Shown here piece after piece: positions 1 to 64,000 of a stretch of DNA of 64,000 nucleotides. Position 1 is the first letter of the stretch. The number at the start of each line of letters is the position of its first letter. Where the stretch lies: NCBI RefSeq assembly GCF_002024165.1, contig NZ_MWQN01000001.1, forward strand, positions 372,001 to 436,000. Reading direction: 5' to 3'. A program made the position numbers and the translations under genes. The stretch is from Embleya scabrispora (GTDB taxonomy: Bacteria > Actinomycetota > Actinomycetes > Streptomycetales > Streptomycetaceae). The notes below the pieces were generated by a model. That model had not been told where the DNA came from and did no database searches. It was given only the letters and a program-made list of their open reading frames with translations.

Positions 1-2
1 CG

Positions 3-203
3 CAGACCACGGTGTTGCGCCTGGACCTGGACCAGGTGGCCGCGAAGGTCCGCGACCACGGCCTGGCCGAGGACCCCGACGACCTCGACCTCCCGCACTA
101 CGCGGGCGTGGTCCCCCTCACCACCACCCGGGGCCCCATCCGCCCCGACCGCGCCGACCAGGACGTCCCGCCCTACCTGGCCACCTGGCTCGGAGCCTCC
201 TGA
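3..203 (+). CDS. Pyridoxamine 5'-phosphate oxidase-like family protein, C-terminal end only
   Basis: The frame is open from the left edge to a TGA at 201-203, so only about 66 C-terminal residues are present and the start lies outside. The tail has a leucine/aspartate-rich helix, then GVVPLTTTRGPIRPD and a short Trp-containing end. This resembles the C-terminus of actinobacterial split-barrel pyridoxamine-phosphate-oxidase-like flavoproteins (FMN or F420 binding). The assignment is by sequence feel only, because the cofactor-binding region is missing. Confidence 0.5.
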   Translation, partial: QTTVLRLDLDQVAAKVRDHGLAEDPDDLDLPHYAGVVPLTTTRGPIRPDRADQDVPPYLATWLGAS

Positions 204-243
204 CCGGTGCGCGGTGCGGGCCGACGCCGCCGTCGGCGCCCCG

Positions 244-921
244 TCAGTCGTGTTCCACCCGGGCGGCGATGCGGCAGGTCAGGGCGATGGCGACGACGAA
301 CACACCTGCGGTGACCGCGAGTTGCGTGGTGGGAAGGTCGATCCTGTCGTGGCGGGCGGCGTCGGTGAGCACCTTCAGCACGCGTGCCGCCGGGCTGCCG
401 GGGGTGACCAGGGCGGCGAGGGTGAGCAGCGCCGCGATCGGGACGGCGTACGCGGCTCGGCGCAGCACCGGACGGTTCGTCAGCGCGCCGATCGCGACGC
501 CCGCCAGGATGGTGACGAACTGGGCCATCGCGCCGGCGGCGAGCGCCTCGCCCCGGCTGACGCCGTGCGTGGCACGGTTGGCGATGTCGTTGGTGCCGGC
601 GGCGAGCGCGCCGGTGCAGATCGCGGCGAGCAGGCAGGTCAGGGTCAACGCGACGAGCAGCCCGGCCAGGTGCGCGCGCCCGGGCCCGACCGCCGCCGAG
701 GCGGTGTGCCGGGCCGCCGCGGGCTCGACCGTGACGGCCACGCGCGTCAGCCACACCGCGACCGGCATGATCGCGGCCGCCGCCCACGCGAACGAGGACA
801 GCAGCGGATCGCCGCCCGCCACGCCGATGCCCATCACGGCGGCGTAGAGCAGGACCGGCGGCACCCACCGATACGAGAGCAGCAGCAGCGCCGCCTGATA
901 GCGCACCACGGCGGAGATCAC
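244..921 (-). CDS. Multi-pass membrane protein, probable ABC transporter permease partner
   Basis: This is a 225-residue hydrophobic protein with about six predicted membrane segments and a short charged tail (RIAARVEHD). The GTG start at 921 overlaps the TGA of the upstream ATPase as GTGA (918-921), so the two are translationally coupled. No family motif is recognisable. Its position behind a single ATPase suggests the membrane subunit of a small two-component ABC exporter, and the substrate is unknown. Its in-frame extension upstream is the wrong frame of the ATPase and was left out. Confidence 0.7.
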   Translation of the reverse strand: MISAVVRYQAALLLLSYRWVPPVLLYAAVMGIGVAGGDPLLSSFAWAAAAIMPVAVWLTRVAVTVEPAAARHTASAAVGPGRAHLAGLLVALTLTCLLAAICTGALAAGTNDIANRATHGVSRGEALAAGAMAQFVTILAGVAIGALTNRPVLRRAAYAVPIAALLTLAALVTPGSPAARVLKVLTDAARHDRIDLPTTQLAVTAGVFVVAIALTCRIAARVEHD

Positions 922-1745
922 GCGCCGTCTCCTTCCCGATGGACCGCCCGGACGCTGATCCCGGGCACGGCGGTGAGCAGATGCCGCAGCAGCGCGTCGG
1001 AGTGCGCGGTACTGCTGTGCAACCGCACCACGCCGGGCCTGCTCTGCTCGCGGACGGGATCGCCCGGGAGTCGGTCCAGTTCGGGGCTCGGCCCGGTGTC
1101 GATGTCGATCAGCACCCGGATCGCCTGGGCCTCGGGAATCGCCGCGACGACCGCGCCCGCCTCGACCCGATAGGTCTCGTACACCTCGTCGGCGAGCCGT
1201 CGGGGGTCGTGGTCGACGAAGACCACGGTGGCGCCCGCTTCGACGCGTTCGACCACGCAGCCGTCCAGGACGTCGCGCGAGGGCTGGTCGAGCCCGGTCC
1301 ACGCCTCGTCCAGGACCAGCAGATCCGGTTCGGCCAGGAACGCCTGAGCCACCGCCACCTTTTGGCAGGTGCCCTTGGACAACCCGCGCAGCGGCGCGCG
1401 TATCTTGTCGGCGAAGCCGAGGCGTTCGGCCCACTCGTCCGCGCGGCGCCGGCTCTCCCGGCCGGTGAGGCCGTGCAGTCGGCCCAGGTGGGTCAGGTAT
1501 CGCCGGGCGGTGAACGGCAGTTCGGGCGGGAAGCGCTCGGGGACGTAGGCGGCCGTGCCGCGTTCGGTGACGCTGCCCGTGGTCGGCTCGCACACGCCGG
1601 CCACCACCCGCAGGAGAGTGGACTTGCCGCCGCCGTTGCCGCCTTCGACCCGGATCAGCGCGCCGCGCGGCAGCTGCAGGTCCACCGCGCGCAACACCCA
1701 CGGGCCGCGCAGGCCGTATCGCTTGCCGACACCCGTCAGGTGCAC
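918..1745 (-). CDS. ABC transporter ATP-binding protein
   Basis: This 275-residue cytoplasmic ATPase should power the membrane protein encoded next. It shows Walker A GGNGGGKST near residue 36, signature LSKGTCQKV near 122, Walker B LLVLDEAW near 142 and a switch histidine in VFVDHD. The signature departs from the usual LSGGQ. The last 80 residues are extra and unassigned. GTG at 1745 is preferred because AAGGGGG lies just upstream. ATPase and permease form a two-gene unit by GTGA overlap. The substrate cannot be inferred. Confidence 0.9.
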   Translation of the reverse strand: MHLTGVGKRYGLRGPWVLRAVDLQLPRGALIRVEGGNGGGKSTLLRVVAGVCEPTTGSVTERGTAAYVPERFPPELPFTARRYLTHLGRLHGLTGRESRRRADEWAERLGFADKIRAPLRGLSKGTCQKVAVAQAFLAEPDLLVLDEAWTGLDQPSRDVLDGCVVERVEAGATVVFVDHDPRRLADEVYETYRVEAGAVVAAIPEAQAIRVLIDIDTGPSPELDRLPGDPVREQSRPGVVRLHSSTAHSDALLRHLLTAVPGISVRAVHREGDGA

Positions 1746-1862
1746 CGCCGTCCCCCTTCGCCGAACCTCGGCAGCAGACCTTACGGCAGCACGGGGGCCG
1801 GCACACCCCGCGGCCGGCCGGGCAAGGGAGCCAACTGCCTTGGCCGGCAGGGGCCGACGCGC

Positions 1863-1896
1863 GAACGGGCCCGTCGCCGAGGCGACGGGCCCGTTC
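1863..1896 (-). terminator. Strong hairpin terminator behind the secreted peptidase
   Basis: A perfect 16-bp inverted repeat, GAACGGGCCCGTCGCC (1863-1878) and its complement (1881-1896), is separated by two bases. It lies 25 bp past the stop of the minus-strand hydrolase gene. There is no clear U-tract, as is usual in high-GC actinomycetes. Confidence 0.8.
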
Positions 1897-1920
1897 TGGT
1901 GAACTCCGGTGCGCGGTGCC

Positions 1921-3507
1921 CTACAGGTCGGTCTTGGAGACCTTCGGGGCCTCCGCCTTCAGCTTGGCCCCGGCCGCGTTGGGGACCGGGTCGGGCTGCT
2001 TTTGGCAGACCGCGTCGGCCGGCCCGTGGCCGTTGCCCTTCGGGGTCTTCCCGGTGATCAGGTACTCGTTCAGGTAGTTGTCCAGGCAGGTGCTGCCGCT
2101 GAGCGAGATGCCGTGGTTGCGCCCGCCCTGCTCGACCACGAGGGCCGAGTCGCGCAGCAGGCGGTGCATGGTGACGCCACCCTCGTACGGGGTCGCGGCG
2201 TCGTTGGTCGCCTGGAACAGCAGCGTCTTGGGCAGCTTGTCGTTGGCGACGTTCACCGGCTTGAGGCTGCTGGTGGGCCAGAACGCGCACGCCGCGTTGA
2301 ACCAGACGTTGTTCCAGGTCAGGAACGGCGCCTTGGCGTAGGTCTTGACCGCGTCCCGGTGCCAGGTGGCCCAGTCCTTGGGCCACGCCGCGTCCCGGCA
2401 CTGGGTGGCCAGGTAGCCGCTGTTGATGTTGTCGTTGCCGGGACTGGCCGCCGCCAGGTCCTCGTAGGCGGTACGCAGCGGACCGGTGACGTGGTCGACC
2501 GCGTAGCCCGAGAAGCCCTCGGCCAACTCGGCCCAGAAGGCGTCGTTGTAACCGCCCTGCGCGAACGCGTCCTCGAGTTCGGAGGCGCCGACGACACCCT
2601 CGGCCGGCGTCTTCTCCAGTGACGCGCGCATCGCGTACCAGGCCTTCTCGACCTGGGCCGGGTCGGTGCCCAGGCGGTAGTTCGCGTCGTACTTGGCGAC
2701 CCAGGCGAAGAACGCCTTCATGTTGGCGTCGAACGCCACGTCCTGGGTCAACTGGCCGCCGTACCAGACGCTGTCCCTGCTCGGGTCGACGATGCTGTCC
2801 AGTACCAGGCGCTTGACCCGGCTCGGGAACAGCTTGGCGTAGACCGAGCCGAGGTAGGTGCCGTACGAGTAACCGAAGTAGCTGATCTGCTTGGCCCCGA
2901 GCGCGGCGCGGATCGAGTCCATGTCCGCGGCCTGGGCCGGCGTGTTCATGTACTTCAGGAAGTCGCCGTACTTCTCACCGCACGCCTTGGCGAAGGTGTA
3001 CACCCGCTTGATGTTGGCGAATTCGTCGCCGAAGTCGTTCGGGACGGTGCTCGGACGGACCGGGTTGTTGAAGCCGGGGACGCAGTCCAGGTGCGGTTCG
3101 CTCGCGCCGGCGCCGCGGGGATCGAAGCCGATCACGTCGAACTGCGCGGCCACCTCGGGACGCAGGTTCTTCGCGACGTAGCCGGCCAGACCGCGGCCGG
3201 GCGCGCCGGGACCGCCGGGGTTGACCAGGAGCGGGCCGAGCGACTTGGCGGCGGTGTGCGGAATCCGCGACACCGCGATCGTGATCTTCTGCCCGCCGGG
3301 ACGACTGTGGTCCATCGGGACCTGCAACGAACCGCATTCCAGCGTCGGATAATTCGAGCTGCCGCAGCTCTTCCAGGCGATGGGGGTGGACGCGGACTCC
3401 GCCGAGGGTGCCGGGGAGTCGTCCGCCAGGGCCGGTGGGGCGAGGGTCAGGAGCCCGCCCACCAGTGTCGTGGCGGCTGCGAACGCGACGAGAGTGTGTC
3501 TCTTCAC
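1921..3507 (-). CDS. Secreted alpha/beta hydrolase, tripeptidyl aminopeptidase (Tap/SlpD/SlpE) type
   Basis: This 528-residue exported protein should remove N-terminal tripeptides or similar short peptides outside the cell. It starts with a signal peptide: basic VKRHT, a hydrophobic stretch, then an Ala-rich cleavage region ending near ALADD. The mature part has an oxyanion-type NPGGPG motif, the nucleophile elbow GYSYG, and C-terminal Asp (ATNDAATP) and His (GRNHG) residues that complete the triad, plus the C-terminal TAP-like domain. GTG at 3507 is chosen for its GGAGG at ideal spacing and because the signal peptide begins there; an in-frame extension to 3624 is unlikely. Confidence 0.9.
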   Translation of the reverse strand: MKRHTLVAFAAATTLVGGLLTLAPPALADDSPAPSAESASTPIAWKSCGSSNYPTLECGSLQVPMDHSRPGGQKITIAVSRIPHTAAKSLGPLLVNPGGPGAPGRGLAGYVAKNLRPEVAAQFDVIGFDPRGAGASEPHLDCVPGFNNPVRPSTVPNDFGDEFANIKRVYTFAKACGEKYGDFLKYMNTPAQAADMDSIRAALGAKQISYFGYSYGTYLGSVYAKLFPSRVKRLVLDSIVDPSRDSVWYGGQLTQDVAFDANMKAFFAWVAKYDANYRLGTDPAQVEKAWYAMRASLEKTPAEGVVGASELEDAFAQGGYNDAFWAELAEGFSGYAVDHVTGPLRTAYEDLAAASPGNDNINSGYLATQCRDAAWPKDWATWHRDAVKTYAKAPFLTWNNVWFNAACAFWPTSSLKPVNVANDKLPKTLLFQATNDAATPYEGGVTMHRLLRDSALVVEQGGRNHGISLSGSTCLDNYLNEYLITGKTPKGNGHGPADAVCQKQPDPVPNAAGAKLKAEAPKVSKTDL

Positions 3508-3825
3508 GTGGGTGTTCCTCCATGTGACGGAGCTGTCACGAGTGACATCGACGCCGCAGATGCTGCCGTGCGGAGGACCGATGCGACGAGGGGACGGTCG
3601 GTACGGAACGGAAATCCTTGCCAAGGAGAGTGGTTACCGTTACCCAAATTTTGGGTTTGAACCGCGATACGTCCGTTTGGCCGCTTATATCGGCTACCTG
3701 ACGGGCAGTCAGCCGCGTGCGGACCGTATCCGACGCGCGTAGCGGCGCCGGTGGTCGGCTCCCGTCCGGGCGCGGGACGGGCCCTCGTCGGGCCCGACCC
3801 GCGATCCGCCGGCCGTGCGGGTGAA
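3508..3825. other. Intergenic region with two short palindromes
   Basis: No gene is seen here. It holds the promoter region of the secreted peptidase and the terminator of the globin gene. CCTTG-C-CAAGG (3617-3627) and ACCCAAA-T-TTTGGGT (3642-3656) are perfect palindromes about 110-150 bp upstream of the peptidase start. Between them is a direct repeat GGTAAC-GGTAACC, read on the minus strand. These could be operators, but no adjacent regulator gene points to a binder. Confidence 0.4.
3772..3802 (-). terminator. Hairpin terminator behind the ABM-globin gene
   Basis: GCGGG-A-CGGGCCC (3772-3784) pairs with GGGCCCG-A-CCCGC (3790-3802) around a 5-nt loop with one A/A mismatch. It lies 24 bp beyond the stop of the minus-strand globin fusion gene. 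Confidence 0.6.
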
Positions 3826-4587
3826 TCAGCCCCGATACGGCGGCGTCTGGCCCCAGTCCCAGCGCGGCATGGGTGTTTCGGGCAGGGGCGGCGGGTTGGG
3901 GCCGGAGTAGATGATCGCCATCCGGGTGCCCCACTCGAGGTAGTAGGCCAGCACCCCCCGGAACTCCGGGTCGGCGGGCAACTCCACGTCGTCGGCCGTC
4001 TCCAGGAGCAGCGCCACCCAGCGTCGCCGCTGTGTCTCGTCGATCCCCCGGCCCAGGTGCTTCGAGGCCATGTGCCGGTGCCCGCCCGACTCGGTGCTGT
4101 AGCGCGCCGGGCCGCCGAACACCTCGGCCAGCCACGACGCCACGTGCTCGGCGTGGTGCGCGTCCATGCCGGCGAACACCGGGGCCAGGATCTCGTCCTT
4201 CGCCACCCGCTCGTAGAACGTGGTGAACAACTTCTCGAACGCGGGCGCGCCGCCCGCCCATTCGTACAGCGTCGGCGTCGACCCGCCCCGGCCGGCCACC
4301 TCGGTCACCGCGTAGTGCCGCATCTCCTCGATCGCGGCCACGTACGGCCGGATCGCGGCGAGGAAGGCGGCGAAGTGCGGGCCCTCGCGGAAGCCGTTCA
4401 GGTGCTCGTCGGTCGAGGTCCAGCGGATGCGCAGGATGTACGCGGACGGCTCCTCCGCGCATCGGCTCAACTCGTAGTCCACACACTCCGGCGCGGCCGC
4501 CAGCGACTCGGCCGCGCGGGCGTAGGCGGCCTCGAATGCCCCGGCCTCCGCCTCGGCGATCGTGTAGCGGATGTATTCGACGATCAT
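3826..4587 (-). CDS. Antibiotic-biosynthesis-monooxygenase (ABM) domain fused to group II truncated haemoglobin
   Basis: This 253-residue cytoplasmic protein has two domains. Residues 1 to about 95 form an ABM-type ferredoxin-like fold (starts MIVEYIRYTI, with ILRIRWTS and HFAAF strands). Residues from about 105 form a truncated globin: LYEWAGG at the start, FYERV, HMASKH supplying the likely proximal His, and a typical C-terminal Trp-rich tail. ABM-globin chimeras are known in Streptomyces avermitilis and other actinobacteria. A heme-dependent redox, NO or peroxide-related role is likely, but the substrate is unknown. A 19-bp inverted repeat lies upstream. Confidence 0.88.
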   Translation of the reverse strand: MIVEYIRYTIAEAEAGAFEAAYARAAESLAAAPECVDYELSRCAEEPSAYILRIRWTSTDEHLNGFREGPHFAAFLAAIRPYVAAIEEMRHYAVTEVAGRGGSTPTLYEWAGGAPAFEKLFTTFYERVAKDEILAPVFAGMDAHHAEHVASWLAEVFGGPARYSTESGGHRHMASKHLGRGIDETQRRRWVALLLETADDVELPADPEFRGVLAYYLEWGTRMAIIYSGPNPPPLPETPMPRWDWGQTPPYRG

Positions 4588-5012
4588 GAACGGTCCCCCA
4601 TGCCACGCGCTGGTTCGATCGCGTCAACCATAGGCAGGATCACCGGCGCGGTGATCATCGACGCGACCCGATTTCGCGGACCGCGTATGGGTGCAGCACG
4701 CACGCCGGGCACCGTGAAGCGCCGAAACCCGTCCCCCGGTCCCGCCGGGCGCGACGCGGCGGGATCGGGACGGACGGGTCCCGGGCCGGCCCGGGTTGGC
4801 GGGCCGACTGCGGGGTGCGGCGGATCGGACGATGCGCCCCGCAGAGTTCGGCGACGATCTTTTCATACTTACTCGACGCTGCGCCGGTTGCTCCCGCACC
4901 GGGTTTGCGGCACCGGCCCGCGGGTGCCGTGGCGCGGTCGATATCGGCACAGCCACCGCAAAGGATGCACTATCCGAAACGCCCCATCCAACCGGTGTGA
5001 TCGAAGGGATGG
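4588..5012. other. Gene-free region upstream of the globin gene
   Basis: No convincing ORF is found on either strand. Besides the inverted repeat at 4638-4656, it contains the self-complementary CCCGGGCCGGCCCGGG (4780-4795), which may help terminate the amidohydrolase operon. A TTGACG box (minus strand, 4627-4622) may be the -35 of the globin promoter. Confidence 0.35.
4638..4656. promoter_or_regulatory. Inverted repeat, candidate operator of the ABM-globin gene
   Basis: GATCACCG-GCG-CGGTGATC is a perfect 8-bp inverted repeat with a 3-bp spacer, 51-69 bp upstream of the globin ATG. It lies just upstream of a TTGACG box on the same strand. Its size and symmetry fit a dimeric repressor or activator, but no regulator gene is adjacent. 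Confidence 0.5.
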
Positions 5013-7235
5013 TCATCCGCGCGCCGACGTCTCCCGCAGCAGTGCCATCGTCCGCGACCACGCGTCGGCCGCCGCCTCCGGCCGGTACGTGTCGCGCTCG
5101 TCGCGGAAGAACCCGTGCGGGGTGTCCGGGTACAGCACCACCTCGTGCCGCGTGCCCGACTCGGCCGACTCGCGGGCGATCCCGGCGCGGTCCTCGCCCG
5201 TGTACAGGTGGTCGCCCTCGCCGTTCAGCACCAACACCGGCGTACCGTGCCCCGCGACGCGCGGCGTCAGCCCGATCGTCGGCTCCGGCCGGCCCAGCGC
5301 GATCTCGCCCGTGGTCAACCACCCCGGATAGAACGCCACGAGCGCCGCCAACGGCATCTCCGTCGCCGCGTAGTACGCGATGTGCCCGCCCGCGCTCAAC
5401 CCCACCATCGCCGTGGGCACATCCCCCTCCGGGCCGAACCGTCGGCCCGGATGCGCAATCGCCGCCTCGACATCGGCCCGCACCCCGCCCCGGCCGAGCC
5501 CTCCGACCAGCGCGAGCCCGCGGGCCCGTCCCTCTCGCGGCCCGACGGCAGGGGCCGTCCTACCCCCGAACACCCGCTCCCCACCCACAAACGTCTCCGC
5601 CACCCGCGTCGACCCGATCTCCCCCACCGCCCCCGCGAACGGATCCCGGTCCAGCACCACCAGGTCCGCGTGGTTTCCCACCACGATGCTCCCGGTGTCG
5701 TCGAGGTGGTTCACGTACGCGCTGCCCGCCGTATACGCCGCCAGCGCCGCGTGCAGATCCAACCGCTGCTCCGGGAGGAACGCCGGGGCGTCCGACCCGA
5801 GCACCCGCCGGTTCACCGCCACGTGGATCCCGTGCAGCGGATCGGGGCTGGACACCGGCCAGTCGCTGCCGGCGGCCAAGGTCGCGCCGCTGCGCGCCAG
5901 TTCGCCGAACGGGTACTGCCACGCGGCCCGCTCCGCGCCCAGGAACGGAATGGTCAGCGTGTCCATCTGCGGCTCGTGCGCGGCCCACAGCGGCTGCATG
6001 TTGGCGCTCGCCCCGAGTGCGCGAAAGCGCGGGATGTCGTCCGGGTGCACCACCTGGAGGTGGGCGAGGTGCGGCCGGGTGTCCTTCCAGCCGTTCGCCG
6101 CCCGCATCGCCGCGACCGCGTCCAGCGCCTCCCGCACCGCGCGGTCGCCCAGCGCGTGGAAGTGCACCTGGAAGTCGTGCGCGTCCAGGGCCGTGACGTA
6201 GCCGCGCAGCGCCCGCGGATCGATGAAGCTGATCCCGCTGTTGTCCGAGGCGCAGCCGCACGAGGTGAGGTAGGGACTGAGCATCGCGGCGGTGAAGTTC
6301 TCCGCGATCCCGTCCTGCATGATCTTGACCGTCCGGCAGGACAACCGCCCCCGGGTACCCGCCGCACGCCGCGCGAGCAGGTCCTCGATCTGCTCGGCCC
6401 CACGATCGCGCTCCCACCACAGCGCGCCGACCACCCGGGCGGTGAGTTGCCCTCGGTCCACGGCCGTCAGGTACGCGGCGCTCGCGTCGGTGACGTTGGC
6501 GTGTGCGCCCAGGAGCGCGTCCTGCCACGCGGTGATGCCGAGCGAGTGCAGGACCGCCTGCGCCCGCAGCAGCCCGGCGACCTGGTCCTCGGTGGTCGGC
6601 GGGGGCAGCAGTCGGCCGACCAGGTTCGCCGCCCCCTCCTGGAGCACGCCGGTCGGCTCGCCGTCGGCATCGCGCTCGATCCGCCCGTCGACCGGATCGG
6701 CGGTGTCGCGGGTGATGCCCGCGAGGCGCAGTGCGAGGTTGTTCGCCCAGGCGCCGTGGTGGTCGCGGTTGGGCAGGTACACCGGCCGGTCGGGGACGAT
6801 GTCGTCGAGCATCGACCGGTGCGGCAGCCCGCCGGGGAATGCCTCCATCGACCAGCCGCCGCCGGTGATCCACTCGACCCCGGGATTGCTCTCGGCGTAC
6901 TCCCGGATCACCCGCCGGTAGTCGGCGACCGTCTCGTGCTCGGACAGGTCGCACTGCCCCATCTCGATGCCGCCGCCCACGGGGTGCACGTGCGCGTCCT
7001 GGAAGCCGGGGATCAGCAGCCGGCCCGCGAGGTCCACCACCTCGGTCGCGGCTCCGATCAGTTCGCGCACCTCGTCGTGCCCGACCGCGACGATGCGCCC
7101 CTCCCGCACGGCGACCGAACTCGCCCGTCCCCGCGCGCCGTCGACGACGTACACCGGCCCACCGGTGAAGACCAGGTCGGCGGCCACCGAGGCCGACGCC
7201 GGACGAGTGTTGACGGTGGTGGTGGTGGTGCTCAT
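5013..7235 (-). CDS. YtcJ/NfdA-type amidohydrolase fused in frame to the C-terminal part of a dienelactone hydrolase
   Basis: The 740-residue product joins two parts. Residues 1 to about 557 are a complete amidohydrolase of the YtcJ/N-substituted formamide deformylase group: metal-binding DAHVHP, a VKIMQDG strand, HFHALGD, a histidine in HLQVVHPDD and the catalytic AGSDWPV. The rest resembles the C-terminal two thirds of a dienelactone hydrolase: GLSAGG nucleophile elbow, EGDHLY and TPHGFF. That part lacks the first strands and oxyanion region of a normal DLH. The ATG at 7235 overlaps the permease stop (ATGA), so both genes are one operon. The fusion may result from a deletion, and the DLH part is probably inactive. 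Confidence 0.85.
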   Translation of the reverse strand: MSTTTTTVNTRPASASVAADLVFTGGPVYVVDGARGRASSVAVREGRIVAVGHDEVRELIGAATEVVDLAGRLLIPGFQDAHVHPVGGGIEMGQCDLSEHETVADYRRVIREYAESNPGVEWITGGGWSMEAFPGGLPHRSMLDDIVPDRPVYLPNRDHHGAWANNLALRLAGITRDTADPVDGRIERDADGEPTGVLQEGAANLVGRLLPPPTTEDQVAGLLRAQAVLHSLGITAWQDALLGAHANVTDASAAYLTAVDRGQLTARVVGALWWERDRGAEQIEDLLARRAAGTRGRLSCRTVKIMQDGIAENFTAAMLSPYLTSCGCASDNSGISFIDPRALRGYVTALDAHDFQVHFHALGDRAVREALDAVAAMRAANGWKDTRPHLAHLQVVHPDDIPRFRALGASANMQPLWAAHEPQMDTLTIPFLGAERAAWQYPFGELARSGATLAAGSDWPVSSPDPLHGIHVAVNRRVLGSDAPAFLPEQRLDLHAALAAYTAGSAYVNHLDDTGSIVVGNHADLVVLDRDPFAGAVGEIGSTRVAETFVGGERVFGGRTAPAVGPREGRARGLALVGGLGRGGVRADVEAAIAHPGRRFGPEGDVPTAMVGLSAGGHIAYYAATEMPLAALVAFYPGWLTTGEIALGRPEPTIGLTPRVAGHGTPVLVLNGEGDHLYTGEDRAGIARESAESGTRHEVVLYPDTPHGFFRDERDTYRPEAAADAWSRTMALLRETSARG

Positions 7236-8773
7236 GCGTTTCCCCTGGTCTTGAATGCGTCGAAATCGGCGGCGTCGTGGTAGCGGTCCATCGGCAGTTC
7301 GATCGCGTCGGCGTCGGTGCCGCGACCGGTCTCGAAGTAGGGCGACTTGCGGACGTATTTGGCGTAGGCCGCGAAGCCCAGCCCGGCGAGGATCACCGCC
7401 ATCGGTACGGAGAACATGAACCAGCCGTTGTCGGGGCTGAGTTCGAAGCCGTCGCTCATGGTCAGATAGTCGTAGGAGAGGTATGCCCCGACCCCGAGCA
7501 GCGCGAGGCCGCTGAGCGCGGGGATGACCACCGCCCGCACTCCCTCGCGCGGATCGGTGCGCAGCGTCGGCCCGAAGCGCACGGCGCACGCGATGGCGGT
7601 GAGGCCGTAGTAGAAGGCGACGATCAGGCCGATCGAGTTGACCGCGGCCAGGATCATGTCGTTGAGCTTGGGGATGCCGATCGCCAGGACGGCGGTGCCG
7701 GCGGCGATCGCCATGATCAGCACCGTGCCGATCGCGGGCGAGCCGTAGGTCGGGTGGATGCGGGTCCACACCTTGCCGAGCGTCTGGTCCCGGCCCATCG
7801 CCAGCATGCCGCGCGCGGTCGGGATGACCCCGGACTGGAGCGAGGCGATCGCGGAGAAGATCAGCGCCAGCAGCGGCAGGCTCGCCCACGGGTCGGCGGC
7901 GAGGTGGGCGCCGAGGAAGGTCAGGCCCTGCGGGCCGTTCTCGGTCATCTCGGGCACGGTCATCACCCGCTGGAAGGCGATCGCGCCGAGCAGGAACATG
8001 CCGAGCATCACGAACAGCGCGATCAGTCCGCCCCGGGCCGAGTCCTCGGGGTTCTTGGTCTCCTCGGTGACGCTGAAGGCCGCGTCCCAGCCCCAGAAGA
8101 AGAAGACCGCGAGCACCAGGCCCTGCGCGAAGTGCGGCGCCGAGTCGATCTCGAAGGGGTCGAACCAGGAGAACGAGAACGGCTGCTCGCCGACCGCGAT
8201 GGCCCAGCAGCAGAAGACCAGCAGCACGCTGTACTCGAAGACGAGCAGGAAGGTCTGGAGCCGGGTGGCCTGGTGCACGCCGGTGACCGCGAGCACGGTG
8301 ACCACCACGAGTACGACCAGCCCCAGCACCGTGCTCAGCTTGGTCGAGTTCGGATCCAGGGCCGGCCCGACGAACTCGTGCCACCCGGCCTTGTTGGCGA
8401 ACTGGAGCAGCACCGAGCCGGTGATCGCGCTGGTGTAGGCGAGGAAGATGATCGACCCGGCCAGGGCGACCCAGCCGGTGAGGAAGCCGGACCACGGGCC
8501 GATCGACTTGCCGACCCAGACATAGCCGCTGCCGCAGTTGGGCTCGACCCGGTTCAGGCGGGCGTACGCGCCGGCGATACCGAGCATGGGCAGGAACGCG
8601 ATCAGGATGATCACCGGGGTGCTCGACCCGACGGTGGCGGCCAGGCTGCCCATGCCGACGCCGATGCTGGTGGTGGCGGCCGTGCTGGACGCGGCGACCG
8701 CGACACCGTCGACGACACCGAGCGACTTGCGCAGCGCGGGTGGGCCGTCGTCCCGGGGCGGGTTCGTTGACAT
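7232..8773 (-). CDS. APC-superfamily amino acid/amine permease
   Basis: This 513-residue integral membrane protein has about 12 hydrophobic segments, beginning with the family-typical LRKSLGVVDGVAVAASSTAA and a SGYVWVGKSIGPWSGFLTGW loop. It should import an amino acid, amine or amide by proton or cation symport. Its stop overlaps the start of the amidohydrolase, which suggests uptake followed by hydrolysis of the same N-acyl or formamide compound. ATG at 8773 follows a GGAG. It faces the TetR gene across a 127-bp region holding a perfect inverted repeat, so TetR control is likely. Confidence 0.88.
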   Translation of the reverse strand: MSTNPPRDDGPPALRKSLGVVDGVAVAASSTAATTSIGVGMGSLAATVGSSTPVIILIAFLPMLGIAGAYARLNRVEPNCGSGYVWVGKSIGPWSGFLTGWVALAGSIIFLAYTSAITGSVLLQFANKAGWHEFVGPALDPNSTKLSTVLGLVVLVVVTVLAVTGVHQATRLQTFLLVFEYSVLLVFCCWAIAVGEQPFSFSWFDPFEIDSAPHFAQGLVLAVFFFWGWDAAFSVTEETKNPEDSARGGLIALFVMLGMFLLGAIAFQRVMTVPEMTENGPQGLTFLGAHLAADPWASLPLLALIFSAIASLQSGVIPTARGMLAMGRDQTLGKVWTRIHPTYGSPAIGTVLIMAIAAGTAVLAIGIPKLNDMILAAVNSIGLIVAFYYGLTAIACAVRFGPTLRTDPREGVRAVVIPALSGLALLGVGAYLSYDYLTMSDGFELSPDNGWFMFSVPMAVILAGLGFAAYAKYVRKSPYFETGRGTDADAIELPMDRYHDAADFDAFKTRGNA

Positions 8774-8838
8774 CGGCGCTCCAAGGAGGGCGAAAGCTGG
8801 TGGAGGGGTGGACGCCGATGAAACAGCTTGCGTCAGAA

Positions 8839-8861
8839 TTACGTCAATGGTGTTGACGTAA
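8839..8861. promoter_or_regulatory. TetR operator between permease operon and TetR gene
   Basis: TTACGTCAA (8839-8847) and TTGACGTAA (8853-8861) form a perfect 9-bp inverted repeat with a 5-bp spacer. It lies 66-88 bp from the permease start and 40-62 bp from the TetR start. Another half-like TTGCGTCA is at 8828-8835. The symmetry and position fit autoregulation and control of the divergent operon. Confidence 0.7.
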
Positions 8862-8900
8862 GGTGGATCCCGAATGGCGGGCGCGGCTTCGGAGGAGCGA

Positions 8901-9662
8901 ATGGACCGGACAGCCGAGACGAATGCATCGAACAGGGCAAAGCAAACACAATCGAACACGACAGGGCAACCAACTCGGACAAATCGCGTCGCGGGCGAGC
9001 GCCGTCGCCGCAGGCCGACCAAGTCCGGGAGCATTTTGTCCGAGGATGTCATCGTCGAGTGCGCCGTACGGCTGATCGGTCACCACGGCGCGGAGGCCCT
9101 GACCGTCCGCAGGCTCGGCGCCGCCCTCGGGTGCGACCCGACCGCCGTCTACCGTTATTTCCGCAACACCGACGATCTGCTCCTGGCCATCGCCGACTTC
9201 CTGATCGGCGAGACCTTGACCGGCTACCGACCCGGCCCCGACTGGGTGGCGTCACTGCGCGAACTGGGCCTGCGGGTCCGGGACGGCCACCTGCGTCATC
9301 CGCGCGTGGCCATCGTCGCCGCGGCGCGGGTCACCCGGCGGCACAACGAGTTCCGGGCGGTGGAACTGGGCGTCTCCCTGTTGCTCTCGGCCGGCTTCTC
9401 CCCCGCCGACGCGGCCCGCTACTACCACGTGTTCATCGACACCGTGTTGGCCCACGCGGCGTTGGAGGCGTCCTATGCCGCGCTGGCCCCCGAGGTGCGC
9501 GAGGCCGACGACCGGTCGTGGGAGGAGACGTACCGGATGTTGCCCGCCGCCGACTACCCGGCCATCGGCGCGGTACGTCCGCACCTGGCGGCGGGGATGT
9601 CGGGCAGCCCCTTCGAGGACGTCCTGGACCTGCTGCTCGAATCGCTCGCCCGCCGGGTGTGA
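8901..9662 (+). CDS. TetR/AcrR-family transcriptional regulator
   Basis: This 253-residue regulator has a basic, disordered first 50 residues (RRRRRPTKSG), then the TetR helix-turn-helix AVRLIGHHGAEALTVRRLG...PTAVYRYFRNTDDLL. A TetR_C ligand-binding domain follows. ATG at 8901 is preferred over one at 8874 because GGAGGAGCG lies directly before it. It is divergent from the permease-amidohydrolase operon, and the 9-bp inverted repeat between them is its likely operator. It probably senses the transported substrate or its product. Confidence 0.87.
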   Translation: MDRTAETNASNRAKQTQSNTTGQPTRTNRVAGERRRRRPTKSGSILSEDVIVECAVRLIGHHGAEALTVRRLGAALGCDPTAVYRYFRNTDDLLLAIADFLIGETLTGYRPGPDWVASLRELGLRVRDGHLRHPRVAIVAAARVTRRHNEFRAVELGVSLLLSAGFSPADAARYYHVFIDTVLAHAALEASYAALAPEVREADDRSWEETYRMLPAADYPAIGAVRPHLAAGMSGSPFEDVLDLLLESLARRV

Positions 9663-9862
9663 ATCGGCCCGCGCCGACCCGGCCGCCCGCGCCGCAGGCT
9701 GCGCCGCTCGGCGACAACGGCGGCGGGAAGTGCCACCACCCGTACCGTGATCACCAGCAGACCCTGTGTCAACAGCACAGGCGGGTACACGCGTCGTGGG
9801 GGTGCCGCAGACTCGATAAGGTGGCGCGTGTTTTCAGACTTCACCACTCCCACGGGGGATCC

Positions 9863-10537
9863 GTGCTGATCGAGAAGTTCATGCATGGCGTCGTGGCGCC
9901 CACCGCGAAGGCGATCTACCGCCCGCGCACCGAGGGCCGCGAGAATGTACCGATGACCGGCCCGGTCATCATCGCCAGCAACCACCTGTCGTTCGTCGAC
10001 AGCGTCGCGATCCCCGTGGTGATGCCACGCAAGGTGTCGTTCCTCGCCAAGGCCGAATACTTCGACGGCCCAGGACTCAAGGGCCGGGTCAGCAAGGCCT
10101 TCTTCACCGGCATCGGCGCCGTCCCCGTGCCCCGAGGCGCACACACCGCGGCGAAGGCCGCCCTGGAGACGGCCCTTTCGGTACTGGAGCGCGGTGACGC
10201 GTTCGGCATCTACCCCGAGGGCACCCGCTCGCGCGACGGCCGGCTGTACCGGGGCCGGACCGGCGTCGCGTGGCTGGCCCTGGCCGCGCGGTGCCCGGTG
10301 GTCCCGGTCGGGATCATCGGCACCGACCGGGTCCAGCCGATCGGCTCGAACATCCCCAAGCTGTCCCCGCGCGTGCTCGCCCGCTTCGGCGAACCGCTCG
10401 ACTTCTCCCGCCACTACGGGCGGACCGACGTGGCCCGGGCCCGGCGCGAGATCACCGACGAGATCATGGAGGCGATCCAGAAGTTGTCGGGGCAGGACTA
10501 CGCGGGCGTCTACAACGAGACGGCCGCCGAGGTCTGA
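9863..10537 (+). CDS. 1-acyl-sn-glycerol-3-phosphate acyltransferase (PlsC family)
   Basis: This 224-residue enzyme should transfer an acyl chain to lysophosphatidate or a related glycerolipid at the membrane. The acyltransferase blocks are present: NHLSFVD (HX4D catalytic motif, near residue 46), FLAKAEYF, and YPEGTRSRDG (block III) near residue 117, followed by a VPVGIIGT strand. The GTG at 9863 with GGGGG just before it gives a normal family N-terminus (about 24 residues before the glycerolipid domain). It stands alone between TetR and a convergent gene. Confidence 0.88.
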   Translation: MLIEKFMHGVVAPTAKAIYRPRTEGRENVPMTGPVIIASNHLSFVDSVAIPVVMPRKVSFLAKAEYFDGPGLKGRVSKAFFTGIGAVPVPRGAHTAAKAALETALSVLERGDAFGIYPEGTRSRDGRLYRGRTGVAWLALAARCPVVPVGIIGTDRVQPIGSNIPKLSPRVLARFGEPLDFSRHYGRTDVARARREITDEIMEAIQKLSGQDYAGVYNETAAEV

Positions 10538-10618
10538 GCCGCCGGGCGCCCCGTGCCCACCCGGACCGGGAGGCGCGGGGCGTTGCGGACCAAAGCGCCG
10601 ACCGGGTCCGCGGGCGGC

Positions 10619-11299
10619 TCAGCGCACGCGGCCGTCCCAGCTCCACGCACCGGCCGACACCCGTGGCCTGCCGGGCAGTTCGCCCCGGCCCGTGCACCAC
10701 AGCAGGGTCGCCGCCGGCGCCGCCCCCGGCGGGGCGTCGGGGAACAACCGGGTCAGCGCGGGGCCGGCGATGTCGTCCGGGGGCGTCCAGGCGATCCCGA
10801 GGGCCCGGGTGATGTCGTGTGTGTGCATCAGCAGTTCGACCACACCCATCGCGGCGAAGCCGGTGCGATCCGCGTGTCCCCACGGGTGCCACGCGCGCGC
10901 CTCGGGCGGGGCCTCGCGCACCGTCGTGGCGAGCAGGGTGCCGGCGATCCGCAGTCCGTCCAGGCACGCGCCGATCGGCGCCCGCGGGTCGAGCGACGCG
11001 AACAGCGTGATGTAGCGGTCGGTCGGTCGGGCGATCAACAGGCCGGTATAGCCGACCAGACCGAGTGCGAGGTGGTCGAGCAGTTGCCGGGACGAGCGTT
11101 GCTCGTCCGCGGGGCGATGCCAGGCGGACGGGTCGGCGGTGGGTGTGGTCGCGGCCGCTCGGGCCAGTACGTCGAGGCAGGTCGCGGTGGCCCGGGTGAC
11201 CGCGTCGGACCAGGTGGGCGCCTCGGTCGCGGGCACCCCACGCCCCGCGTCTTGCGTCGCGGAGGCCGTCGTCGCGACCGCCGTCGTCCCGGGGCTCAC
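10619..11299 (-). CDS. Mycothiol-dependent maleylpyruvate isomerase-like (DinB-superfamily) protein
   Basis: This 226-residue protein of the TIGR03083/TIGR03086 type has an N-terminal DinB-like four-helix bundle with metal-site histidines in LLDHLALG and LLMHTHDI, and a short C-terminal region. Family members are mycothiol S-transferases or isomerases. The real substrate is unknown. The GTG start at 11299 overlaps the stop of the imine-reductase-like gene (GTGA, 11296-11299), so the two are one operon. That suggests a mycothiol-linked step on the product or cofactor of the reductase. Confidence 0.78.
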   Translation of the reverse strand: MSPGTTAVATTASATQDAGRGVPATEAPTWSDAVTRATATCLDVLARAAATTPTADPSAWHRPADEQRSSRQLLDHLALGLVGYTGLLIARPTDRYITLFASLDPRAPIGACLDGLRIAGTLLATTVREAPPEARAWHPWGHADRTGFAAMGVVELLMHTHDITRALGIAWTPPDDIAGPALTRLFPDAPPGAAPAATLLWCTGRGELPGRPRVSAGAWSWDGRVR

Positions 11300-12162
11300 C
11301 CGCGCAGCCCTTCGATCACCCGCGCGTATCCGTCGGCGCCGTGCCCGGCGGTGATCGCCCGCTCGGTGTAGGCGCGGTACAACTCCGGCAGCGCCGTGTC
11401 GACGCCGCGGTCCCGGCTCGCGTGGACCAGGTGGTCCATCGTGGCCAGGTGCACGTCCAAGGTGGCGTCGTCGCCGGGGTAGGCGCCGGCGTCCACCTGG
11501 GCGGCGTAGTGCCCGATGAAGCCGGTCACCGCGTGTGCCGGCCAGCGGTTGGCGATCGGCGTGAAGTCCGCCGCCTTCACCCCGTCGGCGCCGACCACGG
11601 CCGAACCGTGCAGCCAGCCGGTCAGGGTCGCCCACATCACGCCGAGCAGGGCGGTGTCGTACAGGCTCGCCACGCCCGCGTCCGGCCCCAGGTCGAGCGG
11701 GTCGCCGAGGGCCCGGAGCGTGTCGACGTGCCGGGCGAACGCGGCGGCGTCGCCGCTGTACAGCAGCATCGACTCGGGCCGGCCGATCCCGGGCGGCGTG
11801 GACATGATCGCGCCGTCGACGTAGGCGGCTCCGAGTCGGGCCGCCCACACCGCGGCCTCGCGGGCCTGTTCGGGCGAGCCGGAGCCGAGGTTGACGACGG
11901 TCCGGCCCGCGAGCGCGGCCTCGTCCGCGGCCAGGGTCGTGTACATCGCGTCGTGGTCGAGCACGCAGACCACGATCAGCGGGCTCGCCGCGATCGCGTC
12001 GGCCACGGTCTCGGCCCGAACCGCACCCCGCGCGACCAGGTCCGCGGCCTTCGCCGGGGAGCGGTTCCACACCGTGGTGGGGTGCCCCGCCGCCCGGAAT
12101 GCCTCGGCGAGCGCCCGGCCCATCGATCCCATCCCGATGACCGTCACGGCTTCGTGGTTCAT
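11296..12162 (-). CDS. NAD(P)-dependent reductase of the imine reductase / beta-hydroxyacid dehydrogenase superfamily
   Basis: This 288-residue soluble reductase has an N-terminal Rossmann fold (VIGMGSMG, then WNRSPAKA for phosphate/ribose binding). The all-helical C-terminal domain is typical of imine reductases: VCVLDHDAMY, GGIM-like DGAIMSTPPGIG and YDTALLGVMWATLTG. Imine reductases reduce cyclic imines or oxidise amines using NADPH. The catalytic residue is not certain by eye. It is the first gene of a two-gene operon and divergent from a GlxA-type AraC regulator, its likely controller. Confidence 0.82.
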   Translation of the reverse strand: MNHEAVTVIGMGSMGRALAEAFRAAGHPTTVWNRSPAKAADLVARGAVRAETVADAIAASPLIVVCVLDHDAMYTTLAADEAALAGRTVVNLGSGSPEQAREAAVWAARLGAAYVDGAIMSTPPGIGRPESMLLYSGDAAAFARHVDTLRALGDPLDLGPDAGVASLYDTALLGVMWATLTGWLHGSAVVGADGVKAADFTPIANRWPAHAVTGFIGHYAAQVDAGAYPGDDATLDVHLATMDHLVHASRDRGVDTALPELYRAYTERAITAGHGADGYARVIEGLRG

Positions 12163-12309
12163 GTGCGTCCTTCGTGCTTCGTCGTTCGGCAGTCGTCGTC
12201 GTCGATCGGTCGGTGGGTGGGTCGGTCATCAGGTCCATGCGCGGCCCCGATCCGCCCCCCGTTCGCCCGATCCGGACCACCCTCGCAGCGCCGAAACCGC
12301 GCCGACAGT

Positions 12310-12342
12310 GGCAGGAATGCCTACGATCGCAAAATTCCTGCC
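12310..12342. promoter_or_regulatory. Inverted repeat and promoter in front of the GlxA-type regulator
   Basis: GGCAGGAAT (12310-12318) and ATTCCTGCC (12334-12342) are perfect inverted 9-mers, 15 bp apart. They lie just upstream of a TAGGCT -10 box (12353-12358) that places the transcript start on or near the ATG at 12367. TGGCAGGAAT resembles the box bound by AdpA, the best studied GlxA-type AraC regulator, with one mismatch. Autoregulation and control of the divergent reductase operon are inferred. Confidence 0.6.
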
Positions 12343-12366
12343 GCCGACGGGCTAGGCTGTCCCGTC

Positions 12367-13413
12367 ATGAACGACGACCGTCCGCCGACCCCCGCCCGCC
12401 CCGTGAAGCGGGGGTCGGGTCCGGGATCCGTGGCCGTCGCGGTGGTCGACGACGCCGCCATCCCGACCTGGGACGTCTACGAACTCGCGATCGCCTGCGC
12501 CGTGTTCGGCACCCCGCAGCCGGAACTCACGGACACCTGGTACGACTTCCGCGTCTGCGCGGAGAGCCCCGATCCCGCGCCCGAGGCATCGGTGACCGAG
12601 GCGCCCGGCTTCTCCTTCGGCATCCGCACGCCCTACGGCTGGGATGCCCTGGCCGGCGCGGACACCGTGATCGTGGCGGCCGTCCCGCAGGAGTGCGTCG
12701 ACCACGACGTCGACCTGCCCGCCCCGTTCCTGACCGCACTGCGGGCCGCCGCCGACGCCGGCGCGCGCATGGTCTCGCTGTGCACCGGCGCCTTCGCCCT
12801 CGCCGCCGCCGGCATCCTGGACGGCCGCCGGGCCACCGCACACTGGGCGCACACCGAGCAACTGGCCCGGCGCCACCCGGAGGTCACCGTCGACGACAGC
12901 GTCCTGTACGTGGACGACGGCTCGGTGCTGACCAGCGCCGGCATGACCGCCGGCCTCGACCTGTGCCTGCACATCGTGCGCACCGACCTGGGCGCGCACA
13001 TCGCCAACCAGCTCGCCCGCCGCCTGGTGGTGCAGGCGCACCGTCCGGGCGGACAGGCCCAGTTCGTGGACCTGTCCGTCCCGGCCGGCGACGACGAGGG
13101 CTTGGCCCCGGTACTGCACTGGGCCGGCAGGCACCTCGACCGCCCGCTCACCGTCGACGACCTCGCCCGCCGGGCCCGGATGAGCCCCCGCACCTTCTTC
13201 CGCCGGCTCCAGGCCGCCACCGGCACCACCCCGCTGCAATGGCTGCTCAACCAGCGCCTCGCCCGCGCCCAGTCCCTCCTGGAGACCACCGACCTCCCGA
13301 TCGAACAGATCGGCGAGCACAGTGGCCTCGGCACCGCCGCCAATCTCCGCCACCACTTCGCCGCGCGCCTCGGCACGTCCCCCGCGGACTACCGCCGAGC
13401 CTTCCGACCGTGA
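12367..13413 (+). CDS. GlxA-family AraC-type transcriptional regulator (DJ-1/PfpI plus HTH)
   Basis: This 348-residue regulator has a DJ-1/PfpI-like N-terminal domain with the nucleophile-like Cys in SLCTGAFALAAAG. Two C-terminal AraC helix-turn-helix motifs follow (DLARRARMSPRTFFRRL and IEQIGEHSGLGTAANLRHHF). The family includes AdpA. The mRNA is probably leaderless because a TAGGCT box ends 8 bp before the ATG. Its neighbour across the promoter is the imine-reductase-like operon, and an inverted repeat lies between them. Confidence 0.9.
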   Translation: MNDDRPPTPARPVKRGSGPGSVAVAVVDDAAIPTWDVYELAIACAVFGTPQPELTDTWYDFRVCAESPDPAPEASVTEAPGFSFGIRTPYGWDALAGADTVIVAAVPQECVDHDVDLPAPFLTALRAAADAGARMVSLCTGAFALAAAGILDGRRATAHWAHTEQLARRHPEVTVDDSVLYVDDGSVLTSAGMTAGLDLCLHIVRTDLGAHIANQLARRLVVQAHRPGGQAQFVDLSVPAGDDEGLAPVLHWAGRHLDRPLTVDDLARRARMSPRTFFRRLQAATGTTPLQWLLNQRLARAQSLLETTDLPIEQIGEHSGLGTAANLRHHFAARLGTSPADYRRAFRP

Positions 13414-13415
13414 AC

Positions 13416-13445
13416 CGCGCCCGCGACGGACGCCTTCCGGGCGCG
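13416..13445. terminator. Hairpin between convergent genes
   Basis: CGCGCCCG (13416-13423) and CGGGCGCG (13438-13445) form an 8-bp stem with a 14-nt loop. It sits between the ends of the AraC regulator and the spermidine-synthase-like gene and could serve both strands. Confidence 0.45.
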
Positions 13446-13479
13446 ATCACCTCCCGCGCCGATGTCCGCGCCAAACCCG

Positions 13480-14352
13480 TCACCCGATGCGAAACGTCCC
13501 CCCGGGCGGCGCCGGCGATACCGTGGCCGTCTCGTCGGTGACCGGCGCCCCGTCCCGCGAGAACACCCGCGCCTCGATGCCGGACAACACCCGGGCCGGC
13601 ATCTCGTCGCCCGCGGTCCGCCGGGCCAGCGAGGACACCGGCAGCGGCGCCGTGGACGCGACCACGACGAGGTTGCCGAAGCGCCTGCCGCGCAGCACAC
13701 CCGGCTCGGCCATCAGCGCCACCTCGGGGAACACCGAGCGCAGGGTGGCCACTTGCGCCCGGGCGAAGTCGAGCTCGCCACCGTCGGCGATATTGGCCGC
13801 GTACACCCCACCCTGCCGCAGCACCCGGGCCACCTCGACGGCGAACTCGCGCGAGGTGAGGTGCGCGGGCACCTGCGCGCCGCCGAAGACGTCGGCGATG
13901 ATCAGATCGGCCGAGTCCTCGGGGCGCGCGGTCAACTCCTCGCGGGCGTCGCCCGTGCGTACGTCCACCGCCGCCCCGGCCGGCAGTGGCAGGTGTTCCA
14001 GGACCAGCGCGACGAGTTCGCCGTCGAGTTCGGCCACCGTCTGCAACGAGCCGGGCCGGGTGGCCGCGACGTAGCGGGGCAGGGTCAGGCCGCCGCCGCC
14101 CAGGTGCAGCGCGGCGAGCGGTTCGCCCGGCGCGGCGGCGAGGTCGACGACGTGCCCGAGCCGTCGGGTGTACTCGAATTCCAGGTGCTCGGGCCGGTCG
14201 AGATCCACGTACGACTGCGGCGAATCGTTCAGCGTGAGCAACCACGCGCGAGGCCGGTCGATGTCGGGCATCAGCAACGCCGCGCCGAGATCGGTCGCCC
14301 GCCCCACCGGGATCGACTCCGGGGCTTCCTGCTGGTCCTGATCGTCGTACAT
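13480..14352 (-). CDS. Spermidine/spermine synthase-like class I methyltransferase-fold protein
   Basis: This 290-residue protein has the polyamine-synthase Rossmann fold: LHLGGGGLTLPRYVAA (glycine-rich nucleotide loop), AELDGELVALV (acidic ribose-binding end of strand 2), and ADLIIADVFGGAQVP near the active site. A C-terminal extension replaces the usual oligomer region. Actinobacterial proteins of this type are often annotated as spermidine synthase without tested activity, and a true aminopropyl donor pocket is not evident. ATG at 14352 has no good ribosome site, so the start is moderately sure. Confidence 0.75.
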   Translation of the reverse strand: MYDDQDQQEAPESIPVGRATDLGAALLMPDIDRPRAWLLTLNDSPQSYVDLDRPEHLEFEYTRRLGHVVDLAAAPGEPLAALHLGGGGLTLPRYVAATRPGSLQTVAELDGELVALVLEHLPLPAGAAVDVRTGDAREELTARPEDSADLIIADVFGGAQVPAHLTSREFAVEVARVLRQGGVYAANIADGGELDFARAQVATLRSVFPEVALMAEPGVLRGRRFGNLVVVASTAPLPVSSLARRTAGDEMPARVLSGIEARVFSRDGAPVTDETATVSPAPPGGTFRIG

Positions 14353-14507
14353 GGATCGATTCTCTCGCAGCCGGGACACCCCACCCGCCGCACGCGGGCG
14401 CCGTACTTGGCATGATCGAGGAAGGCCGCGGCACGAAGCGTCGGGGACGTATCGCGGCGCCGACCGTGCGACCCGCGGCAGGCCCACCGACCCGGGAGAG
14501 CAGAGCC

Positions 14508-15164
14508 ATGCAATTCACCAAGCTCGGTCACGCGTGTGTACGCCTGGTCACGCCGCACGGCACCGTCGTGATCGACCCGGGGGCGCTCAGCGACCCCGAC
14601 GCGATGGTCGGCGCGGACGTGGTACTGGTCACCCACGAGCACTTCGACCACGTCGTCCCCGAAACGCTACGGGCGGCCGCGGCGGCGAACCCGGACCTGG
14701 AAGTGTGGACCAACCCGGCCGTGGCCGCGCAGTTCCCCGACCTGGCCGGTCGGATCCACGCGGTCACCCACGGCGACACGTTCGAGATCGGCGGCGCGCA
14801 GGGCGTGTCGGTGCACGTGTACGGCGAGCGGCACGCGGTGATCCACCGCGACATCGAGGTCATCGACAACGTCGGCTTCCTGATCGCGGGCGAGGTCTTC
14901 CACCCGGGCGACGCGCTCACCATTCCGGAGGAGAGCACGCCCACCCTCCTGGTCCCGGCCGGCGGCCCCTGGCTCGCGCTGCGCGACGCGGCCGACTTCA
15001 TCCGGGAGGTGGATCCCGCCCGTGCCCTGCTGATCCACGACGGCGTGTTCAACGACACCGGGCTCGCCATGACCGAGCGCCTGCTGGGCCAACTCGCGGG
15101 GACCGACAGCCGCTCCGTACGGCGCCCGGTCGACGGCGAGGGCATCGAGCTCGCGACGGGCTGA
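14508..15164 (+). CDS. Metallo-beta-lactamase-fold hydrolase (UlaG-like)
   Basis: This 218-residue cytoplasmic protein shows the metal-site motif THEHFDH (HxHxDH) near residue 44 and the strand start KLGHACVRLVTPHGTVVIDPG. A second metal histidine lies in VHVYGERHAVIH, an acidic ligand in FHPGDAL and a C-terminal His in LLIHDGVF. This layout resembles the UlaG/RNase-Z-like lactonase group rather than antibiotic beta-lactamases. The ATG follows GGGAGAGCAGAGCC. The substrate is unknown. Confidence 0.85.
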   Translation: MQFTKLGHACVRLVTPHGTVVIDPGALSDPDAMVGADVVLVTHEHFDHVVPETLRAAAAANPDLEVWTNPAVAAQFPDLAGRIHAVTHGDTFEIGGAQGVSVHVYGERHAVIHRDIEVIDNVGFLIAGEVFHPGDALTIPEESTPTLLVPAGGPWLALRDAADFIREVDPARALLIHDGVFNDTGLAMTERLLGQLAGTDSRSVRRPVDGEGIELATG

Positions 15165-15247
15165 TCCGGGCGCGATCGGTGTATCCGCTTCGTCGCGGTG
15201 CCGTCACACTCTGGTACCCGCCCGGGCCCGCCACTACCGTGACGAAC

Positions 15248-15637
15248 ATGACCGCCGACGACGGCAGACCCGAGAACCAATGGCCGGTACCCCCGCCGTG
15301 GATGTGGGGTTGCCCGGAGTGTGTGCGCCTGTACCGCCGGATGAAACGGGTCCAGGAGGAGACCGACGAGCGGCGCCGGAGCGGCGATCGCGGCGTCGAT
15401 CACGACCCGCTGGACAGCATGATCGGATCCCGGATCCGCCTGGCCCGGCACCTGGTCACGGGCCACCGCGAGCATCTGCCGGACTGGACTCCGGGCTGCG
15501 AGCGTTGCGCCTGGCACCATCGCATCCTGGACACGAGCCCCGAACCGCGCCATCCGGGCGGCGCCGCCGCGATGGTGGCCGCGGAGCATCGGGCCTTCCA
15601 CCTGTTCGTCCCGCCCCGGGTGGTCGGACTGATGTAG
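15248..15637 (+). CDS. Small protein with two Cys pairs, possible zinc site
   Basis: This 129-residue hypothetical protein is Pro/Trp-rich at the N-terminus (WPVPPPWMWG). It carries two CxxC pairs, CPEC near residue 22 and CERC near 86, separated by a charged helix and HLVTGHREHLPDW. The paired cysteines suggest a structural zinc site. ATG at 15248 is supported by a TACCGT -10-like box ending 7 bp upstream, which would give a leaderless transcript; GTG at 15239 is the alternative. The function is unknown. Confidence 0.6.
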   Translation: MTADDGRPENQWPVPPPWMWGCPECVRLYRRMKRVQEETDERRRSGDRGVDHDPLDSMIGSRIRLARHLVTGHREHLPDWTPGCERCAWHHRILDTSPEPRHPGGAAAMVAAEHRAFHLFVPPRVVGLM

Positions 15638-15733
15638 GCACCCGTCACCGCGCCGTCCGCCGTGTCCGCCGTAGGGTCGTGGGGTCACGGTGGGCGGGTC
15701 GCGGGTGGGGAGAGATCGACGGAGCACGGGGGC

Positions 15734-16726
15734 GTGGATCAGGGACACCCTGTCGGGGTCCGGGCCGAGGTGGAATCGGACCTGCCCGGCGGGCATTTCG
15801 GGCCGGCGGGGCCCGGGCGGCGGCAGGACGCCGCCGAGGCGTGGCGGTTGCGGGAGCACACCGCGCGACTGGTCGCCCTGGACACCCGGTTCGGCGCCGG
15901 TGAGCTGCTCGGGCCGGCCGTCCGCGCGGCCGACGCGGCGGGGCGGGCCGTCCTGGGCGCGGCCCCGTCCCGGGACCGGCTCGCCGCCGTGGCGGAGGCG
16001 GATCAGCTCGCCGGGTGGCTGGCGTACGACGCCGACCGGCAGCCGCTCGCCCGGCGGCTCACCGCACGGGCGGTGCGGATCGCGCGCCTGGCGGGCGACC
16101 GCTCCGCCGAGCACTTCGCGCTGTCCCAGCTCGCCATGCAGGCCATCCACCTGCGCCGGCCCGACGTGGCGCTGCGCATCTGCGACGACGTATTGCGGGA
16201 CGAACTGCCGCCAGGCGTGCGGGCGTTGTTCGGAATGCGCCGGGCCCGCGCGGTCAACCAGTACGGCGAACACGCCGCGGCCCGCCGGCTGATCGCCGAG
16301 ACGTACAGCCGCCATCTCCAGGGCCCCGGAACCCGCGATCCGGCCTGGGCGTGGTGGCTGGACGCCGCCGAGATCACCTGGCACCACGCGATGCTGCATG
16401 CCGACAACGGGGACTGGACGCGCGCGATCCCCCTGTTCGAACAGGCCGCGGCGGGGCGGATCCCGGGCAGTCGCACCGCGCACAACGACCACGCGTACCT
16501 GCTGCACGCCTTTGCCCACACCCGCGCCTGGTCCGACGCCGCCGACCTGCTGACCACGCGTGTACTGCCGGCGCAGCCGGGCGTCTCATCGGCCCGGATC
16601 ACCCACCTCCTGGCCGACTCCGCCCGGCTGTTGCACGTCCCGGGTCGCCGTACGGCCGGCCGCGACCTGGCCCACGAGCTGCGGGCCGGGCTCACCCGAA
16701 GCGCACCTCGGACGGGTGGGGGGTGA
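15734..16726 (+). CDS. Helical-repeat (TPR-like) protein, resembles the C-terminal part of XRE/TPR regulators
   Basis: This is a roughly 330-residue, all-helical protein: Ala/Arg/Leu-rich helix pairs such as ARRLTARAVRIARLAGDRSAEHFAL and ALRICDDVL, ending in paired Trp/His helices (WAWWLDAAEITWHHAM). Streptomyces XRE regulators often carry this kind of TPR array behind a DNA-binding domain, but no helix-turn-helix is visible here. The start is uncertain; GTG at 15734 follows a GGGGG and 15662 is possible. Its 3' end overlaps the convergent AlkZ-like gene by 35 bp. The role is unknown. Confidence 0.6.
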   Translation: MDQGHPVGVRAEVESDLPGGHFGPAGPGRRQDAAEAWRLREHTARLVALDTRFGAGELLGPAVRAADAAGRAVLGAAPSRDRLAAVAEADQLAGWLAYDADRQPLARRLTARAVRIARLAGDRSAEHFALSQLAMQAIHLRRPDVALRICDDVLRDELPPGVRALFGMRRARAVNQYGEHAAARRLIAETYSRHLQGPGTRDPAWAWWLDAAEITWHHAMLHADNGDWTRAIPLFEQAAAGRIPGSRTAHNDHAYLLHAFAHTRAWSDAADLLTTRVLPAQPGVSSARITHLLADSARLLHVPGRRTAGRDLAHELRAGLTRSAPRTGGG

Positions 16727-17834
16727 CGAACGTGAGCAACCGGGCCGCCTCCGCCTCCAGCGCCTCGCGCGAGGCGGCGTCGATCGGCCGGAACGGTTGC
16801 AGTTCGAGGACCAGCGGCGTTCCCGACGTGGCGCCCGCGGCGGCCGAACCGGCCGTCACCGGCTTGCCGCCCCGGGTGAGCCGCCACATGCCCGCGACGA
16901 AACCGTCCACCAGGAACGTGGCGCGGACGATGCCGTTGACCGTGAACAGCCGCTTGCGATCCGGCTCCGAGACGATCCGCGTACGTTCCGCGTGGGACAG
17001 CAGCACGTTGTCGAACTCCGGCAGGAAGCGCGGCGGCGCGGGCGTGTCCTCGGCCGGCAGCGGCGCGTCCGGGATGTCGTACAACACCCGGCCGGCCTCA
17101 TCGCGGTGGGCCACCAGGTTCGGCAGCAGCCGCTCGACCACCTCGCGCAACCGGCCGAGCCCGGACCAGGCCTGTACGTCGGCGACGGTGGCCGGACCGA
17201 ACGCCGCCAGGTAGCGCAACACCATCGCGTCGGGCGCGGTGTCCGTACCGAGCGGGCGGCCGAGCCAGTGCTCGGCGGTGGTGCACGCGGACTGCCCGCT
17301 GCGCCCCCACAGGGCGCGCGGCGGCACCTGGACCAGCGCCGCCCGACTGCGCAGCGCATGCGCCAGCGCCGCCGGGTTCTCGTCGGGGAACCGTTCGCCG
17401 AGCGCGAGCCCGAGTTCCTTGGCGGTGAGCGCTCGCTCGACCATCAACTCGCGGCCGGCGGCGACGAGTCGACCGACGTCGATGGTGGACTCGCCCAGCC
17501 CGTGGAGGGGTTTCCGGTACAGGTCCGCGTCGTAGATCGGCTGCACCACCGGCCGCAGTGCCAGGCAGTCGGCGGCCGTCACGAGGTGCACCGTGCCGCG
17601 CATCAGACCGACCCGGACCACCCGGCGATCGGTCAGCGCGTCGGCCAGGTCGGCGGGGTAGAACTCGGCGAGCCGGGTCCACAGTCCGACGTAGGGCGGA
17701 TGTGGGGCCTGCGCCTGCATGCCGACCAGGTGGGTGATCGCCGCCTCGGCCGAGATCGGATGCCGCCGCGCCAACAACTGGCGCTCCAGCAGGGCGCGGT
17801 TGAGCCGACGGACGCTGAGCGTGGTGATCTCCAT
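16692..17834 (-). CDS. AlkZ-like DNA glycosylase / winged-helix DNA-binding protein (HTH_42)
   Basis: This 380-residue protein of the HTH_42/AlkZ family consists of tandem winged-helix domains that unhook DNA crosslinks or bind DNA. The catalytic Q-x-Q motif appears as GMQAQAP near residue 39, where AlkZ-type glycosylases carry their glutamines. Later blocks VRVGLMRGTVHLV and LPEFDNVLLSHAERTRIV are family hallmarks. A TAGTCT box (17846-17841) ends 6 bp before the ATG, so the transcript is probably leaderless. A role in repair of alkylated or crosslinked DNA is inferred. Confidence 0.8.
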   Translation of the reverse strand: MEITTLSVRRLNRALLERQLLARRHPISAEAAITHLVGMQAQAPHPPYVGLWTRLAEFYPADLADALTDRRVVRVGLMRGTVHLVTAADCLALRPVVQPIYDADLYRKPLHGLGESTIDVGRLVAAGRELMVERALTAKELGLALGERFPDENPAALAHALRSRAALVQVPPRALWGRSGQSACTTAEHWLGRPLGTDTAPDAMVLRYLAAFGPATVADVQAWSGLGRLREVVERLLPNLVAHRDEAGRVLYDIPDAPLPAEDTPAPPRFLPEFDNVLLSHAERTRIVSEPDRKRLFTVNGIVRATFLVDGFVAGMWRLTRGGKPVTAGSAAAGATSGTPLVLELQPFRPIDAASREALEAEAARLLTFVTPHPSEVRFG

Positions 17835-17902
17835 GCCCGCAGACTAGAAGCGAATGCGGACGAAAGCCTGCCGCAATGTCCTCACTACCGAGGGCCGCCG
17901 AG

Positions 17903-17942
17903 CCGATCTTTCTTGACTGATCATTCTCGAACGTCCTAGAGT
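17903..17942 (+). promoter_or_regulatory. Leaderless TetR promoter with candidate operator
   Basis: TTGACT (17913-17918) and TAGAGT (17937-17942) are 18 bp apart, and the -10 box ends 7 bp before the GTG at 17950, so the mRNA is likely leaderless. The minus-strand sequence TCAAGAAAGATCGG (17916-17903) overlaps the -35 box and recurs almost exactly before the MFS gene, marking it as a likely TetR site. Confidence 0.65.
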
Positions 17943-17949
17943 CACATCC

Positions 17950-18534
17950 GTGGCCAGGACCAAGGAATTCGATCCCGACGCCGCCTTGCAGTCCGCGCTC
18001 GAACTGTTCTGGGAGCGCGGCTACGAGGCGACCTCCATGGCGGACCTCGTGGCGCGCCTGGGCATCGCCCGGGCGAGCATCTACGCGACGTTCGGCAACA
18101 AACACGACCTCTACCTCGCGGCTCTCGACCGCTACCGCGAGGCGCGCAATCCCGAGCTGTTCGAGGAGTTGTCCCGGCCCGGTCCGGTGTTGCCGGCCGT
18201 ACGGGCGCTGGTCGAGCGGTTCGCCCGCCAGGCGTCCGAGGAGCCGACCCGGCTGCGGGGTTGCTTCCTGACCAACACCGCCGCCGAACTGGGCGCGCAC
18301 GACCCGGGCGCGGCGCGGATCGTCGAGCACGGCTGGAGTCAGATGGAGACCAATCTGACCCTGGCGCTCACCCGGGCGAGGGCCCAGGGCGAGCTCGGCC
18401 CGGATCGGGATCCGCAGGCCCTGGCCCGCTTCCTGCTGGTGGTTCTCCAGGGGATGCGCGTGGTCGGCAAGGCCGGCCCCGACGCGCACCGCCTGCGCGA
18501 CGCGACCCGGCAGGCGCTGAGCCTGCTCGGCTGA
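17950..18534 (+). CDS. TetR/AcrR-family transcriptional regulator
   Basis: This 194-residue repressor-type regulator has the N-terminal HTH block ALELFWERGYEATSMADLVARLG...ASIYATFGNKHDLY and a C-terminal TetR_C_11-like domain containing RGCFLTNTAAELG. It resembles the regulators placed before SDR and efflux genes (YxaF/LmrA type). It precedes an MFS exporter and a short-chain dehydrogenase on the same strand. A 14-bp motif shared by its own promoter and the MFS promoter suggests it controls both units. Ligand unknown. Confidence 0.9.
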   Translation: MARTKEFDPDAALQSALELFWERGYEATSMADLVARLGIARASIYATFGNKHDLYLAALDRYREARNPELFEELSRPGPVLPAVRALVERFARQASEEPTRLRGCFLTNTAAELGAHDPGAARIVEHGWSQMETNLTLALTRARAQGELGPDRDPQALARFLLVVLQGMRVVGKAGPDAHRLRDATRQALSLLG

Positions 18535-18622
18535 TCCGGGCGGGGCGCGGGGAGTCCTGTCGGCCCCCGCCCGAGTCCTGCCCGCCGCCAGAACTCCGTC
18601 ATGCGCCGCACCCTGCTCTCAA

Positions 18623-18650
18623 TCAAGAACGATCGATCCGAAAATACTGT
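18623..18650 (+). promoter_or_regulatory. MFS/SDR promoter with TetR-site copy
   Basis: TCAAGAACGATCGA (18623-18636) matches the motif in the TetR promoter (TCAAGAAAGATCGG) at 12 of 14 positions. A TACTGT -10-like box follows at 18645-18650. The arrangement fits repression of the MFS-SDR operon by the TetR protein encoded just upstream. Confidence 0.55.
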
Positions 18651-18671
18651 CGGCAGTGAGGGGGACGCGAC

Positions 18672-20171
18672 ATGACGAGCACCGGGATCGGCACCGAACC
18701 CGACCGCGCGCTCGGCGGCTCGACCGACCGAGCGCCCGGCGCCGGGGGCGGCGGGGCCTCGGCCGCCGGGGCCTTCGCGCTGCTCGGCACCGTGCAGGCC
18801 ACGCTGATCTTCACGATCACCATCATCGGCGTGCCGCTGCCCGACATAGGCCGCGAGTTCGGTCTCGGTTCGGCCGATCTGGTGTTGCTCAGCGCCGCCT
18901 ACGGGCTGCCGTTCAGCGGGTTGTTGCTGTTCGGCGGGCGGCTCGCGGACCGGTACGGCGGGCGCCCGATGTTCACCGCCGGCCTGGTCGTCTTCGGTCT
19001 GACCTCGGCGGTCGCCGCGTTCGCGCCGGACTTCGCGGTTCTGGTCGCGGTGCGCTTCGGGCAGGGGCTCGGGGCGGCGCTCACCGCGCCCGCCGCGATG
19101 ACCGTGCTGCGCGCGGTACATCCCGAACCGATCGCGTACCGGCGGGCGATGGCGACCTGGGGCGGCCTGTCCGTCCTCGGCGCCGCCACCGGCAACCTGG
19201 CCTCGGGCGTGCTCACCACGTGGGTGTCCTGGCGCTGGATGTTCGCCGTACCGGTCGCCGTCGCCGCGCTCGGTCTGCTCCTCGCACCCTCGCGGCTGCC
19301 CCGCGCGTCCGCGCCGGCGTCGCGACGCCGCCCCGGCCTCGATCCGCTCGGCGCGGTCCTGGCCACGATCGGCATCACGCTCGCGGGCTACGGGCTGACC
19401 GTCACGGGCGACCACGCCTGGACGTCGACCGTCGTCCTCGCCCCGCTCGGCGCGGGCGTGGTCCTGCTCGCCGCGTTCCTCGCGGTGGAGCGCCGGGTGG
19501 CCGATCCGCTGCTGCCCCCGGGGTTCGTCCGGGATCGGCGTCGGATCCTCGGTCTGGTCGGGGTGTTGCTCGCGGCCACGAGCACGGGTTTGCTCAGCTT
19601 CCTGATCTCGCTCTACCTCCAGCAGCAACACGGCTGGTCACCGCTCGCGACGGCCGGCGCGTTCGTCCCGTTCACCCTCGCCCTGATCGGGGCGGGCCGG
19701 GCGGCCGGACCGCTGATCGGGCGGTACGGTCCGGTCCGCGCCACCGTGGCCGGGCTGGTCGTGGGCGCCGCCGGGTTGCTCCTGCTCGCCCGGATCGACC
19801 ATCCGAGCCGCTACGCCGTCGACCTGCTGCCGGGCCTGGTACTGCTCCCGATCGGCGCCGCGCTCGTCTTCGCGGGCACCGCCGTGCTGACCACCAGGGA
19901 CGTACCCGCCCACCGGGCGGGGCTGGCCGGCGGCGTCCTCAACACCGCGATGGAACTCGGCCCCACCGTCGGCCTGGCCGCGCTGATGTCGGTGGCCGCC
20001 ACGCGAACCGACCCGATCCGCGGCTATGCCTGGGCCTTCGGCACCGCCGGAGTCGCCTTTGTGCTGACCGCGGTGGCGGCGGCGGTCCTGGTCCGGGACG
20101 GGGGTCCGGACCGGGACCGAGACCGTGACCGGGACGGCGAGCAGGCCCGAATCCCCGACCGCGCACCGTAG
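18672..20171 (+). CDS. MFS drug-efflux transporter (DHA2/EmrB-QacA type)
   Basis: This 499-residue inner-membrane antiporter has about 14 hydrophobic segments. Motif A is GGRLADRYGGRPMF, and a motif C-like GAATGNLASG occurs later. The N-terminal 40 residues are soluble and Gly/Ala-rich, and the C-terminal tail is Asp/Arg repeats (DRDRDRDRDG). The ATG follows GAGGGGG. It sits 70 bp upstream of the SDR gene on the same strand, so the pair probably forms an operon for export and modification of a toxic compound under TetR control. Confidence 0.88.
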   Translation: MTSTGIGTEPDRALGGSTDRAPGAGGGGASAAGAFALLGTVQATLIFTITIIGVPLPDIGREFGLGSADLVLLSAAYGLPFSGLLLFGGRLADRYGGRPMFTAGLVVFGLTSAVAAFAPDFAVLVAVRFGQGLGAALTAPAAMTVLRAVHPEPIAYRRAMATWGGLSVLGAATGNLASGVLTTWVSWRWMFAVPVAVAALGLLLAPSRLPRASAPASRRRPGLDPLGAVLATIGITLAGYGLTVTGDHAWTSTVVLAPLGAGVVLLAAFLAVERRVADPLLPPGFVRDRRRILGLVGVLLAATSTGLLSFLISLYLQQQHGWSPLATAGAFVPFTLALIGAGRAAGPLIGRYGPVRATVAGLVVGAAGLLLLARIDHPSRYAVDLLPGLVLLPIGAALVFAGTAVLTTRDVPAHRAGLAGGVLNTAMELGPTVGLAALMSVAATRTDPIRGYAWAFGTAGVAFVLTAVAAAVLVRDGGPDRDRDRDRDGEQARIPDRAP

Positions 20172-20241
20172 TTCACCACCGAACCGACCATCCCCACCGA
20201 CCCACCGTCACCACACCACCACACACCTCGGGAGACACCCC

Positions 20242-21003
20242 ATGTCCGCACGTTTCACCGCCAAGACCGTCCTCGTCACCGGCGCCGGCTCGGGTGCCGG
20301 TCGGGCGATCGCGCTCGCCTTCGCCCGCGAGGGTGCCGCGGTCGTGGTCGCGGGCCGCGGCGCCGCGCCGCTGGAGGAGACCGTCCGGCTGATCGAGGCG
20401 GACGGCGGACGCGGTGCGGCCGTCACCGCCGACGTGACCGACGCGGCGAGCGTGGCCGCGCTCGTCGCCCGCACCGTCGAACTCTTCGGCGGCCTCGACG
20501 TCGCGGTCAACAACGCCGGCGCGATCGTCGGCGTGGGTCCGGTCGCCGACCTCGACGAGGCCGACTTCCGGGCCACCCTGGACATCAACGTGACCGGCAC
20601 GTGGTTGTCCATGAAGCACGAGATCGGCCACATGCGGGCCAACGGCGGCGGCGCGATCGTCAACATCGCGTCCAACCTCGGCGCGCACGGCCGGCTGGCC
20701 AACCTCGGCGCCTACGTCACGTCGAAGGCCGCGGTCAGCGCGCTCACCCGCAACGCCGCGCTGGACCACATCGGCGACGGCGTCCGGATCAACGCGGTCA
20801 GCCCCGGCCCGCTGGCCACCACGATGTCGCTGCGCAGCGGCGAGACCGAGGCCGAGCGGTCGGACCGGATGAAGGAGCAGAACCCGTCCGGCCGGGTCGG
20901 CGACCTCGCCGAGCTTGCCGCCGCCGTGCTGTACCTGGCCTCGGACGAGGCGGGCTTCGCGGTGGGCACCGACCTGGTCCTCGACGGCGGCGCCACCGCC
21001 TGA
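20242..21003 (+). CDS. Short-chain dehydrogenase/reductase (glucose 1-dehydrogenase/FabG type)
   Basis: This 253-residue NAD(P)-dependent oxidoreductase of the classical SDR family has cofactor motif TGAGSGAG, NNAG structural motif, catalytic Ser in NIASNLGA and YVTSK (YxxxK). The nucleotide-binding strand ends VVVAGRG. It should oxidise an alcohol or reduce a ketone, substrate unknown. GGGAG lies 8 bp before the ATG. It is the third gene of the TetR-MFS-SDR cluster. Confidence 0.9.
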   Translation: MSARFTAKTVLVTGAGSGAGRAIALAFAREGAAVVVAGRGAAPLEETVRLIEADGGRGAAVTADVTDAASVAALVARTVELFGGLDVAVNNAGAIVGVGPVADLDEADFRATLDINVTGTWLSMKHEIGHMRANGGGAIVNIASNLGAHGRLANLGAYVTSKAAVSALTRNAALDHIGDGVRINAVSPGPLATTMSLRSGETEAERSDRMKEQNPSGRVGDLAELAAAVLYLASDEAGFAVGTDLVLDGGATA

Positions 21004-21097
21004 CCGGCGGAGTTGCCCCACCCCCCGGCCCGGCCGCCGTCCTTCGACGTGCGCCCGGGCCGGCTCGGCGCGGTGACGCCCGACGATCGCGCCGGGT

Positions 21098-21718
21098 TCA
21101 GGCCGGGGAGGTCGGGATCACCAGTTCCAGACTCGCGGGGATCGCCGCGAAGGCCCGCTCCAGATGCCCGGCCAGCCCCGGCCCGGCGCCCCGCGCGGTC
21201 CACTCCCGCTGCGCCCAGTGCCACGCCGCGAGCATCGTGTCGAGCGGCAGATGCAACAGGATCCGGTCCGGCGCGCCCGGACCGAGCCGGTCGGCGAGCG
21301 TATCCACCACCGCATCGGTGGTGTCCGCGCAGAACCGCAGGCTGAGCGCGTTCAGCGCGGGGGTGGCGTCGGCGATCCGCCGACTGGCGGCGAAACGGTC
21401 CGCCCAGTCCGCCGGCATGGCTCCGAGGGTCTCCGTCAGGGCGTCCTGATAGATCGTCAGGACACGTCCGGCCAACGGGCGTTCGGCCAGGTCGACGAGA
21501 TAGGCGGTCCACAGCTCGCGCTCGGGGGCGAGGGCCACGTCCTCCTTGGACGCGAAGGTGCGAAAGAACGTGCGCTTGGAGACCTCCACCGCGCCGACGA
21601 TCTCGTCGAGCGTCGTCGCGTCGAAGCCCTTGGTCGTGAACAACTCCAGGGCGGCCGCGGCCAACGCCTGCCGCGTGCGCAGCTTCTTGCGTTCCCGCAG
21701 CGGCAGTTCGGTGGTCAT
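21098..21718 (-). CDS. TetR/AcrR-family transcriptional regulator
   Basis: This 206-residue regulator opens with [19 protein letters not shown] and the HTH block [38 protein letters not shown]. The C-terminal ligand domain is all-helical. It diverges from a zinc-independent MDR oxidoreductase gene 132 bp away. The perfect palindrome between them (21773-21787) is its likely operator, so it probably represses that oxidoreductase. Confidence 0.9.
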
Positions 21719-21772
21719 GATCCCACTCTACCCACACGTGCCCATCAGCCGCCAAAGCCCCTTGTAAGCAAA

Positions 21773-21787
21773 TGCCACTCAGTGGCA
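21773..21787. promoter_or_regulatory. TetR operator between TetR and MDR oxidoreductase genes
   Basis: TGCCACT-C-AGTGGCA is a perfect 15-bp palindrome, 55 bp from the TetR start and 64 bp from the oxidoreductase start. Short perfect palindromes of this size are typical TetR sites. Confidence 0.65.
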
Positions 21788-21850
21788 CAGTGGTCGCGGC
21801 GAGCCCCACACTCGGGCTCGACAATCCAGCCGCACCAGCCCGGAGCTCCC

Positions 21851-22801
21851 ATGCGTGCCCTTGTCATCGACCACGCCGTCGCGTCCCACCTCACCCTCGC
21901 CGAGGTGCCCGACCCCGATCCCGCGCCGGACGAGGCACTGGTCCGGGTCCGGGCGATCTCGATCAACGCGGGTGAGGTGCACTTCGCGGTGCCGTCCGGG
22001 GCGAACGGCACGATCCCCGGCTGGGACGCGGCCGGCGTCGTGGAGCGCGCCGCCGCGGACGGGTCGGGCCCCCCGGCGGGCACCCCCGTGACCACGCTCG
22101 GCGGGGACGGCGCCTGGGCCGAACTGCGTGCCGTGCCGACCCGGCAGCTGGGCGTGGTGCCCGCCGGCCTGCCCATGGCATCGGCCGCGGCACTGCCCGT
22201 GGCGGCCCTGTCCGCCCTGCGCGCCCTGCGTCGGATCGGCCCGATCCTGGGTCGGCGCGTGCTGATCACCGGCGCGGGCGGCGGGGTGGGCCGGTTCGCC
22301 GTACAACTGGCCGCGCGCGGCGGCGCCGAGGTGGTCGCGGCCACCGGGGATCCCGCCCGGGTCGACGAACTGCGGGCGCTGGGCGCGACCGAGGTGCTGA
22401 CGGACGGCCCGCCGTACGAAACCGCCCCCGTGTTCGGCGTCCTGGACAACGTCGGCGGCCCGCATCTGCCCGCCGCCCACGACCTGTTGGCCCCCGGCGG
22501 CACGCTCGTCGCACTCGGCCATTCCGCGGGCGTGGGCGAGCGGTTCGCGTTCGGCGCGCTGTTCGGCGACGCGGGCCGGCACAACCGCTCGATCGTCACC
22601 TATTTCCTGCTCGACGACCTGGCGGGCATCGACACCGACCTCACCTGGCTCGCCACCCGAACCGCGCACGGCGACCTCGACCCACAGATCGCGTGGCGCG
22701 GCTCGTGGACCGACATCGCCGAAGCCGCCGCCCTGCTGAGCGACCGCAAACTCGGCGGCAAGGCGGTGTTGACCGTCACCGACGACCCGACGAAGGCGTG
22801 A
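21851..22801 (+). CDS. MDR-superfamily quinone oxidoreductase/alcohol dehydrogenase-like protein
   Basis: This 316-residue NADPH-dependent oxidoreductase has an N-terminal GroES-like domain ([24 protein letters not shown]) and a Rossmann domain with [23 protein letters not shown]. Structural and catalytic zinc ligands are absent, so it belongs to the quinone oxidoreductase (zeta-crystallin/QOR) group. It should reduce quinones or enones. It is divergent from a TetR gene with a palindromic operator between, which suggests induction by an electrophilic substrate. Confidence 0.85.
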
Positions 22802-22825
22802 ACAGCCGCACATCGAGCGGCCCCC

Positions 22826-22863
22826 GCCCGGGCGAAACGAACCGTGTGGTCCTTTGCCCGGGC
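22826..22863. terminator. Hairpin between convergent genes
   Basis: GCCCGGGC (22826-22833) and GCCCGGGC (22856-22863) pair, extended inward by AAA/TTT with one bulged base. It lies between the oxidoreductase and hydrolase stops and could serve both. Confidence 0.5.
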
Positions 22864-22891
22864 AGGGCCCACTCCCGTCCCGGTCGGGCCG

Positions 22892-23704
22892 CTACGCCAC
22901 GTCCAGGACCTCGAACAACGCGTCGGCGAATTCGTCCGGCCGCATGATGTGGCCCACGTGGTCGGCCGGGAATTCGGCGAGGGAGAGATCCAGGCGCTCG
23001 GCGAGCACCGCGGCGGTGCGGTACAGCGGGGTGTGTGCTCCCTCGTCGCCGGCCACCAGGCGCAGCGGCGCGCCGCGCAGTGCGGCGAGGTCGGGTTCGT
23101 AACGGCTGAAGGACCGTATTTCGTAGGCCAGGTTGAAGTCCACGTTGGCGAACACCCGGTCGAGCATCTCGCGCGCCGAGTCGGACAGTTCGGCCGGCTC
23201 CACGGTCGGGACGGACACGTCGAACAGCCGGATCAACTCCTCCGTCGCGGCCTCCCGTCCGCTGCGCAGGAAGAGGTCGTGGATCTCGTCGAAGGTCTCG
23301 CGCCAGTACTTCGCATCGGGCAGCACGCCCGGCAGGAACGGCTCGTGGGCGACCAACAGGCGGACCTGTCGGGGGTGTCGGGCCAGCAGATCGAGCCCGA
23401 TCGTGGCCCCGGTCCCGTTGCCGAAGACGGTCGCCGGTTCGTCGGTGAGGGCGGCAAGGAGGCGGTGCGCGTCGTCGGCGTGCTCCTCGATCCGCTGCTC
23501 GGTGGGCGGTTCGGTGAGTCGGCTGTGCGAGTTGCCGCGCCGGTCGTAGGTGACGACGGTGTGATGGGCCGCGAGTCGTTCGGCCAGGGTCGTGTACAGG
23601 CCGGTGTCGGCATTGCCGCCGCTGATCAGCAGCAGCACGGGGCCCGACCCGTGCACCTGGTAGTACAACTCGGCCCCGGGTACGGCCAGGGTGGCGGAAT
23701 CCAT
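22892..23704 (-). CDS. Alpha/beta hydrolase-fold protein lacking the serine nucleophile
   Basis: This 270-residue protein has the hydrolase fold: ELYYQVHGSGPVLLLISGG (oxyanion strand), TYDRRGNSHS, and C-terminal LRLVAGDEGAHTP (acid) and DHVGHIMRP (His). The nucleophile elbow reads FGNGTGA, where homologues have G-x-S-x-G, so serine is replaced by glycine. It may be non-catalytic, bind a ligand, or act by another mechanism. It lies 27 bp downstream of an XRE/MmyB-type regulator on the same strand, and the two are probably cotranscribed. Confidence 0.82.
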   Translation of the reverse strand: MDSATLAVPGAELYYQVHGSGPVLLLISGGNADTGLYTTLAERLAAHHTVVTYDRRGNSHSRLTEPPTEQRIEEHADDAHRLLAALTDEPATVFGNGTGATIGLDLLARHPRQVRLLVAHEPFLPGVLPDAKYWRETFDEIHDLFLRSGREAATEELIRLFDVSVPTVEPAELSDSAREMLDRVFANVDFNLAYEIRSFSRYEPDLAALRGAPLRLVAGDEGAHTPLYRTAAVLAERLDLSLAEFPADHVGHIMRPDEFADALFEVLDVA

Positions 23705-23731
23705 GAGTTTCTGCCTTCCCGTCGGAAGTCG

Positions 23732-24595
23732 CTACTCCTCCACGCTACGGACCCCGAGGACGTCGTGTCCGCCGAATCCGGCTTCCGTTCCCGCCCGGCC
23801 GGCCATGTGCGCGATCGTCTCGGCGTCGACGGGCGTGCCCACCAGCACGGTCGCGTCCGGCGCCGCCGCGGGGGTCAGCAGGGACACCGCGAACCGCGGC
23901 GACACGCCTCGCATCGGCCGGGTCGCCACCGTCCTGGGCGCGAACACCGCGACCGCCCGGCACTGCCACCACGCCGCCAAGTCGGGCCGTGCCAACCGCA
24001 GTTCGGCGGCGATCTCGACGCCGCGCGGGTGGTCGGCGCGGGTGCGCAGGTGGCGCACCAGGTCGAGGGCGATCGCCTCGTGCGCGGGGAAGTGCGCACG
24101 GTACGCGGGGTCGGTCAGCAACATCGACAGCAGGTTGCGGCGCTCGGCCGGCACCTCGGCCGGGTCCGGCGCGATCACCCGCCAGGCGTGGTTCCAGGCC
24201 ACCAGGTCCATCGCGGGATCCAACACCAGGGCCGGGCTGATCGGCCAGCCATCGACCAGCGCCCGCAGTGCGTCGACCGGCATCGGGCCCGACGCGGCCG
24301 GTACGTGGAAGCCGGCCAGTTCCAGGAGGTGCCGGTGGGCGTCGGCGTCCAGGCGCAGCGTGCGCGCGACCGCTTCGAGCACCTGCCGCGAGGTGTCCAC
24401 CCGGCCCTGCTCCAGCCACGTGTACCAGGCCACACCCACCCCGGACAGCGCGGCGACCTCCTCGCGGCGCAGCCCGGGGGTGCGGCGGCGCGGCGAGCGG
24501 GGCAGCCCGATGTCCTCGGGGGCGAGCAGTTCGCGATGCGCGCGCAGGAACGCGCCCAACTCGTGCCGGTGGTCGTGCTCGTCGCGAATGCCCAT
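23732..24595 (-). CDS. XRE-family regulator with MmyB-like ligand-binding domain
   Basis: This 287-residue regulator has an N-terminal XRE helix-turn-helix (TPGLRREEVAALSGVGVAWYTWLEQGR) and a C-terminal MmyB-type PAS-like domain (ALVLDPAMDLVAWNHAWRV, RRNLLSMLL). In MmyB-type proteins this domain binds a fatty acid or similar ligand. TAGGCT (24607-24602) ends 6 bp before the ATG, pointing to a leaderless transcript. It probably controls the hydrolase gene that follows on the same strand. Confidence 0.88.
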   Translation of the reverse strand: MGIRDEHDHRHELGAFLRAHRELLAPEDIGLPRSPRRRTPGLRREEVAALSGVGVAWYTWLEQGRVDTSRQVLEAVARTLRLDADAHRHLLELAGFHVPAASGPMPVDALRALVDGWPISPALVLDPAMDLVAWNHAWRVIAPDPAEVPAERRNLLSMLLTDPAYRAHFPAHEAIALDLVRHLRTRADHPRGVEIAAELRLARPDLAAWWQCRAVAVFAPRTVATRPMRGVSPRFAVSLLTPAAAPDATVLVGTPVDAETIAHMAGRAGTEAGFGGHDVLGVRSVEE

Positions 24596-24740
24596 CGGCC
24601 CAGCCTATGACCGCCGCTCACCGTATGAGCCGGAGCCTGGCTCGACGCCGGCGGCGGGGCGAGGGTGGCGGATGTACCGACGAACACCGCCGGCGGCGCC
24701 GCCGAGGGCCGCCGGCCGGCCGCAAAGGAACCCGTTCCCG

Positions 24741-25217
24741 ATGACCGAGACACCCGTCACCACTCCCGCATGGGCCCAGGGCGCGCCCACCGACCCCGCC
24801 GCGGACATCATGTGGCGCCGCAGCAACGACTCGTCCACGCTTGCCACACCCCGCGCTTTCATTCGCGTGTTCGTCGAGCCCGGTGGCCTGGAGGCGGCCG
24901 CCGGGTTCTACGAGGAGCTCCAGGGTGTGGAGCGCGACATGTGGTTCACCTTCCGCGAGTTCGGCATCGCCCTCGCCGCGGTGGGCGGCTTCCTGCTGAT
25001 CGAGGGCGAGCCGGCCACGGTGGAGCGGTTCCGATCCACCACCGGCACGCTCCTGGTGCCCGAACTGGCGCCCTACCTCGACCGCCTGGCCTCGGCCGGG
25101 GCCGAGATCACCGAGCCGCCGCGCCGCGTCCCGACCGGATCCGGGTTCACCGCGCGGCATGCCGACGGCACCGTGGTGGAGTACGTCGAGCACCGCCCGA
25201 CGGCGGAAGGCCGCTGA
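24741..25217 (+). CDS. VOC-superfamily (glyoxalase/dioxygenase-like) protein
   Basis: This 158-residue protein contains a VOC-like beta-alpha-beta arrangement: TPRAFIRVFVEPGGLEAAAGFYEELQG, then IALAAVGGFLLIEG, and C-terminal RHADGTVVEYVEH with a possible metal Glu. Only one full VOC module is present after a 35-residue tail-like N-terminus, so the active form would be a dimer. It is divergent from the XRE regulator. Reaction and substrate cannot be told from sequence. Confidence 0.75.
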   Translation: MTETPVTTPAWAQGAPTDPAADIMWRRSNDSSTLATPRAFIRVFVEPGGLEAAAGFYEELQGVERDMWFTFREFGIALAAVGGFLLIEGEPATVERFRSTTGTLLVPELAPYLDRLASAGAEITEPPRRVPTGSGFTARHADGTVVEYVEHRPTAEGR

Positions 25218-25225
25218 CGCGTCCG

Positions 25226-25759
25226 CTAGCCGGTGTGCGCGGCGCGGTCGCCGAGCACCCGCTCGCACTCGTCCCGGGCGGCGGTGCTGAGCAGGGGGCG
25301 AAAGCCCGCCAGCAGGTCCCGGAGGCCCGCGCCGTAGCGGTCGCGGGCCTCCGGACTGACCCGGACGATGTCGAGTTCGTTGGCCGCGGTCAGTTCGGCG
25401 AAGTCGCGGCGTTCGGTCTCGGCGGGCAGGTAGGTCCGGCCGGTGAAGCGGTCCCGGAAGGGGCCGTCGACCAGGGTGGGATAGGTGGCGGCCCGGTCGC
25501 AGCCGGCGTAGAAGTAGACGATGCGCTCGGCGTCCACGCCGATCCGGCCGGCCAGTTCCGCGCGGCGGTCCAGCGGGAGCAACCGGGGGGCGAAGCCGTC
25601 CGTGCCGTAGAACGCGTGACACAGGCCGGCCGTACGCAGTTCCGGTCGCGCGCCCCAGGAGTCGAGCAGCGCCTCGACCCGGGTCAGGTGGGCCAGCAGG
25701 GTTCCGCCGGGATGTTCGATGCGGTCCGCGCCGAGCATCCGGATGTAGTCGACGATCAT
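25226..25759 (-). CDS. HD-like hypothetical protein (possibly the DUF6817 family)
   Basis: This 177-residue protein has an N-terminal helix pattern with spaced histidines, HPGGTLLAHLTRVEALL and AGLCHAFYGTDGF, that resembles the metal site of HD-domain phosphohydrolases. The second half is helical with YFYAGCDRA. ATG at 25759 is chosen for AAGGGG at 5 bp spacing; a GTG two codons upstream is possible. A perfect palindrome lies 76 bp upstream. It is convergent with the VOC gene, 8 bp apart. Function not known. Confidence 0.65.
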   Translation of the reverse strand: MIVDYIRMLGADRIEHPGGTLLAHLTRVEALLDSWGARPELRTAGLCHAFYGTDGFAPRLLPLDRRAELAGRIGVDAERIVYFYAGCDRAATYPTLVDGPFRDRFTGRTYLPAETERRDFAELTAANELDIVRVSPEARDRYGAGLRDLLAGFRPLLSTAARDECERVLGDRAAHTG

Positions 25760-25834
25760 GTGCACCCCTTGCCATGTAATGGGTCGGCGCCGGCTGTCCG
25801 GTGGCCGCCCGATGACGTCGGGGAAACGATAGCG

Positions 25835-25849
25835 CTGACGGACCGTCAG
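25835..25849. promoter_or_regulatory. Perfect palindrome, candidate TetR-type operator
   Basis: CTGACGG-A-CCGTCAG is a perfect 15-bp palindrome, 76-90 bp upstream of the HD-like gene and 158 bp upstream of the divergent hypothetical gene at 26007. No regulator gene is adjacent, so the binder is encoded elsewhere. Confidence 0.5.
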
Positions 25850-26006
25850 ATCACAGCACCTCGGTCATACACCTTGCGAGGGAGCGCCCGGGCCGCGTCC
25901 CACGACCCCACGAACGATCGACCTGCCGGGAATGCCTGCGCGGGCGTGCGCTTTGTGGATAGGGATGGATCGCAAGCGGTAACGAACGAGTACGGAGATC
26001 TGCATC

Positions 26007-26552
26007 GTGGGACCCGATCAGTTCTGTCTGGTGTTGTTGCGGCGCATGGGCGATTACCAGCCCGATCTGGTCGCCGACGCCATCCGCGAGTTGGAGTTCA
26101 CCCGGACCCGGATGCGCGAGGTGAACGCGCAATGGCAGCGCATGGTGCGCAGCCGGGCGATCGGCGGCCCCGGGCGCGCCTATCGGGCCGCACTGGGCGA
26201 ACCGCACGGGCGCACCCAACGCGCGATCGGGGATCTCACCGCCGAGGCGCGGTGGTGGACGTTGCCGCTGTGGCCGGAGCTGCGTTTCGAGGTCCTGACC
26301 GGCCCCGACGGACGGGTCTGGCAGGAGTGGCTGGTCCGCGCCGATCCGACCACGACCCCGCCCGCCGAGACGGTGGCGGACCTGCGCCCCTGGCACTTCG
26401 TGGTCGCCGACGTCGCCGCGGCCTTCCCGACCCTGCGCCACACCGAGGGCTCCGCCCCCGGTCGCTGGGCGAGCGTGGTCACCGAGAACGGCATCGAGCA
26501 CCGCGTCGACTTCACCTGGGGCCTGCTCCAGAACGTCACCCGCCTCGACTGA
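26007..26552 (+). CDS. Hypothetical protein, unknown function
   Basis: This 181-residue soluble protein starts at GTG 26007 with GGAG nine bases upstream. It has an N-terminal helix with many charged residues (IRELEFTRTRMREVNAQWQRMVRSR) and then a Trp-rich mixed region (ARWWTLPLWPELRFEVL, VWQEWLVRADPTTTPP, LRPWHFVVADV). No signal peptide, membrane segment or catalytic motif is evident. Codon pattern is normal for the window, so it is likely real. Confidence 0.6.
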   Translation: MGPDQFCLVLLRRMGDYQPDLVADAIRELEFTRTRMREVNAQWQRMVRSRAIGGPGRAYRAALGEPHGRTQRAIGDLTAEARWWTLPLWPELRFEVLTGPDGRVWQEWLVRADPTTTPPAETVADLRPWHFVVADVAAAFPTLRHTEGSAPGRWASVVTENGIEHRVDFTWGLLQNVTRLD

Positions 26553-26592
26553 GCGGACGCACGGCACGCCGGCGGCGCGCACCGCCCCCGCG

Positions 26593-27015
26593 CTACAGGC
26601 GCGGGAGGCGCATCCGGGTGAGGCGGCCGCCCTCCACGGGGGCGTCGTCGGTGGTGCGCACGGCCAGGCAGCGGTAGGTGCCGGGGACCGTGGCCACCCA
26701 GAAGCGGTCGGCGAAGATCGTCGCGGGCGCCTGGAGCACGAAGCGGCCCCGGCGGAACTCGACCCGCGGCGGCACACCGTCGTCGGGCAGCACGCCCCAC
26801 GCCAGGGCCCAGGCCGGCTCGCGACGGGCCGAGCGCAGCGCGCCGCGCAGCAGGGTCGGCGCCAGGGTGGAACCGGCCACGGCCACGTCGATCAGGCGGT
26901 AGCCCGCGTACACCTCCAGCGCCGGGCGGCCCCGCGAGCCCCTGCCCACGCGCATCGTGCAGTCGCTCAACCGCAGATACAGTTCGGCGGTCGTGTGCTG
27001 CATAACGTCGCTCAT
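26593..27015 (-). CDS. Hypothetical protein, beta-rich
   Basis: This is a 140-residue basic protein with many short strands (VEFRRGRFVLQAPATIFADRFWVATVPGTYRCLAVRT). ATG at 27015 has GGGGG four bases upstream; a second Met (27003) is possible. No family is recognised. It is convergent with the preceding hypothetical gene and lies downstream of the response regulator on the same strand, 171 bp away. Confidence 0.55.
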   Translation of the reverse strand: MSDVMQHTTAELYLRLSDCTMRVGRGSRGRPALEVYAGYRLIDVAVAGSTLAPTLLRGALRSARREPAWALAWGVLPDDGVPPRVEFRRGRFVLQAPATIFADRFWVATVPGTYRCLAVRTTDDAPVEGGRLTRMRLPRL

Positions 27016-27186
27016 GGCGCCCCCGTTCGAAGCCCCCGACGGGTCAGTCCCCTCGGGCCACACCAGGATTCGCCTTCGGGGTACTTCGCCGCATCGGCTG
27101 TACGAACCGTTTCCGCACCACCGCATACTCCCCCTGTAGGACGGAGATCTTGCTCGCCACTCCCTCGAACGAGCGAGGCGCGAGGT

Positions 27187-27858
27187 TCAGGCGGCGCCCG
27201 GCACGGCCAGCCCGGTCTCGTAGGCGCAGATCACCGCATGCACCCGGTCGCGCAGGCCGAGCTTGCCCAGGATGCTGCTGACGTGCGTCTTCACCGTATG
27301 TTCGCTGACCACCAGGGCCTCGGCGATCTCGGCGTTGGACATCCCGAGCGCCAGACAGCGCATCGTCTCCCGCTCGCGCGTGGTCAACACGGCCAATCGC
27401 TCGGAGGGTTGGGCGGGCTGCTCCGTACGTGGTAGTCGACGCGTGTAATCGGCGATCAGTCGCCGGGTCACCGACGGCGCGAGCAGCGCCTCGCCGCTCG
27501 CCACCATGCGCACCGCGTGCACCAGGTCGTCGCGTCGTACGTCCTTGAGCAGGAACCCGGCCGCGCCCGCGTAGAGCGCGTCGTAGACGTACTCGTCGAC
27601 GTCGAACGTGGTCAGCATGACGATCCGACACGCCGGCGCCTCGGCGGACACCACCCGGGCCGCCTCGATGCCGTCCATCCTCGGCATCCGGATGTCCAGG
27701 AGCAGTACGTCGGGCCGGTGCGCGCGCACCGCCTCGATCGCCGCCACTCCGTCGCCGGCCTCGGCCACCACCGAGATGTCCGCCTGCGCGTCCAGGATCA
27801 TCGCGAAGCCGCTGCGTACCAGGCCCTGATCGTCGGCGACCACCACCTTGATCGTCAT
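27187..27858 (-). CDS. NarL/FixJ-family response regulator
   Basis: This 223-residue transcriptional regulator has an N-terminal receiver with acidic DD near residue 9, the phospho-acceptor Asp in LLLDIRMPRMDG, and the conserved Lys in FLLKD. Its C-terminal LuxR helix-turn-helix is LTTRERETMRCLALGMSNAEIAEALVVSEHTVKTHV. Its ATG overlaps the kinase stop (ATGA), so it is translated right after the cognate kinase. Its targets are not evident. Confidence 0.95.
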   Translation of the reverse strand: MTIKVVVADDQGLVRSGFAMILDAQADISVVAEAGDGVAAIEAVRAHRPDVLLLDIRMPRMDGIEAARVVSAEAPACRIVMLTTFDVDEYVYDALYAGAAGFLLKDVRRDDLVHAVRMVASGEALLAPSVTRRLIADYTRRLPRTEQPAQPSERLAVLTTRERETMRCLALGMSNAEIAEALVVSEHTVKTHVSSILGKLGLRDRVHAVICAYETGLAVPGAA

Positions 27859-29117
27859 CGGACCACCCGCGTCGCGTCGAGCGGGATGCGCAGCGCGACC
27901 TCGAATCCGGGCCCGGTCACCCGCGGTCCGACCACCACACTGCCCCCGCACGCGCTGGCCCGCTCCCGGATGCCGATCAACCCGTGGCCCCCGCCCGGAC
28001 GCGGCCGACCGCCCCGCCCGTCGTCGGTGATGGTGATCCCCATCGTGTCCTCGCCCCATTCGAGTCGTACGGTCACCGTCGTGGCCTGCGCGTGCCTGAC
28101 CGCGTTGGTCAGCGCCTCCTGGACCACACGGTACGCGGCGATTTCCGCGTCGGAGCGCAGCGGTCGGCGCTCGCCGACGCTCTCGTACACCACCTTCAGA
28201 TCCGTCCGCCCGACCTCGGCGACCAGGTCGGCGATATTGGCCACGGTGGGCTGCGGCGCCCGGGCCCCGGCCTCCGCGTCGTCCTTGAGCGTGCCCAGGA
28301 TGCGCCGGAGTTGCACCATCGCGTCGCGCCCGGCGTCGGCGATCGCGTCGAAGGCCGCCTCCGCGCGGGCCGGATCGCTGCGCACCACCACCGGCCCGGC
28401 CTCCGCCTGTACGGTCATCAGGCTCACCGCGTGCGCCAGGATGTCGTGCATGTCGCGGGCGATCCGGGCCCGTTCGCGGGCGGCGGCCCGGGCCACCTCG
28501 GCGTCGGCGCGGCGGATCTCCAGGTCGCGCTCGTGCTCCAGCCGCCGGGTGCGCTCCTCGATCTCGGCGATGTAGGCGGTGCGGTGCCGGGTGGCCAGTC
28601 CGAAGGCGGCCGCGGCGGTCAGCGTCAGGATGTCCAGGGTCGCCTGTTGCGGCGGCTGGTCCTTGGCGAACTCCACCATCAGCGTGATCGGCAGGGCCAG
28701 CACCGCGACGGCGATCCGCTCCCAGCGCCGACCGAGCGAGAAGACCGTGTAGATGGCGATCGTCATGCCGAACTGGAAGGACTGGCCGGGCCGATGGTGC
28801 AGCGAGGCCGGTACCGCGAAGAGCGCGACCACACACGCGACCGCGAACGGCTGCCGACGCCGCCAGATCAGCGGGATCGCGGTCCCGCTGAGCAGGAGGA
28901 ACCCGAGCCGGTACGGCGACCGCAGGTAGATCAGGAACGGCAGCGACACCAGGAACTGCACCAGCAGCGCGATCATGACGTCGAGGAGTCGCGGATCGAT
29001 CCGCCGCATCAGGTCGCGGGTGTGCCGGGCGCGGTCGCGGACGTGGCGGTCCGCGTCGTGCGCGGCGTGGTGATCGGCGCAGCGGTCGGCGTCGCGCGCG
29101 GCGAGGTGGTCGGACAT
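27855..29117 (-). CDS. NarL-type two-component sensor histidine kinase (HisKA_3)
   Basis: This 420-residue membrane kinase has a His/Asp-rich N-terminus, then about six hydrophobic segments (residues 45 to 170), a HisKA_3 dimerisation helix with the phospho-His in ARIARDMHDILAHAV, and an ATPase domain with EALTNAVRHA, TDDGRGG and GHGLIGIRERA. There is no extracellular sensor domain, so it probably senses within the membrane. ATG at 29117 follows AGGAG. It pairs with the response regulator behind it. Confidence 0.92.
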   Translation of the reverse strand: MSDHLAARDADRCADHHAAHDADRHVRDRARHTRDLMRRIDPRLLDVMIALLVQFLVSLPFLIYLRSPYRLGFLLLSGTAIPLIWRRRQPFAVACVVALFAVPASLHHRPGQSFQFGMTIAIYTVFSLGRRWERIAVAVLALPITLMVEFAKDQPPQQATLDILTLTAAAAFGLATRHRTAYIAEIEERTRRLEHERDLEIRRADAEVARAAARERARIARDMHDILAHAVSLMTVQAEAGPVVVRSDPARAEAAFDAIADAGRDAMVQLRRILGTLKDDAEAGARAPQPTVANIADLVAEVGRTDLKVVYESVGERRPLRSDAEIAAYRVVQEALTNAVRHAQATTVTVRLEWGEDTMGITITDDGRGGRPRPGGGHGLIGIRERASACGGSVVVGPRVTGPGFEVALRIPLDATRVVR

Positions 29118-29445
29118 ACGGCGTACTCCTGGGTGGGCGTCCCCGACAGTGTCGCGGTTGCGCGTTCGGCGGCGCTTCGCTCTCGCGGGGGATCCGCCCA
29201 CCCGGGGTGGGGTGGCGCGGTGGGGCGTGGGGCCGCTCGGGTCACGATCGAATCCGTGCGCCGGCGGCGAACGCGCGCCCTGTTGGCGATTCGGGTGCCG
29301 TCGCGTCTGGTACGACTGGTGGCATGGCTACCGGCAACCGCTTCGTCCCCGACCGCGACCGTTCGACGCCGGCGGCCCGGTGCGGCCGGCCGGCGGGTGC
29401 GGTCGCGCGCACATTCGGCCGCCGAAAAGGAGCGGGGGCGCAGCC
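29118..29445. other. Gene-poor region between kinase and MazF-like gene
   Basis: This contains the kinase promoter. A 44-codon frame (29324-29458, begins MATGNRFVPD) runs into the first codons of the MazF-like gene. That is the usual layout for an antitoxin, but its sequence is not recognisable. No strong inverted repeats were found. Confidence 0.3.
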
Positions 29446-29763
29446 GTGCGGCCACTGAGGCGGGGCCAGGTGTGGACGATCCCCACCGTCGGCCGCGAAC
29501 GCACCTTCATGATCGTGCAGAACGACTCCGTCGCCGCGCTGCATCCGGGCGCGGCGTTGTGCGCGCTGGTGGACACCATCGGCGACCGCCGCGAGTCGCT
29601 GGTCACGGTCCGGATCACCAGCCCGGTCGAGGGTGTGGTGCTCGCTCCGGACCTGTACACGTCGCGGCATCACCGGTTCGAGCAGGGGAGGTATCTGGGC
29701 GACGTCGACCCGGAGGAAATGGAGCGGGTGGACGTGGCGTTGCGGGCCGTGCTGGGGTTGTGA
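29446..29763 (+). CDS. PemK/MazF-like (CcdB-fold) small protein
   Basis: This 105-residue protein starts with LRRGQVWTIP, the beta-strand opening of MazF/PemK toxins. It continues with FMIVQNDSVAALHPGAALCALV and VRITSPVEGVVLAPDLYT, matching the barrel of that fold, and ends with a helix DPEEMERVDVALRAVLGL. MazF-type proteins are sequence-specific endoribonucleases. The usual antitoxin is not clearly present. GTG at 29446 has GGGGG about 8 bases upstream. Activity and target are unknown. Confidence 0.6.
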   Translation: MRPLRRGQVWTIPTVGRERTFMIVQNDSVAALHPGAALCALVDTIGDRRESLVTVRITSPVEGVVLAPDLYTSRHHRFEQGRYLGDVDPEEMERVDVALRAVLGL

Positions 29764-29851
29764 GCAGGCGGGCGCGTGGGCCGGTCGGGGAACCGCACGG
29801 TCGGGGTCGGCCGGGTCGCCCGGTCCGGCGCCGACGCCGAGTTTCCCGTGC

Positions 29852-30742
29852 TCAGTCGGACCCGGACGCCGGACCCGGTCGTGACGGGGTCGGGCCGGCG
29901 GCCGACAGACGCTGCGCGGCGGCGCGCAACTCGGTGATGTAGTCGTGGCGTTCGCTCGGGCCGACGGCCGACCTGAGCGGACCGATCTGGAGTTCGTGGG
30001 TGGGCCGACCACGCGAGTCCCATACCGGCGCGGCCAGATGGCTCAGTGGCAGGGTGCGATCCGAGGTCAATTCGGCGTCGGTGTAGGCGTGCGCGCTGAT
30101 CGCGGCGAGCTGGTCGAGCACCCGGGCGCGCAGCTCGGCCCGTCCGGGGTGTTCGTCCAACAGGCCCACCACGTCCCGCAGTACCGGCAACAACTCGGCC
30201 GAGTCGCGGCGCGGTCGCCACGCGGCCACGCCGTGCGCGCGGATCGTGTCCAGCACCGGGGCCGACTCGGGTGCGTGGGCGAGCCAGGCGGCGCGTTCGG
30301 CGGCCGGCCGCCAGGGCATCACCGCGGCGCCGGCGGGCGGACGCAGCGGCAATCGGGTGCCCACCCCGATCCCGGCCGGCACCCGACCCGGTCCCGGCTC
30401 GACCGCGACGAACACCAGCTGATCGACGCCGACGAGCGACAGGGCCACCCCGCATCCGACCCGCGCCGCGAGTTCGGCCAACACCTCCGCCGCGGCGGCC
30501 GGCAGCCGTACCCGGGCCCGGACCGCATCGGCGACGGCCAGCAGCCCGGCGCCGAGCGTGTACAGCCGATCCGGCCCGCGCAACACCCAGCCGGGTGCCT
30601 CCAGCGCGGCGAGCACCGCGGTCGCGGTGGACCGGTTCAGATCGAGCCGGGCCGCCACCTCGGACACGCTCAACCCGCGCGGCGCGGCGGCCAGCAACTC
30701 GACGACGGCCACGACCCGTTCGGTGGGCGGTGACGCGACCAT
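29852..30742 (-). CDS. IclR-family transcriptional regulator
   Basis: This 296-residue regulator has an N-terminal winged helix (VVELLAAAPRGLSVSEVAARLDLNRSTATAVLAALEAPGWVL) and a C-terminal GAF-like effector domain (VGCGVALSLVGVDQLVFVAV). ATG at 30742 follows AAGGGG; a GTG two codons upstream is possible. It is divergent from a P450 gene. Two 14-15 bp palindromic motifs, 22 bp apart, lie between them and are likely IclR sites controlling the P450. Confidence 0.85.
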   Translation of the reverse strand: MVASPPTERVVAVVELLAAAPRGLSVSEVAARLDLNRSTATAVLAALEAPGWVLRGPDRLYTLGAGLLAVADAVRARVRLPAAAAEVLAELAARVGCGVALSLVGVDQLVFVAVEPGPGRVPAGIGVGTRLPLRPPAGAAVMPWRPAAERAAWLAHAPESAPVLDTIRAHGVAAWRPRRDSAELLPVLRDVVGLLDEHPGRAELRARVLDQLAAISAHAYTDAELTSDRTLPLSHLAAPVWDSRGRPTHELQIGPLRSAVGPSERHDYITELRAAAQRLSAAGPTPSRPGPASGSD

Positions 30743-30751
30743 GGGCACCCC

Positions 30752-30780
30752 TTGCTCCGGTCGGACGGCATCCCTAGAGT
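30752..30780 (+). promoter_or_regulatory. Candidate P450 promoter
   Basis: TTGCTC (30752-30757) and TAGAGT (30775-30780) are 17 bp apart on the plus strand, 90 bp upstream of the P450 ATG. The operators follow directly behind the -10 box, so a bound repressor would block RNA polymerase. Confidence 0.4.
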
Positions 30781-30782
30781 CA

Positions 30783-30819
30783 ACGAATATACGTCACTTC
30801 GACGACGAATATTCGTCAC
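30783..30819. promoter_or_regulatory. Tandem palindromic IclR operator
   Basis: ACGAATATACGTCAC (30783-30797) and ACGAATATTCGTCAC (30805-30819) are direct repeats with a 22-bp step, about two helical turns. The second contains the perfect palindrome GACGAATATTCGTC (30804-30817). Paired sites on one DNA face are typical for tetrameric IclR proteins. Confidence 0.7.
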
Positions 30820-30870
30820 CTGGTCGCATCGATGGGGTGTCGTCGTCGGAGCTTCGGCCGAGGAGGCTGT

Positions 30871-32208
30871 ATGACCCGAGGAATCGAGGCCGACGAGACG
30901 GCGGAGCCGGCGGCCGCCGCGCCCGACGCCTCCGCACGGCCGCACACCCCCGCGCCCCTCGACCCGTTCGACCCCCGCGCGCCCTTCGACATCGAAGGCC
31001 ACGACTTCGCCTTCGACGACATCCCCGACCTGCACGACGTGCTCGCCGCCGCACGGGCGCGCAAGCCGTACGCCGTCGTGCCGTTCCTGGGGACCAGGGC
31101 GCTGCTGTTCCTGACCCACGACCTGGTGACCGCCGCGTTCAAGGACGAGGAGGCCTTTCCCGCGTCCGCGATCTACGCCGCCACCACCGAACCCGTGCTC
31201 GGGCACACCATCCAGTGCATGCGCGGCGCGGAGCACCGGATCAACCGCAAGCTCGTGGTGCCGGCCTTCCGGCGTCGGGTGGTCACCGAGCAGGTCGAGG
31301 CGATCCTGGAACCGCTCGCCCACGAGTTGGTCGACGGCTTCGCGGCGCGCGGTGAGACCGACCTGGTCGCCGAGTTCACCCACGTCTACCCGGTCCGGGT
31401 GATCACCCGGCTGCTCGGGCTGCCGATGGACGACGAGGATCGATTCCGGCGCTGGGCGGTCGACCTGTTCCACTTCCCGATGGCGCCGGAGGCGGCCGAG
31501 CGCGCGTCCCGCGAGTTCACCGAGTATGTGACGCCGATCGTCGCACGTCGTCGCCGGGATCCCGGCCACGACCTGCTCTCCTCCCTCGCGCACACCGAGG
31601 CGGAGGGGCGTCGGCTCACCGACGAGGAGATCCTGTCCTTCCTGCGGCTGCTCTTCCCCGCGGGCGCCGACACCACCTATCTGGGCCTGGGCAACGCCCT
31701 GTTCGCCCTGCTCACCCATTCCGAACAGTTGTCCCAAGCGCTGGCGGACCCGGATACCGAACTCGAGTGGGTGGTCGAGGAGGCGCTGCGCTGGGAGCCT
31801 CCGGTGGGCCTGCTGCCGAGGATGTGCCCCGCTCCGGTATCCGACTGGCAGGGACTCGGCCTCGACATCCCGGCGGAGACCCCGCTGATCTTCGCGATCA
31901 CCGCCGCGAATCGGGACCCGGCCCGGTATCCCGATCCCGACGTGTTCGACATCGGCCGCCGGGCGCGCGCGACGCTCGCCTTCGGCGACGGCCCGCACGT
32001 GTGCCCGGGCACGTGGTTGGCGCTCGCCGAGATCCGGGCCGCGCTGAAGGTCCTGCTCGAACGCCTGCCGGAGCTGCGACTGAGCGCTCCCGCCCGGGTA
32101 CGCGGCCTGCTCGGCACCGCGCTGCGCGGCCCGGAGTCCCTACCGGTCCGATTCGGACTCCGAGCCGGCGACGTGACGAAGCCGGCCCGCCCTAGCGCGG
32201 CAGGGTGA
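30871..32208 (+). CDS. Cytochrome P450
   Basis: This 445-residue soluble P450 (CYP) monooxygenase has oxygen-binding I-helix motif AGADTT, ExxR in EEALRWE and heme ligand Cys in FGDGPHVCPG. The N-terminal 30 residues are Ala/Pro-rich and disordered. No ferredoxin gene is adjacent. AGGAGG is five bases before the ATG. It is divergent from an IclR regulator that probably represses it until the substrate appears. The substrate is unknown. Its last 17 bp overlap the convergent kinase gene. Confidence 0.93.
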   Translation: MTRGIEADETAEPAAAAPDASARPHTPAPLDPFDPRAPFDIEGHDFAFDDIPDLHDVLAAARARKPYAVVPFLGTRALLFLTHDLVTAAFKDEEAFPASAIYAATTEPVLGHTIQCMRGAEHRINRKLVVPAFRRRVVTEQVEAILEPLAHELVDGFAARGETDLVAEFTHVYPVRVITRLLGLPMDDEDRFRRWAVDLFHFPMAPEAAERASREFTEYVTPIVARRRRDPGHDLLSSLAHTEAEGRRLTDEEILSFLRLLFPAGADTTYLGLGNALFALLTHSEQLSQALADPDTELEWVVEEALRWEPPVGLLPRMCPAPVSDWQGLGLDIPAETPLIFAITAANRDPARYPDPDVFDIGRRARATLAFGDGPHVCPGTWLALAEIRAALKVLLERLPELRLSAPARVRGLLGTALRGPESLPVRFGLRAGDVTKPARPSAAG

Positions 32209-33610
32209 TCCGGAAGGTGGTGCGGCCCGGTTCGGAGTCCACGGTGAGCGTGCCGTCGTGGCGCTGCACGATGATGCGGTACGAGATGTCGAGGCCCAGG
32301 CCGGTGCCCTCGCCCAGGGCCTTGGTGGTGAAGAACGGCTCGAAGATCCGGTCCTGGATGTCGGGCGCTATGCCGGGGCCGCTGTCCTCGATCTCGACCA
32401 GGACCGACGCGGCATCGGCGCGGGCGCGCAGGGTCAGCGTGCCCTTGCCGCCCATCGCGTCGGCCGCGTTGTCGATCAGGTTGGTCCACACCTGGTTCAA
32501 CTCGGCCGGATAGGCCTGGATCTTCGGCAGGTCCTCGGCGTACTCGCGCTCGATCCGGATGTCACGCAGCGGGCCGGCCAGCATGGCCACCGTGCTGTCC
32601 AGGCCCTTGCGCAGGTCGGTCTCCTGGTAGGGGGCCCGGTCCATCTGGGTGTACTGCCCGGCGGCGGCGAGCAGATCGGTGATCCGGCCCAGCGCGTCGG
32701 CGACCTCGTCGAGCAGCGCCTCGCCCTCGAGGTTGGCCGCGAGCCAGGTCAATCCGGGGCGCGCCGCCGCGCCGAGGGCCGCGCCCGCGTCCCGGGCCCA
32801 GTCCTCGTACAGGCCGACGTTGACGAACGAGGGCGCCGTCTCGTACGCGTCCGGCAGGTCCAAGTCCTCGAAGATCTCGGCCACTTCGTCGGTGCGGTCG
32901 GCGAACTCCAGCGGGCGCAACCGGGGCGGCTCCACCTCCCGCCGGGCCAACACCTCGGCCTGGAGCCGGTCCAGCGCCTCCAACGCGCCGGCACCGGCGC
33001 CGCAGCGGGCCAGTTCGGCCCGGGCCCGGCGCAACTCCCCCAGCCGGGAGCGCAGGTTCGCCGCGGCCCGCTCGGCCGCCGCGGCCGGGTTGCCCAGTTC
33101 GTGGGTGAGCCCGGCGGTGAGCGTGCCGAGCGCCACCATGCGCTCGCGCTGCCCGACCGCCGAACCGGTCCGGCGCCCGCCCAGGAACATGCCCGCGACC
33201 AGGTGTGCGGCCATCGGGAACCACTCGGTGAAGGCCTGCGCCAACTGGGCGGCCGGCAGCACGAAGAAGGTCGAATCGACGTGCGTGCGTGCGGTGTTGC
33301 CGTACGCGTGCACCGCCGGGGTCGCGCCCTCGCCGTCCAGGGCCAGTGCCGCGCCGACGTAGGCGCCGCGCATCGACGAGCGGTGCACCTCCAACTCGCC
33401 GCCGCGCACCGTGCGGTTCATCGTGACCTCGCCGGTGAGCAGCACGAAGAAGCACTCGCCGGGATCGCCCTCGTGGTAGAGCGTGGTGTTCGCCGGGAAC
33501 GCCTTGACCTTGCCGTGCGCGCACAGCCAGTTCAGGTGTTCGTCGGGCAACTTCTCGAACAGGAACAGGGTGCGCAGTTCCTCCGGCGGCAACACGTCGC
33601 ACACGCTCAT
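32192..33610 (-). CDS. Cyclic-nucleotide-binding-domain sensor histidine kinase
   Basis: This 472-residue soluble kinase has residues 15-125 as a cNMP-binding domain (LYHEGDPGECFFVLLTGEV). The phospho-His lies in LTAGLTHELGNPAAA. The ATPase domain shows NQVWTNLIDNAADAM, EDSGPGIAPD, FEPFFTTK and GEGTGLGLDISY. The middle holds a long helical region. Its ATG overlaps the stop of the receiver/thioredoxin-reductase gene, which is transcribed first. The two genes together form a redox-linked two-component pair. Confidence 0.9.
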   Translation of the reverse strand: MSVCDVLPPEELRTLFLFEKLPDEHLNWLCAHGKVKAFPANTTLYHEGDPGECFFVLLTGEVTMNRTVRGGELEVHRSSMRGAYVGAALALDGEGATPAVHAYGNTARTHVDSTFFVLPAAQLAQAFTEWFPMAAHLVAGMFLGGRRTGSAVGQRERMVALGTLTAGLTHELGNPAAAAERAAANLRSRLGELRRARAELARCGAGAGALEALDRLQAEVLARREVEPPRLRPLEFADRTDEVAEIFEDLDLPDAYETAPSFVNVGLYEDWARDAGAALGAAARPGLTWLAANLEGEALLDEVADALGRITDLLAAAGQYTQMDRAPYQETDLRKGLDSTVAMLAGPLRDIRIEREYAEDLPKIQAYPAELNQVWTNLIDNAADAMGGKGTLTLRARADAASVLVEIEDSGPGIAPDIQDRIFEPFFTTKALGEGTGLGLDISYRIIVQRHDGTLTVDSEPGRTTFRITLPR

Positions 33611-35355
33611 CGCGATCCCTCCGTCGCCGGGGTGCGGGTGTCGGCCGGGGTCCGCGCATCGCCCGGCCCGCCCGGATCGTCGCCCGGCTTCCGGGTGTCC
33701 AGGGTGTCCAGATAGCGGTGCACGAGCATCACCGTCATCGCGCCCTCCCCGACCGCCGAGGCGACCCGCTTGACCGAGGCCGCGCGCGAGTCGCCCGCGG
33801 CGAACACCCCGGGCACCGCCGTCTCCTGGACGAACGGCGGGCGGCTCCAGCCGTCGAGTTCGCCGTCGCAGTCGTCCAGCAGTTCACCGCCGGTGAGGAT
33901 GTAGCCGTCGCGGTCGCGCCGCACGCCGCTGCCGTCCAGCCACGCGGTGCGCGGGCTGGCGCCGATGAAGACGAACAACCACGACGCGGGTACCGTCTCC
34001 TCCGTGCCCGAGTCCCGATCGCGCAGGGTGAGTTCGCGCAGTCGCCCGGTGCCGTGCGCCCCGGAGACCTCGGTGCGGACGCGGACCTCGACGTTGGGGA
34101 TCTGCTCCAACTGCTCGATCAGGTAGTGCGACATGGACGCCTCCAGGCCCGCGCCGCGCACCAGGATGATCACCCGGCGGGCGTAGCGGGAGAAGAACAC
34201 CGCCGCCTGCCCGGCCGAGTTGGCCGCGCCGACGATGTACACGTCCTGGTCGCGGGTGTCGGGCCCGGTGGTCAGCGCGGCGCCGTAGTACACACCGCGG
34301 TCGGTCAGCTCGGCCAGTCCCGGCGCGTCCAGGGTGCGGTAGGACACACCGGTGGCGAGCACGACCGCGTGTCCCCGGGCGACGATGTCGCCGTCGCAGG
34401 AGATGGTGCGTACGTCGCCGTCCACGTGCAGGCCGGTCACGTCGCGCGTACTGACTATCTCCGCGCCGAACTTGAGCGCCTGGCGGCGGGCGCGGCCGAT
34501 GAACTGCGAGCCGGAGATGCCGTCGGGGAAGCCGAGGTAGTTCTCGATCCGCGAACTCTGCCCGGCCTGCCCGCCGGTGGCCTGCCGCTCCACGAGCAGT
34601 GTGCGCAGCCCCTCGCTGGCCGCGTACACCGCGGCCCCCAGGCCGGCCGGGCCGCCGCCGACGATCACCACGTCGTACAGGTCGTCGGACGCGGTCACTG
34701 ACAGGCCGACGTACTCGGCCAGTTCGCCCTTGGACGGGCCGCGCAGCACGGTCGAGTCGGGGGCGATCACCACCGGCACGTCGGCCTCGGTGGTGCCGGT
34801 CTCGCGCAGCAGCCGGCGCGCCTCGGCCTGACCGACGTCGTACCAGCGATACGGCACGCCGTTGTTGGCGAGGAAGTCGCGCAGCTCGAACGACGGCGCG
34901 GAAAAACGCGCGCCGATCACCGTGGCCCAGCTCTCGTCCGGCACCGGCGCGGTCTCCCACGCGGTGATCAGCGAGTCGAGCACGGGGTAGAGCCGTTCCT
35001 CCGGTGGATCCCACGGCTTGAGCAGGTAGTGGTCGATGTCCACGTCGTTGATCGCCCGGATCGCGGCCCCGGTGTCCGCGTAGGCGGTGAGCAGCACCCG
35101 TTTCGCGCGTGGGTACCGGTGCGCGGCCTGTTCCAGGAAGGCCACGCCGTCCATCTGTGGCATGCGCTGGTCGGCGATCAGCACCGCGACCTGCTCGCCG
35201 CGCTCGTGCAGCTCGGCCAGCGCCTCCAGGGCCTGCGCGCCGGATTCGGCGCGGACCACCCGGTGCCGGTCGCCGTACTGTCGCCGCAGGTCGCGGGCGA
35301 CCGCACGGGAAACGGCCGGGTCGTCGTCGACGGTCAGCAGGACGGGCTTGTCCAC
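33607..35355 (-). CDS. Fused response regulator / thioredoxin-reductase-like FAD protein
   Basis: This 582-residue protein has an N-terminal receiver (LLTVDDDPAV, phospho-Asp in ADQRMPQMDG, Lys in YLLKPWD), a linker with a thioredoxin-fold-like stretch, and a TrxB-like flavoprotein. The FAD motif is VVIVGGGPAGLGAAVYAASEG, the NAD(P) motif VYIVGAANSAGQAAVFF and the C-terminal FAD motif VFAAGDSRA. The redox CxxC of true thioredoxin reductase is missing; RGVYYGAAL is in its place. GTG at 35355 is preferred for TGAGGAAAACC directly upstream. Fused response regulator/thioredoxin-disulfide reductase proteins are a known type. Confidence 0.87.
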   Translation of the reverse strand: MDKPVLLTVDDDPAVSRAVARDLRRQYGDRHRVVRAESGAQALEALAELHERGEQVAVLIADQRMPQMDGVAFLEQAAHRYPRAKRVLLTAYADTGAAIRAINDVDIDHYLLKPWDPPEERLYPVLDSLITAWETAPVPDESWATVIGARFSAPSFELRDFLANNGVPYRWYDVGQAEARRLLRETGTTEADVPVVIAPDSTVLRGPSKGELAEYVGLSVTASDDLYDVVIVGGGPAGLGAAVYAASEGLRTLLVERQATGGQAGQSSRIENYLGFPDGISGSQFIGRARRQALKFGAEIVSTRDVTGLHVDGDVRTISCDGDIVARGHAVVLATGVSYRTLDAPGLAELTDRGVYYGAALTTGPDTRDQDVYIVGAANSAGQAAVFFSRYARRVIILVRGAGLEASMSHYLIEQLEQIPNVEVRVRTEVSGAHGTGRLRELTLRDRDSGTEETVPASWLFVFIGASPRTAWLDGSGVRRDRDGYILTGGELLDDCDGELDGWSRPPFVQETAVPGVFAAGDSRAASVKRVASAVGEGAMTVMLVHRYLDTLDTRKPGDDPGGPGDARTPADTRTPATEGSR

Positions 35356-35563
35356 GGTTTTCCTCACGGGCCTGGAGTGGTGCACAGAAGGGGACGACTG
35401 CCCGGTACCGGCCTCCACCATGCGCCGGGCAGCGCGTGCGCCACGTTATCCCGTCTCCGAAATCCGCAGCCGGGGAGTTCGGGGCCGGCCCCGGCGGCGA
35501 CACCTTCGGCGAAGTCGGGCACTTTGCCTGTCGGACTCCCGCGAACATGCCTAACGTGGCGCT

Positions 35564-35761
35564 ATGTCCGAGAATCGACGCCGTCCGCAGCGCGAGACCG
35601 TGCAGGCCCTCGTCGGGGTGACGGTGATCGTGATCGGCCTGCTGGTGACCCTCGTCCTGCACCTGACCCACGACGGGCACAACCCCGAGCCGAGCCCGAG
35701 CCCGCTCCGGACCGCCACCGCGCAACCGGTGTCCCCGTCGGCGGCGGCGGCCGGAGGTTAG
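35564..35761 (+). CDS. Small single-pass membrane protein
   Basis: This 65-residue hypothetical protein has a basic N-terminus (SENRRRPQRETV), one hydrophobic helix (LVGVTVIVIGLLVTLVLHL) and a Pro/Ser-rich tail outside (NPEPSPSPL). The topology suggests an N-in, C-out anchor. It is divergent from the receiver/thioredoxin-reductase gene and precedes the ArsR-like gene by about 100 bp. A weak ribosome site makes the start less sure. Confidence 0.6.
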   Translation: MSENRRRPQRETVQALVGVTVIVIGLLVTLVLHLTHDGHNPEPSPSPLRTATAQPVSPSAAAAGG

Positions 35762-35796
35762 GCGCGACACTCGGGGAAACAGGCGGGACAGATTTC

Positions 35797-35849
35797 GCAG
35801 AGACTTCTCTGCAAAGAATGCAGAGAACTCTTTGCAGAGAACTCTCTGC
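35797..35849. promoter_or_regulatory. Triple 16-bp palindrome, operator of the ArsR-like regulator
   Basis: GCAGAGA-CT-TCTCTGC (35797-35812) and GCAGAGA-AC-TCTCTGC (35834-35849) are perfect palindromes. GCAGAGA-AC-TCTTTGC (35820-35835) has one mismatch. Sites 2 and 3 overlap by two bases. A TAATAC -10-like box (35851-35856) follows immediately. Such an array should bind a dimeric winged-helix repressor cooperatively. Confidence 0.75.
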
Positions 35850-35866
35850 GTAATACGGTGGGGGAT

Positions 35867-36541
35867 GTGACCCACTCCCGCCGGCGGATCAACGCCCGCA
35901 GCCTCCGCGCTCTCGCCCACCCCCTACGCATGCGTCTACTCGAGATGCTGCGCCTCGACGGCCCCTCGACGGGCACCCTCCTGGCCGCCCGCGTCGGCGA
36001 GAGCACCGGGACGGTCAGCTGGCACCTGCGCCACCTCGCCGAGCACGGTTTCATCGAGGACGTGCCCGACCGCGGCACCCGCCGCGAGCGCTGGTGGCGC
36101 GCCGAGGTCGACCCGAGCGACCTGCGCACCAGCGATTTCCGCGAGGACCCGGAGACCCGGGGCGCACTCGACGTCTACATGCGCGAGTCCTTCCGCCAAC
36201 AGGGCGAGCGCCTGATGGAGTCGTTCACCGACGCCGACGAGATGGGCCCGGAGTGGGTGAACGCCCGCACCGCCTCGGACTGGAGCGGTGCGCGGCTGAC
36301 CGCCGAGCAGCTGGCCGAGCTCAATCGCCGGGTCGTCGACCTGATCTCCCAGGCCACCCGCGGTCCGGAACAACCGGGCGCCGCCACGATCGTGCTCCAG
36401 TTCCACTCGTTCCCGCATCTCCCGAAGAACGCGGCGGACCCGGCGAAGTCGGCCGGATCGCCGAGGACACCGAGGCCGGCGGAGCCGACCGAGACCACCG
36501 CCCCGGATCACCCCACCGAACCCGACGAGGACTCCTCATGA
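35867..36541 (+). CDS. ArsR-type winged-helix transcriptional regulator
   Basis: This 224-residue regulator has an N-terminal wHTH: RSLRALAHPLRMRLLEMLRLDGPSTGTLLAARVGESTGTVSWHLRHLAEHGFIE. The C-terminal half is helical and the tail is Pro/Thr-rich. GTG at 35867 is preferred to 35858 because a TAATAC box ends 10 bp upstream and GGTGGGGG precedes it. Its stop overlaps the ATG of the exporter gene (ATGA), so it regulates an operon that includes itself, through the GCAGAGA palindromes upstream. Confidence 0.85.
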   Translation: MTHSRRRINARSLRALAHPLRMRLLEMLRLDGPSTGTLLAARVGESTGTVSWHLRHLAEHGFIEDVPDRGTRRERWWRAEVDPSDLRTSDFREDPETRGALDVYMRESFRQQGERLMESFTDADEMGPEWVNARTASDWSGARLTAEQLAELNRRVVDLISQATRGPEQPGAATIVLQFHSFPHLPKNAADPAKSAGSPRTPRPAEPTETTAPDHPTEPDEDSS

Positions 36542-37818
36542 GCGGCCTGCTGCACCGCCACCGCGACTTCCGCCTGCTGTGGTTCGGCGAGACCACCGGC
36601 AAGTTCGGCGCCTCCGTGACCGGCGTGGCGATGCCGCTGATCGCGATCTCGACCCTGGACGCGAGCACGTTCGAGATCGGCCTGCTCGGCGCGGCGGCCT
36701 GGCTGCCGTGGTTGCTGATCGGTCTGCCGGTCGGCGTCTGGGTGGACCGGATGGCCCGCCGCCCGATCATGCTCGCCGCCGCCGCCACCTCGTGTGCCCT
36801 GTTCCTGGCGGTACCGCTGGCACACCGGGCGGGCCTGCTGAGTATCGGTCTGCTGCTGACCGTCACGCTGGCGACGGGGGTGTCCGCGGTGTTCTTCCAG
36901 ACCGCGTACACCGCCTACCTGCCCGGCATCCTGCTTCCCGCCGACCAGGCCGAGGGCAACAGCAAGCTGCACGGCAGCGCGTCCGCGGCGCAGATCGCCG
37001 GGGTCGGTGCGGGCGGCTTGATCGCACAGCTCGCCGGCGCCGTGAACGGCATGTTCGTCAACGCCGGCACGTTCTTGACCTCGTTCGTCTGCCTGTTCCG
37101 CATCCGCCACCGCGAGCCCGAGTCGCGGCCCGCGCCCGAGGAGCGCGCCGAGCGCTCGCTGATCGGCGAGATCGGCGAGGGCCTGCGGCTGGTCGCGCAC
37201 GACCCCTGGCTGCGGGCGTTCGCCCTCTTCGGCGGGGCGTCCAACCTCGGCCTGGTCGGCCTCCAGTCGCTGCAACTGGTGTTCCTGATCCGCACGGTCG
37301 GCGTCGACGAGGGCCTGGCCGGCGCACTGATCGCGGGCGGCGCCGTCGGCGGCGTGGCGGGTGCGTTCGTTTCCCGCCGGGTGTCCTCCCGGATCGGCAC
37401 CGCGCGCGCGTTCCTCCTCTTCGAGCCCGGCGTGTCGAGCCTGGTCCTGCTCATCCCCCTGACCACCGCCGGTCCGGGTCTGTCGGTGTTCGTCTGCGGT
37501 TCGTTCGCGATGTCGGCGGGAGTGGTGGCGAGCAATGTGATCAAGTCGAGCTTCCAACAGCGATACTGCCCACCGCAGTTGCTCGGCCGGATCACCGCGA
37601 GCATGCAGTTCGTCAACTACGGCACCATCCCGCTCGGCGCGGTCCTGGCCGGCGCGCTGGGTTCGGCGTTCGGGGTCCGCCCGGCCCTGTGGGTGATGGC
37701 CGCGGCCATTTCGGCCTCCGGCCTGATCCTGATCCTGTCCCCGGTGGGCCGCTGCCGCGACCTGCCGACCACCGTGCGACCCGTCGCCGTGTCCAGGGCA
37801 CCGCGCACGGTGGCCTGA
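36538..37818 (+). CDS. MFS transporter (MFS_3 / EntS-like exporter)
   Basis: This 426-residue inner-membrane protein has 10-12 hydrophobic segments. It starts LLHRHRDFRLLWFGETTGKFGASVTG, typical for MFS_3 exporters, with the cytoplasmic loop VGVWVDRMARRPIML as motif A. A long loop of charged residues (ESRPAPEERAERS) joins the two halves. It is cotranscribed with the ArsR-type regulator. The family often exports siderophores or antibiotics; the substrate is unknown. Confidence 0.88.
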   Translation: MSGLLHRHRDFRLLWFGETTGKFGASVTGVAMPLIAISTLDASTFEIGLLGAAAWLPWLLIGLPVGVWVDRMARRPIMLAAAATSCALFLAVPLAHRAGLLSIGLLLTVTLATGVSAVFFQTAYTAYLPGILLPADQAEGNSKLHGSASAAQIAGVGAGGLIAQLAGAVNGMFVNAGTFLTSFVCLFRIRHREPESRPAPEERAERSLIGEIGEGLRLVAHDPWLRAFALFGGASNLGLVGLQSLQLVFLIRTVGVDEGLAGALIAGGAVGGVAGAFVSRRVSSRIGTARAFLLFEPGVSSLVLLIPLTTAGPGLSVFVCGSFAMSAGVVASNVIKSSFQQRYCPPQLLGRITASMQFVNYGTIPLGAVLAGALGSAFGVRPALWVMAAAISASGLILILSPVGRCRDLPTTVRPVAVSRAPRTVA

Positions 37819-37840
37819 GCCGCCGGCGCCGGCCCGACGA

Positions 37841-37877
37841 GGCGGCCGACACCGGGAGTTCCCGGCGTTCGGCCGCC
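37841..37877. terminator. Bidirectional terminator between MFS_3 exporter and narK
   Basis: GGCGGCCGA (37841-37849) pairs with TCGGCCGCC (37869-37877), and inside it CCGGGA (37852-37857) pairs with TCCCGG (37860-37865). It lies between the stops of the convergent MFS and narK genes. Confidence 0.65.
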
Positions 37878-37898
37878 CGCGGCCGCCCGGGATCCGGG

Positions 37899-39251
37899 TC
37901 AGATCCGCGCCGACCGACGCGCCGCCGACCGCAGATACACCGCCCACGTGAGCACCAGGCAAAACGCGTAGTAACCCAGGAACGCCAGATAGGCGGCGTC
38001 CCCGCGGCCGGAATCGAGAAACGACTCGCGAAACGCGATGTTGACCAGAACCCCGCCCAACGCGCCGACCGCTCCCGCGATACCCATCAGCGCCCCCGAA
38101 GCCCGCCGCGCGGCCGGTCCCGGGCCGAGCCTGACCGCGAATATCGCGGGGATCATCTTGTACGCCGAGCCGTTGCCCAAACCGCTGAACACGAACAACA
38201 GCACGAATCCGAACAGGAACAGACCGAGCGATTCCTGCCGCGAGGCGAGATAGACCACGAACGCGGCGCCGGCCATCGCGACGAAATTCCAGAACGTCAC
38301 CCGCGCCCCGCCCCACCGGTCGGCCAGCAACCCGCCGACCGGACGCACCAGCGACCCGAGCAGCGGTCCGAGAAAGGTCAGATAGGCGGCCTTGACCGGC
38401 GTCGCGAACTCGGCGTGGAACTGCACCTGCAATACCTGCCCGAAGGCGAACCCGAATCCGATGAACGACCCGAACGTGCCGATATACAGCAGCGACATCA
38501 CCCAGGTGTGCGGATCCCGGGTCACCTCCCGCATCGCGCCCTTGTCGTTGCGCAACGACGGGAGGTTGTCCATGTACCGCGCGGAGAGCACCGCGGCGAC
38601 CACGATCAGCGGGATGTACACCGCGAGCAGCAGTCGAGGATGCTCGGCGCCGGCCGTCGCCAGCACGGCCAGGCCGACCAGTTGCACGGCGGGCACGCCG
38701 AGATTGCCGCCACCGGCGTTGACGCCCAGCGCCCACCCCTTCAACCGCTGCGGATAGAACGCGTTGATATTGGCCATCGACGAGGCGAAGTTGCCGCCCC
38801 CGACCCCGGCCACCGCCGCGACCAGGAGCAGCGTGTGATAGGAGACACCGGGCTCCAGCACGATGGCGATCGACGTCGTCGGCGCCAGCAACAACAGGGC
38901 GCTGACCACGGTCCAGTTCCGCCCGCCGAAGCGAGCGACCGCGAAGGTGTAGGGAATCCGCATCGCCGCGCCGACGAGCGTGGGTACGGCGGTCAGCGTG
39001 AACTTCTGCGCGGGGTCGAAGCCGTACTCGGGCCCGAGGAAGAGCACGATGACCGACCACAAACTCCATACGGAAAAGCCGATATGCTCCGACAGCACCG
39101 AGAACACCAGGTTGCGCCGGGCGATTCGAGCGCCCACCCGATCCCAGAATTCCCCGTCCTCGGGCCGCCAGTCGTCGAGCGGCCGATCGCCCCGGGCCGG
39201 CGCACTCACCGTTGTCGCCGTTGTCGCCGCCGTCGTCGTCGTTGTCGTCAC
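37899..39251 (-). CDS. narK: Nitrate/nitrite transporter NarK (NNP family MFS)
   Basis: This 450-residue membrane protein has 12 hydrophobic segments. It carries the nitrate-signature GVGGGNFASSMANINAFYP and the second signature NGSAYKMIPAIFA. The N-terminal Thr repeat is disordered and EDGEFWDRVGARIARRNL precedes the first helix. It should exchange nitrate and nitrite or import nitrate. GTG at 39251 is supported by AGGTAGG. It belongs to the nitrate assimilation island with nirBD and the NnaR-like regulator, and shares a motif with the nirB/regulator promoter. Confidence 0.9.
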   Translation of the reverse strand: MTTTTTTAATTATTVSAPARGDRPLDDWRPEDGEFWDRVGARIARRNLVFSVLSEHIGFSVWSLWSVIVLFLGPEYGFDPAQKFTLTAVPTLVGAAMRIPYTFAVARFGGRNWTVVSALLLLAPTTSIAIVLEPGVSYHTLLLVAAVAGVGGGNFASSMANINAFYPQRLKGWALGVNAGGGNLGVPAVQLVGLAVLATAGAEHPRLLLAVYIPLIVVAAVLSARYMDNLPSLRNDKGAMREVTRDPHTWVMSLLYIGTFGSFIGFGFAFGQVLQVQFHAEFATPVKAAYLTFLGPLLGSLVRPVGGLLADRWGGARVTFWNFVAMAGAAFVVYLASRQESLGLFLFGFVLLFVFSGLGNGSAYKMIPAIFAVRLGPGPAARRASGALMGIAGAVGALGGVLVNIAFRESFLDSGRGDAAYLAFLGYYAFCLVLTWAVYLRSAARRSARI

Positions 39252-39262
39252 GGGAACCTACC

Positions 39263-39276
39263 TGTCCGAAAGGGCA
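39263..39276. promoter_or_regulatory. Motif shared by narK and nirB/nnaR promoters
   Basis: TGTCCGAAAGGGCA, 12-25 bp before the narK GTG, matches TGCCCGAAAGGCA (minus strand of 44171-44183) between nirB and the HemD-winged-helix regulator, except for one base change and one extra G. Both are roughly palindromic. A common regulator, perhaps NnaR, is suggested. Confidence 0.45.
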
Positions 39277-39301
39277 TGAGAACCGACGTCCCGTGACGGT
39301 A

Positions 39302-39316
39302 GAAACCCCAGGTTTC
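39302..39316. promoter_or_regulatory. Inverted repeat upstream of narK
   Basis: GAAACC-CCA-GGTTTC is a perfect 6-bp inverted repeat, 51-65 bp upstream of narK. GAAAC is the conserved half of GlnR boxes, but the usual GTnAC-n6-GAAAC spacing is not seen, so GlnR binding is only a possibility. Confidence 0.35.
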
Positions 39317-39528
39317 CGCACAGCGCGCCCACCGCCTCAACGAGGCTACATCTCGCTCAAGACCCCGATCCCGGGCTGTGAGAATCCTTTCGAGCAACCC
39401 TTGCGGATCGGCCGGCGTCCACCGCCCGCACCCGCCTACCTGACACTCACCCGACTACTTGACGGTCACTCGGCCGGTTTCGGGAGAGAGTGGGACGCGC
39501 ATCGGCCGCCCGAGATCAGGAGTTCCCC

Positions 39529-40956
39529 GTGACCGCGACCAACGCCCCCTCCCCCGCCCCCGAGCACGACCCGGAGTTCGGCGTCGCGGTCAAGGCCCTG
39601 AACACGCACCTGTCCGGAACCGCGCTCACCCCCGAGGATCCCGGCTACGACACCGAACGCACCGGATTCCAGACGGCCTTCCGACAGCGACCGGCCCTGA
39701 TCGTGGCCGCCGACTCCGCCGAGGACGTGCGGCTCGCCGTCGAGTTCGCCCGCGCACACGCGCTGCGCGTGTCGGTCCAAGCCACCGGACACGCGCCCGC
39801 CGACGCCGCACCCGGGGGCCTGCTGATCTCCACCCGCCGGATGGCCGAGGTACACGTCGACCCGACCGCCCGGACCGCCCGGGCCCAGGCCGGCGCGCGC
39901 TGGGAGGCGGTGGTGGCCGCGAGCACCCCGCACGGGCTGGCCCCGCTCAACGGCTCGGCGCCGCACGTCGGCGTCGTCGCCTACACCCTCGGCGGCGGCC
40001 TGAGCCTGCTCGCCCGGAAGTACGGTTACGCGGCCGACCACGTCCGCGCCATCGACGTCGTCACCGCCGACGCCACGCTGCGCCACGTCACCGCCGAGAG
40101 CGACCCGGACCTGTTCTGGGCGCTGCGCGGCGGGCGGGACAACTTCGGCGTCGTCACCTCGATCGAGGTGGACCTGGTGCCCGTGGCGCGGGTGTACGGC
40201 GGCTCGCTGATCTTCGACGCCGACCTGGTCGAGGCGGCGACCGCGGCGTATCTGGCCTGGACCGAGACCGTCCCGGAGGAGATGACCTCCTCGATCCTGT
40301 TCATCGGCCTGCCCGACATCGAGCAGGTGCCGCCGCCGCTGCGGGGCCGGCACACCGCGGCGATCAAGATCGTGTACAGCGGCGACGCCGCCGACGGGGA
40401 GCGCCTGGTGGCCCCGCTGCGGGCGATCGGCCCGCGCCTGGTGGACAACCTGGCCGACCTGCCGTACGCCGACTCGCACACGATCCACGCCGACCCGACC
40501 CACCCGCACGCCTACCTCGGCGACAACGCCCTGGTCCGCGACCTGGACGCCGCCGTGGTGGGCAAGGTGTACGCACTGACCGGTCCCAACGCGCCGATGA
40601 TGGTCGTGCACGAGGTGCGCCACCTCGGCGGCGCGCTGTCCCGGCAGCCCGCGGTACCCAACGCGGTCGGCGGGCGGGACGCGGGCTACCTCGTGCGCGT
40701 GGTGGCGATGGTCGAGGGCCCGGGCCCGGACGCCGCACGCGCGCTGCTGGCCGACGTACACGCCGTCCTCGACCCGCTGTCCGTCGGGCGCAACCTCAAC
40801 TTCGTCTACGGCGACGGCGTGCCCAGCGACCCGGACCGGGTCACGTCGATGTACGACCCGCGGAGCTGGGCACGGCTGCGCGACCTCAAGGCGGCGCACG
40901 ACCCGGGCAACCTGTTCACCGGCAACCACAACATCGCGCCCGCCGACGGGTCGTGA
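39529..40956 (+). CDS. FAD-binding oxidoreductase (berberine bridge enzyme/PCMH type)
   Basis: This 475-residue flavoenzyme has a PCMH-type FAD domain: RPALIVAADSAEDVRLAVEFA, ATGHAPADAAPGGLLI where the His is the candidate 8-alpha flavin link, and VVAYTLGGGLSLLARKYGYAAD. It ends in a BBE tail (NLNFVYGD, DPGNLFTGNHNI). Members oxidise alcohols, sugars or alkaloid-like compounds with oxygen. GTG at 39529 has AGGAG at good spacing. It sits between narK and nirBD but runs opposite to both, so a nitrogen role is not implied. Confidence 0.85.
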   Translation: MTATNAPSPAPEHDPEFGVAVKALNTHLSGTALTPEDPGYDTERTGFQTAFRQRPALIVAADSAEDVRLAVEFARAHALRVSVQATGHAPADAAPGGLLISTRRMAEVHVDPTARTARAQAGARWEAVVAASTPHGLAPLNGSAPHVGVVAYTLGGGLSLLARKYGYAADHVRAIDVVTADATLRHVTAESDPDLFWALRGGRDNFGVVTSIEVDLVPVARVYGGSLIFDADLVEAATAAYLAWTETVPEEMTSSILFIGLPDIEQVPPPLRGRHTAAIKIVYSGDAADGERLVAPLRAIGPRLVDNLADLPYADSHTIHADPTHPHAYLGDNALVRDLDAAVVGKVYALTGPNAPMMVVHEVRHLGGALSRQPAVPNAVGGRDAGYLVRVVAMVEGPGPDAARALLADVHAVLDPLSVGRNLNFVYGDGVPSDPDRVTSMYDPRSWARLRDLKAAHDPGNLFTGNHNIAPADGS

Positions 40957-40963
40957 CCTCGGG

Positions 40964-41004
40964 CCGCCGGGCGAGGGCGCGACGCTGCGGCCCTCGCCCG
41001 GCGG
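40964..41004. terminator. Bidirectional terminator between the flavoenzyme and nirD
   Basis: CCGCCGGGCGAGGGC (40964-40978) and GCCCTCGCCCGGCGG (40990-41004) form a perfect 15-bp stem with an 11-nt loop, 7 bp past the flavoenzyme stop and 4 bp past the nirD stop. Confidence 0.8.
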
Positions 41005-41008
41005 CGGT

Positions 41009-41380
41009 TCAGGAGCGGGCCCGCACCCGCCAGGTCGGCAGCGCCGCAGGCGTCCCGTCCGGCGTGGTCGCCTCGTCCAGGCACTCGCCCGTGCGCAGGT
41101 CGAACGCCTGCTGGTACATCGGCGACGTGACGATCGGCACCTCGCCGCGCCGCCCCACGATGCCGCGCGACATGACGTAGGCGCCGCTGAACGGGTCGCG
41201 GTTGCCCAGCGCGTACAACTCGCCCGCACGCGTGCGGAAGACGGCGACCTGCTCGCCCTCGATCAGCGCCGCCACGCCCCGCCCTGGGGTCAGCCGGTCG
41301 TACGGGCAGATCGTGACCCACCCCGTCCCGGTGGCGATCTCCACCGTCGTCTCGACGGCGGTCCCGGTCGTACTCGTCAC
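41009..41380 (-). CDS. nirD: Assimilatory nitrite reductase small subunit NirD
   Basis: This 123-residue Rieske-fold protein has TICPYDRLTPGRGVAALIEGEQVAVFRT, LYALGNRDPFSGAYVMSRGIVGRRG and MYQQAFDLRTGECLDE. As usual for NirD, the iron-sulfur ligands of true Rieske proteins are absent. It assists NirB in reducing nitrite to ammonium with NAD(P)H. GTG at 41380 has GGGGAGG seven bases upstream, and overlaps the stop of a 28-codon ORF (GTGA). Confidence 0.9.
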   Translation of the reverse strand: MTSTTGTAVETTVEIATGTGWVTICPYDRLTPGRGVAALIEGEQVAVFRTRAGELYALGNRDPFSGAYVMSRGIVGRRGEVPIVTSPMYQQAFDLRTGECLDEATTPDGTPAALPTWRVRARS

Positions 41381-41463
41381 GCGCACACCTCCCCTGTCTC
41401 GAACACCACGGATCCGACCCGCTTCCGCTCGGCCGCGCACCACACGTTTCCGGGCCCGCTCAT
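41377..41463 (-). CDS. Putative 28-residue ORF bridging nirB and nirD
   Basis: ATG at 41463 overlaps the nirB stop as ATGA, and the TGA at 41379-41377 overlaps the nirD GTG as GTGA. GGAGG is ten bases upstream inside nirB. The peptide begins MSGPGNVWCAAERKRVG and ends in VCA, so it holds two cysteines. It may be a real small protein or a coupling device that carries ribosomes from nirB to nirD. No homologue is known to me. Confidence 0.4.
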   Translation of the reverse strand: MSGPGNVWCAAERKRVGSVVFETGEVCA

Positions 41464-44015
41464 CGCCCACGCACCTCCAACCTCTCGAACAACACCGGCT
41501 TGATCTGCTCGCGCTCCGCGGTGAACCGCACGGTCGGGTCCGGCACGCCCGGCGCGTTGGCGAACGACACGAAGCGGCGCACCCGTTCGGGATCGGCCAG
41601 GGTCGCGGCCCATTCGTCCTCGTAGGTCTCCACGTGCCGGCCCATCAACTCGTCCAGGTCGGCGCAGATCCCCAGCGCGTCGTCCATGACCACCGCGCGC
41701 ACGTGGTCGAGGCCGCCCTCGATCCGGGTCAGCCACGTCGCGGTGCGCTCCAGGCGGTCGGCGGTGCGGATGTAGAGCATCAGGAAGCGGTCGATGGTGC
41801 GGATCAGCGTGTCGTGGTCGAGGTCGCTCGCGAGCAGTTCGGCGTGGCGGGGGGTGGTGCCGCCGTTGCCGCCGACGTACAGGTTCCAGCCCTCGGCGGT
41901 GGCGATCACCCCGAAGTCCTTGCTCTGCGCCTCCGCGCACTCCCGGGTGCAGCCGCTCACCGCCGACTTGAGCTTGTGCGGCGAGCGCAGGCCCCGGTAG
42001 CGCAGTTCCAACTCGATCGCGAGCGCCACGGAGTCCTGCACGCCGTAGCGGCACCAGGTCTGCCCCACACACGACTTCACCGTGCGCAGCGCCTTGCCGT
42101 ACGCGTGGCCCGACTCGAATCCGGCCGCCACCAGGCGCTGCCAGATGCTCGGGAGCTGGTCGACGGTGGCGCCGAACATGTCGATGCGCTGGCCGCCGGT
42201 GATCTTGGTGTAGAGGCCGAAGTCGCGGGCGATCTCACCGATGGTGATCAGCCCCTCGGGAGTGACCTCGCCGCCGGGGATGCGCGGCACCACCGAATAG
42301 GAGCCGTTGCGCTGGAGGTTGGCGAGGAAGTGGTCGTTGGTGTCCTGGAGCGCGGCCTGTTCACCGTCCAGGATGTGCCCGCCGGACAGGCTCGCCAGGA
42401 TCGAGCCGACGGCGGGCTTGCAGACCTCGCAGCCGTCCGCGTCGGGCCCCTCGGCGCTGCCGTGTTCGTCGATCAGCCGGGCGAAGCTGCCGATTCCCTT
42501 GACCCGGACGATCTCGTACAGCTCGGCCCGGGTGTAGCGGGCGAAGTGCTCGCACAGGCCGCGCCGGGTCTCGATGCCCGCCGCGGCAAGTTCCTCGGTG
42601 ACGATCTTGCCGATCAGCTTCACACAACCGCCGCAGCCGGTACCGGCCTTGGTGCAGCGTTTGACGCCGGGTACGTCGACCACGTCGTGCTCGGTGACCG
42701 CGGCCCGGATGGTGCCCTTGGCGACCCCGTGGCAGGAGCAGACCACGGCCGTGTCGGGCAGCGCGAGTTGCCCGCGCGGGCCGGCGGCGGCGGGCAGCAC
42801 CAGCTGTTCGGGCGGGACGGGCAGCGGGCTGCCGGTGAGCGGGCGCAGTTGGGCGTACGCTTCGGCGTCGCCGACCAGGACGCCGCCGAGCAGCCGGCCG
42901 TCGGCGCCGATCACCAGCTTCTTGTAGACGCCGGCGAGCGGGTCCGAGTACAGCACCTCCACGCAGTCCTCGGCGACCCCGTGCGCGTCGCCGAAGCCGG
43001 CCACGTCCACGCCGAGCAGTTTGAGGCTGGTGGACAGGTCGGCGCCGGTGAACGTGCGGTCCGGGTCGGGCGGGCCGGCGACGAGTTGCCGGGCGGCCAC
43101 CTCGGCCATCGCGTAGCCGGGCGCGACCAGGCCGTACACCCGCCCGTCGACGGCCAGCGCGCATTCCCCGATGGCCAGCACGTGCGGGTCGTCGGTGCGG
43201 CAGTACTCGTCCACCACGATCCCGCCGCGTTCGCCGACCGCCAGGCCGGCCGCGCGGGCGAGTCGGTCGCGGGGGCGTACCCCGGCGGAGAAGACCACCA
43301 GGTCGGTGGCCAGTTCGGTGCCGTCGGACAGCACCATGCCGGCGACCCGGCCGGCGCGGTCCACGATCGCCCGGGTACCGGCGTCGGTGTGTACCGTCAC
43401 GCCCAGGTCCTGGATCTTGCGGCGCAGCACCCGGCCGCCGCCGTCGTCGATCTGCAACGCCATCAGGCGTGGCGCGAACTCGACCACGTGGGTGTCCAGG
43501 CCCATCGCGGTCAGTGCCCCGGCGGCCTCCAGGCCGAGCAGCCCGCCGCCGACCACCACGCCGACGCGGGCCCGCTCGGCGGCGGCCTTGATCGCCTCCA
43601 GGTCCTCGATCGTGCGGTAGACGAAGCAGCCGGGGGTGTCGTGGCCGGGCACCGGCGGTACGAACGGGTAGGAGCCGGTGGCCAGGACGAGCGTGTCGTA
43701 GCCGACGGTGTGGCCGGCCCGGGTGGTCACGGTGCGGGCGGCGCGGTCGATCGTCTCGACCGGGTCGCCGAGGCGGATGTCGATCCCGTGCTCGGCGGCG
43801 AACGCGTCGTCGCACAGGGACAGCTCCTCGGCCGTGGTGCCGGAGAACCACGAGGTCAGGTGCACCCGGTCGTAGGCGCGCCGGGGCTCCTCGGCCAACA
43901 CCGTGATGCGCAGGCCCGGCGGTCGCGGCTCGGCCTCGGTCAGCGCTTCGAGGAAGCGCTGACCGACCATGCCGTGGCCGACCAGGACCACGTGCGTCTG
44001 TTGGGCGTCGGTCAC
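41460..44015 (-). CDS. nirB: Assimilatory nitrite reductase large subunit NirB
   Basis: This 851-residue cytoplasmic enzyme reduces nitrite to ammonium with NAD(P)H. An N-terminal FAD/NAD part (VVLVGHGMVGQRF, LATGSYPFVPP, VVVGGGLLGLEAAGAL) is followed by a BFD-type [2Fe-2S] domain with cysteines in VCSCHGVAKG and CTKAGTGCGGC. The siroheme/[4Fe-4S] domain has cysteines in SCVGQTWCRYG and SGCTRECAEA. ATG at 44015. It is divergent from the HemD-winged-helix regulator and followed by nirD through the tiny bridging ORF. Confidence 0.95.
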   Translation of the reverse strand: MTDAQQTHVVLVGHGMVGQRFLEALTEAEPRPPGLRITVLAEEPRRAYDRVHLTSWFSGTTAEELSLCDDAFAAEHGIDIRLGDPVETIDRAARTVTTRAGHTVGYDTLVLATGSYPFVPPVPGHDTPGCFVYRTIEDLEAIKAAAERARVGVVVGGGLLGLEAAGALTAMGLDTHVVEFAPRLMALQIDDGGGRVLRRKIQDLGVTVHTDAGTRAIVDRAGRVAGMVLSDGTELATDLVVFSAGVRPRDRLARAAGLAVGERGGIVVDEYCRTDDPHVLAIGECALAVDGRVYGLVAPGYAMAEVAARQLVAGPPDPDRTFTGADLSTSLKLLGVDVAGFGDAHGVAEDCVEVLYSDPLAGVYKKLVIGADGRLLGGVLVGDAEAYAQLRPLTGSPLPVPPEQLVLPAAAGPRGQLALPDTAVVCSCHGVAKGTIRAAVTEHDVVDVPGVKRCTKAGTGCGGCVKLIGKIVTEELAAAGIETRRGLCEHFARYTRAELYEIVRVKGIGSFARLIDEHGSAEGPDADGCEVCKPAVGSILASLSGGHILDGEQAALQDTNDHFLANLQRNGSYSVVPRIPGGEVTPEGLITIGEIARDFGLYTKITGGQRIDMFGATVDQLPSIWQRLVAAGFESGHAYGKALRTVKSCVGQTWCRYGVQDSVALAIELELRYRGLRSPHKLKSAVSGCTRECAEAQSKDFGVIATAEGWNLYVGGNGGTTPRHAELLASDLDHDTLIRTIDRFLMLYIRTADRLERTATWLTRIEGGLDHVRAVVMDDALGICADLDELMGRHVETYEDEWAATLADPERVRRFVSFANAPGVPDPTVRFTAEREQIKPVLFERLEVRGR

Positions 44016-44249
44016 GGATGGACTCCTTCGGGGCGGGGGCGGGGCGGGCGACTGCTGCTCACCGAAGCGTCCCGAGTCGCTGTTACGGGTCCTGGTCCCC
44101 GATGTTGCGCGAGCGGTACGGCCGGCTCACCCGGGGCGCCGGCGACGGTGAGAAGGCCGACACGATCGGGTGCCTTTCGGGCACGAGCCCTTACGCCCGG
44201 GTGATCGCCCGGCAATACGTCCGTAACACCGGTCCGTCAATCTCACGAC
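44016..44249. promoter_or_regulatory. Divergent nirB / nnaR-like control region
   Basis: This 234-bp region drives nirB one way and the HemD-winged-helix regulator the other. It contains an inverted repeat GTGCC-TTTCG-GGCAC (44170-44184), the narK-shared motif, and two GTnAC-like elements (GTTAC at 44081, GTAAC at 44223). None has the full GlnR spacing. The exact sites cannot be fixed by eye. Confidence 0.45.
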
Positions 44250-45377
44250 ATGGTTACTCGTACAGGTGCGGCCGAACCCCTCGTCGGGCTCACGGTCGGC
44301 GTCACGGCGGCCCGGCGGCGCGACGAACTCGTCGCGCTCCTGGAGCGCCGGGGCGCGAAGGTCGTGGGCACGCCGACGATGAGCATCGTGCCGCTGCGGG
44401 AGGACCGGGAGCTGCGGCGGGCGACCGAGCGCTGCCTGGTCGAGCCGCTGGACTACGTGGTGGCCACCACCGGGGTCGGTTGGCGCGGGTGGATGAACGC
44501 CGCGGAGGGGTGGGGGCGTTCCGCCGAGGTGCGGCGGGTGTGCGCGGCGGCGACGGTGATCAGCCGAGGGCCCAAGGCCACCGGCGCGGTGCGCGCGTCC
44601 GGGTTGCGCGAGATGTACTCGCCGGGTTCGGAGGCCAACGACGAGCTGCTGCACTGGTTGTTGGCGCGCGATCTGCGCGGGAGGCGGATCGCGGTGCAGG
44701 AACACGGCGCGCCGCTGGAGGGCTTCGCGACCGCGCTGCGCGAGCGCGGTGCCGAGGTGATCGAGCTGCCGGTGTATCGGTGGGGGCCGCCGGAGGATCC
44801 GGCGGCCGTGCGACGTCTGGTCGAGCAGGTGGTCCGGGGCGAGGTGCACGCGATGACGTTCACCAGCGCGCCGGCGATCGACGCGTTCTTGGCGGCGGCG
44901 GGCGAGGCGGGACGGCGCGAACAGGTACTGGCCGCGCTGCGCGCCGACGTGTTGCCGGTGTGCATCGGCGCGATCTGCGCGAAGCCGCTCGGGGAGGAGG
45001 GCGTGCCGGCGTTGTGGCCGGAGCGCGGACGGCTGGGGTCGATGGTGCGCACGGTCACCGAGACGCTGCCGGCCCGGGTGCGGCGCGAACTGGACACCGG
45101 GACGGACCGGCTGGTGCTGCAGGGCAACGCGGTGCTGGTCCGGGGCGGGGTGATCGCACTGTCCCCGGTGCCGGCCGCGGTGTTGCGCGCGCTGGCGGAA
45201 AAGCCGGGATGGGTGCTGAGCCGCGCCGAACTGCTGCGCCGGGTCTGGCAGGGCGCGAGCGCGGACGAACACGCGGTCGAGGCGGCGGTGGCCCGGCTGC
45301 GGAGCGCCCTGGGGCCGCACAAGGGGCTGGTCAAGACGGTGACGAAGCGGGGATATCGGTTGGCCGTGCCGGTGTGA
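44250..45377 (+). CDS. nnaR: HemD-like uroporphyrinogen-III synthase domain fused to winged helix (NnaR-type nitrate regulator)
   Basis: This 375-residue regulator has an N-terminal uroporphyrinogen-III synthase-like domain (LVGLTVGVTAARRRDELVALLERRGAKVV, VATTGVGWRGW, AVQEHGAPLEGFATALRERG). From about residue 290 it carries an OmpR-type winged helix (LLRRVWQGASADEHAVEAAVARLRSALG, VKTVTKRGYRLAVPV). NnaR of Streptomyces coelicolor and Mycobacterium has this architecture and helps GlnR activate nitrite reductase genes. Position next to nirB and narK supports this. It starts ATG 44250. Enzyme activity is unlikely to be its main job. Confidence 0.75.
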   Translation: MVTRTGAAEPLVGLTVGVTAARRRDELVALLERRGAKVVGTPTMSIVPLREDRELRRATERCLVEPLDYVVATTGVGWRGWMNAAEGWGRSAEVRRVCAAATVISRGPKATGAVRASGLREMYSPGSEANDELLHWLLARDLRGRRIAVQEHGAPLEGFATALRERGAEVIELPVYRWGPPEDPAAVRRLVEQVVRGEVHAMTFTSAPAIDAFLAAAGEAGRREQVLAALRADVLPVCIGAICAKPLGEEGVPALWPERGRLGSMVRTVTETLPARVRRELDTGTDRLVLQGNAVLVRGGVIALSPVPAAVLRALAEKPGWVLSRAELLRRVWQGASADEHAVEAAVARLRSALGPHKGLVKTVTKRGYRLAVPV

Positions 45378-45583
45378 TCGGGTGCGGGGCCGGCGTGTCG
45401 CGGGGGCGGAATTCGGCCATCGCCTGGAGTGGGCGCAGTCGTCGACGACACGCCGCATGACCTCGGAGGCACGGCCACGAGCGGTACGAGAACCGCCTGC
45501 CGTCCCCGCCGAGGCAGCCGTCGGCATCGGCCGGATCCGGCCGAAGGGTGGAACGTCCCTATCCGGAGCGCCGCGTGTTCATA

Positions 45584-45602
45584 CGATCATTCGAACGATA
45601 TG
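45584..45602. promoter_or_regulatory. Near-palindrome upstream of the PucR regulator
   Basis: ATCA-TTCGAA-CGAT (45586-45599) is a 14-bp palindrome with one mismatched pair, about 28 bp upstream of the PucR GTG. It may be an autoregulatory or outside-regulator site; support is weak. Confidence 0.35.
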
Positions 45603-45626
45603 GACGACGGGCTTGGGGGCACGGCG

Positions 45627-47291
45627 GTGCGGGTCGAGGATTTGTTGGGCATGCCCGAGCTGCGACTGGCCCTGCTGGCGGGTACGGGGCGGCTCGGCCG
45701 CGAGGTGCGACGCGTGTCGGCGTACGATCCGACCGGCCCGGGCCGGGATCTGGCCGGCGGCGAACTCGTGGTGGCCGGCGAAGTGCCCGCGTCCCCCGCC
45801 GAGTCGGCACACCTCGTCCGCGCCCTCACCACGCACGGCGCGGCGGCCCTGGTGCTCTCGCCCCGGCCGCCGGTGGCCGAGCCCGATCCCGACGATGTGC
45901 CCTATCCCCTGGTCGAGGCCTGTGGCCGGGCCGGCCTGCCGCTGCTCCTGGCACCGCACTCGATCCCGGCGGTCCGCATCGCCGAGGTGGTCGCCCACCG
46001 CATGGCCAGGGAGACCGACCCCACCACCGAGCACTCCCCCAGCCGCCACACCCGCCTGCTCACAGCCCTGACCAACGGCGCCGACACCCAGGCCCTACTC
46101 ACCGAACTGGCCACCGAGCTGGCGTGCCCCTGCCACGTGATCACCCCGGCAGGCCGCCTCATGGCGACCGCGACCCCGACACGGGAGGGGGCGGCGGAGT
46201 GGGGCGGGGCCGGCGCGGAGGTGGGGGTGCGCGTGGTGGGTTGCCCGGGTGCGGCTGCTCGGTCGGAGGGGGCGGTGCCCGGTGATGGGCCGTCAGGCGG
46301 CCGTTCCGGCGGGTCGAATTGCGGAAAGGTGGCTCGGGTCATGGCTCGGGGAGGTGACCGGTTGCCGCTTCTGGTGGGCGGGGACACGGTGTTCGCCGTG
46401 GGGCGCGGGGCCGGCCTGGTCGGGTATCTGGTCTGCGGTGGGGATCGCCGGACCGACGAGGCGCTGGCGCGCGTGGCCGACCTGTTCGTACTCGGCGACG
46501 CGCGGCGCGCCGAGCGGGCAGCCGTGGAGCGGGCCCACGCGTGGGAGTTGGTCGACCTCGTCGAGTCGGATGCGGCCCCGGACACGGTTCGGGCCCGCCT
46601 GGGCGCGGCCGGCCTCCCACCCGACGCGGCGCCGATCGTCTGCTCCGCCGCGGGCCACGGCGCCGACGCGGCGACCGCACGCCTGGTTGTCGACCTGATC
46701 GAGCACGCACTGGACGAGGAGCCGACGGCACGGTGGGTGGTGGCCGTCGGCAAGGCCGAGGTGGTCGTGTTCGCCTCGGCCGGAACCGGACCCGGCGGCG
46801 CGACGCGCGTCGCTCGCGCGCTGGAGCGGGCGGCCGAGTGGTGGGAGCCGCTCCTCGGGGCCGAGCGCCTGGCGATCGGCATTGCCGGGACGTCACCCAC
46901 GTGGGCTACGGCATTGGCCGAGGCCAGGGGCGCGCGGGACCTCGCTTGGACGCGCCCCGGCCGGCTCACCGTGGCCGAAGGCCCCGAGATCGACGCATAT
47001 CCGGCACTGCTCACCGCGGTCCCCCCGCCCGTACGCGCCGCGTTCGCGGAACGGGTACTGGGCGGGCTGCGGGCGTACGACGCCGAACACGGCACCGACC
47101 TGATCGACACCCTGGCCGCGTTCCTGGCCGCCAACGGCGCCTGGCAGCGCTGCGCCGGGACGCTCGGCGTACACGTCAGCGCATTGCACCAACGCATGGG
47201 CCGGGTACGGGATCTGACGGGCCGTGACCTGTTCTCCGCCCGGGACCGGGTGGATCTGCTCCTGGCCCTGGAAACCGACCCGGCCGGTTGA
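45627..47291 (+). CDS. PucR-family transcriptional regulator
   Basis: This 554-residue protein has an N-terminal PucR purine-catabolism domain (VRVEDLLGMPELRLALLAG, DLAGGELVVAG, GRAGLPLLLAP), a long middle region and a C-terminal HTH_30 helix-turn-helix (TLAAFLAANGAWQRCAGTLGVHVSALHQRMGRVRDLTG). The family controls purine, nitrogen or other catabolic genes. GTG at 45627 follows GGGGG and matches the usual N-terminus of PucR proteins. It lies next to the nitrate island, so a nitrogen link is plausible but unproven. Confidence 0.88.
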   Translation: MRVEDLLGMPELRLALLAGTGRLGREVRRVSAYDPTGPGRDLAGGELVVAGEVPASPAESAHLVRALTTHGAAALVLSPRPPVAEPDPDDVPYPLVEACGRAGLPLLLAPHSIPAVRIAEVVAHRMARETDPTTEHSPSRHTRLLTALTNGADTQALLTELATELACPCHVITPAGRLMATATPTREGAAEWGGAGAEVGVRVVGCPGAAARSEGAVPGDGPSGGRSGGSNCGKVARVMARGGDRLPLLVGGDTVFAVGRGAGLVGYLVCGGDRRTDEALARVADLFVLGDARRAERAAVERAHAWELVDLVESDAAPDTVRARLGAAGLPPDAAPIVCSAAGHGADAATARLVVDLIEHALDEEPTARWVVAVGKAEVVVFASAGTGPGGATRVARALERAAEWWEPLLGAERLAIGIAGTSPTWATALAEARGARDLAWTRPGRLTVAEGPEIDAYPALLTAVPPPVRAAFAERVLGGLRAYDAEHGTDLIDTLAAFLAANGAWQRCAGTLGVHVSALHQRMGRVRDLTGRDLFSARDRVDLLLALETDPAG

Positions 47292-47320
47292 CCCCCGGTC
47301 CGAGCGGCCGCGCCCGGCGG

Positions 47321-47545
47321 CTACTTGGCGCCGCTGTCCTGGAGGTCGGCGAGCGACGCGGCCCAGCGGAAGTACTTGTTGCGGCCCAGGTCGCCGATCG
47401 TGGTGATCTTCAGCGACGCCAGGTGCTCGGCGTGCGCGTCGGTGATCCCGGCCAGTCCGGCGACCGGCGCGGCCAGGACCTCGCTGAGCGTCTTGTTCTC
47501 GTAGGCCTTGTCGAGCAGCTTGTCGAGGTCGGCGGTCACGGGCAT
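47321..47545 (-). CDS. Small helical (helix-hairpin-helix-like) protein
   Basis: This 74-residue acidic protein has ADLDKLLDKAYENKTLSEVLAAPVAGLAGITDAHAEHL followed by KITTIGDLGRNKYFRWAASLADL. The pattern of short helix, Gly turn and helix resembles helix-hairpin-helix or DUF4332-like proteins. ATG at 47545 has GGGAG five bases upstream. A frame that stays open to 47914 could add an N-terminal membrane segment, but the RBS and an inverted repeat at 47601 favour the short form. It is convergent with PucR. Confidence 0.6.
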   Translation of the reverse strand: MPVTADLDKLLDKAYENKTLSEVLAAPVAGLAGITDAHAEHLASLKITTIGDLGRNKYFRWAASLADLQDSGAK

Positions 47546-47945
47546 GAGTACTCCCTGCGGGTTCGTAGCGGCCGTTCGCCGCGATTCGCCCCCATGTTCC
47601 GTCGGAATTGTCGATGATTCCGACATTTGCCCGATCACGCGTGTCGCACATCGAGCACCGGACCGGGTAGCGGATCGAGCGCCCGCTCGCGCGCCCGACC
47701 GCATGGCGCCACATGGCACGGCGGACCGGACAGCGGCCGGCGCGACCTCCCGACCGGCGAGTCGATCGGCGCGACGCTGCGCGATCTCCCGCTGCCGACG
47801 CCACCGTTCCAACGGCGCGAGGGCCGCCAGGATCAGTACCGCGCACAGCAGCGGCGTCGGCACCGGATGCGGTAACGGCCAGACGCCGCCGGACACTTCG
47901 GGTGCGGCCCACATGAGCTGTCCTCTCCGCTGCGTGCTTCGGACG
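47546..47945. other. Region upstream of the small helical protein
   Basis: No independent gene is supported. A minus-strand frame is open throughout (starts MWAAPEVSGG at 47914, one hydrophobic stretch LLCAVLILAALAPL) and joins the small protein in frame. A perfect inverted repeat, GTCGGAAT (47601-47608) and ATTCCGAC (47617-47624), sits 56-79 bp before the small protein's ATG and may be its control site. Confidence 0.35.
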
Positions 47946-48791
47946 TCAGGACCGACGGATCACGATGTCGCCCGAAAGCGTGCGGGCCCGCACGTCGACC
48001 GTGTCGTCGCTCGGCGCCGGGCCGTCGACCGAGGGCAACGAGGTATGCACCTTGCCGGCCATGGAGTTCAGGTCGAGCCAGGCGGCGGTACCCTCCCGGA
48101 TCCCCACCTCCAGCTCGCCGGACGCGGTCTCCAGCCGGATCGCGCCGTGCACCACCTCGCCGATCCGGACGCTGCCGGACACGGTCTTGGCGCCGACGGT
48201 GGTCAGCGCCCGATCCACGGTGATGTCGCCGAGCGTGCTGTTCAGGCGCAGGTCGCCGCTGACCGCGCCGAGCGAGATGCCGCCGGCGGTGTTGCGGACC
48301 ACCGCCGTACCGTCGATCTTGCCGACCCGGATCTCGCCCGCCGCCGCGCTGATGTCGGTGTGGCCCACCGAGTGCGCCACCGAGACGTCACCGGAGGTGG
48401 AGTTCAGCCGCAGCGCGCCGGTGCGATCCAGTCGGATGTCGCCCGAGGCGACCGAGAGCCGGGTCTCGCCGACCCGCCCCTCGACGTGGATGTCCGCGGC
48501 GGCCGCCTGTCCCTCGATCCGGGAGCCGGTGGGCAACTCGATCGTCACGTCCACCGAGGCACTGCGCCCGAAGAACGAACGGCTCCTGTTCCTGGGCACG
48601 CGCACCGACAGCCGCCCCGAGGAGCAGGTGACCGACGTCTGCTCGGCGGCCTGCACGGACGCGGTGTGCGACGGGTCGGTGGGACGCACCTCGACGACCG
48701 TGTCGACGCGGTCGCTCGCGCTGATCCGAAGGCTGCCGACGACCAGATCGACGGTGGCGAAGATCGGCTTGGGGGTTTCGAAAGTAGGCAT
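47946..48791 (-). CDS. DUF4097-family beta-strand-repeat protein
   Basis: This 281-residue protein is built of short repeated strands: SGDIRLDRTGALRLNSTSGDV, SAAAGEIRVG, VSGDLRLNSTLGDIT and TVSGSVRIG. Such DUF4097 repeats fold into a beta helix. There is no signal peptide or membrane segment, so it is probably cytoplasmic, or exported by an unknown route. It is downstream of the ribbon-helix-helix gene on the same strand (218 bp gap) and the two are often neighbours in Streptomyces. Its function is unknown. Confidence 0.82.
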   Translation of the reverse strand: MPTFETPKPIFATVDLVVGSLRISASDRVDTVVEVRPTDPSHTASVQAAEQTSVTCSSGRLSVRVPRNRSRSFFGRSASVDVTIELPTGSRIEGQAAAADIHVEGRVGETRLSVASGDIRLDRTGALRLNSTSGDVSVAHSVGHTDISAAAGEIRVGKIDGTAVVRNTAGGISLGAVSGDLRLNSTLGDITVDRALTTVGAKTVSGSVRIGEVVHGAIRLETASGELEVGIREGTAAWLDLNSMAGKVHTSLPSVDGPAPSDDTVDVRARTLSGDIVIRRS

Positions 48792-49009
48792 GACATCCCG
48801 TCCTGGGAGGTGAGGGTCGTACTACTACGTAGGGGCGTACTCCGTCGCGCACCCACACGCCGCCCGCGGGCCACGCATGCGGCGCGGGCCGATCGCGCGC
48901 GTCTCGCTACAGCCGCCGAAGGCTCGGGTGCCGCGCTCCGAGTTCGCTCGGATTCCGCCGCCGGGTGCTCCCTGCCGGCGCATCCCGGGTTCGCCGGCCG
49001 CGCACCGGG

Positions 49010-49552
49010 TCACCGCACCCAGCCGGTGTACCGCTGCCTGCCGCGCGACGTGCCGCGCCGTTCGCGCCCGCGCTCCTCGACGGGGTCGAGCGCGGCGGCC
49101 ACCGTACGGGTCAGCCAGGCGTTGACGGACAGGCCCGCCCGACCGGCGGCCTGTTCGATCCGAGGCTTGATGTGCTCGGCGAGCCGGAGCGTGATCCGCG
49201 CCGTACCGCCCTCCTCGGGCTCCGGCACGGACGCGGCGGGCGGCGGCCCGGGGCGCTCGTCCGGCTCGTCGTCGAAGGCACCTCCGCCGCCCTCCTCGAA
49301 CGAGCGAGCGGCCGCCGACGACACCACGAAGTCCGGGTCGAGCCCCCGCAGCCGCATGTCGACCGACCCCGGCGCCAGGTCGCGGCTGATCTCGTCGGCG
49401 GCGGCGGACAACGCACTCAGCAGCGCAAGCCTGGTCGCCGATTCGAGCGGCCCGATCAACCGCTCGGCAAGCGCCCGCGCCTCCGCACCATTCGCCTCGG
49501 CGGCAACCGCCAGTTCACGACAGAGCTTGTCGACATACGGCGTGAGGTCCAT
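49010..49552 (-). CDS. Ribbon-helix-helix (Arc/CopG/HicB-like) DNA-binding protein
   Basis: This 180-residue protein has an N-terminal helical dimer region (YVDKLCRELAVAAEANGAEARALAERL), an acidic Gly/Pro linker, and a C-terminal RHH domain (TARITLRLAEHIKPRIEQAAGRAGLSVNAWLTRTVAAAL). The RHH strand ARITLRL should insert in the DNA major groove. ATG at 49552 lies in the first of several TGACGTCA palindromes, which suggests autorepression. The DUF4097 gene follows downstream. Confidence 0.82.
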   Translation of the reverse strand: MDLTPYVDKLCRELAVAAEANGAEARALAERLIGPLESATRLALLSALSAAADEISRDLAPGSVDMRLRGLDPDFVVSSAAARSFEEGGGGAFDDEPDERPGPPPAASVPEPEEGGTARITLRLAEHIKPRIEQAAGRAGLSVNAWLTRTVAAALDPVEERGRERRGTSRGRQRYTGWVR

Positions 49553-49625
49553 GACGTCATCATGACGCCACAATGACGTCATGGCAAGCCCAACACCCCC
49601 ACCCTTCGACGCCACATGACGTCAC
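49551..49625. promoter_or_regulatory. TGACGTCA palindrome array over the start of the RHH gene
   Basis: TGACGTCA occurs at 49552-49559, 49574-49581 and 49617-49624, with a degenerate TGACGCCA at 49563-49570. The first three are spaced exactly 11 bp, one helical turn. The first covers the start codon. RHH proteins typically bind such phased repeats in multiple copies. Confidence 0.72.
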
Positions 49626-49688
49626 CCAACAGGAACCAGCGCCACGACAACCCAAAACCCCCGCCCCGCTCACCGCACCCCCAACCCG

Positions 49689-49715
49689 GCCCACCCCACA
49701 ACTCCGACGCACCAC
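49689..49715 (+). repeat. Flanking direct repeat, left copy
   Basis: This 27-bp sequence (GCCCACC...CACCAC) matches 51124-51150 at 26 of 27 positions, in the same orientation. The two copies lie just outside the inverted repeat arms. Confidence 0.6.
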
Positions 49716-49791
49716 CCCACCGACGACCGCGAAGCCACGATCACCTCACCAGCGGCGGGCAGGGGGCAGGTTGGGCCGGGTTCCCGAGGGA

Positions 49792-50237
49792 CCTTCCCGA
49801 GTGGCCCGGATGTCCCCGACGAACGTCGCGCTTGTGGTTGCGGGTGGCCGGTGCGGGGCCGGTCCGAGTCGGTGGTGGGCCGCCGCCAGCGTTCGGGGCT
49901 CCAAGACTTGAAGCCCCCGACGAGACGTGCGTGTTGCTCGGCGAAAACCGGCTGGCAACGGGGGCAGGCAGGGCGGCCGGGTCGAGTCCCCCGGGGCGCC
50001 TTCCCGAGTGGGTCGGGCGTTTTCGCCGGGCGGTGCGCTTGTGGTTGCGGGTGGCCGGTGCGGGGTGTGTCCGAGTCGGTGATGGGCCGCCGCCGGCGTT
50101 CGGGGCTCCGAGATGTGGGGCTCCCGACGAGACGGACGTGTTGGTCGGCGAAAACCGGCTGGCAGCGGGGGGCAGGGAGGGCGCTCGGGTCGAGTCCTCC
50201 GAGGAGCCTTCCCGGCTGGGTCGGGTGGTTTCGGGAG
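49792..50237 (+). repeat. Left arm: tandem repeat of 207 and 208 bp plus a partial third unit
   Basis: Unit 1 is 49792-49998 (207 bp) and unit 2 is 49999-50206 (208 bp). A partial unit runs from 50207 to about 50237. Each contains the landmarks CTTGTGGTTGCGGGTGG, GGCCGCCGCC and GAAAACCGGCTGGCA. One extra G in unit 2 (GGCAGCGGGGGG) breaks the reading frame, which argues against coding. The arm reappears inverted at 50602-51047. Confidence 0.85.
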
Positions 50238-50376
50238 TGCGGTGGGCGTGTGGGTGACGAGGGTTCACGAACCCGGACCGCGTGAAGAGCTGTTGCCTCG
50301 GCGTGAGGGAAAACCGCAGGTCAGTGCCATCGGGTGGCTGCTTCGGGCGCCTCGCGATCCGGTTTCGGCGCCTACT

Positions 50377-50505
50377 GGGCGCTTTTGGTCTTCGCGACGG
50401 CCTATGAGGGGTCGGAGCACCCGAAGCCGGCTCCGAACGGGCGGTTTCAGTCTCCGCACGGGCGTCGAGGGGTCAGAGCATACGAAACCGGCACTCGACG
50501 CCTGA
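50377..50505 (+). repeat. Two degenerate ~62-bp repeats in the centre
   Basis: Copies starting at 50377 (GGGCGCTTTTGGTCT) and 50439 (GGGCGGTTTCAGTCT) share the order GAGGGGTC-GAGCA-CGAA-CCGGC. They are clearly less similar than the outer arms. The centre also contains two related GCAGGTCA elements (50318 and 50530). Confidence 0.45.
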
Positions 50506-50601
50506 CTTTCCGCCCCGGCCACGCAAAATCGCAGGTCACCGAAGCTCGAAGCCCACATCCACCCATCGCGATCGGTTTCGAACCTCAGCCCCTCCCAACG
50601 G

Positions 50602-51047
50602 CCCCCGAAACCACCCGACCCACTCGGGAAGGCTCTCCGGAGGACTCGACCCGGCCGCCCTCCCTGCCCCCCGCTGCCAGCCGGTTTTCGCCGAGCAACA
50701 CGCCCGTCTCGTCGGGAACTCCATGTCTAGGAGCCCCGAACGCTGGCGGCGGCCCATCACCGACTCGGACAAGCCCCGCACCGGCCACCCGCAACCACAA
50801 GCACACCGCCCGGCGAAAGCACCCGACCCACCCGGAAAGGCGCCCCGGAGGACTCGACCCGAGCGCCCTCCCTGCCCCCGTTGCCAGCCGGTTTTCGGTG
50901 AGCAACACGTCCGCCTCGTCGGGAACCCCACATCTCGGAGCCCCGAACGCCGGCGGCGGCCCACCACCGACTCGGACACACCCCGCACCGGCCACCCGCA
51001 ACCACAAGCACACCGCCCGGCGAAAACGCCCGACCCACTCGGGAAGG
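50602..51047 (-). repeat. Right arm: inverted copy of the two-unit repeat
   Basis: Read on the minus strand, unit 1 is 51047-50841 (207 bp), unit 2 is 50840-50633 (208 bp) and a partial unit ends near 50602. Unit-specific differences match the left arm: GGTGGTGGG and GGCAACGGGGG in both first units, GGTGATGGG and GGCAGCGGGGGG in both second units. The whole arm was therefore duplicated in inverted orientation. Confidence 0.85.
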
Positions 51048-51123
51048 CGCCCCTGACAAACTCGACGACTCCAACGCCCTTACCGGCTCATCGCCGTCTC
51101 GACCGCCCGACCCCGCCTCGCCT

Positions 51124-51150
51124 GCCCACCGCACAACTCCGACGCACCAC
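51124..51150 (+). repeat. Flanking direct repeat, right copy
   Basis: This is the right-hand copy of the 27-bp repeat at 49689-49715, with one mismatch. It lies 77 bp beyond the right arm. Confidence 0.6.
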
Positions 51151-51423
51151 ACCGCTCGACCTCACGACTCCGGCACCCGACTCCCTTGCTCCCTCGCTCG
51201 CTTACCTTGCTCGCTTCGCCACGGCACCCGCGCCCCGACCGACTCACCGCCACCCCGAGCCTGCCTCCACTCACCCCGCAACTCCCGTGCACAACACCCC
51301 CGTCCGATCTCGCCGCGGCCCCGCCCGTCCCACGCGACCCACCGCGCGCCCCAGTCCCACCCCGCGAGCGGTCGGCGACGAGCGGCGGTCGGTCCGGTGT
51401 CGGGGCGGCTTAGACTTCGGGCC

Positions 51424-52272
51424 GTGAGTGAGAACGAGCTTGGTGGCTTCCTCCGTGACCGGCGCGCGGCGGTCACGCCTGCCGAAGTCGGGCTGCCCGA
51501 CGGGCCCCGGCGCCGTGGCCCGGGGCTGCGGCGGTCCGAGTTGGCGGGCCTGGCGGGGGTCAGCGTGGAATACCTGGCGCGGTTGGAGCAGGGGCGCGAC
51601 CGACGTCCCTCCGGCCAGGTACTGGCGGCGCTCGCCGACGCGCTCCGGTTGACCCCGGAGGAGCGGGTCCACGTGCGTCTGCTCGCCAGGGCCGCCACCG
51701 GCAACGCGTTCTCGTACGCGGCGGTCGAGCCGCCCACGCGCGGAATCCGGCCCACCGTTCGCGCCCTGCTCGACCGGCTCGAACCGGCCCCCGCGCTGCT
51801 GGTCGACCGGCTCGGCGACGTCCTGGCGTTCACCAACGGCTACGAGCGGCTGGCCCGCCCCCTCGGCATCCTCGACCCGGACCAACCCAACCTGGCGCGC
51901 TACGTGTTCACCGATCCCCGGGCCCGCGCCGCCTACCCAGACTGGGAGCAAATAGCCGACGAACACGCCGCGATCCTGCGCACGGCCGCCTCGTTCGCCG
52001 ATCCCTACGTCCAGGACTTCCTGGACGGCCTCGCGATCATCGCCGGCACGGTGTTCAGCCGCCGGCTTGCCGCGCCGGCCACCCCGCCGCGCCGGGTCGG
52101 CGTGGAGCGGCTGGCCCACCCGGAGGCGGGCGAACTGCGCCTGGAACGCGAGATCCTGGACCTCGCCGACGTCGACCAGACGCTGGTCGTCTACCTCCCC
52201 TGCGACGAACCCACCTCCGCCGCACTCGACCACCTCACCGGCCGCCACCCGGGCGCGCTGCGCGCGGTCTGA
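51424..52272 (+). CDS. XRE-family regulator with MmyB-like ligand-binding domain
   Basis: This 282-residue regulator has an N-terminal helix-turn-helix (RRRGPGLRRSELAGLAGVSVEYLARLEQGRD) and a C-terminal MmyB-like domain (PALLVDRLGDVLAFTNGYERLA, NLARYVF). It closely matches the general plan of the XRE protein at 23732-24595. TAGACT (51411-51416) ends 7 bp before the GTG, so the mRNA is probably leaderless. No divergent partner gene is adjacent; the repeat region lies upstream. Its target is unknown. Confidence 0.87.
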   Translation: MSENELGGFLRDRRAAVTPAEVGLPDGPRRRGPGLRRSELAGLAGVSVEYLARLEQGRDRRPSGQVLAALADALRLTPEERVHVRLLARAATGNAFSYAAVEPPTRGIRPTVRALLDRLEPAPALLVDRLGDVLAFTNGYERLARPLGILDPDQPNLARYVFTDPRARAAYPDWEQIADEHAAILRTAASFADPYVQDFLDGLAIIAGTVFSRRLAAPATPPRRVGVERLAHPEAGELRLEREILDLADVDQTLVVYLPCDEPTSAALDHLTGRHPGALRAV

Positions 52273-52320
52273 CCGTCGCCGCCTTCCCCGCCGACGCCCG
52301 GGGGTGGCGCAACTCGGCGA

Positions 52321-53004
52321 TCAGGTGCCGGACTTGCGGCCGTACACGTACACCTCGTCGCCGGTGTGCAGCAGATCCCAGTAGGCCTTCGCGTCCGCCG
52401 GCCGCATGTTGACGCAGCCGTGCGAGCCGGGCGGCGAGGTGACCGAGCCGTCGATCGCGTGGAACGCGATGCCGCCGTCGAAGAACTGGCTGTACGGCAT
52501 CGCCACGTCGTAGAGCGTCGACCAGTGGTTCAGCGCCCGGTAGTAGACCTTGTGCAGCCCGGTGCGGGTGGCGAAGTCGGCCCGCCCCGAACGGATCTGC
52601 ACCGGCCCGTACACCCGCTTCGCGCCGTCCTGGATCCAGCTGACCTGCCGGCCGAGGTCCACACACGCGATTCGTCCGACATCGGTCGGACATCCGCCCT
52701 CCCCGCCGGCGGACCGCCGCTTGAGCGCCGCATACGTGACCGGGCCGGCGTAACCGGCCGCCGGGCGAATGCCGTTGTCGGCCTGGTACGTGCGGATGGC
52801 CCGGCAGTCGGCCGCGGACTCCCGCCCGTCCACCGGCAGTCCGAGGGCCGCCTCCACCTGCCGCTGATAGGGCCCGGTCCGCGAGGTACAGGCCGCAGGC
52901 GCCGCACTCGTCGGCGCCGCGACCACCACCCCCAGCGGCACCACGACCCCGGCCGCGACCACCACCGTCCCCACCCGCCGACACACCCGCCCGAGCACAC
53001 CCAT
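52321..53004 (-). CDS. L,D-transpeptidase (YkuD) with peptidoglycan-binding-like domain
   Basis: This 227-residue secreted enzyme crosslinks peptidoglycan or removes peptides from it. It has a signal peptide (VGTVVVAAGVVVPLGVVVAAPTSA), a peptidoglycan-binding-1-like segment (YQRQVEAALGLPVDGRESAADCRAIRTYQADNGI), and a YkuD domain with HAIDGSVTSPPGSHGCVNM carrying the catalytic Cys. The residue after the motif is Asn, where Arg is more usual. ATG at 53004 has GAAGGGGG just upstream. It is convergent with the XRE gene. Confidence 0.92.
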   Translation of the reverse strand: MGVLGRVCRRVGTVVVAAGVVVPLGVVVAAPTSAAPAACTSRTGPYQRQVEAALGLPVDGRESAADCRAIRTYQADNGIRPAAGYAGPVTYAALKRRSAGGEGGCPTDVGRIACVDLGRQVSWIQDGAKRVYGPVQIRSGRADFATRTGLHKVYYRALNHWSTLYDVAMPYSQFFDGGIAFHAIDGSVTSPPGSHGCVNMRPADAKAYWDLLHTGDEVYVYGRKSGT

Positions 53005-53205
53005 CGCCGCCCCCTTCGCAGTCGACTCCGCGCGCCCGCACCGCCGTTGGACCCACGGACGCCCCGTTACCGGCAGGTACGCGACCTGCCACACTCCGTC
53101 AATCCTGCCCGCGCCCGACGGTTCCGCACACCCACCAACGGGTCTTTTCCCCACGACGCGGCACGACCGCGCAACCCGACGACCCGGCCCGAAGCCCCAA
53201 GCCCC

Positions 53206-54696
53206 CTATGTCACTGCTGACTTCGTCGGCACCAGCAGCACCGCGACGACCGCTGCGACCAGCAACAACCCACCCGCCGCACCGAGCGATACCGCGTAGC
53301 CGTGGGCGAGTTCCCGCTTCGACGCGCCCTCCTCGGGTCCGGTCACCGAGGCGGCCAGGGTGACCAGCGCGGCCAGGCCGATCGAACCGCCGATCTGGCG
53401 CGAGCTGTTGATCAATCCGCCGGCCATGCCCGCCTCGTGCGCGGCCACGCCGGAGGTGGCCGCGGTGCCCAGCGGAACGAAGCACAGGCCCGCGCCGATG
53501 CTCGCGACCAGCGACGGTCCCAGGATCGAGCGCAGGAACGTACCGTCCACGTCGAAGGCCAGCCCGAACCACCCGAAACCGGCCCCCACCAGCACCCCGC
53601 CCAGCGCGAGCAACCGCCCGAGCCCGACCCGGGCCACCACCTTGGTGGCCAGCACCGAGCCGATCAACACCCCGAGCGAGAAGGGCAGGAACGCCACCCC
53701 GGCGGCGGCCGGACCGTAGCCGAGCACCTGCTGGAGGTACAGCGAGGTGAAGTAGAACGCGGCGAACTGCCCGGAGAACAACAACATCATGAACAGGTTC
53801 GCGCCGACCACCGGCCGCCGGCGCAGCAGTCCCATCCGCAACAGCGGTGTGGCAACCCGCAGTTCGACCAGAACGAAGGCGACAAGCAACACCACCGCGG
53901 CGGTGAGCGTACCGATCGTGACCGCCGAGCCCCAGCCCTGCCGTTCGGCCCGCACCACGCCGAGGACCAGCGTGGTCGCCCCGGCGGTGACCAGCAGCGC
54001 ACCCGCCGGATCGAGCCCGCCGCCGGTGCCCCGCGCGGGCCGGTCGCCGGGCAGTCGCCGGGCGGCGAGCAGCGCGAAGGCCACGATCGGCACATTGATC
54101 AACATCACCGCCTGCCACCCCGCCGACTCGGTCAGCAGTCCGCCGACCAGCACCCCGCACGCACCTCCGGCCGCCGCCGTCGCACCCCACAGGCCGAGCG
54201 CCCGGGAGCGGGCCGGCCCGGCCGGGAAGGTCACCGTGATCAGCGCGAACGCCACCGGCGCCAGCGCCGCGGCCCCGACCCCCTGTACCGCGCGGGCCGC
54301 GATCAGCGCCCCGGGCGACGAGGCGAAGCCGCCCGCCAGCCCGGCCAGGCCGAACACGGTGAGGCCGCCGATCAGCGTGCGCCGCCGACCCACCAGGTCG
54401 CCGACGCGCCCGCCGAGCATCAACAACCCGCCGAAGCTCAGCGCATACGCGTTGACCACCCACGGCAACCCGTCGACGCCGAAGCCCAGGTCGTCACGGA
54501 TGTCCGGGAGTGCCACATTGACCACCGACATGTCCAACGCGACGGTGAACTGCACGGTCAACACGACCAGCAGCAACAGTCGAGTACCCGGCCGCCCCCG
54601 GCCCGCCTCAACCGAAGCCGCGATCGTCCCGGTCGGCCCGGTCATCCCGGCCGTCCCCGCCGCCCCGGCCGTCGTCCCGCCCCTCGTCCCGGTCAT
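53206..54696 (-). CDS. MFS drug-efflux transporter (DHA2/EmrB type)
   Basis: This 496-residue antiporter has 14 likely membrane segments. It carries TVQFTVALDMSVVNVALPDIRDDLG in the first helix and GGRVGDLVGRRRTL as motif A, with later ARAVQGVGAAALAP. The ATG at 54696 overlaps the stop of the cupin gene (ATGA), so both are one operon. The divergent TetR gene probably represses this operon until the drug appears. Substrate unknown. Confidence 0.9.
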   Translation of the reverse strand: MTGTRGGTTAGAAGTAGMTGPTGTIAASVEAGRGRPGTRLLLLVVLTVQFTVALDMSVVNVALPDIRDDLGFGVDGLPWVVNAYALSFGGLLMLGGRVGDLVGRRRTLIGGLTVFGLAGLAGGFASSPGALIAARAVQGVGAAALAPVAFALITVTFPAGPARSRALGLWGATAAAGGACGVLVGGLLTESAGWQAVMLINVPIVAFALLAARRLPGDRPARGTGGGLDPAGALLVTAGATTLVLGVVRAERQGWGSAVTIGTLTAAVVLLVAFVLVELRVATPLLRMGLLRRRPVVGANLFMMLLFSGQFAAFYFTSLYLQQVLGYGPAAAGVAFLPFSLGVLIGSVLATKVVARVGLGRLLALGGVLVGAGFGWFGLAFDVDGTFLRSILGPSLVASIGAGLCFVPLGTAATSGVAAHEAGMAGGLINSSRQIGGSIGLAALVTLAASVTGPEEGASKRELAHGYAVSLGAAGGLLLVAAVVAVLLVPTKSAVT

Positions 54697-55094
54697 CCCC
54701 GCACCCCGACCCCGTCGGCGCGCGGCTCCAGGTGTGTGCCGGTGCGCACCCCGATGGACATCACCTCGACGGGCCCGTCCGCCTCGAGCCGGTGCCACCG
54801 CCCACGGGGCACCACGAACGCCCCGCCGGGCCCGAGCGCCACCGGCGGCCCCTCGCCGTCACCGACCGCATCGCGCAGCACGATCCGCAGACCTCCCGAC
54901 CACACGCACACCACCTCGTCGGAGGACGGGTGCATCTCCCAGAGATCGGCATGCAATTCGGCGTCGGTCTCCACCCGGAAGACGGCCACCTGCCAGCCCG
55001 GCGCGTCCCCGACCATCCGGCGCTCCCCGACCTCGATCCGGCCACCGACTTCGGCCAATCGCACCGCGGATTGGAACAGGTCGACATACGTCAT
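54693..55094 (-). CDS. Cupin-domain protein
   Basis: This 133-residue single cupin has HADLWEMHPSSDEVVCVWSGGLRIVL and GGAFVVPRGRWHRLEADGPVEVM, the two halves of the metal-binding cupin barrel (His, Glu and the later His). Cupins of this kind bind metal and small ligands. ATG at 55094 has AAGGAG seven bases upstream. It is first in an operon with the MFS exporter, so it may sense, trap or modify the exported compound. Confidence 0.85.
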   Translation of the reverse strand: MTYVDLFQSAVRLAEVGGRIEVGERRMVGDAPGWQVAVFRVETDAELHADLWEMHPSSDEVVCVWSGGLRIVLRDAVGDGEGPPVALGPGGAFVVPRGRWHRLEADGPVEVMSIGVRTGTHLEPRADGVGVRG

Positions 55095-55148
55095 CGAAAA
55101 ACTCCTTGCCACAGGAAAAAGCACGCCGGGAGACACACCGGCAGCGCG

Positions 55149-55206
55149 TTGACGTACTCTGTACGTGAACAGCTTCAGTCGAACACGTACGCCGTACGTA
55201 CGTCAA
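55149..55206. promoter_or_regulatory. Nested inverted repeats between cupin/MFS operon and TetR gene
   Basis: The outer pair is TTGACGTAC (55149-55157) and GTACGTCAA (55198-55206); the inner pair is GTACGTG (55161-55167) and CACGTAC (55184-55190). All share the GTAC core. The outer TTGACG on each side could double as -35 boxes of divergent promoters. These are likely TetR sites. Confidence 0.6.
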
Positions 55207-55217
55207 GGAGGAGCAGC

Positions 55218-55922
55218 ATGCCCGCGCCCCGAAAGTTCAGCCGCGAACAACTGCGCACCGCGGCGCTGACCCTGGTCGACACGCACGGCCTGGCCGCACT
55301 GACCATGCGCAGCCTCGCGGCGGCGCTCGGCACCGGGGCGATGACCATCTACAACTACGTGGACGGGCGCGAGGGCCTGGAGGGACTGCTCGTCGAGGCC
55401 GTCCTGGCCGACGCGCTCCCCGCGACCGGACCCGGCACCGAGGCGGGCGACTGGCAGGCCGAGGTGCGTCGGCTCGCCGAGGCGAACTGGCGTGCCATCC
55501 GCGCCCACCCGGACGTGATTCCGCTGATCCTCACCCGCCGGATCACCGACGAGGCGACCCTCGTACACGGCGAGGCGCTGCTGCGCGCCCTGGCCCGAAG
55601 CGGTCGCCGCGGTGTCGAGCTGCTGTACGCCTTCCGCACCGTGACCGGCTTCGTCACCGGCTTCGCCCAGGCCGAACTCGCCGGCCCGCTCTCGATCGCC
55701 CCCGACGAGGACGTGCGGTCCATCACCGACCGGGCCCGGGCGCTGCCCGCCGACCGCTTCCCGTACCTGATCGAGATCGCCGGCGCGGCGGCCGAGAGCT
55801 CACCGTCCGACGAGTTCCGGGCGGGCCTCGACCTGCTGCTCGCCGGCTTGGAGCAACTCCCGACCGGACCGGGCGCCGGCCGACCCGGCCCCGGCGCCGC
55901 CTCGGGCTTCGGCACCCCATAG
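55218..55922 (+). CDS. TetR-family transcriptional regulator (TetR_C type)
   Basis: This 234-residue repressor has the N-terminal HTH block RTAALTLVDTHGLAALTMRSLAAALGTGAMTIYNYVDGREGLE, characteristic of the TetR/TetR_C subgroup that governs efflux pumps. The C-terminal domain contains long helices and a Gly/Pro tail. AAGGAGG lies six bases before the ATG. It is divergent from the cupin/MFS operon with nested GTAC repeats between. Confidence 0.9.
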   Translation: MPAPRKFSREQLRTAALTLVDTHGLAALTMRSLAAALGTGAMTIYNYVDGREGLEGLLVEAVLADALPATGPGTEAGDWQAEVRRLAEANWRAIRAHPDVIPLILTRRITDEATLVHGEALLRALARSGRRGVELLYAFRTVTGFVTGFAQAELAGPLSIAPDEDVRSITDRARALPADRFPYLIEIAGAAAESSPSDEFRAGLDLLLAGLEQLPTGPGAGRPGPGAASGFGTP

Positions 55923-56388
55923 GGCATCGGCACCGCACAGGGCCTCGGCCTCGCCGCCGAATACGCGCCGAAATCGCCGGGAATGACCCCGGCGGCTCGT
56001 TCGTTGTACGGAGCAGTCGGTGAGCGGGTGTCCCCGGGCCCAATCATTGCCGCCGCGAATTACCGTTCGGCTGGAATCGCGGCGTGCCACCCGCCGAGAG
56101 GTGATCCCGTTCACCGACCCGAAGACGACGGCGTCGCCCCCTCCCCCGAGGGCGGCGCCGTCCCTCGTCTTTTCGCCCCTCGCCACCGGCGCCCGGGCCG
56201 ACCCCCGGCATCCGGGACAATCCGCACTGCAACCGTCCCGCGCCGGAGACCGTCCGTCTTCCCGAAGGCCGCCGGCGCAATGATCCGCGTCCGGTACATG
56301 TACGGTCCGTTCCGGCCGCCCGATACGGTGTCGAGCCAGTCCGCGCCAACGCGACGTCGGTCCGACGACAGCACTCTCGGGGGTTGGT
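55923..56388. other. Gene-free region before the LCP gene
   Basis: No convincing coding sequence is found on either strand. It contains the terminator hairpin at 56127-56162 and the palindrome GTACATGTAC (56294-56303) about 90 bp upstream of the LCP start. The rest shows no recognisable element. Confidence 0.4.
56127..56162 (+). terminator. Hairpin terminator downstream of the TetR gene
   Basis: GACGGCGTCGCC (56127-56138) pairs with GGCGGCGCCGTC (56151-56162), with one G-U pair and a 12-nt loop, followed by CCTCGTCTTTTC. It is about 200 bp past the TetR stop. Confidence 0.55.
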
Positions 56389-58161
56389 TTGAATTCCGTT
56401 CCGGAGCACGGCGGGCGCCGCCGGCGTACTCCCGGGTCCGCCTCCCCCGACCTGGCCCCACCCACCGATCTCCCGGTCGAGGGCGGCCCCGAGGCGGCCG
56501 GGGGCGACGACACCGGCGTGGGCGTACCGCGCCCCCGACGCGCCGACGGCCGGGGCCGCTCCCGCTCCGGACGCAGGGCCAAGCCCACCGGCCACGGCAA
56601 GCCGCGCCGCTTCCGCAAGCTCAAGATCACCGCGATGGTGTTGTCGTTGGCGCTGGTCGCGATCGGGATCACCGGCTTCGTGATCTATCGGAAGCTGAAC
56701 GGCAACATAAGGCACAGCAAGCTCAACATCAGCGATGTGGACGTGCCCAAGGAGGGCCCCGACGCGTTCGGCCGCACCCCGATGAACATCCTGATGCTCG
56801 GCTCGGACGGCCGCGACAACCCGACCGACTGCAAACTCGGCGGCGCGTGCGACGGCGGACCTCCGCGCGCGGACGTGCAGATGTTGCTGCACGTGTCCGC
56901 GGACCGGAGCAACGCGTCGGTGATCAGCATCCCGCGCGACACCCGGGTCCAGATCCCGACCTGCGTCGACCCGAAGACCAAGCAGAAGTTCAACCCGATC
57001 AACACCACGATCAACGAGGCGCTGGGCCGCGGCGGGCCCGGCTGCGTGGTCGGGGCCTGGCAGTTGCTCACCAAGATCCACATCGATCACTTCATGATGG
57101 TGACCTTCTCCGGCGTGGTCTCGATGGCCGACGCGGTCGGCGGGGTCGAGGTGTGCGTGCAGTCCAACATCCAGGACGAGCAGATCGAGTACCGCGACGG
57201 TGTGCGGCACGAGATCGGCTCGCACCTGAAGTTGACCGCCGGCAAGCACAACATCCAGGGCGAGGACGCGCTGAAGTGGCTGCGCACCCGGCACGCCTTC
57301 GAGGACGGCGGCGACGTCGGCCGCACGCACGCGCAGCACATGTACCTCAACTCGATGGTGCGCACGCTCAAGTCCAACAGCACGATCACCAACCCGATCA
57401 AGCTGTTCAAGGTCGCCGAGGCGGCCACCAAGGCGCTGACCGTGGACGACGGGCTCAACGGCATCCCGAAGCTGACCTCGCTCGCGACCACGCTGAACAA
57501 GGTGAACACCAACCGGATCACCATGACGACGATGCCGAACGTGCCGGACCCGCAGGCGCCGAACGAGCACCTGGTCCCGGCCACGTCCGCGGAAACCCTG
57601 TTCAAGATGGTGCGTTCCGACGTCGCCTTCGACAAGAACGGCCCGCCGCCCGGTACCGAGACCAACCCGCCGACCACACCCGATCCGCCGGCCGCCCCGC
57701 CCCTGGACAAGGCCGCGGTCCGGGTCACGGTGGCCAACGGCACGACCAGGACGAGCCTGCCGGGCCTGGTCACCGACCGGCTGATCGCGCAGGGCTTCAC
57801 CAAGGCCGTCCGGGACTCGGCCCCGCTCAAGCGGCAGACCACTACGGTGATCCACCCGGCCGACGCCAAGGACCAGGCCCAAGCCGTCGCGGACTCGCTC
57901 GGCCTGCCGGCGAGCGCGCTGTCCGCGCAGCCGAACGCGACGCACATCACCGTCCAGATCGGCACCGACTGGGGCTCGGAGGCGACCTTCAAGGGCGGCA
58001 AGGGCAGCACCACCTCCGCGCCTCCGTCCGCCCCGCCGCCTCCGCCGGCGGGCGAACTCCCCAAGGATTCGGCCGCCTTGAACGGCGCCGACGACGGCGC
58101 GTGCATGAAGGTCTACACCGAGGCCAAGGACCGCAACGGAAAGCCGATCTACACCTGGTGA
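56389..58161 (+). CDS. LytR-CpsA-Psr (LCP) family cell-wall glycopolymer ligase with LytR_C domain
   Basis: This 590-residue membrane enzyme attaches wall glycopolymers to peptidoglycan. A basic, disordered cytoplasmic N-terminus of about 80 residues precedes one transmembrane helix (ITAMVLSLALVAIGITGFVIY). The LCP domain follows, with NILMLGSDGRDN, ADVQMLLHVSADRSNASVISIPRDTRV and ALKWLRTRHAFEDGGDVGR. A LytR_C domain (VRVTVANGTTRTSLPGLVTD) closes before a short tail. TTG at 56389 is the only in-frame start near the frame's beginning. A strong terminator follows. Confidence 0.9.
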   Translation: MNSVPEHGGRRRRTPGSASPDLAPPTDLPVEGGPEAAGGDDTGVGVPRPRRADGRGRSRSGRRAKPTGHGKPRRFRKLKITAMVLSLALVAIGITGFVIYRKLNGNIRHSKLNISDVDVPKEGPDAFGRTPMNILMLGSDGRDNPTDCKLGGACDGGPPRADVQMLLHVSADRSNASVISIPRDTRVQIPTCVDPKTKQKFNPINTTINEALGRGGPGCVVGAWQLLTKIHIDHFMMVTFSGVVSMADAVGGVEVCVQSNIQDEQIEYRDGVRHEIGSHLKLTAGKHNIQGEDALKWLRTRHAFEDGGDVGRTHAQHMYLNSMVRTLKSNSTITNPIKLFKVAEAATKALTVDDGLNGIPKLTSLATTLNKVNTNRITMTTMPNVPDPQAPNEHLVPATSAETLFKMVRSDVAFDKNGPPPGTETNPPTTPDPPAAPPLDKAAVRVTVANGTTRTSLPGLVTDRLIAQGFTKAVRDSAPLKRQTTTVIHPADAKDQAQAVADSLGLPASALSAQPNATHITVQIGTDWGSEATFKGGKGSTTSAPPSAPPPPPAGELPKDSAALNGADDGACMKVYTEAKDRNGKPIYTW

Positions 58162-58183
58162 TCCGGCGACCCCGGTAACCCGA

Positions 58184-58212
58184 CGGGCCGGCGGCGAACC
58201 GCCGCCGGCCCG
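58184..58212 (+). terminator. Strong terminator behind the LCP gene
   Basis: CGGGCCGGCGGC (58184-58195) and GCCGCCGGCCCG (58201-58212) form a perfect 12-bp stem with a 5-nt loop, 22 bp after the LCP stop codon. Confidence 0.85.
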
Positions 58213-58340
58213 ATCACGAGTCCCCGAACCGCCCGGTCACGAGCGGCCATCCGGCCAGGCCCGGCCCCACCCCCGCCCGCCCCGGCCGCAGTCCCGGCCC
58301 GGCCGGCCCACCGGCCCGATCGCGCCACTTCTTCGTTCGC

Positions 58341-58379
58341 CATCCCGAACACGGCGGGAAATAAAGCCGGTTCGGGATG
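58341..58379. repeat. Extended hairpin with AT-rich loop
   Basis: CATCCCGAAC (58341-58350) and GTTCGGGATG (58370-58379) are perfect complements. Inside them CGGC (58352-58355) pairs with GCCG (58366-58369) around the loop GGGAAATAAA, leaving one bulged A. It is far from both genes. It could be a regulator site or an RNA structure. Confidence 0.55.
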
Positions 58380-58775
58380 ATATGTACCGACGCCATGTCG
58401 GCCTCCCGTCGAAATGACGGTAAGGTGGCTGTACCGAAGACATTCCATACGTCGGCTTCCTTGTCGACGCCGTCCTCGGTGGGCGACGACGCCGGTCATG
58501 CCGGCGGGTCCGAAGGCGAGTGCACCGGCTGTCCGTGCAGCCCGCCTTGCGTCCGCCGATCAGCGCACAGCGCCATCACCCGGCGCGGGCCCGGCCGCCC
58601 GCATCGAGCCCCGTAATCTCGCCGCCTCTTCGGCCCCGCGCGCCATCGCGCGGCCGCGCGACGAAACACGGGCCCGGGTGCCCCGCCACCCGACTCCGGT
58701 TCCACCGGACGACTCGAAACCAGGTGCATACCCGATGACCAACCTTCCTCACCATCCCCCACCGTCGCCGACGCC

Positions 58776-59159
58776 ATGCGCCCTGCCGAGGTGCGGATCG
58801 ACGCGAACACGATGGTCGACAAGGCGATCGACCTCGTCCACGCGGCCGACGCCGACCACGCGATCCTGCACGCCGAGGACGGCCGCTGCCTGGGCATCGT
58901 GCGTCGGGCGCAATTCGCGCCGTACCAGAACCGTTCCTGGTACACCGCCCGTACGCCGATCCGGAACATCACCCACGAACGCGGCCCCTTCGCCCGGCCC
59001 ACGACACCGGCCGCCGAGGCGTTGGCCACCATGCGCGCCCGCGGCCTGCGGGTATGGGCGGTGACCGACCCGGCGGGCCGAGCCGTCGGCGTACTGACCC
59101 TCGAGTCCCTGCGCGCCGTGCTCGTCGACACCGCACGCCCGCTCGGCGCTGCGGCGTAA
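58776..59159 (+). CDS. CBS-domain-pair protein, with a possible frameshift near the start
   Basis: This is a 127-residue tandem CBS protein: MRPAEVRIDANTMVDKAIDLVHAADADHAIL...GIVRRAQFA, then PTTPAAEALATMRARGLRVWAVTD...GVLTLESL. CBS pairs bind adenosyl ligands. The reading frame before the ATG (TVADAM) looks like CBS sequence but has no start. A better ATG at 58735 is out of phase by one base across a run of five C (58756-58760). One more C would give a continuous protein starting MTNLPHHPPTVADAM. Confidence 0.65.
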   Translation: MRPAEVRIDANTMVDKAIDLVHAADADHAILHAEDGRCLGIVRRAQFAPYQNRSWYTARTPIRNITHERGPFARPTTPAAEALATMRARGLRVWAVTDPAGRAVGVLTLESLRAVLVDTARPLGAAA

Positions 59160-59346
59160 CTCCCCCGCACCCGAAGACGGTTCGTTCGATACGGGTCCGG
59201 TACCGGCCGAACCCCCGGCCCGCCGCACCGCGATCCGCCATCGACGCGCGCATCGCTCCCGCGCAATTCGCCGTTGCGGACCCCGAACCGGACCCGACCC
59301 GCCGGCCGAACCCCGAACCCGGCCCTAGGGCCTGTCTGACAAACGA

Positions 59347-60135
59347 TCATGGTTGTGGTTCGCGGAGCCACAGGATCAGTGAGGCCAGGACGACGCCCGC
59401 CGTGTAGCGGGCGGCGAGCTTGTCAAAGCGCGTGGCGATCGCCCGGAACTGCTTCAGGCGGGCGAAACACCGCTCGACGACGTTGCGTTCGCGGTACGCC
59501 TCCCGGTCGAACGCCGGTGGGCGCCCGCCGGCTCGACCCCGACGGCGACGATTCGCCCGCTGATCGGCCCGTTCGGGGATCACCACCCGCACCCCCGCCG
59601 CCCGCAACCGGGCACGGATCGCCCGCGAGGAGTACGCCCGATCCGCGATCAGCCGGGTCGGCCGCACCCGCGGCCGACCCGGACCCGGCCGCGGCACACG
59701 AATCCCGGCGAGCACCGCGTCCAACGCCGGCGCGTCCCCCGCCTGCCCCGGGGTGACCACGATCGACAACGGCAACCCCCGCCCGTCCACCGCGAGATGC
59801 AGCTTCGTCGTCAACCCGCCCCGTGAACGGCCGAGACCCTCGCGGCCCGCAGGCGTCGGGCCCGGCGCCGCACGCCCCACGCCGCCCGGTTCGTCCCCGT
59901 CCGCAACCCCCTTTTCCGCGCCCCGGCCGCGTGTTGATGCGCGCGGACGATGGTGGAGTCCACCGACACCGACCAGTCGACCCGACCGACCGCGTCGTCC
60001 CGCACCCGCACGTGTTCGAGCAGTGCGGCCCACGTCCCGTCCGCCTCCCACCGCACGAACCGCTCGTACACCGTCTGCCAAGGTCCGTACCGCGCCGGAA
60101 CGTCCCGCCACGGAGCACCGGTCCGCAACCGCCAC
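59347..60135 (-). CDS. IS5-family transposase, second frame (OrfB part)
   Basis: This frame holds the C-terminal catalytic part of the DDE transposase: RGGLTTKLHLAVDGRGLPLSIVVTPGQAGDAP, the second Asp in RLIADRAYSS, and the Glu in YRERNVVERCFARLKQFR. Its normal entry is by a -1 shift from the first frame at an AAAAGGGGG run (minus strand of 59907-59915). The coordinates given are the open frame; only the part from about 59915 downwards is expected to be translated. Confidence 0.85.
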   Translation of the reverse strand: MAVADRCSVAGRSGAVRTLADGVRAVRAVGGGRDVGRTARTRAGAGRRGRSGRLVGVGGLHHRPRASTRGRGAEKGVADGDEPGGVGRAAPGPTPAGREGLGRSRGGLTTKLHLAVDGRGLPLSIVVTPGQAGDAPALDAVLAGIRVPRPGPGRPRVRPTRLIADRAYSSRAIRARLRAAGVRVVIPERADQRANRRRRGRAGGRPPAFDREAYRERNVVERCFARLKQFRAIATRFDKLAARYTAGVVLASLILWLREPQP

Positions 60136-60254
60136 AACACCCCGTCGATCACCTGCCGATGATCACGCCACGGCCGACCACGACCATCCACCACCGGCAA
60201 CAAGGGCTCGATCCGAACCCACGCCGCATCCGTCAACCCACCCCGAGACACCAC
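59811..60254 (-). CDS. IS5-family transposase, first frame (OrfA part)
   Basis: This is the N-terminal part of the transposase: LTDAAWVRIEPLLPVVDGRGRPWRDHRQVIDGVLWRLRTGAPWRDVP, helical and typical of IS5/IS427-type N-termini, and the first catalytic Asp in VSVDSTIV. Start GTG 60254 (or 60251). At AAAAGGGGG (59915-59907, minus strand) ribosomes should slip by -1 to the second frame, producing the full DDE enzyme; otherwise a short product ends at 59811. Confidence 0.85.
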   Translation of the reverse strand: MVSRGGLTDAAWVRIEPLLPVVDGRGRPWRDHRQVIDGVLWRLRTGAPWRDVPARYGPWQTVYERFVRWEADGTWAALLEHVRVRDDAVGRVDWSVSVDSTIVRAHQHAAGARKRGLRTGTNRAAWGVRRRARRLRAARVSAVHGAG

Positions 60255-60275
60255 AAGATCATTATCAGACAGGCC

Positions 60276-61391
60276 TTAGACCCGCTCCGGGACGGTGATC
60301 GCCGGATAGTCCACGTAGCCGCGCGCACCGCCGCCGTACACATCCGCCACCGGCGGCGGGGCCGGCGGCAATCCCCGGGCGATCCGCTCCGGCAGGTCGG
60401 GGTTGGTGATGAACAACCGGCCGAACGCCACCACGTCGGCGAGGCCGTCGGCGATCAGTCGCTCGCCGGTGGCCGGATCGACCGGGGTCGGGCCGTTGTG
60501 GTTCGCGATCAACATGCCGGACCAGCGCGGCCGCAGGTCGGCGAGCGCCGCGTACGCGCCGCGTTCGAGGACGTGCAGGTAGGCCAGGCCGATCGGGTCG
60601 AGCGTGTCGACCAGCGCCCGGTAGGTGCCACGCGCGTCCGGCTCCACGAGTTGGTTCTCCGGGTTGTCCGGCGAGATCCGCAGCCCCACCCGGTCCGCGC
60701 CGATCTCCGCCGCCACCGCCTCCACCACCTCGAACACGAAACGCAGCCGGTTCTCCCGCGAACCGCCGTAGCGGTCGGTGCGCAGGTTGCTGTTCTCGGC
60801 CAGGAACTGCTGGAAAAGGTAGCCGTTGGCGCCGTGGATCTCGACGCCGTCGAACCCGGCCTCGATCGCGCGGCGCGCGGCGCGGGCGAACGCGGCGACC
60901 ACCCCGGCGATTTCGGCGACGGTGAGCGCACGCGGGACGACGTGCGGGAGCAGGCCGTCGCGGGTGTGGATGGGCGCCTCGGTGATCCGCACCGCCGACG
61001 GCGCGGTGGGCGTCTCGCCGTCCAGGGTCACCGGATGGGTCATCCGCCCGACGTGCCACAGCTGGGCGAAGATCCGCCCGCCCACGTCGTGCACGGCGGT
61101 GGTGATCTCGCGCCACCGCACCACCTGTTCGTCCGTGCGCAGTGCCGGAATGCCCGGTCCGGCCTTGCCGAGCGGGTGCACCGAGATGCCCTCGGTGATC
61201 AACAGCCCGGCGCCCGCCCGCTGTCGGTAGTAGGTGGCGGCGAAATCGCTCGGCACGCCGGTGGCGTCGTCGGCGCGACCTCGGGTCATCGGGGCCATCG
61301 CGATCCGGTTGGGCAGATCCAGACGGCCGTGGCGATAGGGGGCGAGCAGCGGATTGGCGGTGCGGGTCGGGGAAGTCAACACGGTATCCAT
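60276..61391 (-). CDS. Old yellow enzyme family alkene reductase (NemA-like)
   Basis: This 371-residue FMN enzyme reduces activated C=C bonds or nitro compounds with NADPH. It starts PLLAPYRHGRLDLPNRIAMAPMTRGRA (FMN strand). The active-site His/Asn lie in VEIHGANGYLFQQFLAENSNLRTDRYGG, and the C-terminal phosphate-binding strand is FGRLFITNPDLPERI. The protein ends with VPERV and a TAA stop that lies directly at the IS boundary. It follows RidA on the same strand and both are probably controlled by the MarR protein. Confidence 0.93.
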   Translation of the reverse strand: MDTVLTSPTRTANPLLAPYRHGRLDLPNRIAMAPMTRGRADDATGVPSDFAATYYRQRAGAGLLITEGISVHPLGKAGPGIPALRTDEQVVRWREITTAVHDVGGRIFAQLWHVGRMTHPVTLDGETPTAPSAVRITEAPIHTRDGLLPHVVPRALTVAEIAGVVAAFARAARRAIEAGFDGVEIHGANGYLFQQFLAENSNLRTDRYGGSRENRLRFVFEVVEAVAAEIGADRVGLRISPDNPENQLVEPDARGTYRALVDTLDPIGLAYLHVLERGAYAALADLRPRWSGMLIANHNGPTPVDPATGERLIADGLADVVAFGRLFITNPDLPERIARGLPPAPPPVADVYGGGARGYVDYPAITVPERV

Positions 61392-61440
61392 CCCTGTGGT
61401 GGTCGGGGTCGGGCGCGCCGGTGGCGACGGTTTCGCGGAC

Positions 61441-61884
61441 TCAGCGGTCCAGCGCGGTGACCTCGACCTCGATCAGCCAGTCGGGCCGGGCCAGGGAGGA
61501 GACCTCGACGAGGGTGTCCGCCGGGTACGGCAGGGACAGGAACTCCTCGCGCAGCCGGATCACGTCGTCCAGGTTCTCGGCCATGTTCCGGACGTAGATG
61601 CCGACCTTGACCACGTCGGCGAAGGTCGCCCCCGCCTCGGCGAGCACCCGCTCCACGTTGCGGAAGGCCTGCCGGCCCTGGGCGAGAAAGCCGCCGTCGA
61701 CGGTGCCTCCGCCCTCGTCGAACCCGGCCTGCCCGGAGACGAAGATCAGGCCGCCGGCCCGGATGGCCTGGGAGATCCGGTACGGCTCGTACCAGTCGGG
61801 GGTGGTCGCGACGCGCTCGATCCGGGCACGGGCGGTGTCGGTGGTGGTGTCGGTGGCAGCGGCGTTGGTGGTGGTGACGGTCAT
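61441..61884 (-). CDS. RidA-family (YjgF/UK114) protein
   Basis: This 147-residue small trimeric enzyme of the Rid family hydrolyses reactive enamine/imine intermediates. The family sequence is present: RISQAIRAGGLIFVSGQAGFD, GRQAFRNVERVLAEAGATFADVVKVGIYVRNM and a C-terminal LIEVEVTAL. The usual catalytic Arg is not certain; the C-terminal motif is RPDWLIEVE, where many Rid proteins have a similar R. It has a 25-residue Thr/Ala-rich N-terminus. GGGAG lies six bases before the ATG. It is cotranscribed with the alkene reductase and divergent from MarR. Confidence 0.85.
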   Translation of the reverse strand: MTVTTTNAAATDTTTDTARARIERVATTPDWYEPYRISQAIRAGGLIFVSGQAGFDEGGGTVDGGFLAQGRQAFRNVERVLAEAGATFADVVKVGIYVRNMAENLDDVIRLREEFLSLPYPADTLVEVSSLARPDWLIEVEVTALDR

Positions 61885-61910
61885 CGGATGCTCCCGGGTC
61901 AAAAGAATCT

Positions 61911-61960
61911 GCATGCACATGCATGATTTGCTTGCGCATGCATAATCTGGCACTGCATGT
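61911..61960. promoter_or_regulatory. Array of GCATG motifs, MarR operator
   Basis: ATGCATG (61919-61925) and CATGCAT (61937-61943) form a perfect 7-bp inverted repeat with an 11-bp spacer. Further GCATGC (61911-61916) and TGCATGTAA (61954-61962) copies surround it. MarR proteins bind such AT-containing palindromes. The array lies 27-76 bp from the RidA start. Confidence 0.65.
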
Positions 61961-62046
61961 AATCTGCTGTCAACAGCGGATCGATCCGCGCTCGGTCCAC
62001 CAACGGCCGGACACGGGTTCGACCGGGCCGGAGAAAGGACGGGGTC

Positions 62047-62472
62047 ATGGACGCGAAGCTCTGGGAGCAGGTCGTCGTGCTGCACGCGCGCGTCGAGCAC
62101 GACCTCGGCCGGACACTTCAGCGGCGACACGGGATCGGCCTGTCCGAGTACCGCGCACTGTCCCGACTCGCGGTGGCTCCCGACGGCGAATTGCGTATGC
62201 AGGAGCTGGCCGACTCGATCGGGCTCAACCAGAGTTCGGTCAGCCGCCTCGCGGTCCGCCTGGAGACCGACGGCCTCACCCGACGCGACCTGTGTCCCAA
62301 GGACCGCCGAGGGGTGTACACGGTCATCACCGACGACGGCCGCGCCCGGCTCACCGAGGCGGCCCGAACCTACGACCAGGCCCTGACCACGGCACTGGAA
62401 AAGGCCGCCGGCGACCCCCAACTGGCAGAGGTGGCAACGGCACTGGGCGCCATCCCGACCCCGGTGGGCTGA
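62047..62472 (+). CDS. MarR-family transcriptional regulator
   Basis: This 141-residue winged-helix regulator has VEHDLGRTLQRRHGIGLSEYRALSRLAVAPDGELRMQELADSIGLNQSSVSRLAVRLETDGLTRRDLC and a wing with DRRGVYTVITDDGRARL. A C-terminal dimer helix follows. ATG at 62047 is preceded by AAAGGACGGGG. It is divergent from the RidA/alkene-reductase operon. GCATG-type palindromes between them are the likely operator, so the operon is probably induced by an electrophile or phenolic ligand. Confidence 0.92.
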   Translation: MDAKLWEQVVVLHARVEHDLGRTLQRRHGIGLSEYRALSRLAVAPDGELRMQELADSIGLNQSSVSRLAVRLETDGLTRRDLCPKDRRGVYTVITDDGRARLTEAARTYDQALTTALEKAAGDPQLAEVATALGAIPTPVG

Positions 62473-62559
62473 GCAGCGTACGACACGGGTCCCAAAGCGC
62501 GGCCGAAGCACGAGCCGATCACCGGCCGACCCACCTCCACGCTCGGCCCGGCGGCCCGC

Positions 62560-63600
62560 TCAGCGTCCGGCCAGGAATCGCCGCTGGTCGGCGAGATAGC
62601 CGTCGACGAACAGGTCGCGCGGTGCGAAGACCGCGGTGAAGAAGGTCTTCGTCTCCGAACCCTCGATGTCCGCGTCGACCATCGAGTGCGCCGCGTCCGG
62701 GTAGTGACGTACCGTCAGTTCGGCTCGTCCGGCGAGTAGTTTGCGATACTCCGCCTCGGTCTCGACCACGTCCACGTTCACGTCGTGCCCCCCGAGCATC
62801 AGCAGCACCGGCACCCGCACCTCGGCCAGATCCGCGCTCGCGTCGGCCCCGGCGTTCTTGCGCACGAAGTTCCACCGGTCCGCCGACATCGTCGCCGCCG
62901 AACCCAACGCGGCGCGGTACTGCTCGTACCCGGCGCCCTGCGCGATCAGCCGCCGAACCTCGTCGCTGCGCCGGACCTCGGTGTCGATCCGGGCCTGCGA
63001 CGCGTGTTCCGCGCGCAGTTCGGCGAGCAGGTTGAACCGGCCCTGGCGCAGCCAGTTGATCGCCGGCGACACGGCGATCACGAACTTCACGTCGGGCGTG
63101 CGCGCGGCCACTCTCGGAAGCACCCAGCCCGCCTGGCTGGCACCCCAGAGCCCGACCCGCGCATGGTCCACGTCCGGCCGGGACCGGCTCCAGGCGATCG
63201 CCGCCTCGGTCTCCCGGGCCCGATCCTCCATGCTCTGGTCGAGCCAGTTGCCCGGCGACCCCGACACGCCCGGCTTGTTCCAGGACAGCGTGGCGTAGCC
63301 GGCCCGGGCGTACGCCTCCATCTGCGGCCGATAGAAGCCGTCGTTGGTGGCGTTCCGGGCTCCGTCGCCGTGCACGAGGAGCACCAGGCCGTACGGTCCC
63401 CGCCCGTGCGTGGGCTTGGCCAGCACGCCGTCCAGCCGCCGCGCGCCGTCGTGGAACACGATCCGCTCCTCCTTCAGGTCGTAGGTGTTGGCGTGGTCCG
63501 CGTACAGCAGCGCACCCAGTCCCGCCGTGAGCAGCAGGGCGAGGACCGCCCCGCAGATGGTCAGCACCCGATGGCGTCGAACGAACCCGCGGATCCCCAT
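62560..63600 (-). CDS. Membrane-anchored alpha/beta hydrolase
   Basis: This 346-residue hydrolase (prolyl-oligopeptidase/DLH-like) has an N-terminal membrane anchor (RHRVLTICGAVLALLLTAGLGALLYA). The catalytic domain lies outside: LVLLVHGDGARNAT, nucleophile in GLWGASQAGWVLPRV (GxSxxG), acid in LMLGGHDVNVDV, and His in YPDAAHSMVD. It should act on small esters or peptides at the cell surface. ATG at 63600. It is divergent from the following GNAT gene. Confidence 0.85.
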   Translation of the reverse strand: MGIRGFVRRHRVLTICGAVLALLLTAGLGALLYADHANTYDLKEERIVFHDGARRLDGVLAKPTHGRGPYGLVLLVHGDGARNATNDGFYRPQMEAYARAGYATLSWNKPGVSGSPGNWLDQSMEDRARETEAAIAWSRSRPDVDHARVGLWGASQAGWVLPRVAARTPDVKFVIAVSPAINWLRQGRFNLLAELRAEHASQARIDTEVRRSDEVRRLIAQGAGYEQYRAALGSAATMSADRWNFVRKNAGADASADLAEVRVPVLLMLGGHDVNVDVVETEAEYRKLLAGRAELTVRHYPDAAHSMVDADIEGSETKTFFTAVFAPRDLFVDGYLADQRRFLAGR

Positions 63601-63763
63601 GTGGTCATCTCCCTTGGAACATCGTTTGCGATATCGAATCTATCAAACTGAAATCGCTCGTAGCTCTAACGAACGTTTTTACTTCTGCATATACTGGCCT
63701 CGGACGGCCCGGCCGCAGTTCCCCGCGCCCGCCGGGCGCCACCCACCGGCCACGGAGGCGGCA
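63601..63763. promoter_or_regulatory. Divergent promoter region of the hydrolase and GNAT genes
   Basis: This 163-bp, relatively AT-rich stretch carries CGATATCG (63629-63636), a perfect palindrome, 29-36 bp from the hydrolase start. No other clear repeat or promoter pair stands out. Confidence 0.35.
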
Positions 63764-64000
63764 ATGGACCAGGAACAGGCACCACACCCCCACGACAGCC
63801 CGCAGTCCCCCGACCCCGACCGCCGACGCCCCGGCCCCCCGGCAATCGGCCGCGGGCTGCCGGAAGGCACACGGCGGCGGGCCGCCGAGCTGTACTGGGA
63901 GGCGTTCGGTCGCAAGTTGGGCGCCGGCCTGGGCCCCGCCGAGGCCGGGATCGCATTCCTGGCCGAACACCTGCACCCGGACCGCGCCGTGGTCGCGACC
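63764..64000 (+). CDS. Probable GNAT-family N-acetyltransferase, N-terminal part only
   Basis: This 79-residue N-terminal piece runs off the window. After a disordered Pro/Asp-rich start (DQEQAPHPHDSPQSPDPDRR), it reads GTRRRAAELYWEAFGRKLGAGLGPAEAGIAFLAEHLHPDRAVVAT. This resembles the first helix region of actinobacterial GNAT acetyltransferases (RRAAELYWEAFGRKL). The acetyl-CoA motif lies beyond the window. ATG at 63764 has GGAGG seven bases upstream. Confidence 0.6.
   Translation, partial: MDQEQAPHPHDSPQSPDPDRRRPGPPAIGRGLPEGTRRRAAELYWEAFGRKLGAGLGPAEAGIAFLAEHLHPDRAVVAT

What the first reader, a model, noticed from the sequence alone, without database searches (positions are those of the whole stretch)
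49689..51150. Giant palindrome built of inverted pairs of 207/208-bp tandem repeats
Two arms of 446 bp (49792-50237 and 50602-51047) are inverted copies of each other. Each has one 207-bp unit, one 208-bp unit and a 30-bp stub. Unit-specific variants correspond between arms, so the dimer was copied as a whole. The arms are separated by about 360 bp containing other degenerate repeats and flanked by 27-bp direct repeats (26/27 identical). A frame-breaking G argues against protein coding. I recognise no transposon, REP, CRISPR or origin of this form. It may be a non-coding RNA locus, a recombination product or an unknown mobile element.
Basis: seen in the sequence. Interest (0 to 1): 0.75.

Follow-up and report, generated by a model that had tools for sequence, protein, structure and literature searches.

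The report
Fold-back mobile repeat family in Embleya
The giant palindrome is one of about 40 copies of a non-coding, probably mobile DNA element scattered through one Embleya genome, whose mirror-image arms grow by tandem duplication much like the fold-back transposons known from animals.

Summary
The palindrome is real but not unique. In 36 of 40, ~208-bp units point inward from both sides onto an asymmetric ~446-bp core; four lack one or both arms. They are intergenic by a heuristic gene caller. E. hyalina has the family too, at 12 of these sites; no match outside Embleya was found. A rule made after inspection finds, at 18 of 75 arm ends, a shared terminus, CYGAGGTTTGCGCTTTTGGTTGCGG, preceded by TA in 7 (background 1%). 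Several sites are empty in relatives. Best reading: a non-autonomous DNA transposon of fold-back architecture whose arms expand into small satellite arrays after insertion, then decay. No transposase or exact target-site duplication was found; RNA covariation is absent. CGAAAACCGG occurs 140 times in the elements, never in 317 kb of flanks: a candidate binding site. New variant of a known kind.

The parts
49791..49988 (+). arm unit A, outer left
   Evidence: profile hit, 178 bits
49998..50196 (+). arm unit A, inner left
   Evidence: profile hit, 181 bits
50198..50641 (+). asymmetric core with two direct copies (spacing ~215) of a block holding CGAAnCCGG and AAAACCGCAGGTC
   Evidence: core profile, 415 bits; 40 loci in the genome; spacing
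50643..50841 (-). arm unit A, inner right
   Evidence: profile hit, 181 bits
50851..51048 (-). arm unit A, outer right
   Evidence: profile hit, 174 bits
49942..49951 (+). conserved motif CGAAAACCGG (candidate binding site)
50149..50158 (+). conserved motif CGAAAACCGG
50681..50690 (-). conserved motif CGAAAACCGG
50888..50897 (-). conserved motif CGAAAACCGG
49689..49715 (+). 27-nt flanking direct repeat, left; not found at the other fetched loci
   Evidence: 26/27 identical; motif scan of fetched loci with up to 3 mismatches
51124..51150 (+). 27-nt flanking direct repeat, right

Best explanation
It is one old copy of a non-autonomous DNA transposon family with fold-back architecture. SHOWN: 40 dispersed copies without predicted genes; inverted arms of 208-bp units around a shared asymmetric core; similarity between copies confined to the element; a common terminus on some copies; some sites empty in relatives. 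INFERRED: the ancestral element was about 0.8 kb (like L047): terminus, one arm segment, core, inverted arm segment, terminus. A transposase supplied in trans moved it, perhaps one that targets TA (IS630/Tc1 type, recalled). After insertion a segment running from the terminus to the edge of the core was duplicated, giving 208-bp units; unequal exchange lengthened the arms, exchange between and within arms partly homogenised them, and old copies lost their termini. The recurring CGAAAACCGG sites were probably bound by the transposase or a host protein.
For: 173 unit matches in the genome; the first 27 loci, taken from a list that was cut, all show the same convergent layout; 40 core loci, 36 with both arms. 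In the five of six closest core pairs that gave BLAST hits, similarity stays within about 25 bp of the element edges. 18 of 75 arm ends carry the terminus; before it TA 7, TG 5, CA 3, other 3; background TA 0.99%, p=2.6e-10. The terminus (26 nt, up to 3 mismatches) hits 13 places in NF3, 0 in 296 other Streptomycetaceae genomes, reversed-pattern control 0. Empty sites: L033 in two other Embleya genomes, L108 and L041 in E. hyalina, L040 and L114 in Embleya sp. NBC_00888. Loci shared with hyalina: 0 of 12 with a terminus, other loci 14 of 28 (Fisher p=0.0027); shared loci have more unit hits (mean 7.2 against 4.8, p=0.022). Unit identities: neighbours in one arm 0.854 (108 pairs), mirror partners 0.842 (63), between loci 0.787 (12,516).
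Against: No element with these ends and a transposase was seen: the terminus search found only family sequence; transposase genes themselves were not searched for. No exact pre-insertion site or target duplication could be read, because intergenic DNA diverges too fast. 57 of 75 ends show no terminus, including both ends in the window. The terminus rule and the TA count were made after I had looked at the ends, so their p-values are too kind. TA could be part of the element. Cores at six orthologous sites are only 75-79% identical, little closer than non-orthologous cores, while aligned flank pieces are 90-98% identical. Conserved columns exceed a uniform-rate expectation (100 against 19), more than plain decay of dead elements predicts. 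One unit fragment at a contig end of G003 shows that the family is not confined to NF3 and hyalina.
Confidence: 0.7

Rival explanations
1. The arrays are functional host sites: clustered binding sites for a DNA-binding protein (nucleoid organisation, segregation or regulation), kept by selection at intergenic positions.
For: Columns conserved in 27 NF3 cores differ at 45 of 577 positions between six orthologous NF3/hyalina pairs, variable columns at 278 of 642; CGAAAACCGG 140 times inside elements, 0 in 317 kb of flanks; the secondary chromosome of E. australiensis is reported without parS sites like the chromosome's.
Against: The core was not found in two of the four Embleya genomes held (G003 has one unit fragment) and the element not in two Embleya secondary replicons. 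Density differs widely: 11 loci on 1.25-Mb C2, 3 on C3, 1 on C4, 25 on 7-Mb C1. No single orientation to neighbouring genes. Several copies are degraded or core-deleted. The mismatch rates are also what random pairs from one pool would give, so they do not prove selection after insertion.
Confidence: 0.15
2. The locus makes a long hairpin RNA and the palindrome is selected for base pairing.
For: The transcript could fold back over both arms; consensus folds are more stable than column shuffles on the minus strand (z -4.1 for A, -4.6 for the core) and less so on the plus strand (z -1.4, -2.3).
Against: No covariation in A (z 0.33 and -0.36) or core (z 0.85 and -0.18). Mirror partners (0.842) are no closer than neighbours in one arm (0.854). 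Arm lengths are unequal, e.g. 1 and 4 units in L037. No Rfam match.
Confidence: 0.04
3. The palindromes are assembly or recombination by-products without a mobile origin.
For: Inverted repeats favour rearrangement; a core-deleted derivative exists (L123); two loci have flanking direct repeats.
Against: PacBio reads with an N50 near 29 kb should span elements of at most 3.2 kb; family sequence lies at 12 orthologous sites of an independently sequenced species, both arms on one contig at 6; a shared core in 40 intergenic places needs a copying process.
Confidence: 0.04

Closest known systems
Tetris, fold-back transposon of Drosophila virilis (PMC4079207; abstract and sections 17 and 19 read)
   Same: Non-autonomous; long terminal inverted repeats built of ~220-bp tandem units; the unit shares a short stretch with the terminal domain; variable unit number; transposase not found.
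   Different: Eukaryote; target duplications of 8-10 bp reported; arrays reach kb-size satellites. No sequence relation was tested.
Galileo (P superfamily), Drosophila (PMC3573991; passages read)
   Same: Long inverted repeats that lengthen by ~210-bp direct repeats, in different numbers in the two arms; such repeats are proposed as secondary transposase sites.
   Different: Has a known transposase; eukaryotic.
BrickBuilt MITE of Porphyromonas gingivalis (PMC4596501; abstract and outline read)
   Same: Bacterial, intergenic, multi-copy element with a tandem array.
   Different: 23-nt units in one array between small inverted ends; no mirrored long arms.
Bacterial MITEs in general (recalled)
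   Same: Non-coding, terminal inverted repeats, intergenic, lineage-specific.
   Different: Larger (433-3154 bp by profile hits, the largest with an insert), arms of several 208-bp units, no partner insertion sequence found.
REP/BIME repeats (recalled)
   Same: Intergenic, palindromic arrangement, many copies.
   Different: REP units are short; units here are 208 bp and converge on a fixed core.

Membership tests
Fold-back transposable elements (structural class) | Long inverted arms built of internal tandem repeats, variable in length, around a loop domain | tested here: met
   36 of 40 loci have both arms; 0 to 7 unit hits per arm, partial ones counted
Fold-back transposable elements (structural class) | Shared termini distinct from the inner repeats | tested here: met
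   18 of 75 ends, by a rule made after inspection; 13 terminus hits, all at family sequence
Fold-back transposable elements (structural class) | Target-site duplication | tested here: inconclusive
   TA before 7 of 18 termini, but no exact empty site
Bacterial MITE | Non-coding, multi-copy, intergenic, terminal inverted repeats | tested here: met
Bacterial MITE | Autonomous element with the same ends | tested here: not met
   No hit outside the family in 297 genomes at up to 3 mismatches; lost or more diverged partners not excluded
IS630/Tc1-mariner derived element | TA duplication and a DDE transposase acting on these ends | tested here: inconclusive
   TA only; no transposase search was made; TA targeting is recalled
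Structured non-coding RNA | Covarying base pairs or an Rfam match | tested here: not met
CRISPR or tRNA-type repeats | Short direct repeats with unique spacers, or a tRNA fold | tested here: not met
   repeat layout; no tRNA

The most novel reading that the evidence does not exclude
A bacterial fold-back transposon lineage that seeds small satellite arrays and whose repeated CGAAAACCGG sites have been taken over by the host as protein-binding arrays on both the chromosome and the secondary chromosome of Embleya, in a genus whose secondary replicon lacks recognised parS sites.
Probability: 0.1. Interest if true: 0.85.

Novelty: new variant of a known kind. Interest (0 to 1): 0.6.

Why it matters
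Fold-back elements with roughly 210-220-bp tandem arms are described from animals as sources of satellite DNA and inversions. The rows shown by my searches (capped lists) held no bacterial case of this build. If confirmed, the same architecture and nearly the same unit length arose in bacteria, with about 40 copies at different stages (terminus-bearing, expanded, core-deleted, decayed), so that the birth of satellite arrays could be studied in a small genome. Many contigs of the fragmented E. hyalina assembly begin or end in these repeats.

Tried and rejected
RNA hairpin: no covariation; the folding z-scores (minus strand -4.1 and -4.6, plus strand -1.4 and -2.3) are reported as evidence the other way.

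Element-encoded recombinase: a perfect terminus at C3:1105762 lies beside a frameshifted recombinase fragment. Matches in 129 plasmid records, 119 of them Streptomyces, are recombinase genes; the three that I opened end about 45 bp further on. Only about 44 positions of the arm unit remain at the NF3 site, so it was not accepted as the parent element. The 1.8-kb insert in the core of L040 resembles plasmid DNA, with integrase genes under some matches, and is read as a later insertion.

Exact target site: tried at L021, L033, L040, L041, L077 and L108; L114 is element-free in NBC_00888 but without a readable junction; for L047 only the left flank was found in hyalina; for L113 no usable flank was found. 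No junction could be read to the base. The 27-nt direct repeats of the window are not general: among 40 loci only L021 and L107 stand clear of the cross-locus scores.

Replichore pattern of core orientation on C1: none seen by eye, not tested. Stretches between arm units in hyalina elements: no common insert beyond edges of 32-41 nt.

My first count by eye put a terminus on 17 of 28 non-shared loci (note); the fixed rule gives 14 of 28, which is reported.

Rows dropped before counts: one overlong core (L040) from the core alignments; hyalina flank matches under 88% identity; 6 of 26 cores and 27 of 87 units from the RNA test; unit pairs with fewer than 120 aligned positions; one of seven orthologous core pairs for short length.

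Full report
OBSERVATION. The palindrome is in the sequence as described: arms 49792-50235 and 50604-51047, 88% complementary, units spaced 207/208. The 27-nt direct repeats match at 26 of 27 positions. One correction: the closest cross-arm units are out of register (inner left against outer right 96%; mirror partners 91% and 83%), which fits exchange of single units rather than copying of the dimer. No tRNA and no Rfam family at its gathering score lies in the window.

A GENOMIC FAMILY. The 208-bp unit has 173 matches in the same genome (the printed list was cut). The first 27 loci, taken from that list, all show units pointing inward from both sides onto a spacer. That spacer is a conserved, asymmetric core of about 446 bp with two direct copies (spacing about 215) of a block containing CGAAnCCGG and AAAACCGCAGGTC. 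Searching with the core gave 40 loci: 25 on C1, 11 on C2, 3 on C3, 1 on C4. 36 of 40 have both arms; at the profile threshold L105 has core only, L107 and L110 the minus arm only, L116 the plus arm only. The 40 loci hold 221 unit hits, partial ones included, and 60,289 bp. By my heuristic gene caller none of the 40 contains a gene apart from one call inside the insert of L040, and one weak call overlaps an end by 5 bp (L116). In the 26 of 27 first loci where both neighbours were called, neighbour orientations were -+ 4, +- 5, ++ 6, -- 11. Core orientation is 14 plus and 26 minus.

HOST AND RANGE. Of 297 Streptomycetaceae genomes in 17 genera, 3 had a unit match at E<=1e-10, all Embleya: NF3, hyalina and one fragment at a contig end of G003; that search scored only two candidates per genome. 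The core matched 2 of 4 Embleya genomes. G003 has 1,650 contigs, so absence of arrays there is not safe. An exact pattern scan of 84,980 genomes returned three stretches, all E. hyalina; the tool warns that records near the window's own genome may be left out. Viral contigs (exact pattern), plasmids and phages (blastn) gave none; the plasmid set includes two Embleya secondary replicons, 5.7 and 3.1 Mb. NF3 was sequenced with PacBio reads (passages). The NF3 genome paper counts 156 repeat regions without, in the passages that I saw, describing these (PMC5813959).

ENDS. Outermost units of a subset of loci begin with a terminus that inner units lack. A rule made after that inspection finds it at 18 of 75 ends, in 14 loci. 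The preceding dinucleotide is TA 7, TG 5, CA 3, other 3, against 0.99% TA in the flanks (p=2.6e-10, post hoc). A 26-nt terminus pattern with up to 3 mismatches has 13 hits in NF3 and none in 296 other genomes; the reversed control has none. Nine hits fall at eight of the 40 loci; three mark truncated copies (L132, L134, L136) and one a short end fragment beside a plasmid-type recombinase remnant. The window locus itself has no recognisable terminus. L047 has termini at both ends and one unit per arm; it is my model of the minimal element, about 0.8 kb. The first stretch of the core resembles the start of the unit, so a duplication from terminus to core edge would give the 208-bp unit; that step is inference.

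TURNOVER. Twelve of 40 loci have family sequence at the same place among the 25 hyalina stretches that I compared: both arms on one contig at six, partial arrays, contig ends or remnants at the others, and only one flank matched for L037. At the window site hyalina keeps only two decayed units, 25 and 38 bits against 174-181 here. Shared loci: 0 of 12 with a terminus, others 14 of 28 (p=0.0027), and shared loci have more unit hits (mean 7.2 against 4.8, p=0.022). 'Not shared' means no partner among the fetched stretches; it was tested directly, and borne out, for L041 and L108, and was inconclusive for L047. L033 is empty in two further Embleya genomes; L040 and L114 are element-free in NBC_00888. 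A core-deleted derivative sits in NF3 at a site where hyalina has an element with core (L123 against L077). L023 carries the same truncation in the inner units of both arms. L022 and L025, with cores 95% identical, share about 1.8 kb at 87% but not flanks, so expanded copies also spread. Unit identities: neighbours in one arm 0.854, mirror partners 0.842, other cross-arm pairs 0.816, between loci 0.787.

AGAINST MY READING. No transposase with these ends was found, and transposase genes were not searched for. No exact empty site or target duplication was read. Cores at six orthologous sites are 75-79% identical; against the mean of the other hyalina cores they are 1 point below in one case, equal or up to 5 points above in five, and the single closest in one (L045), while aligned flank pieces are 90-98% identical, pieces under 88% having been dropped. 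Intergenic change or conversion has erased most locus history. Conservation is very uneven: 100 of 441 core columns are at least 95% conserved in 27 NF3 cores against 19 expected under one rate, and 85 against 23 in 26 units; those conserved core columns differ at 45 of 577 positions in orthologous pairs, intermediate ones at 263 of 1,354, variable ones at 278 of 642. CGAAAACCGG occurs 140 times in 60 kb of elements and 0 times in 317 kb of flanks. This fits binding sites, for a transposase or a host protein; random pairing within one pool would give similar mismatch rates, so selection after insertion is not proved.

RNA. Consensus folds show no covariation in 60 of 87 non-redundant units or in 20 of 26 cores, both strands (z from -0.36 to 0.85). 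Folds are more stable than column shuffles on the minus strand (z -4.1 and -4.6) and weakly so on the plus strand (z -1.4 and -2.3).

LITERATURE. Tetris has ~220-bp tandem units within its inverted arms and no known transposase (PMC4079207). Galileo arms lengthen by ~210-bp repeats, independently in the two arms (PMC3573991, passages). The nearest bacterial case in the rows shown is BrickBuilt, a MITE with a 23-nt minisatellite (PMC4596501, abstract). The rows shown (capped lists, titles and starts of abstracts) held no bacterial fold-back family and no report of this repeat. The main text of the Embleya secondary-chromosome paper (PMC13152386: abstract, sections 23 and 24, passages) contains neither 'palindrom' nor 'intergenic'. 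A prokaryotic MITE review contains neither 'foldback' nor 'tandem' (PMC10969869, word search only).

VERDICT. An old copy of a lineage-restricted, non-autonomous, fold-back-type mobile element whose arms mature into small satellite arrays: a new variant of a known kind. The link to TA-targeting transposases is suggestive only.

Noticed in passing
window 49551-49625: Cluster of TGACGTCA palindromes at and upstream of the start of a gene (49010-49552, minus) with weak HicB- and NikA-like matches below cut-off; largely conserved in E. hyalina. Possibly its own operator sites.
   Followed up: no
L116:7260-7788: Frameshifted plasmid-type recombinase fragment ending at a perfect copy of the family terminus.
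   Followed up: partly
L040:4995-6772: 1.8-kb insertion in the core resembling Streptomyces plasmid DNA, with integrase genes under some matches.
   Followed up: partly
L076, L080, L081, L087, L119 (E. hyalina): Elements interrupted by stretches of about 500-690 bp between arm units; apart from edges of 32-41 nt in three of them the stretches are not alike.
   Followed up: partly
C2 of the host genome (part of the secondary chromosome): 11 of 40 loci lie on a 1.25-Mb contig, a far higher density than on the 7-Mb chromosome with 25.
   Followed up: no
L107: 58-bp imperfect direct repeat flanking the element.
   Followed up: no
window 51424-52272, plus strand: MmyB-like regulator (MLTR_LBD and helix-turn-helix domains) to the right of the element.
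   Followed up: no
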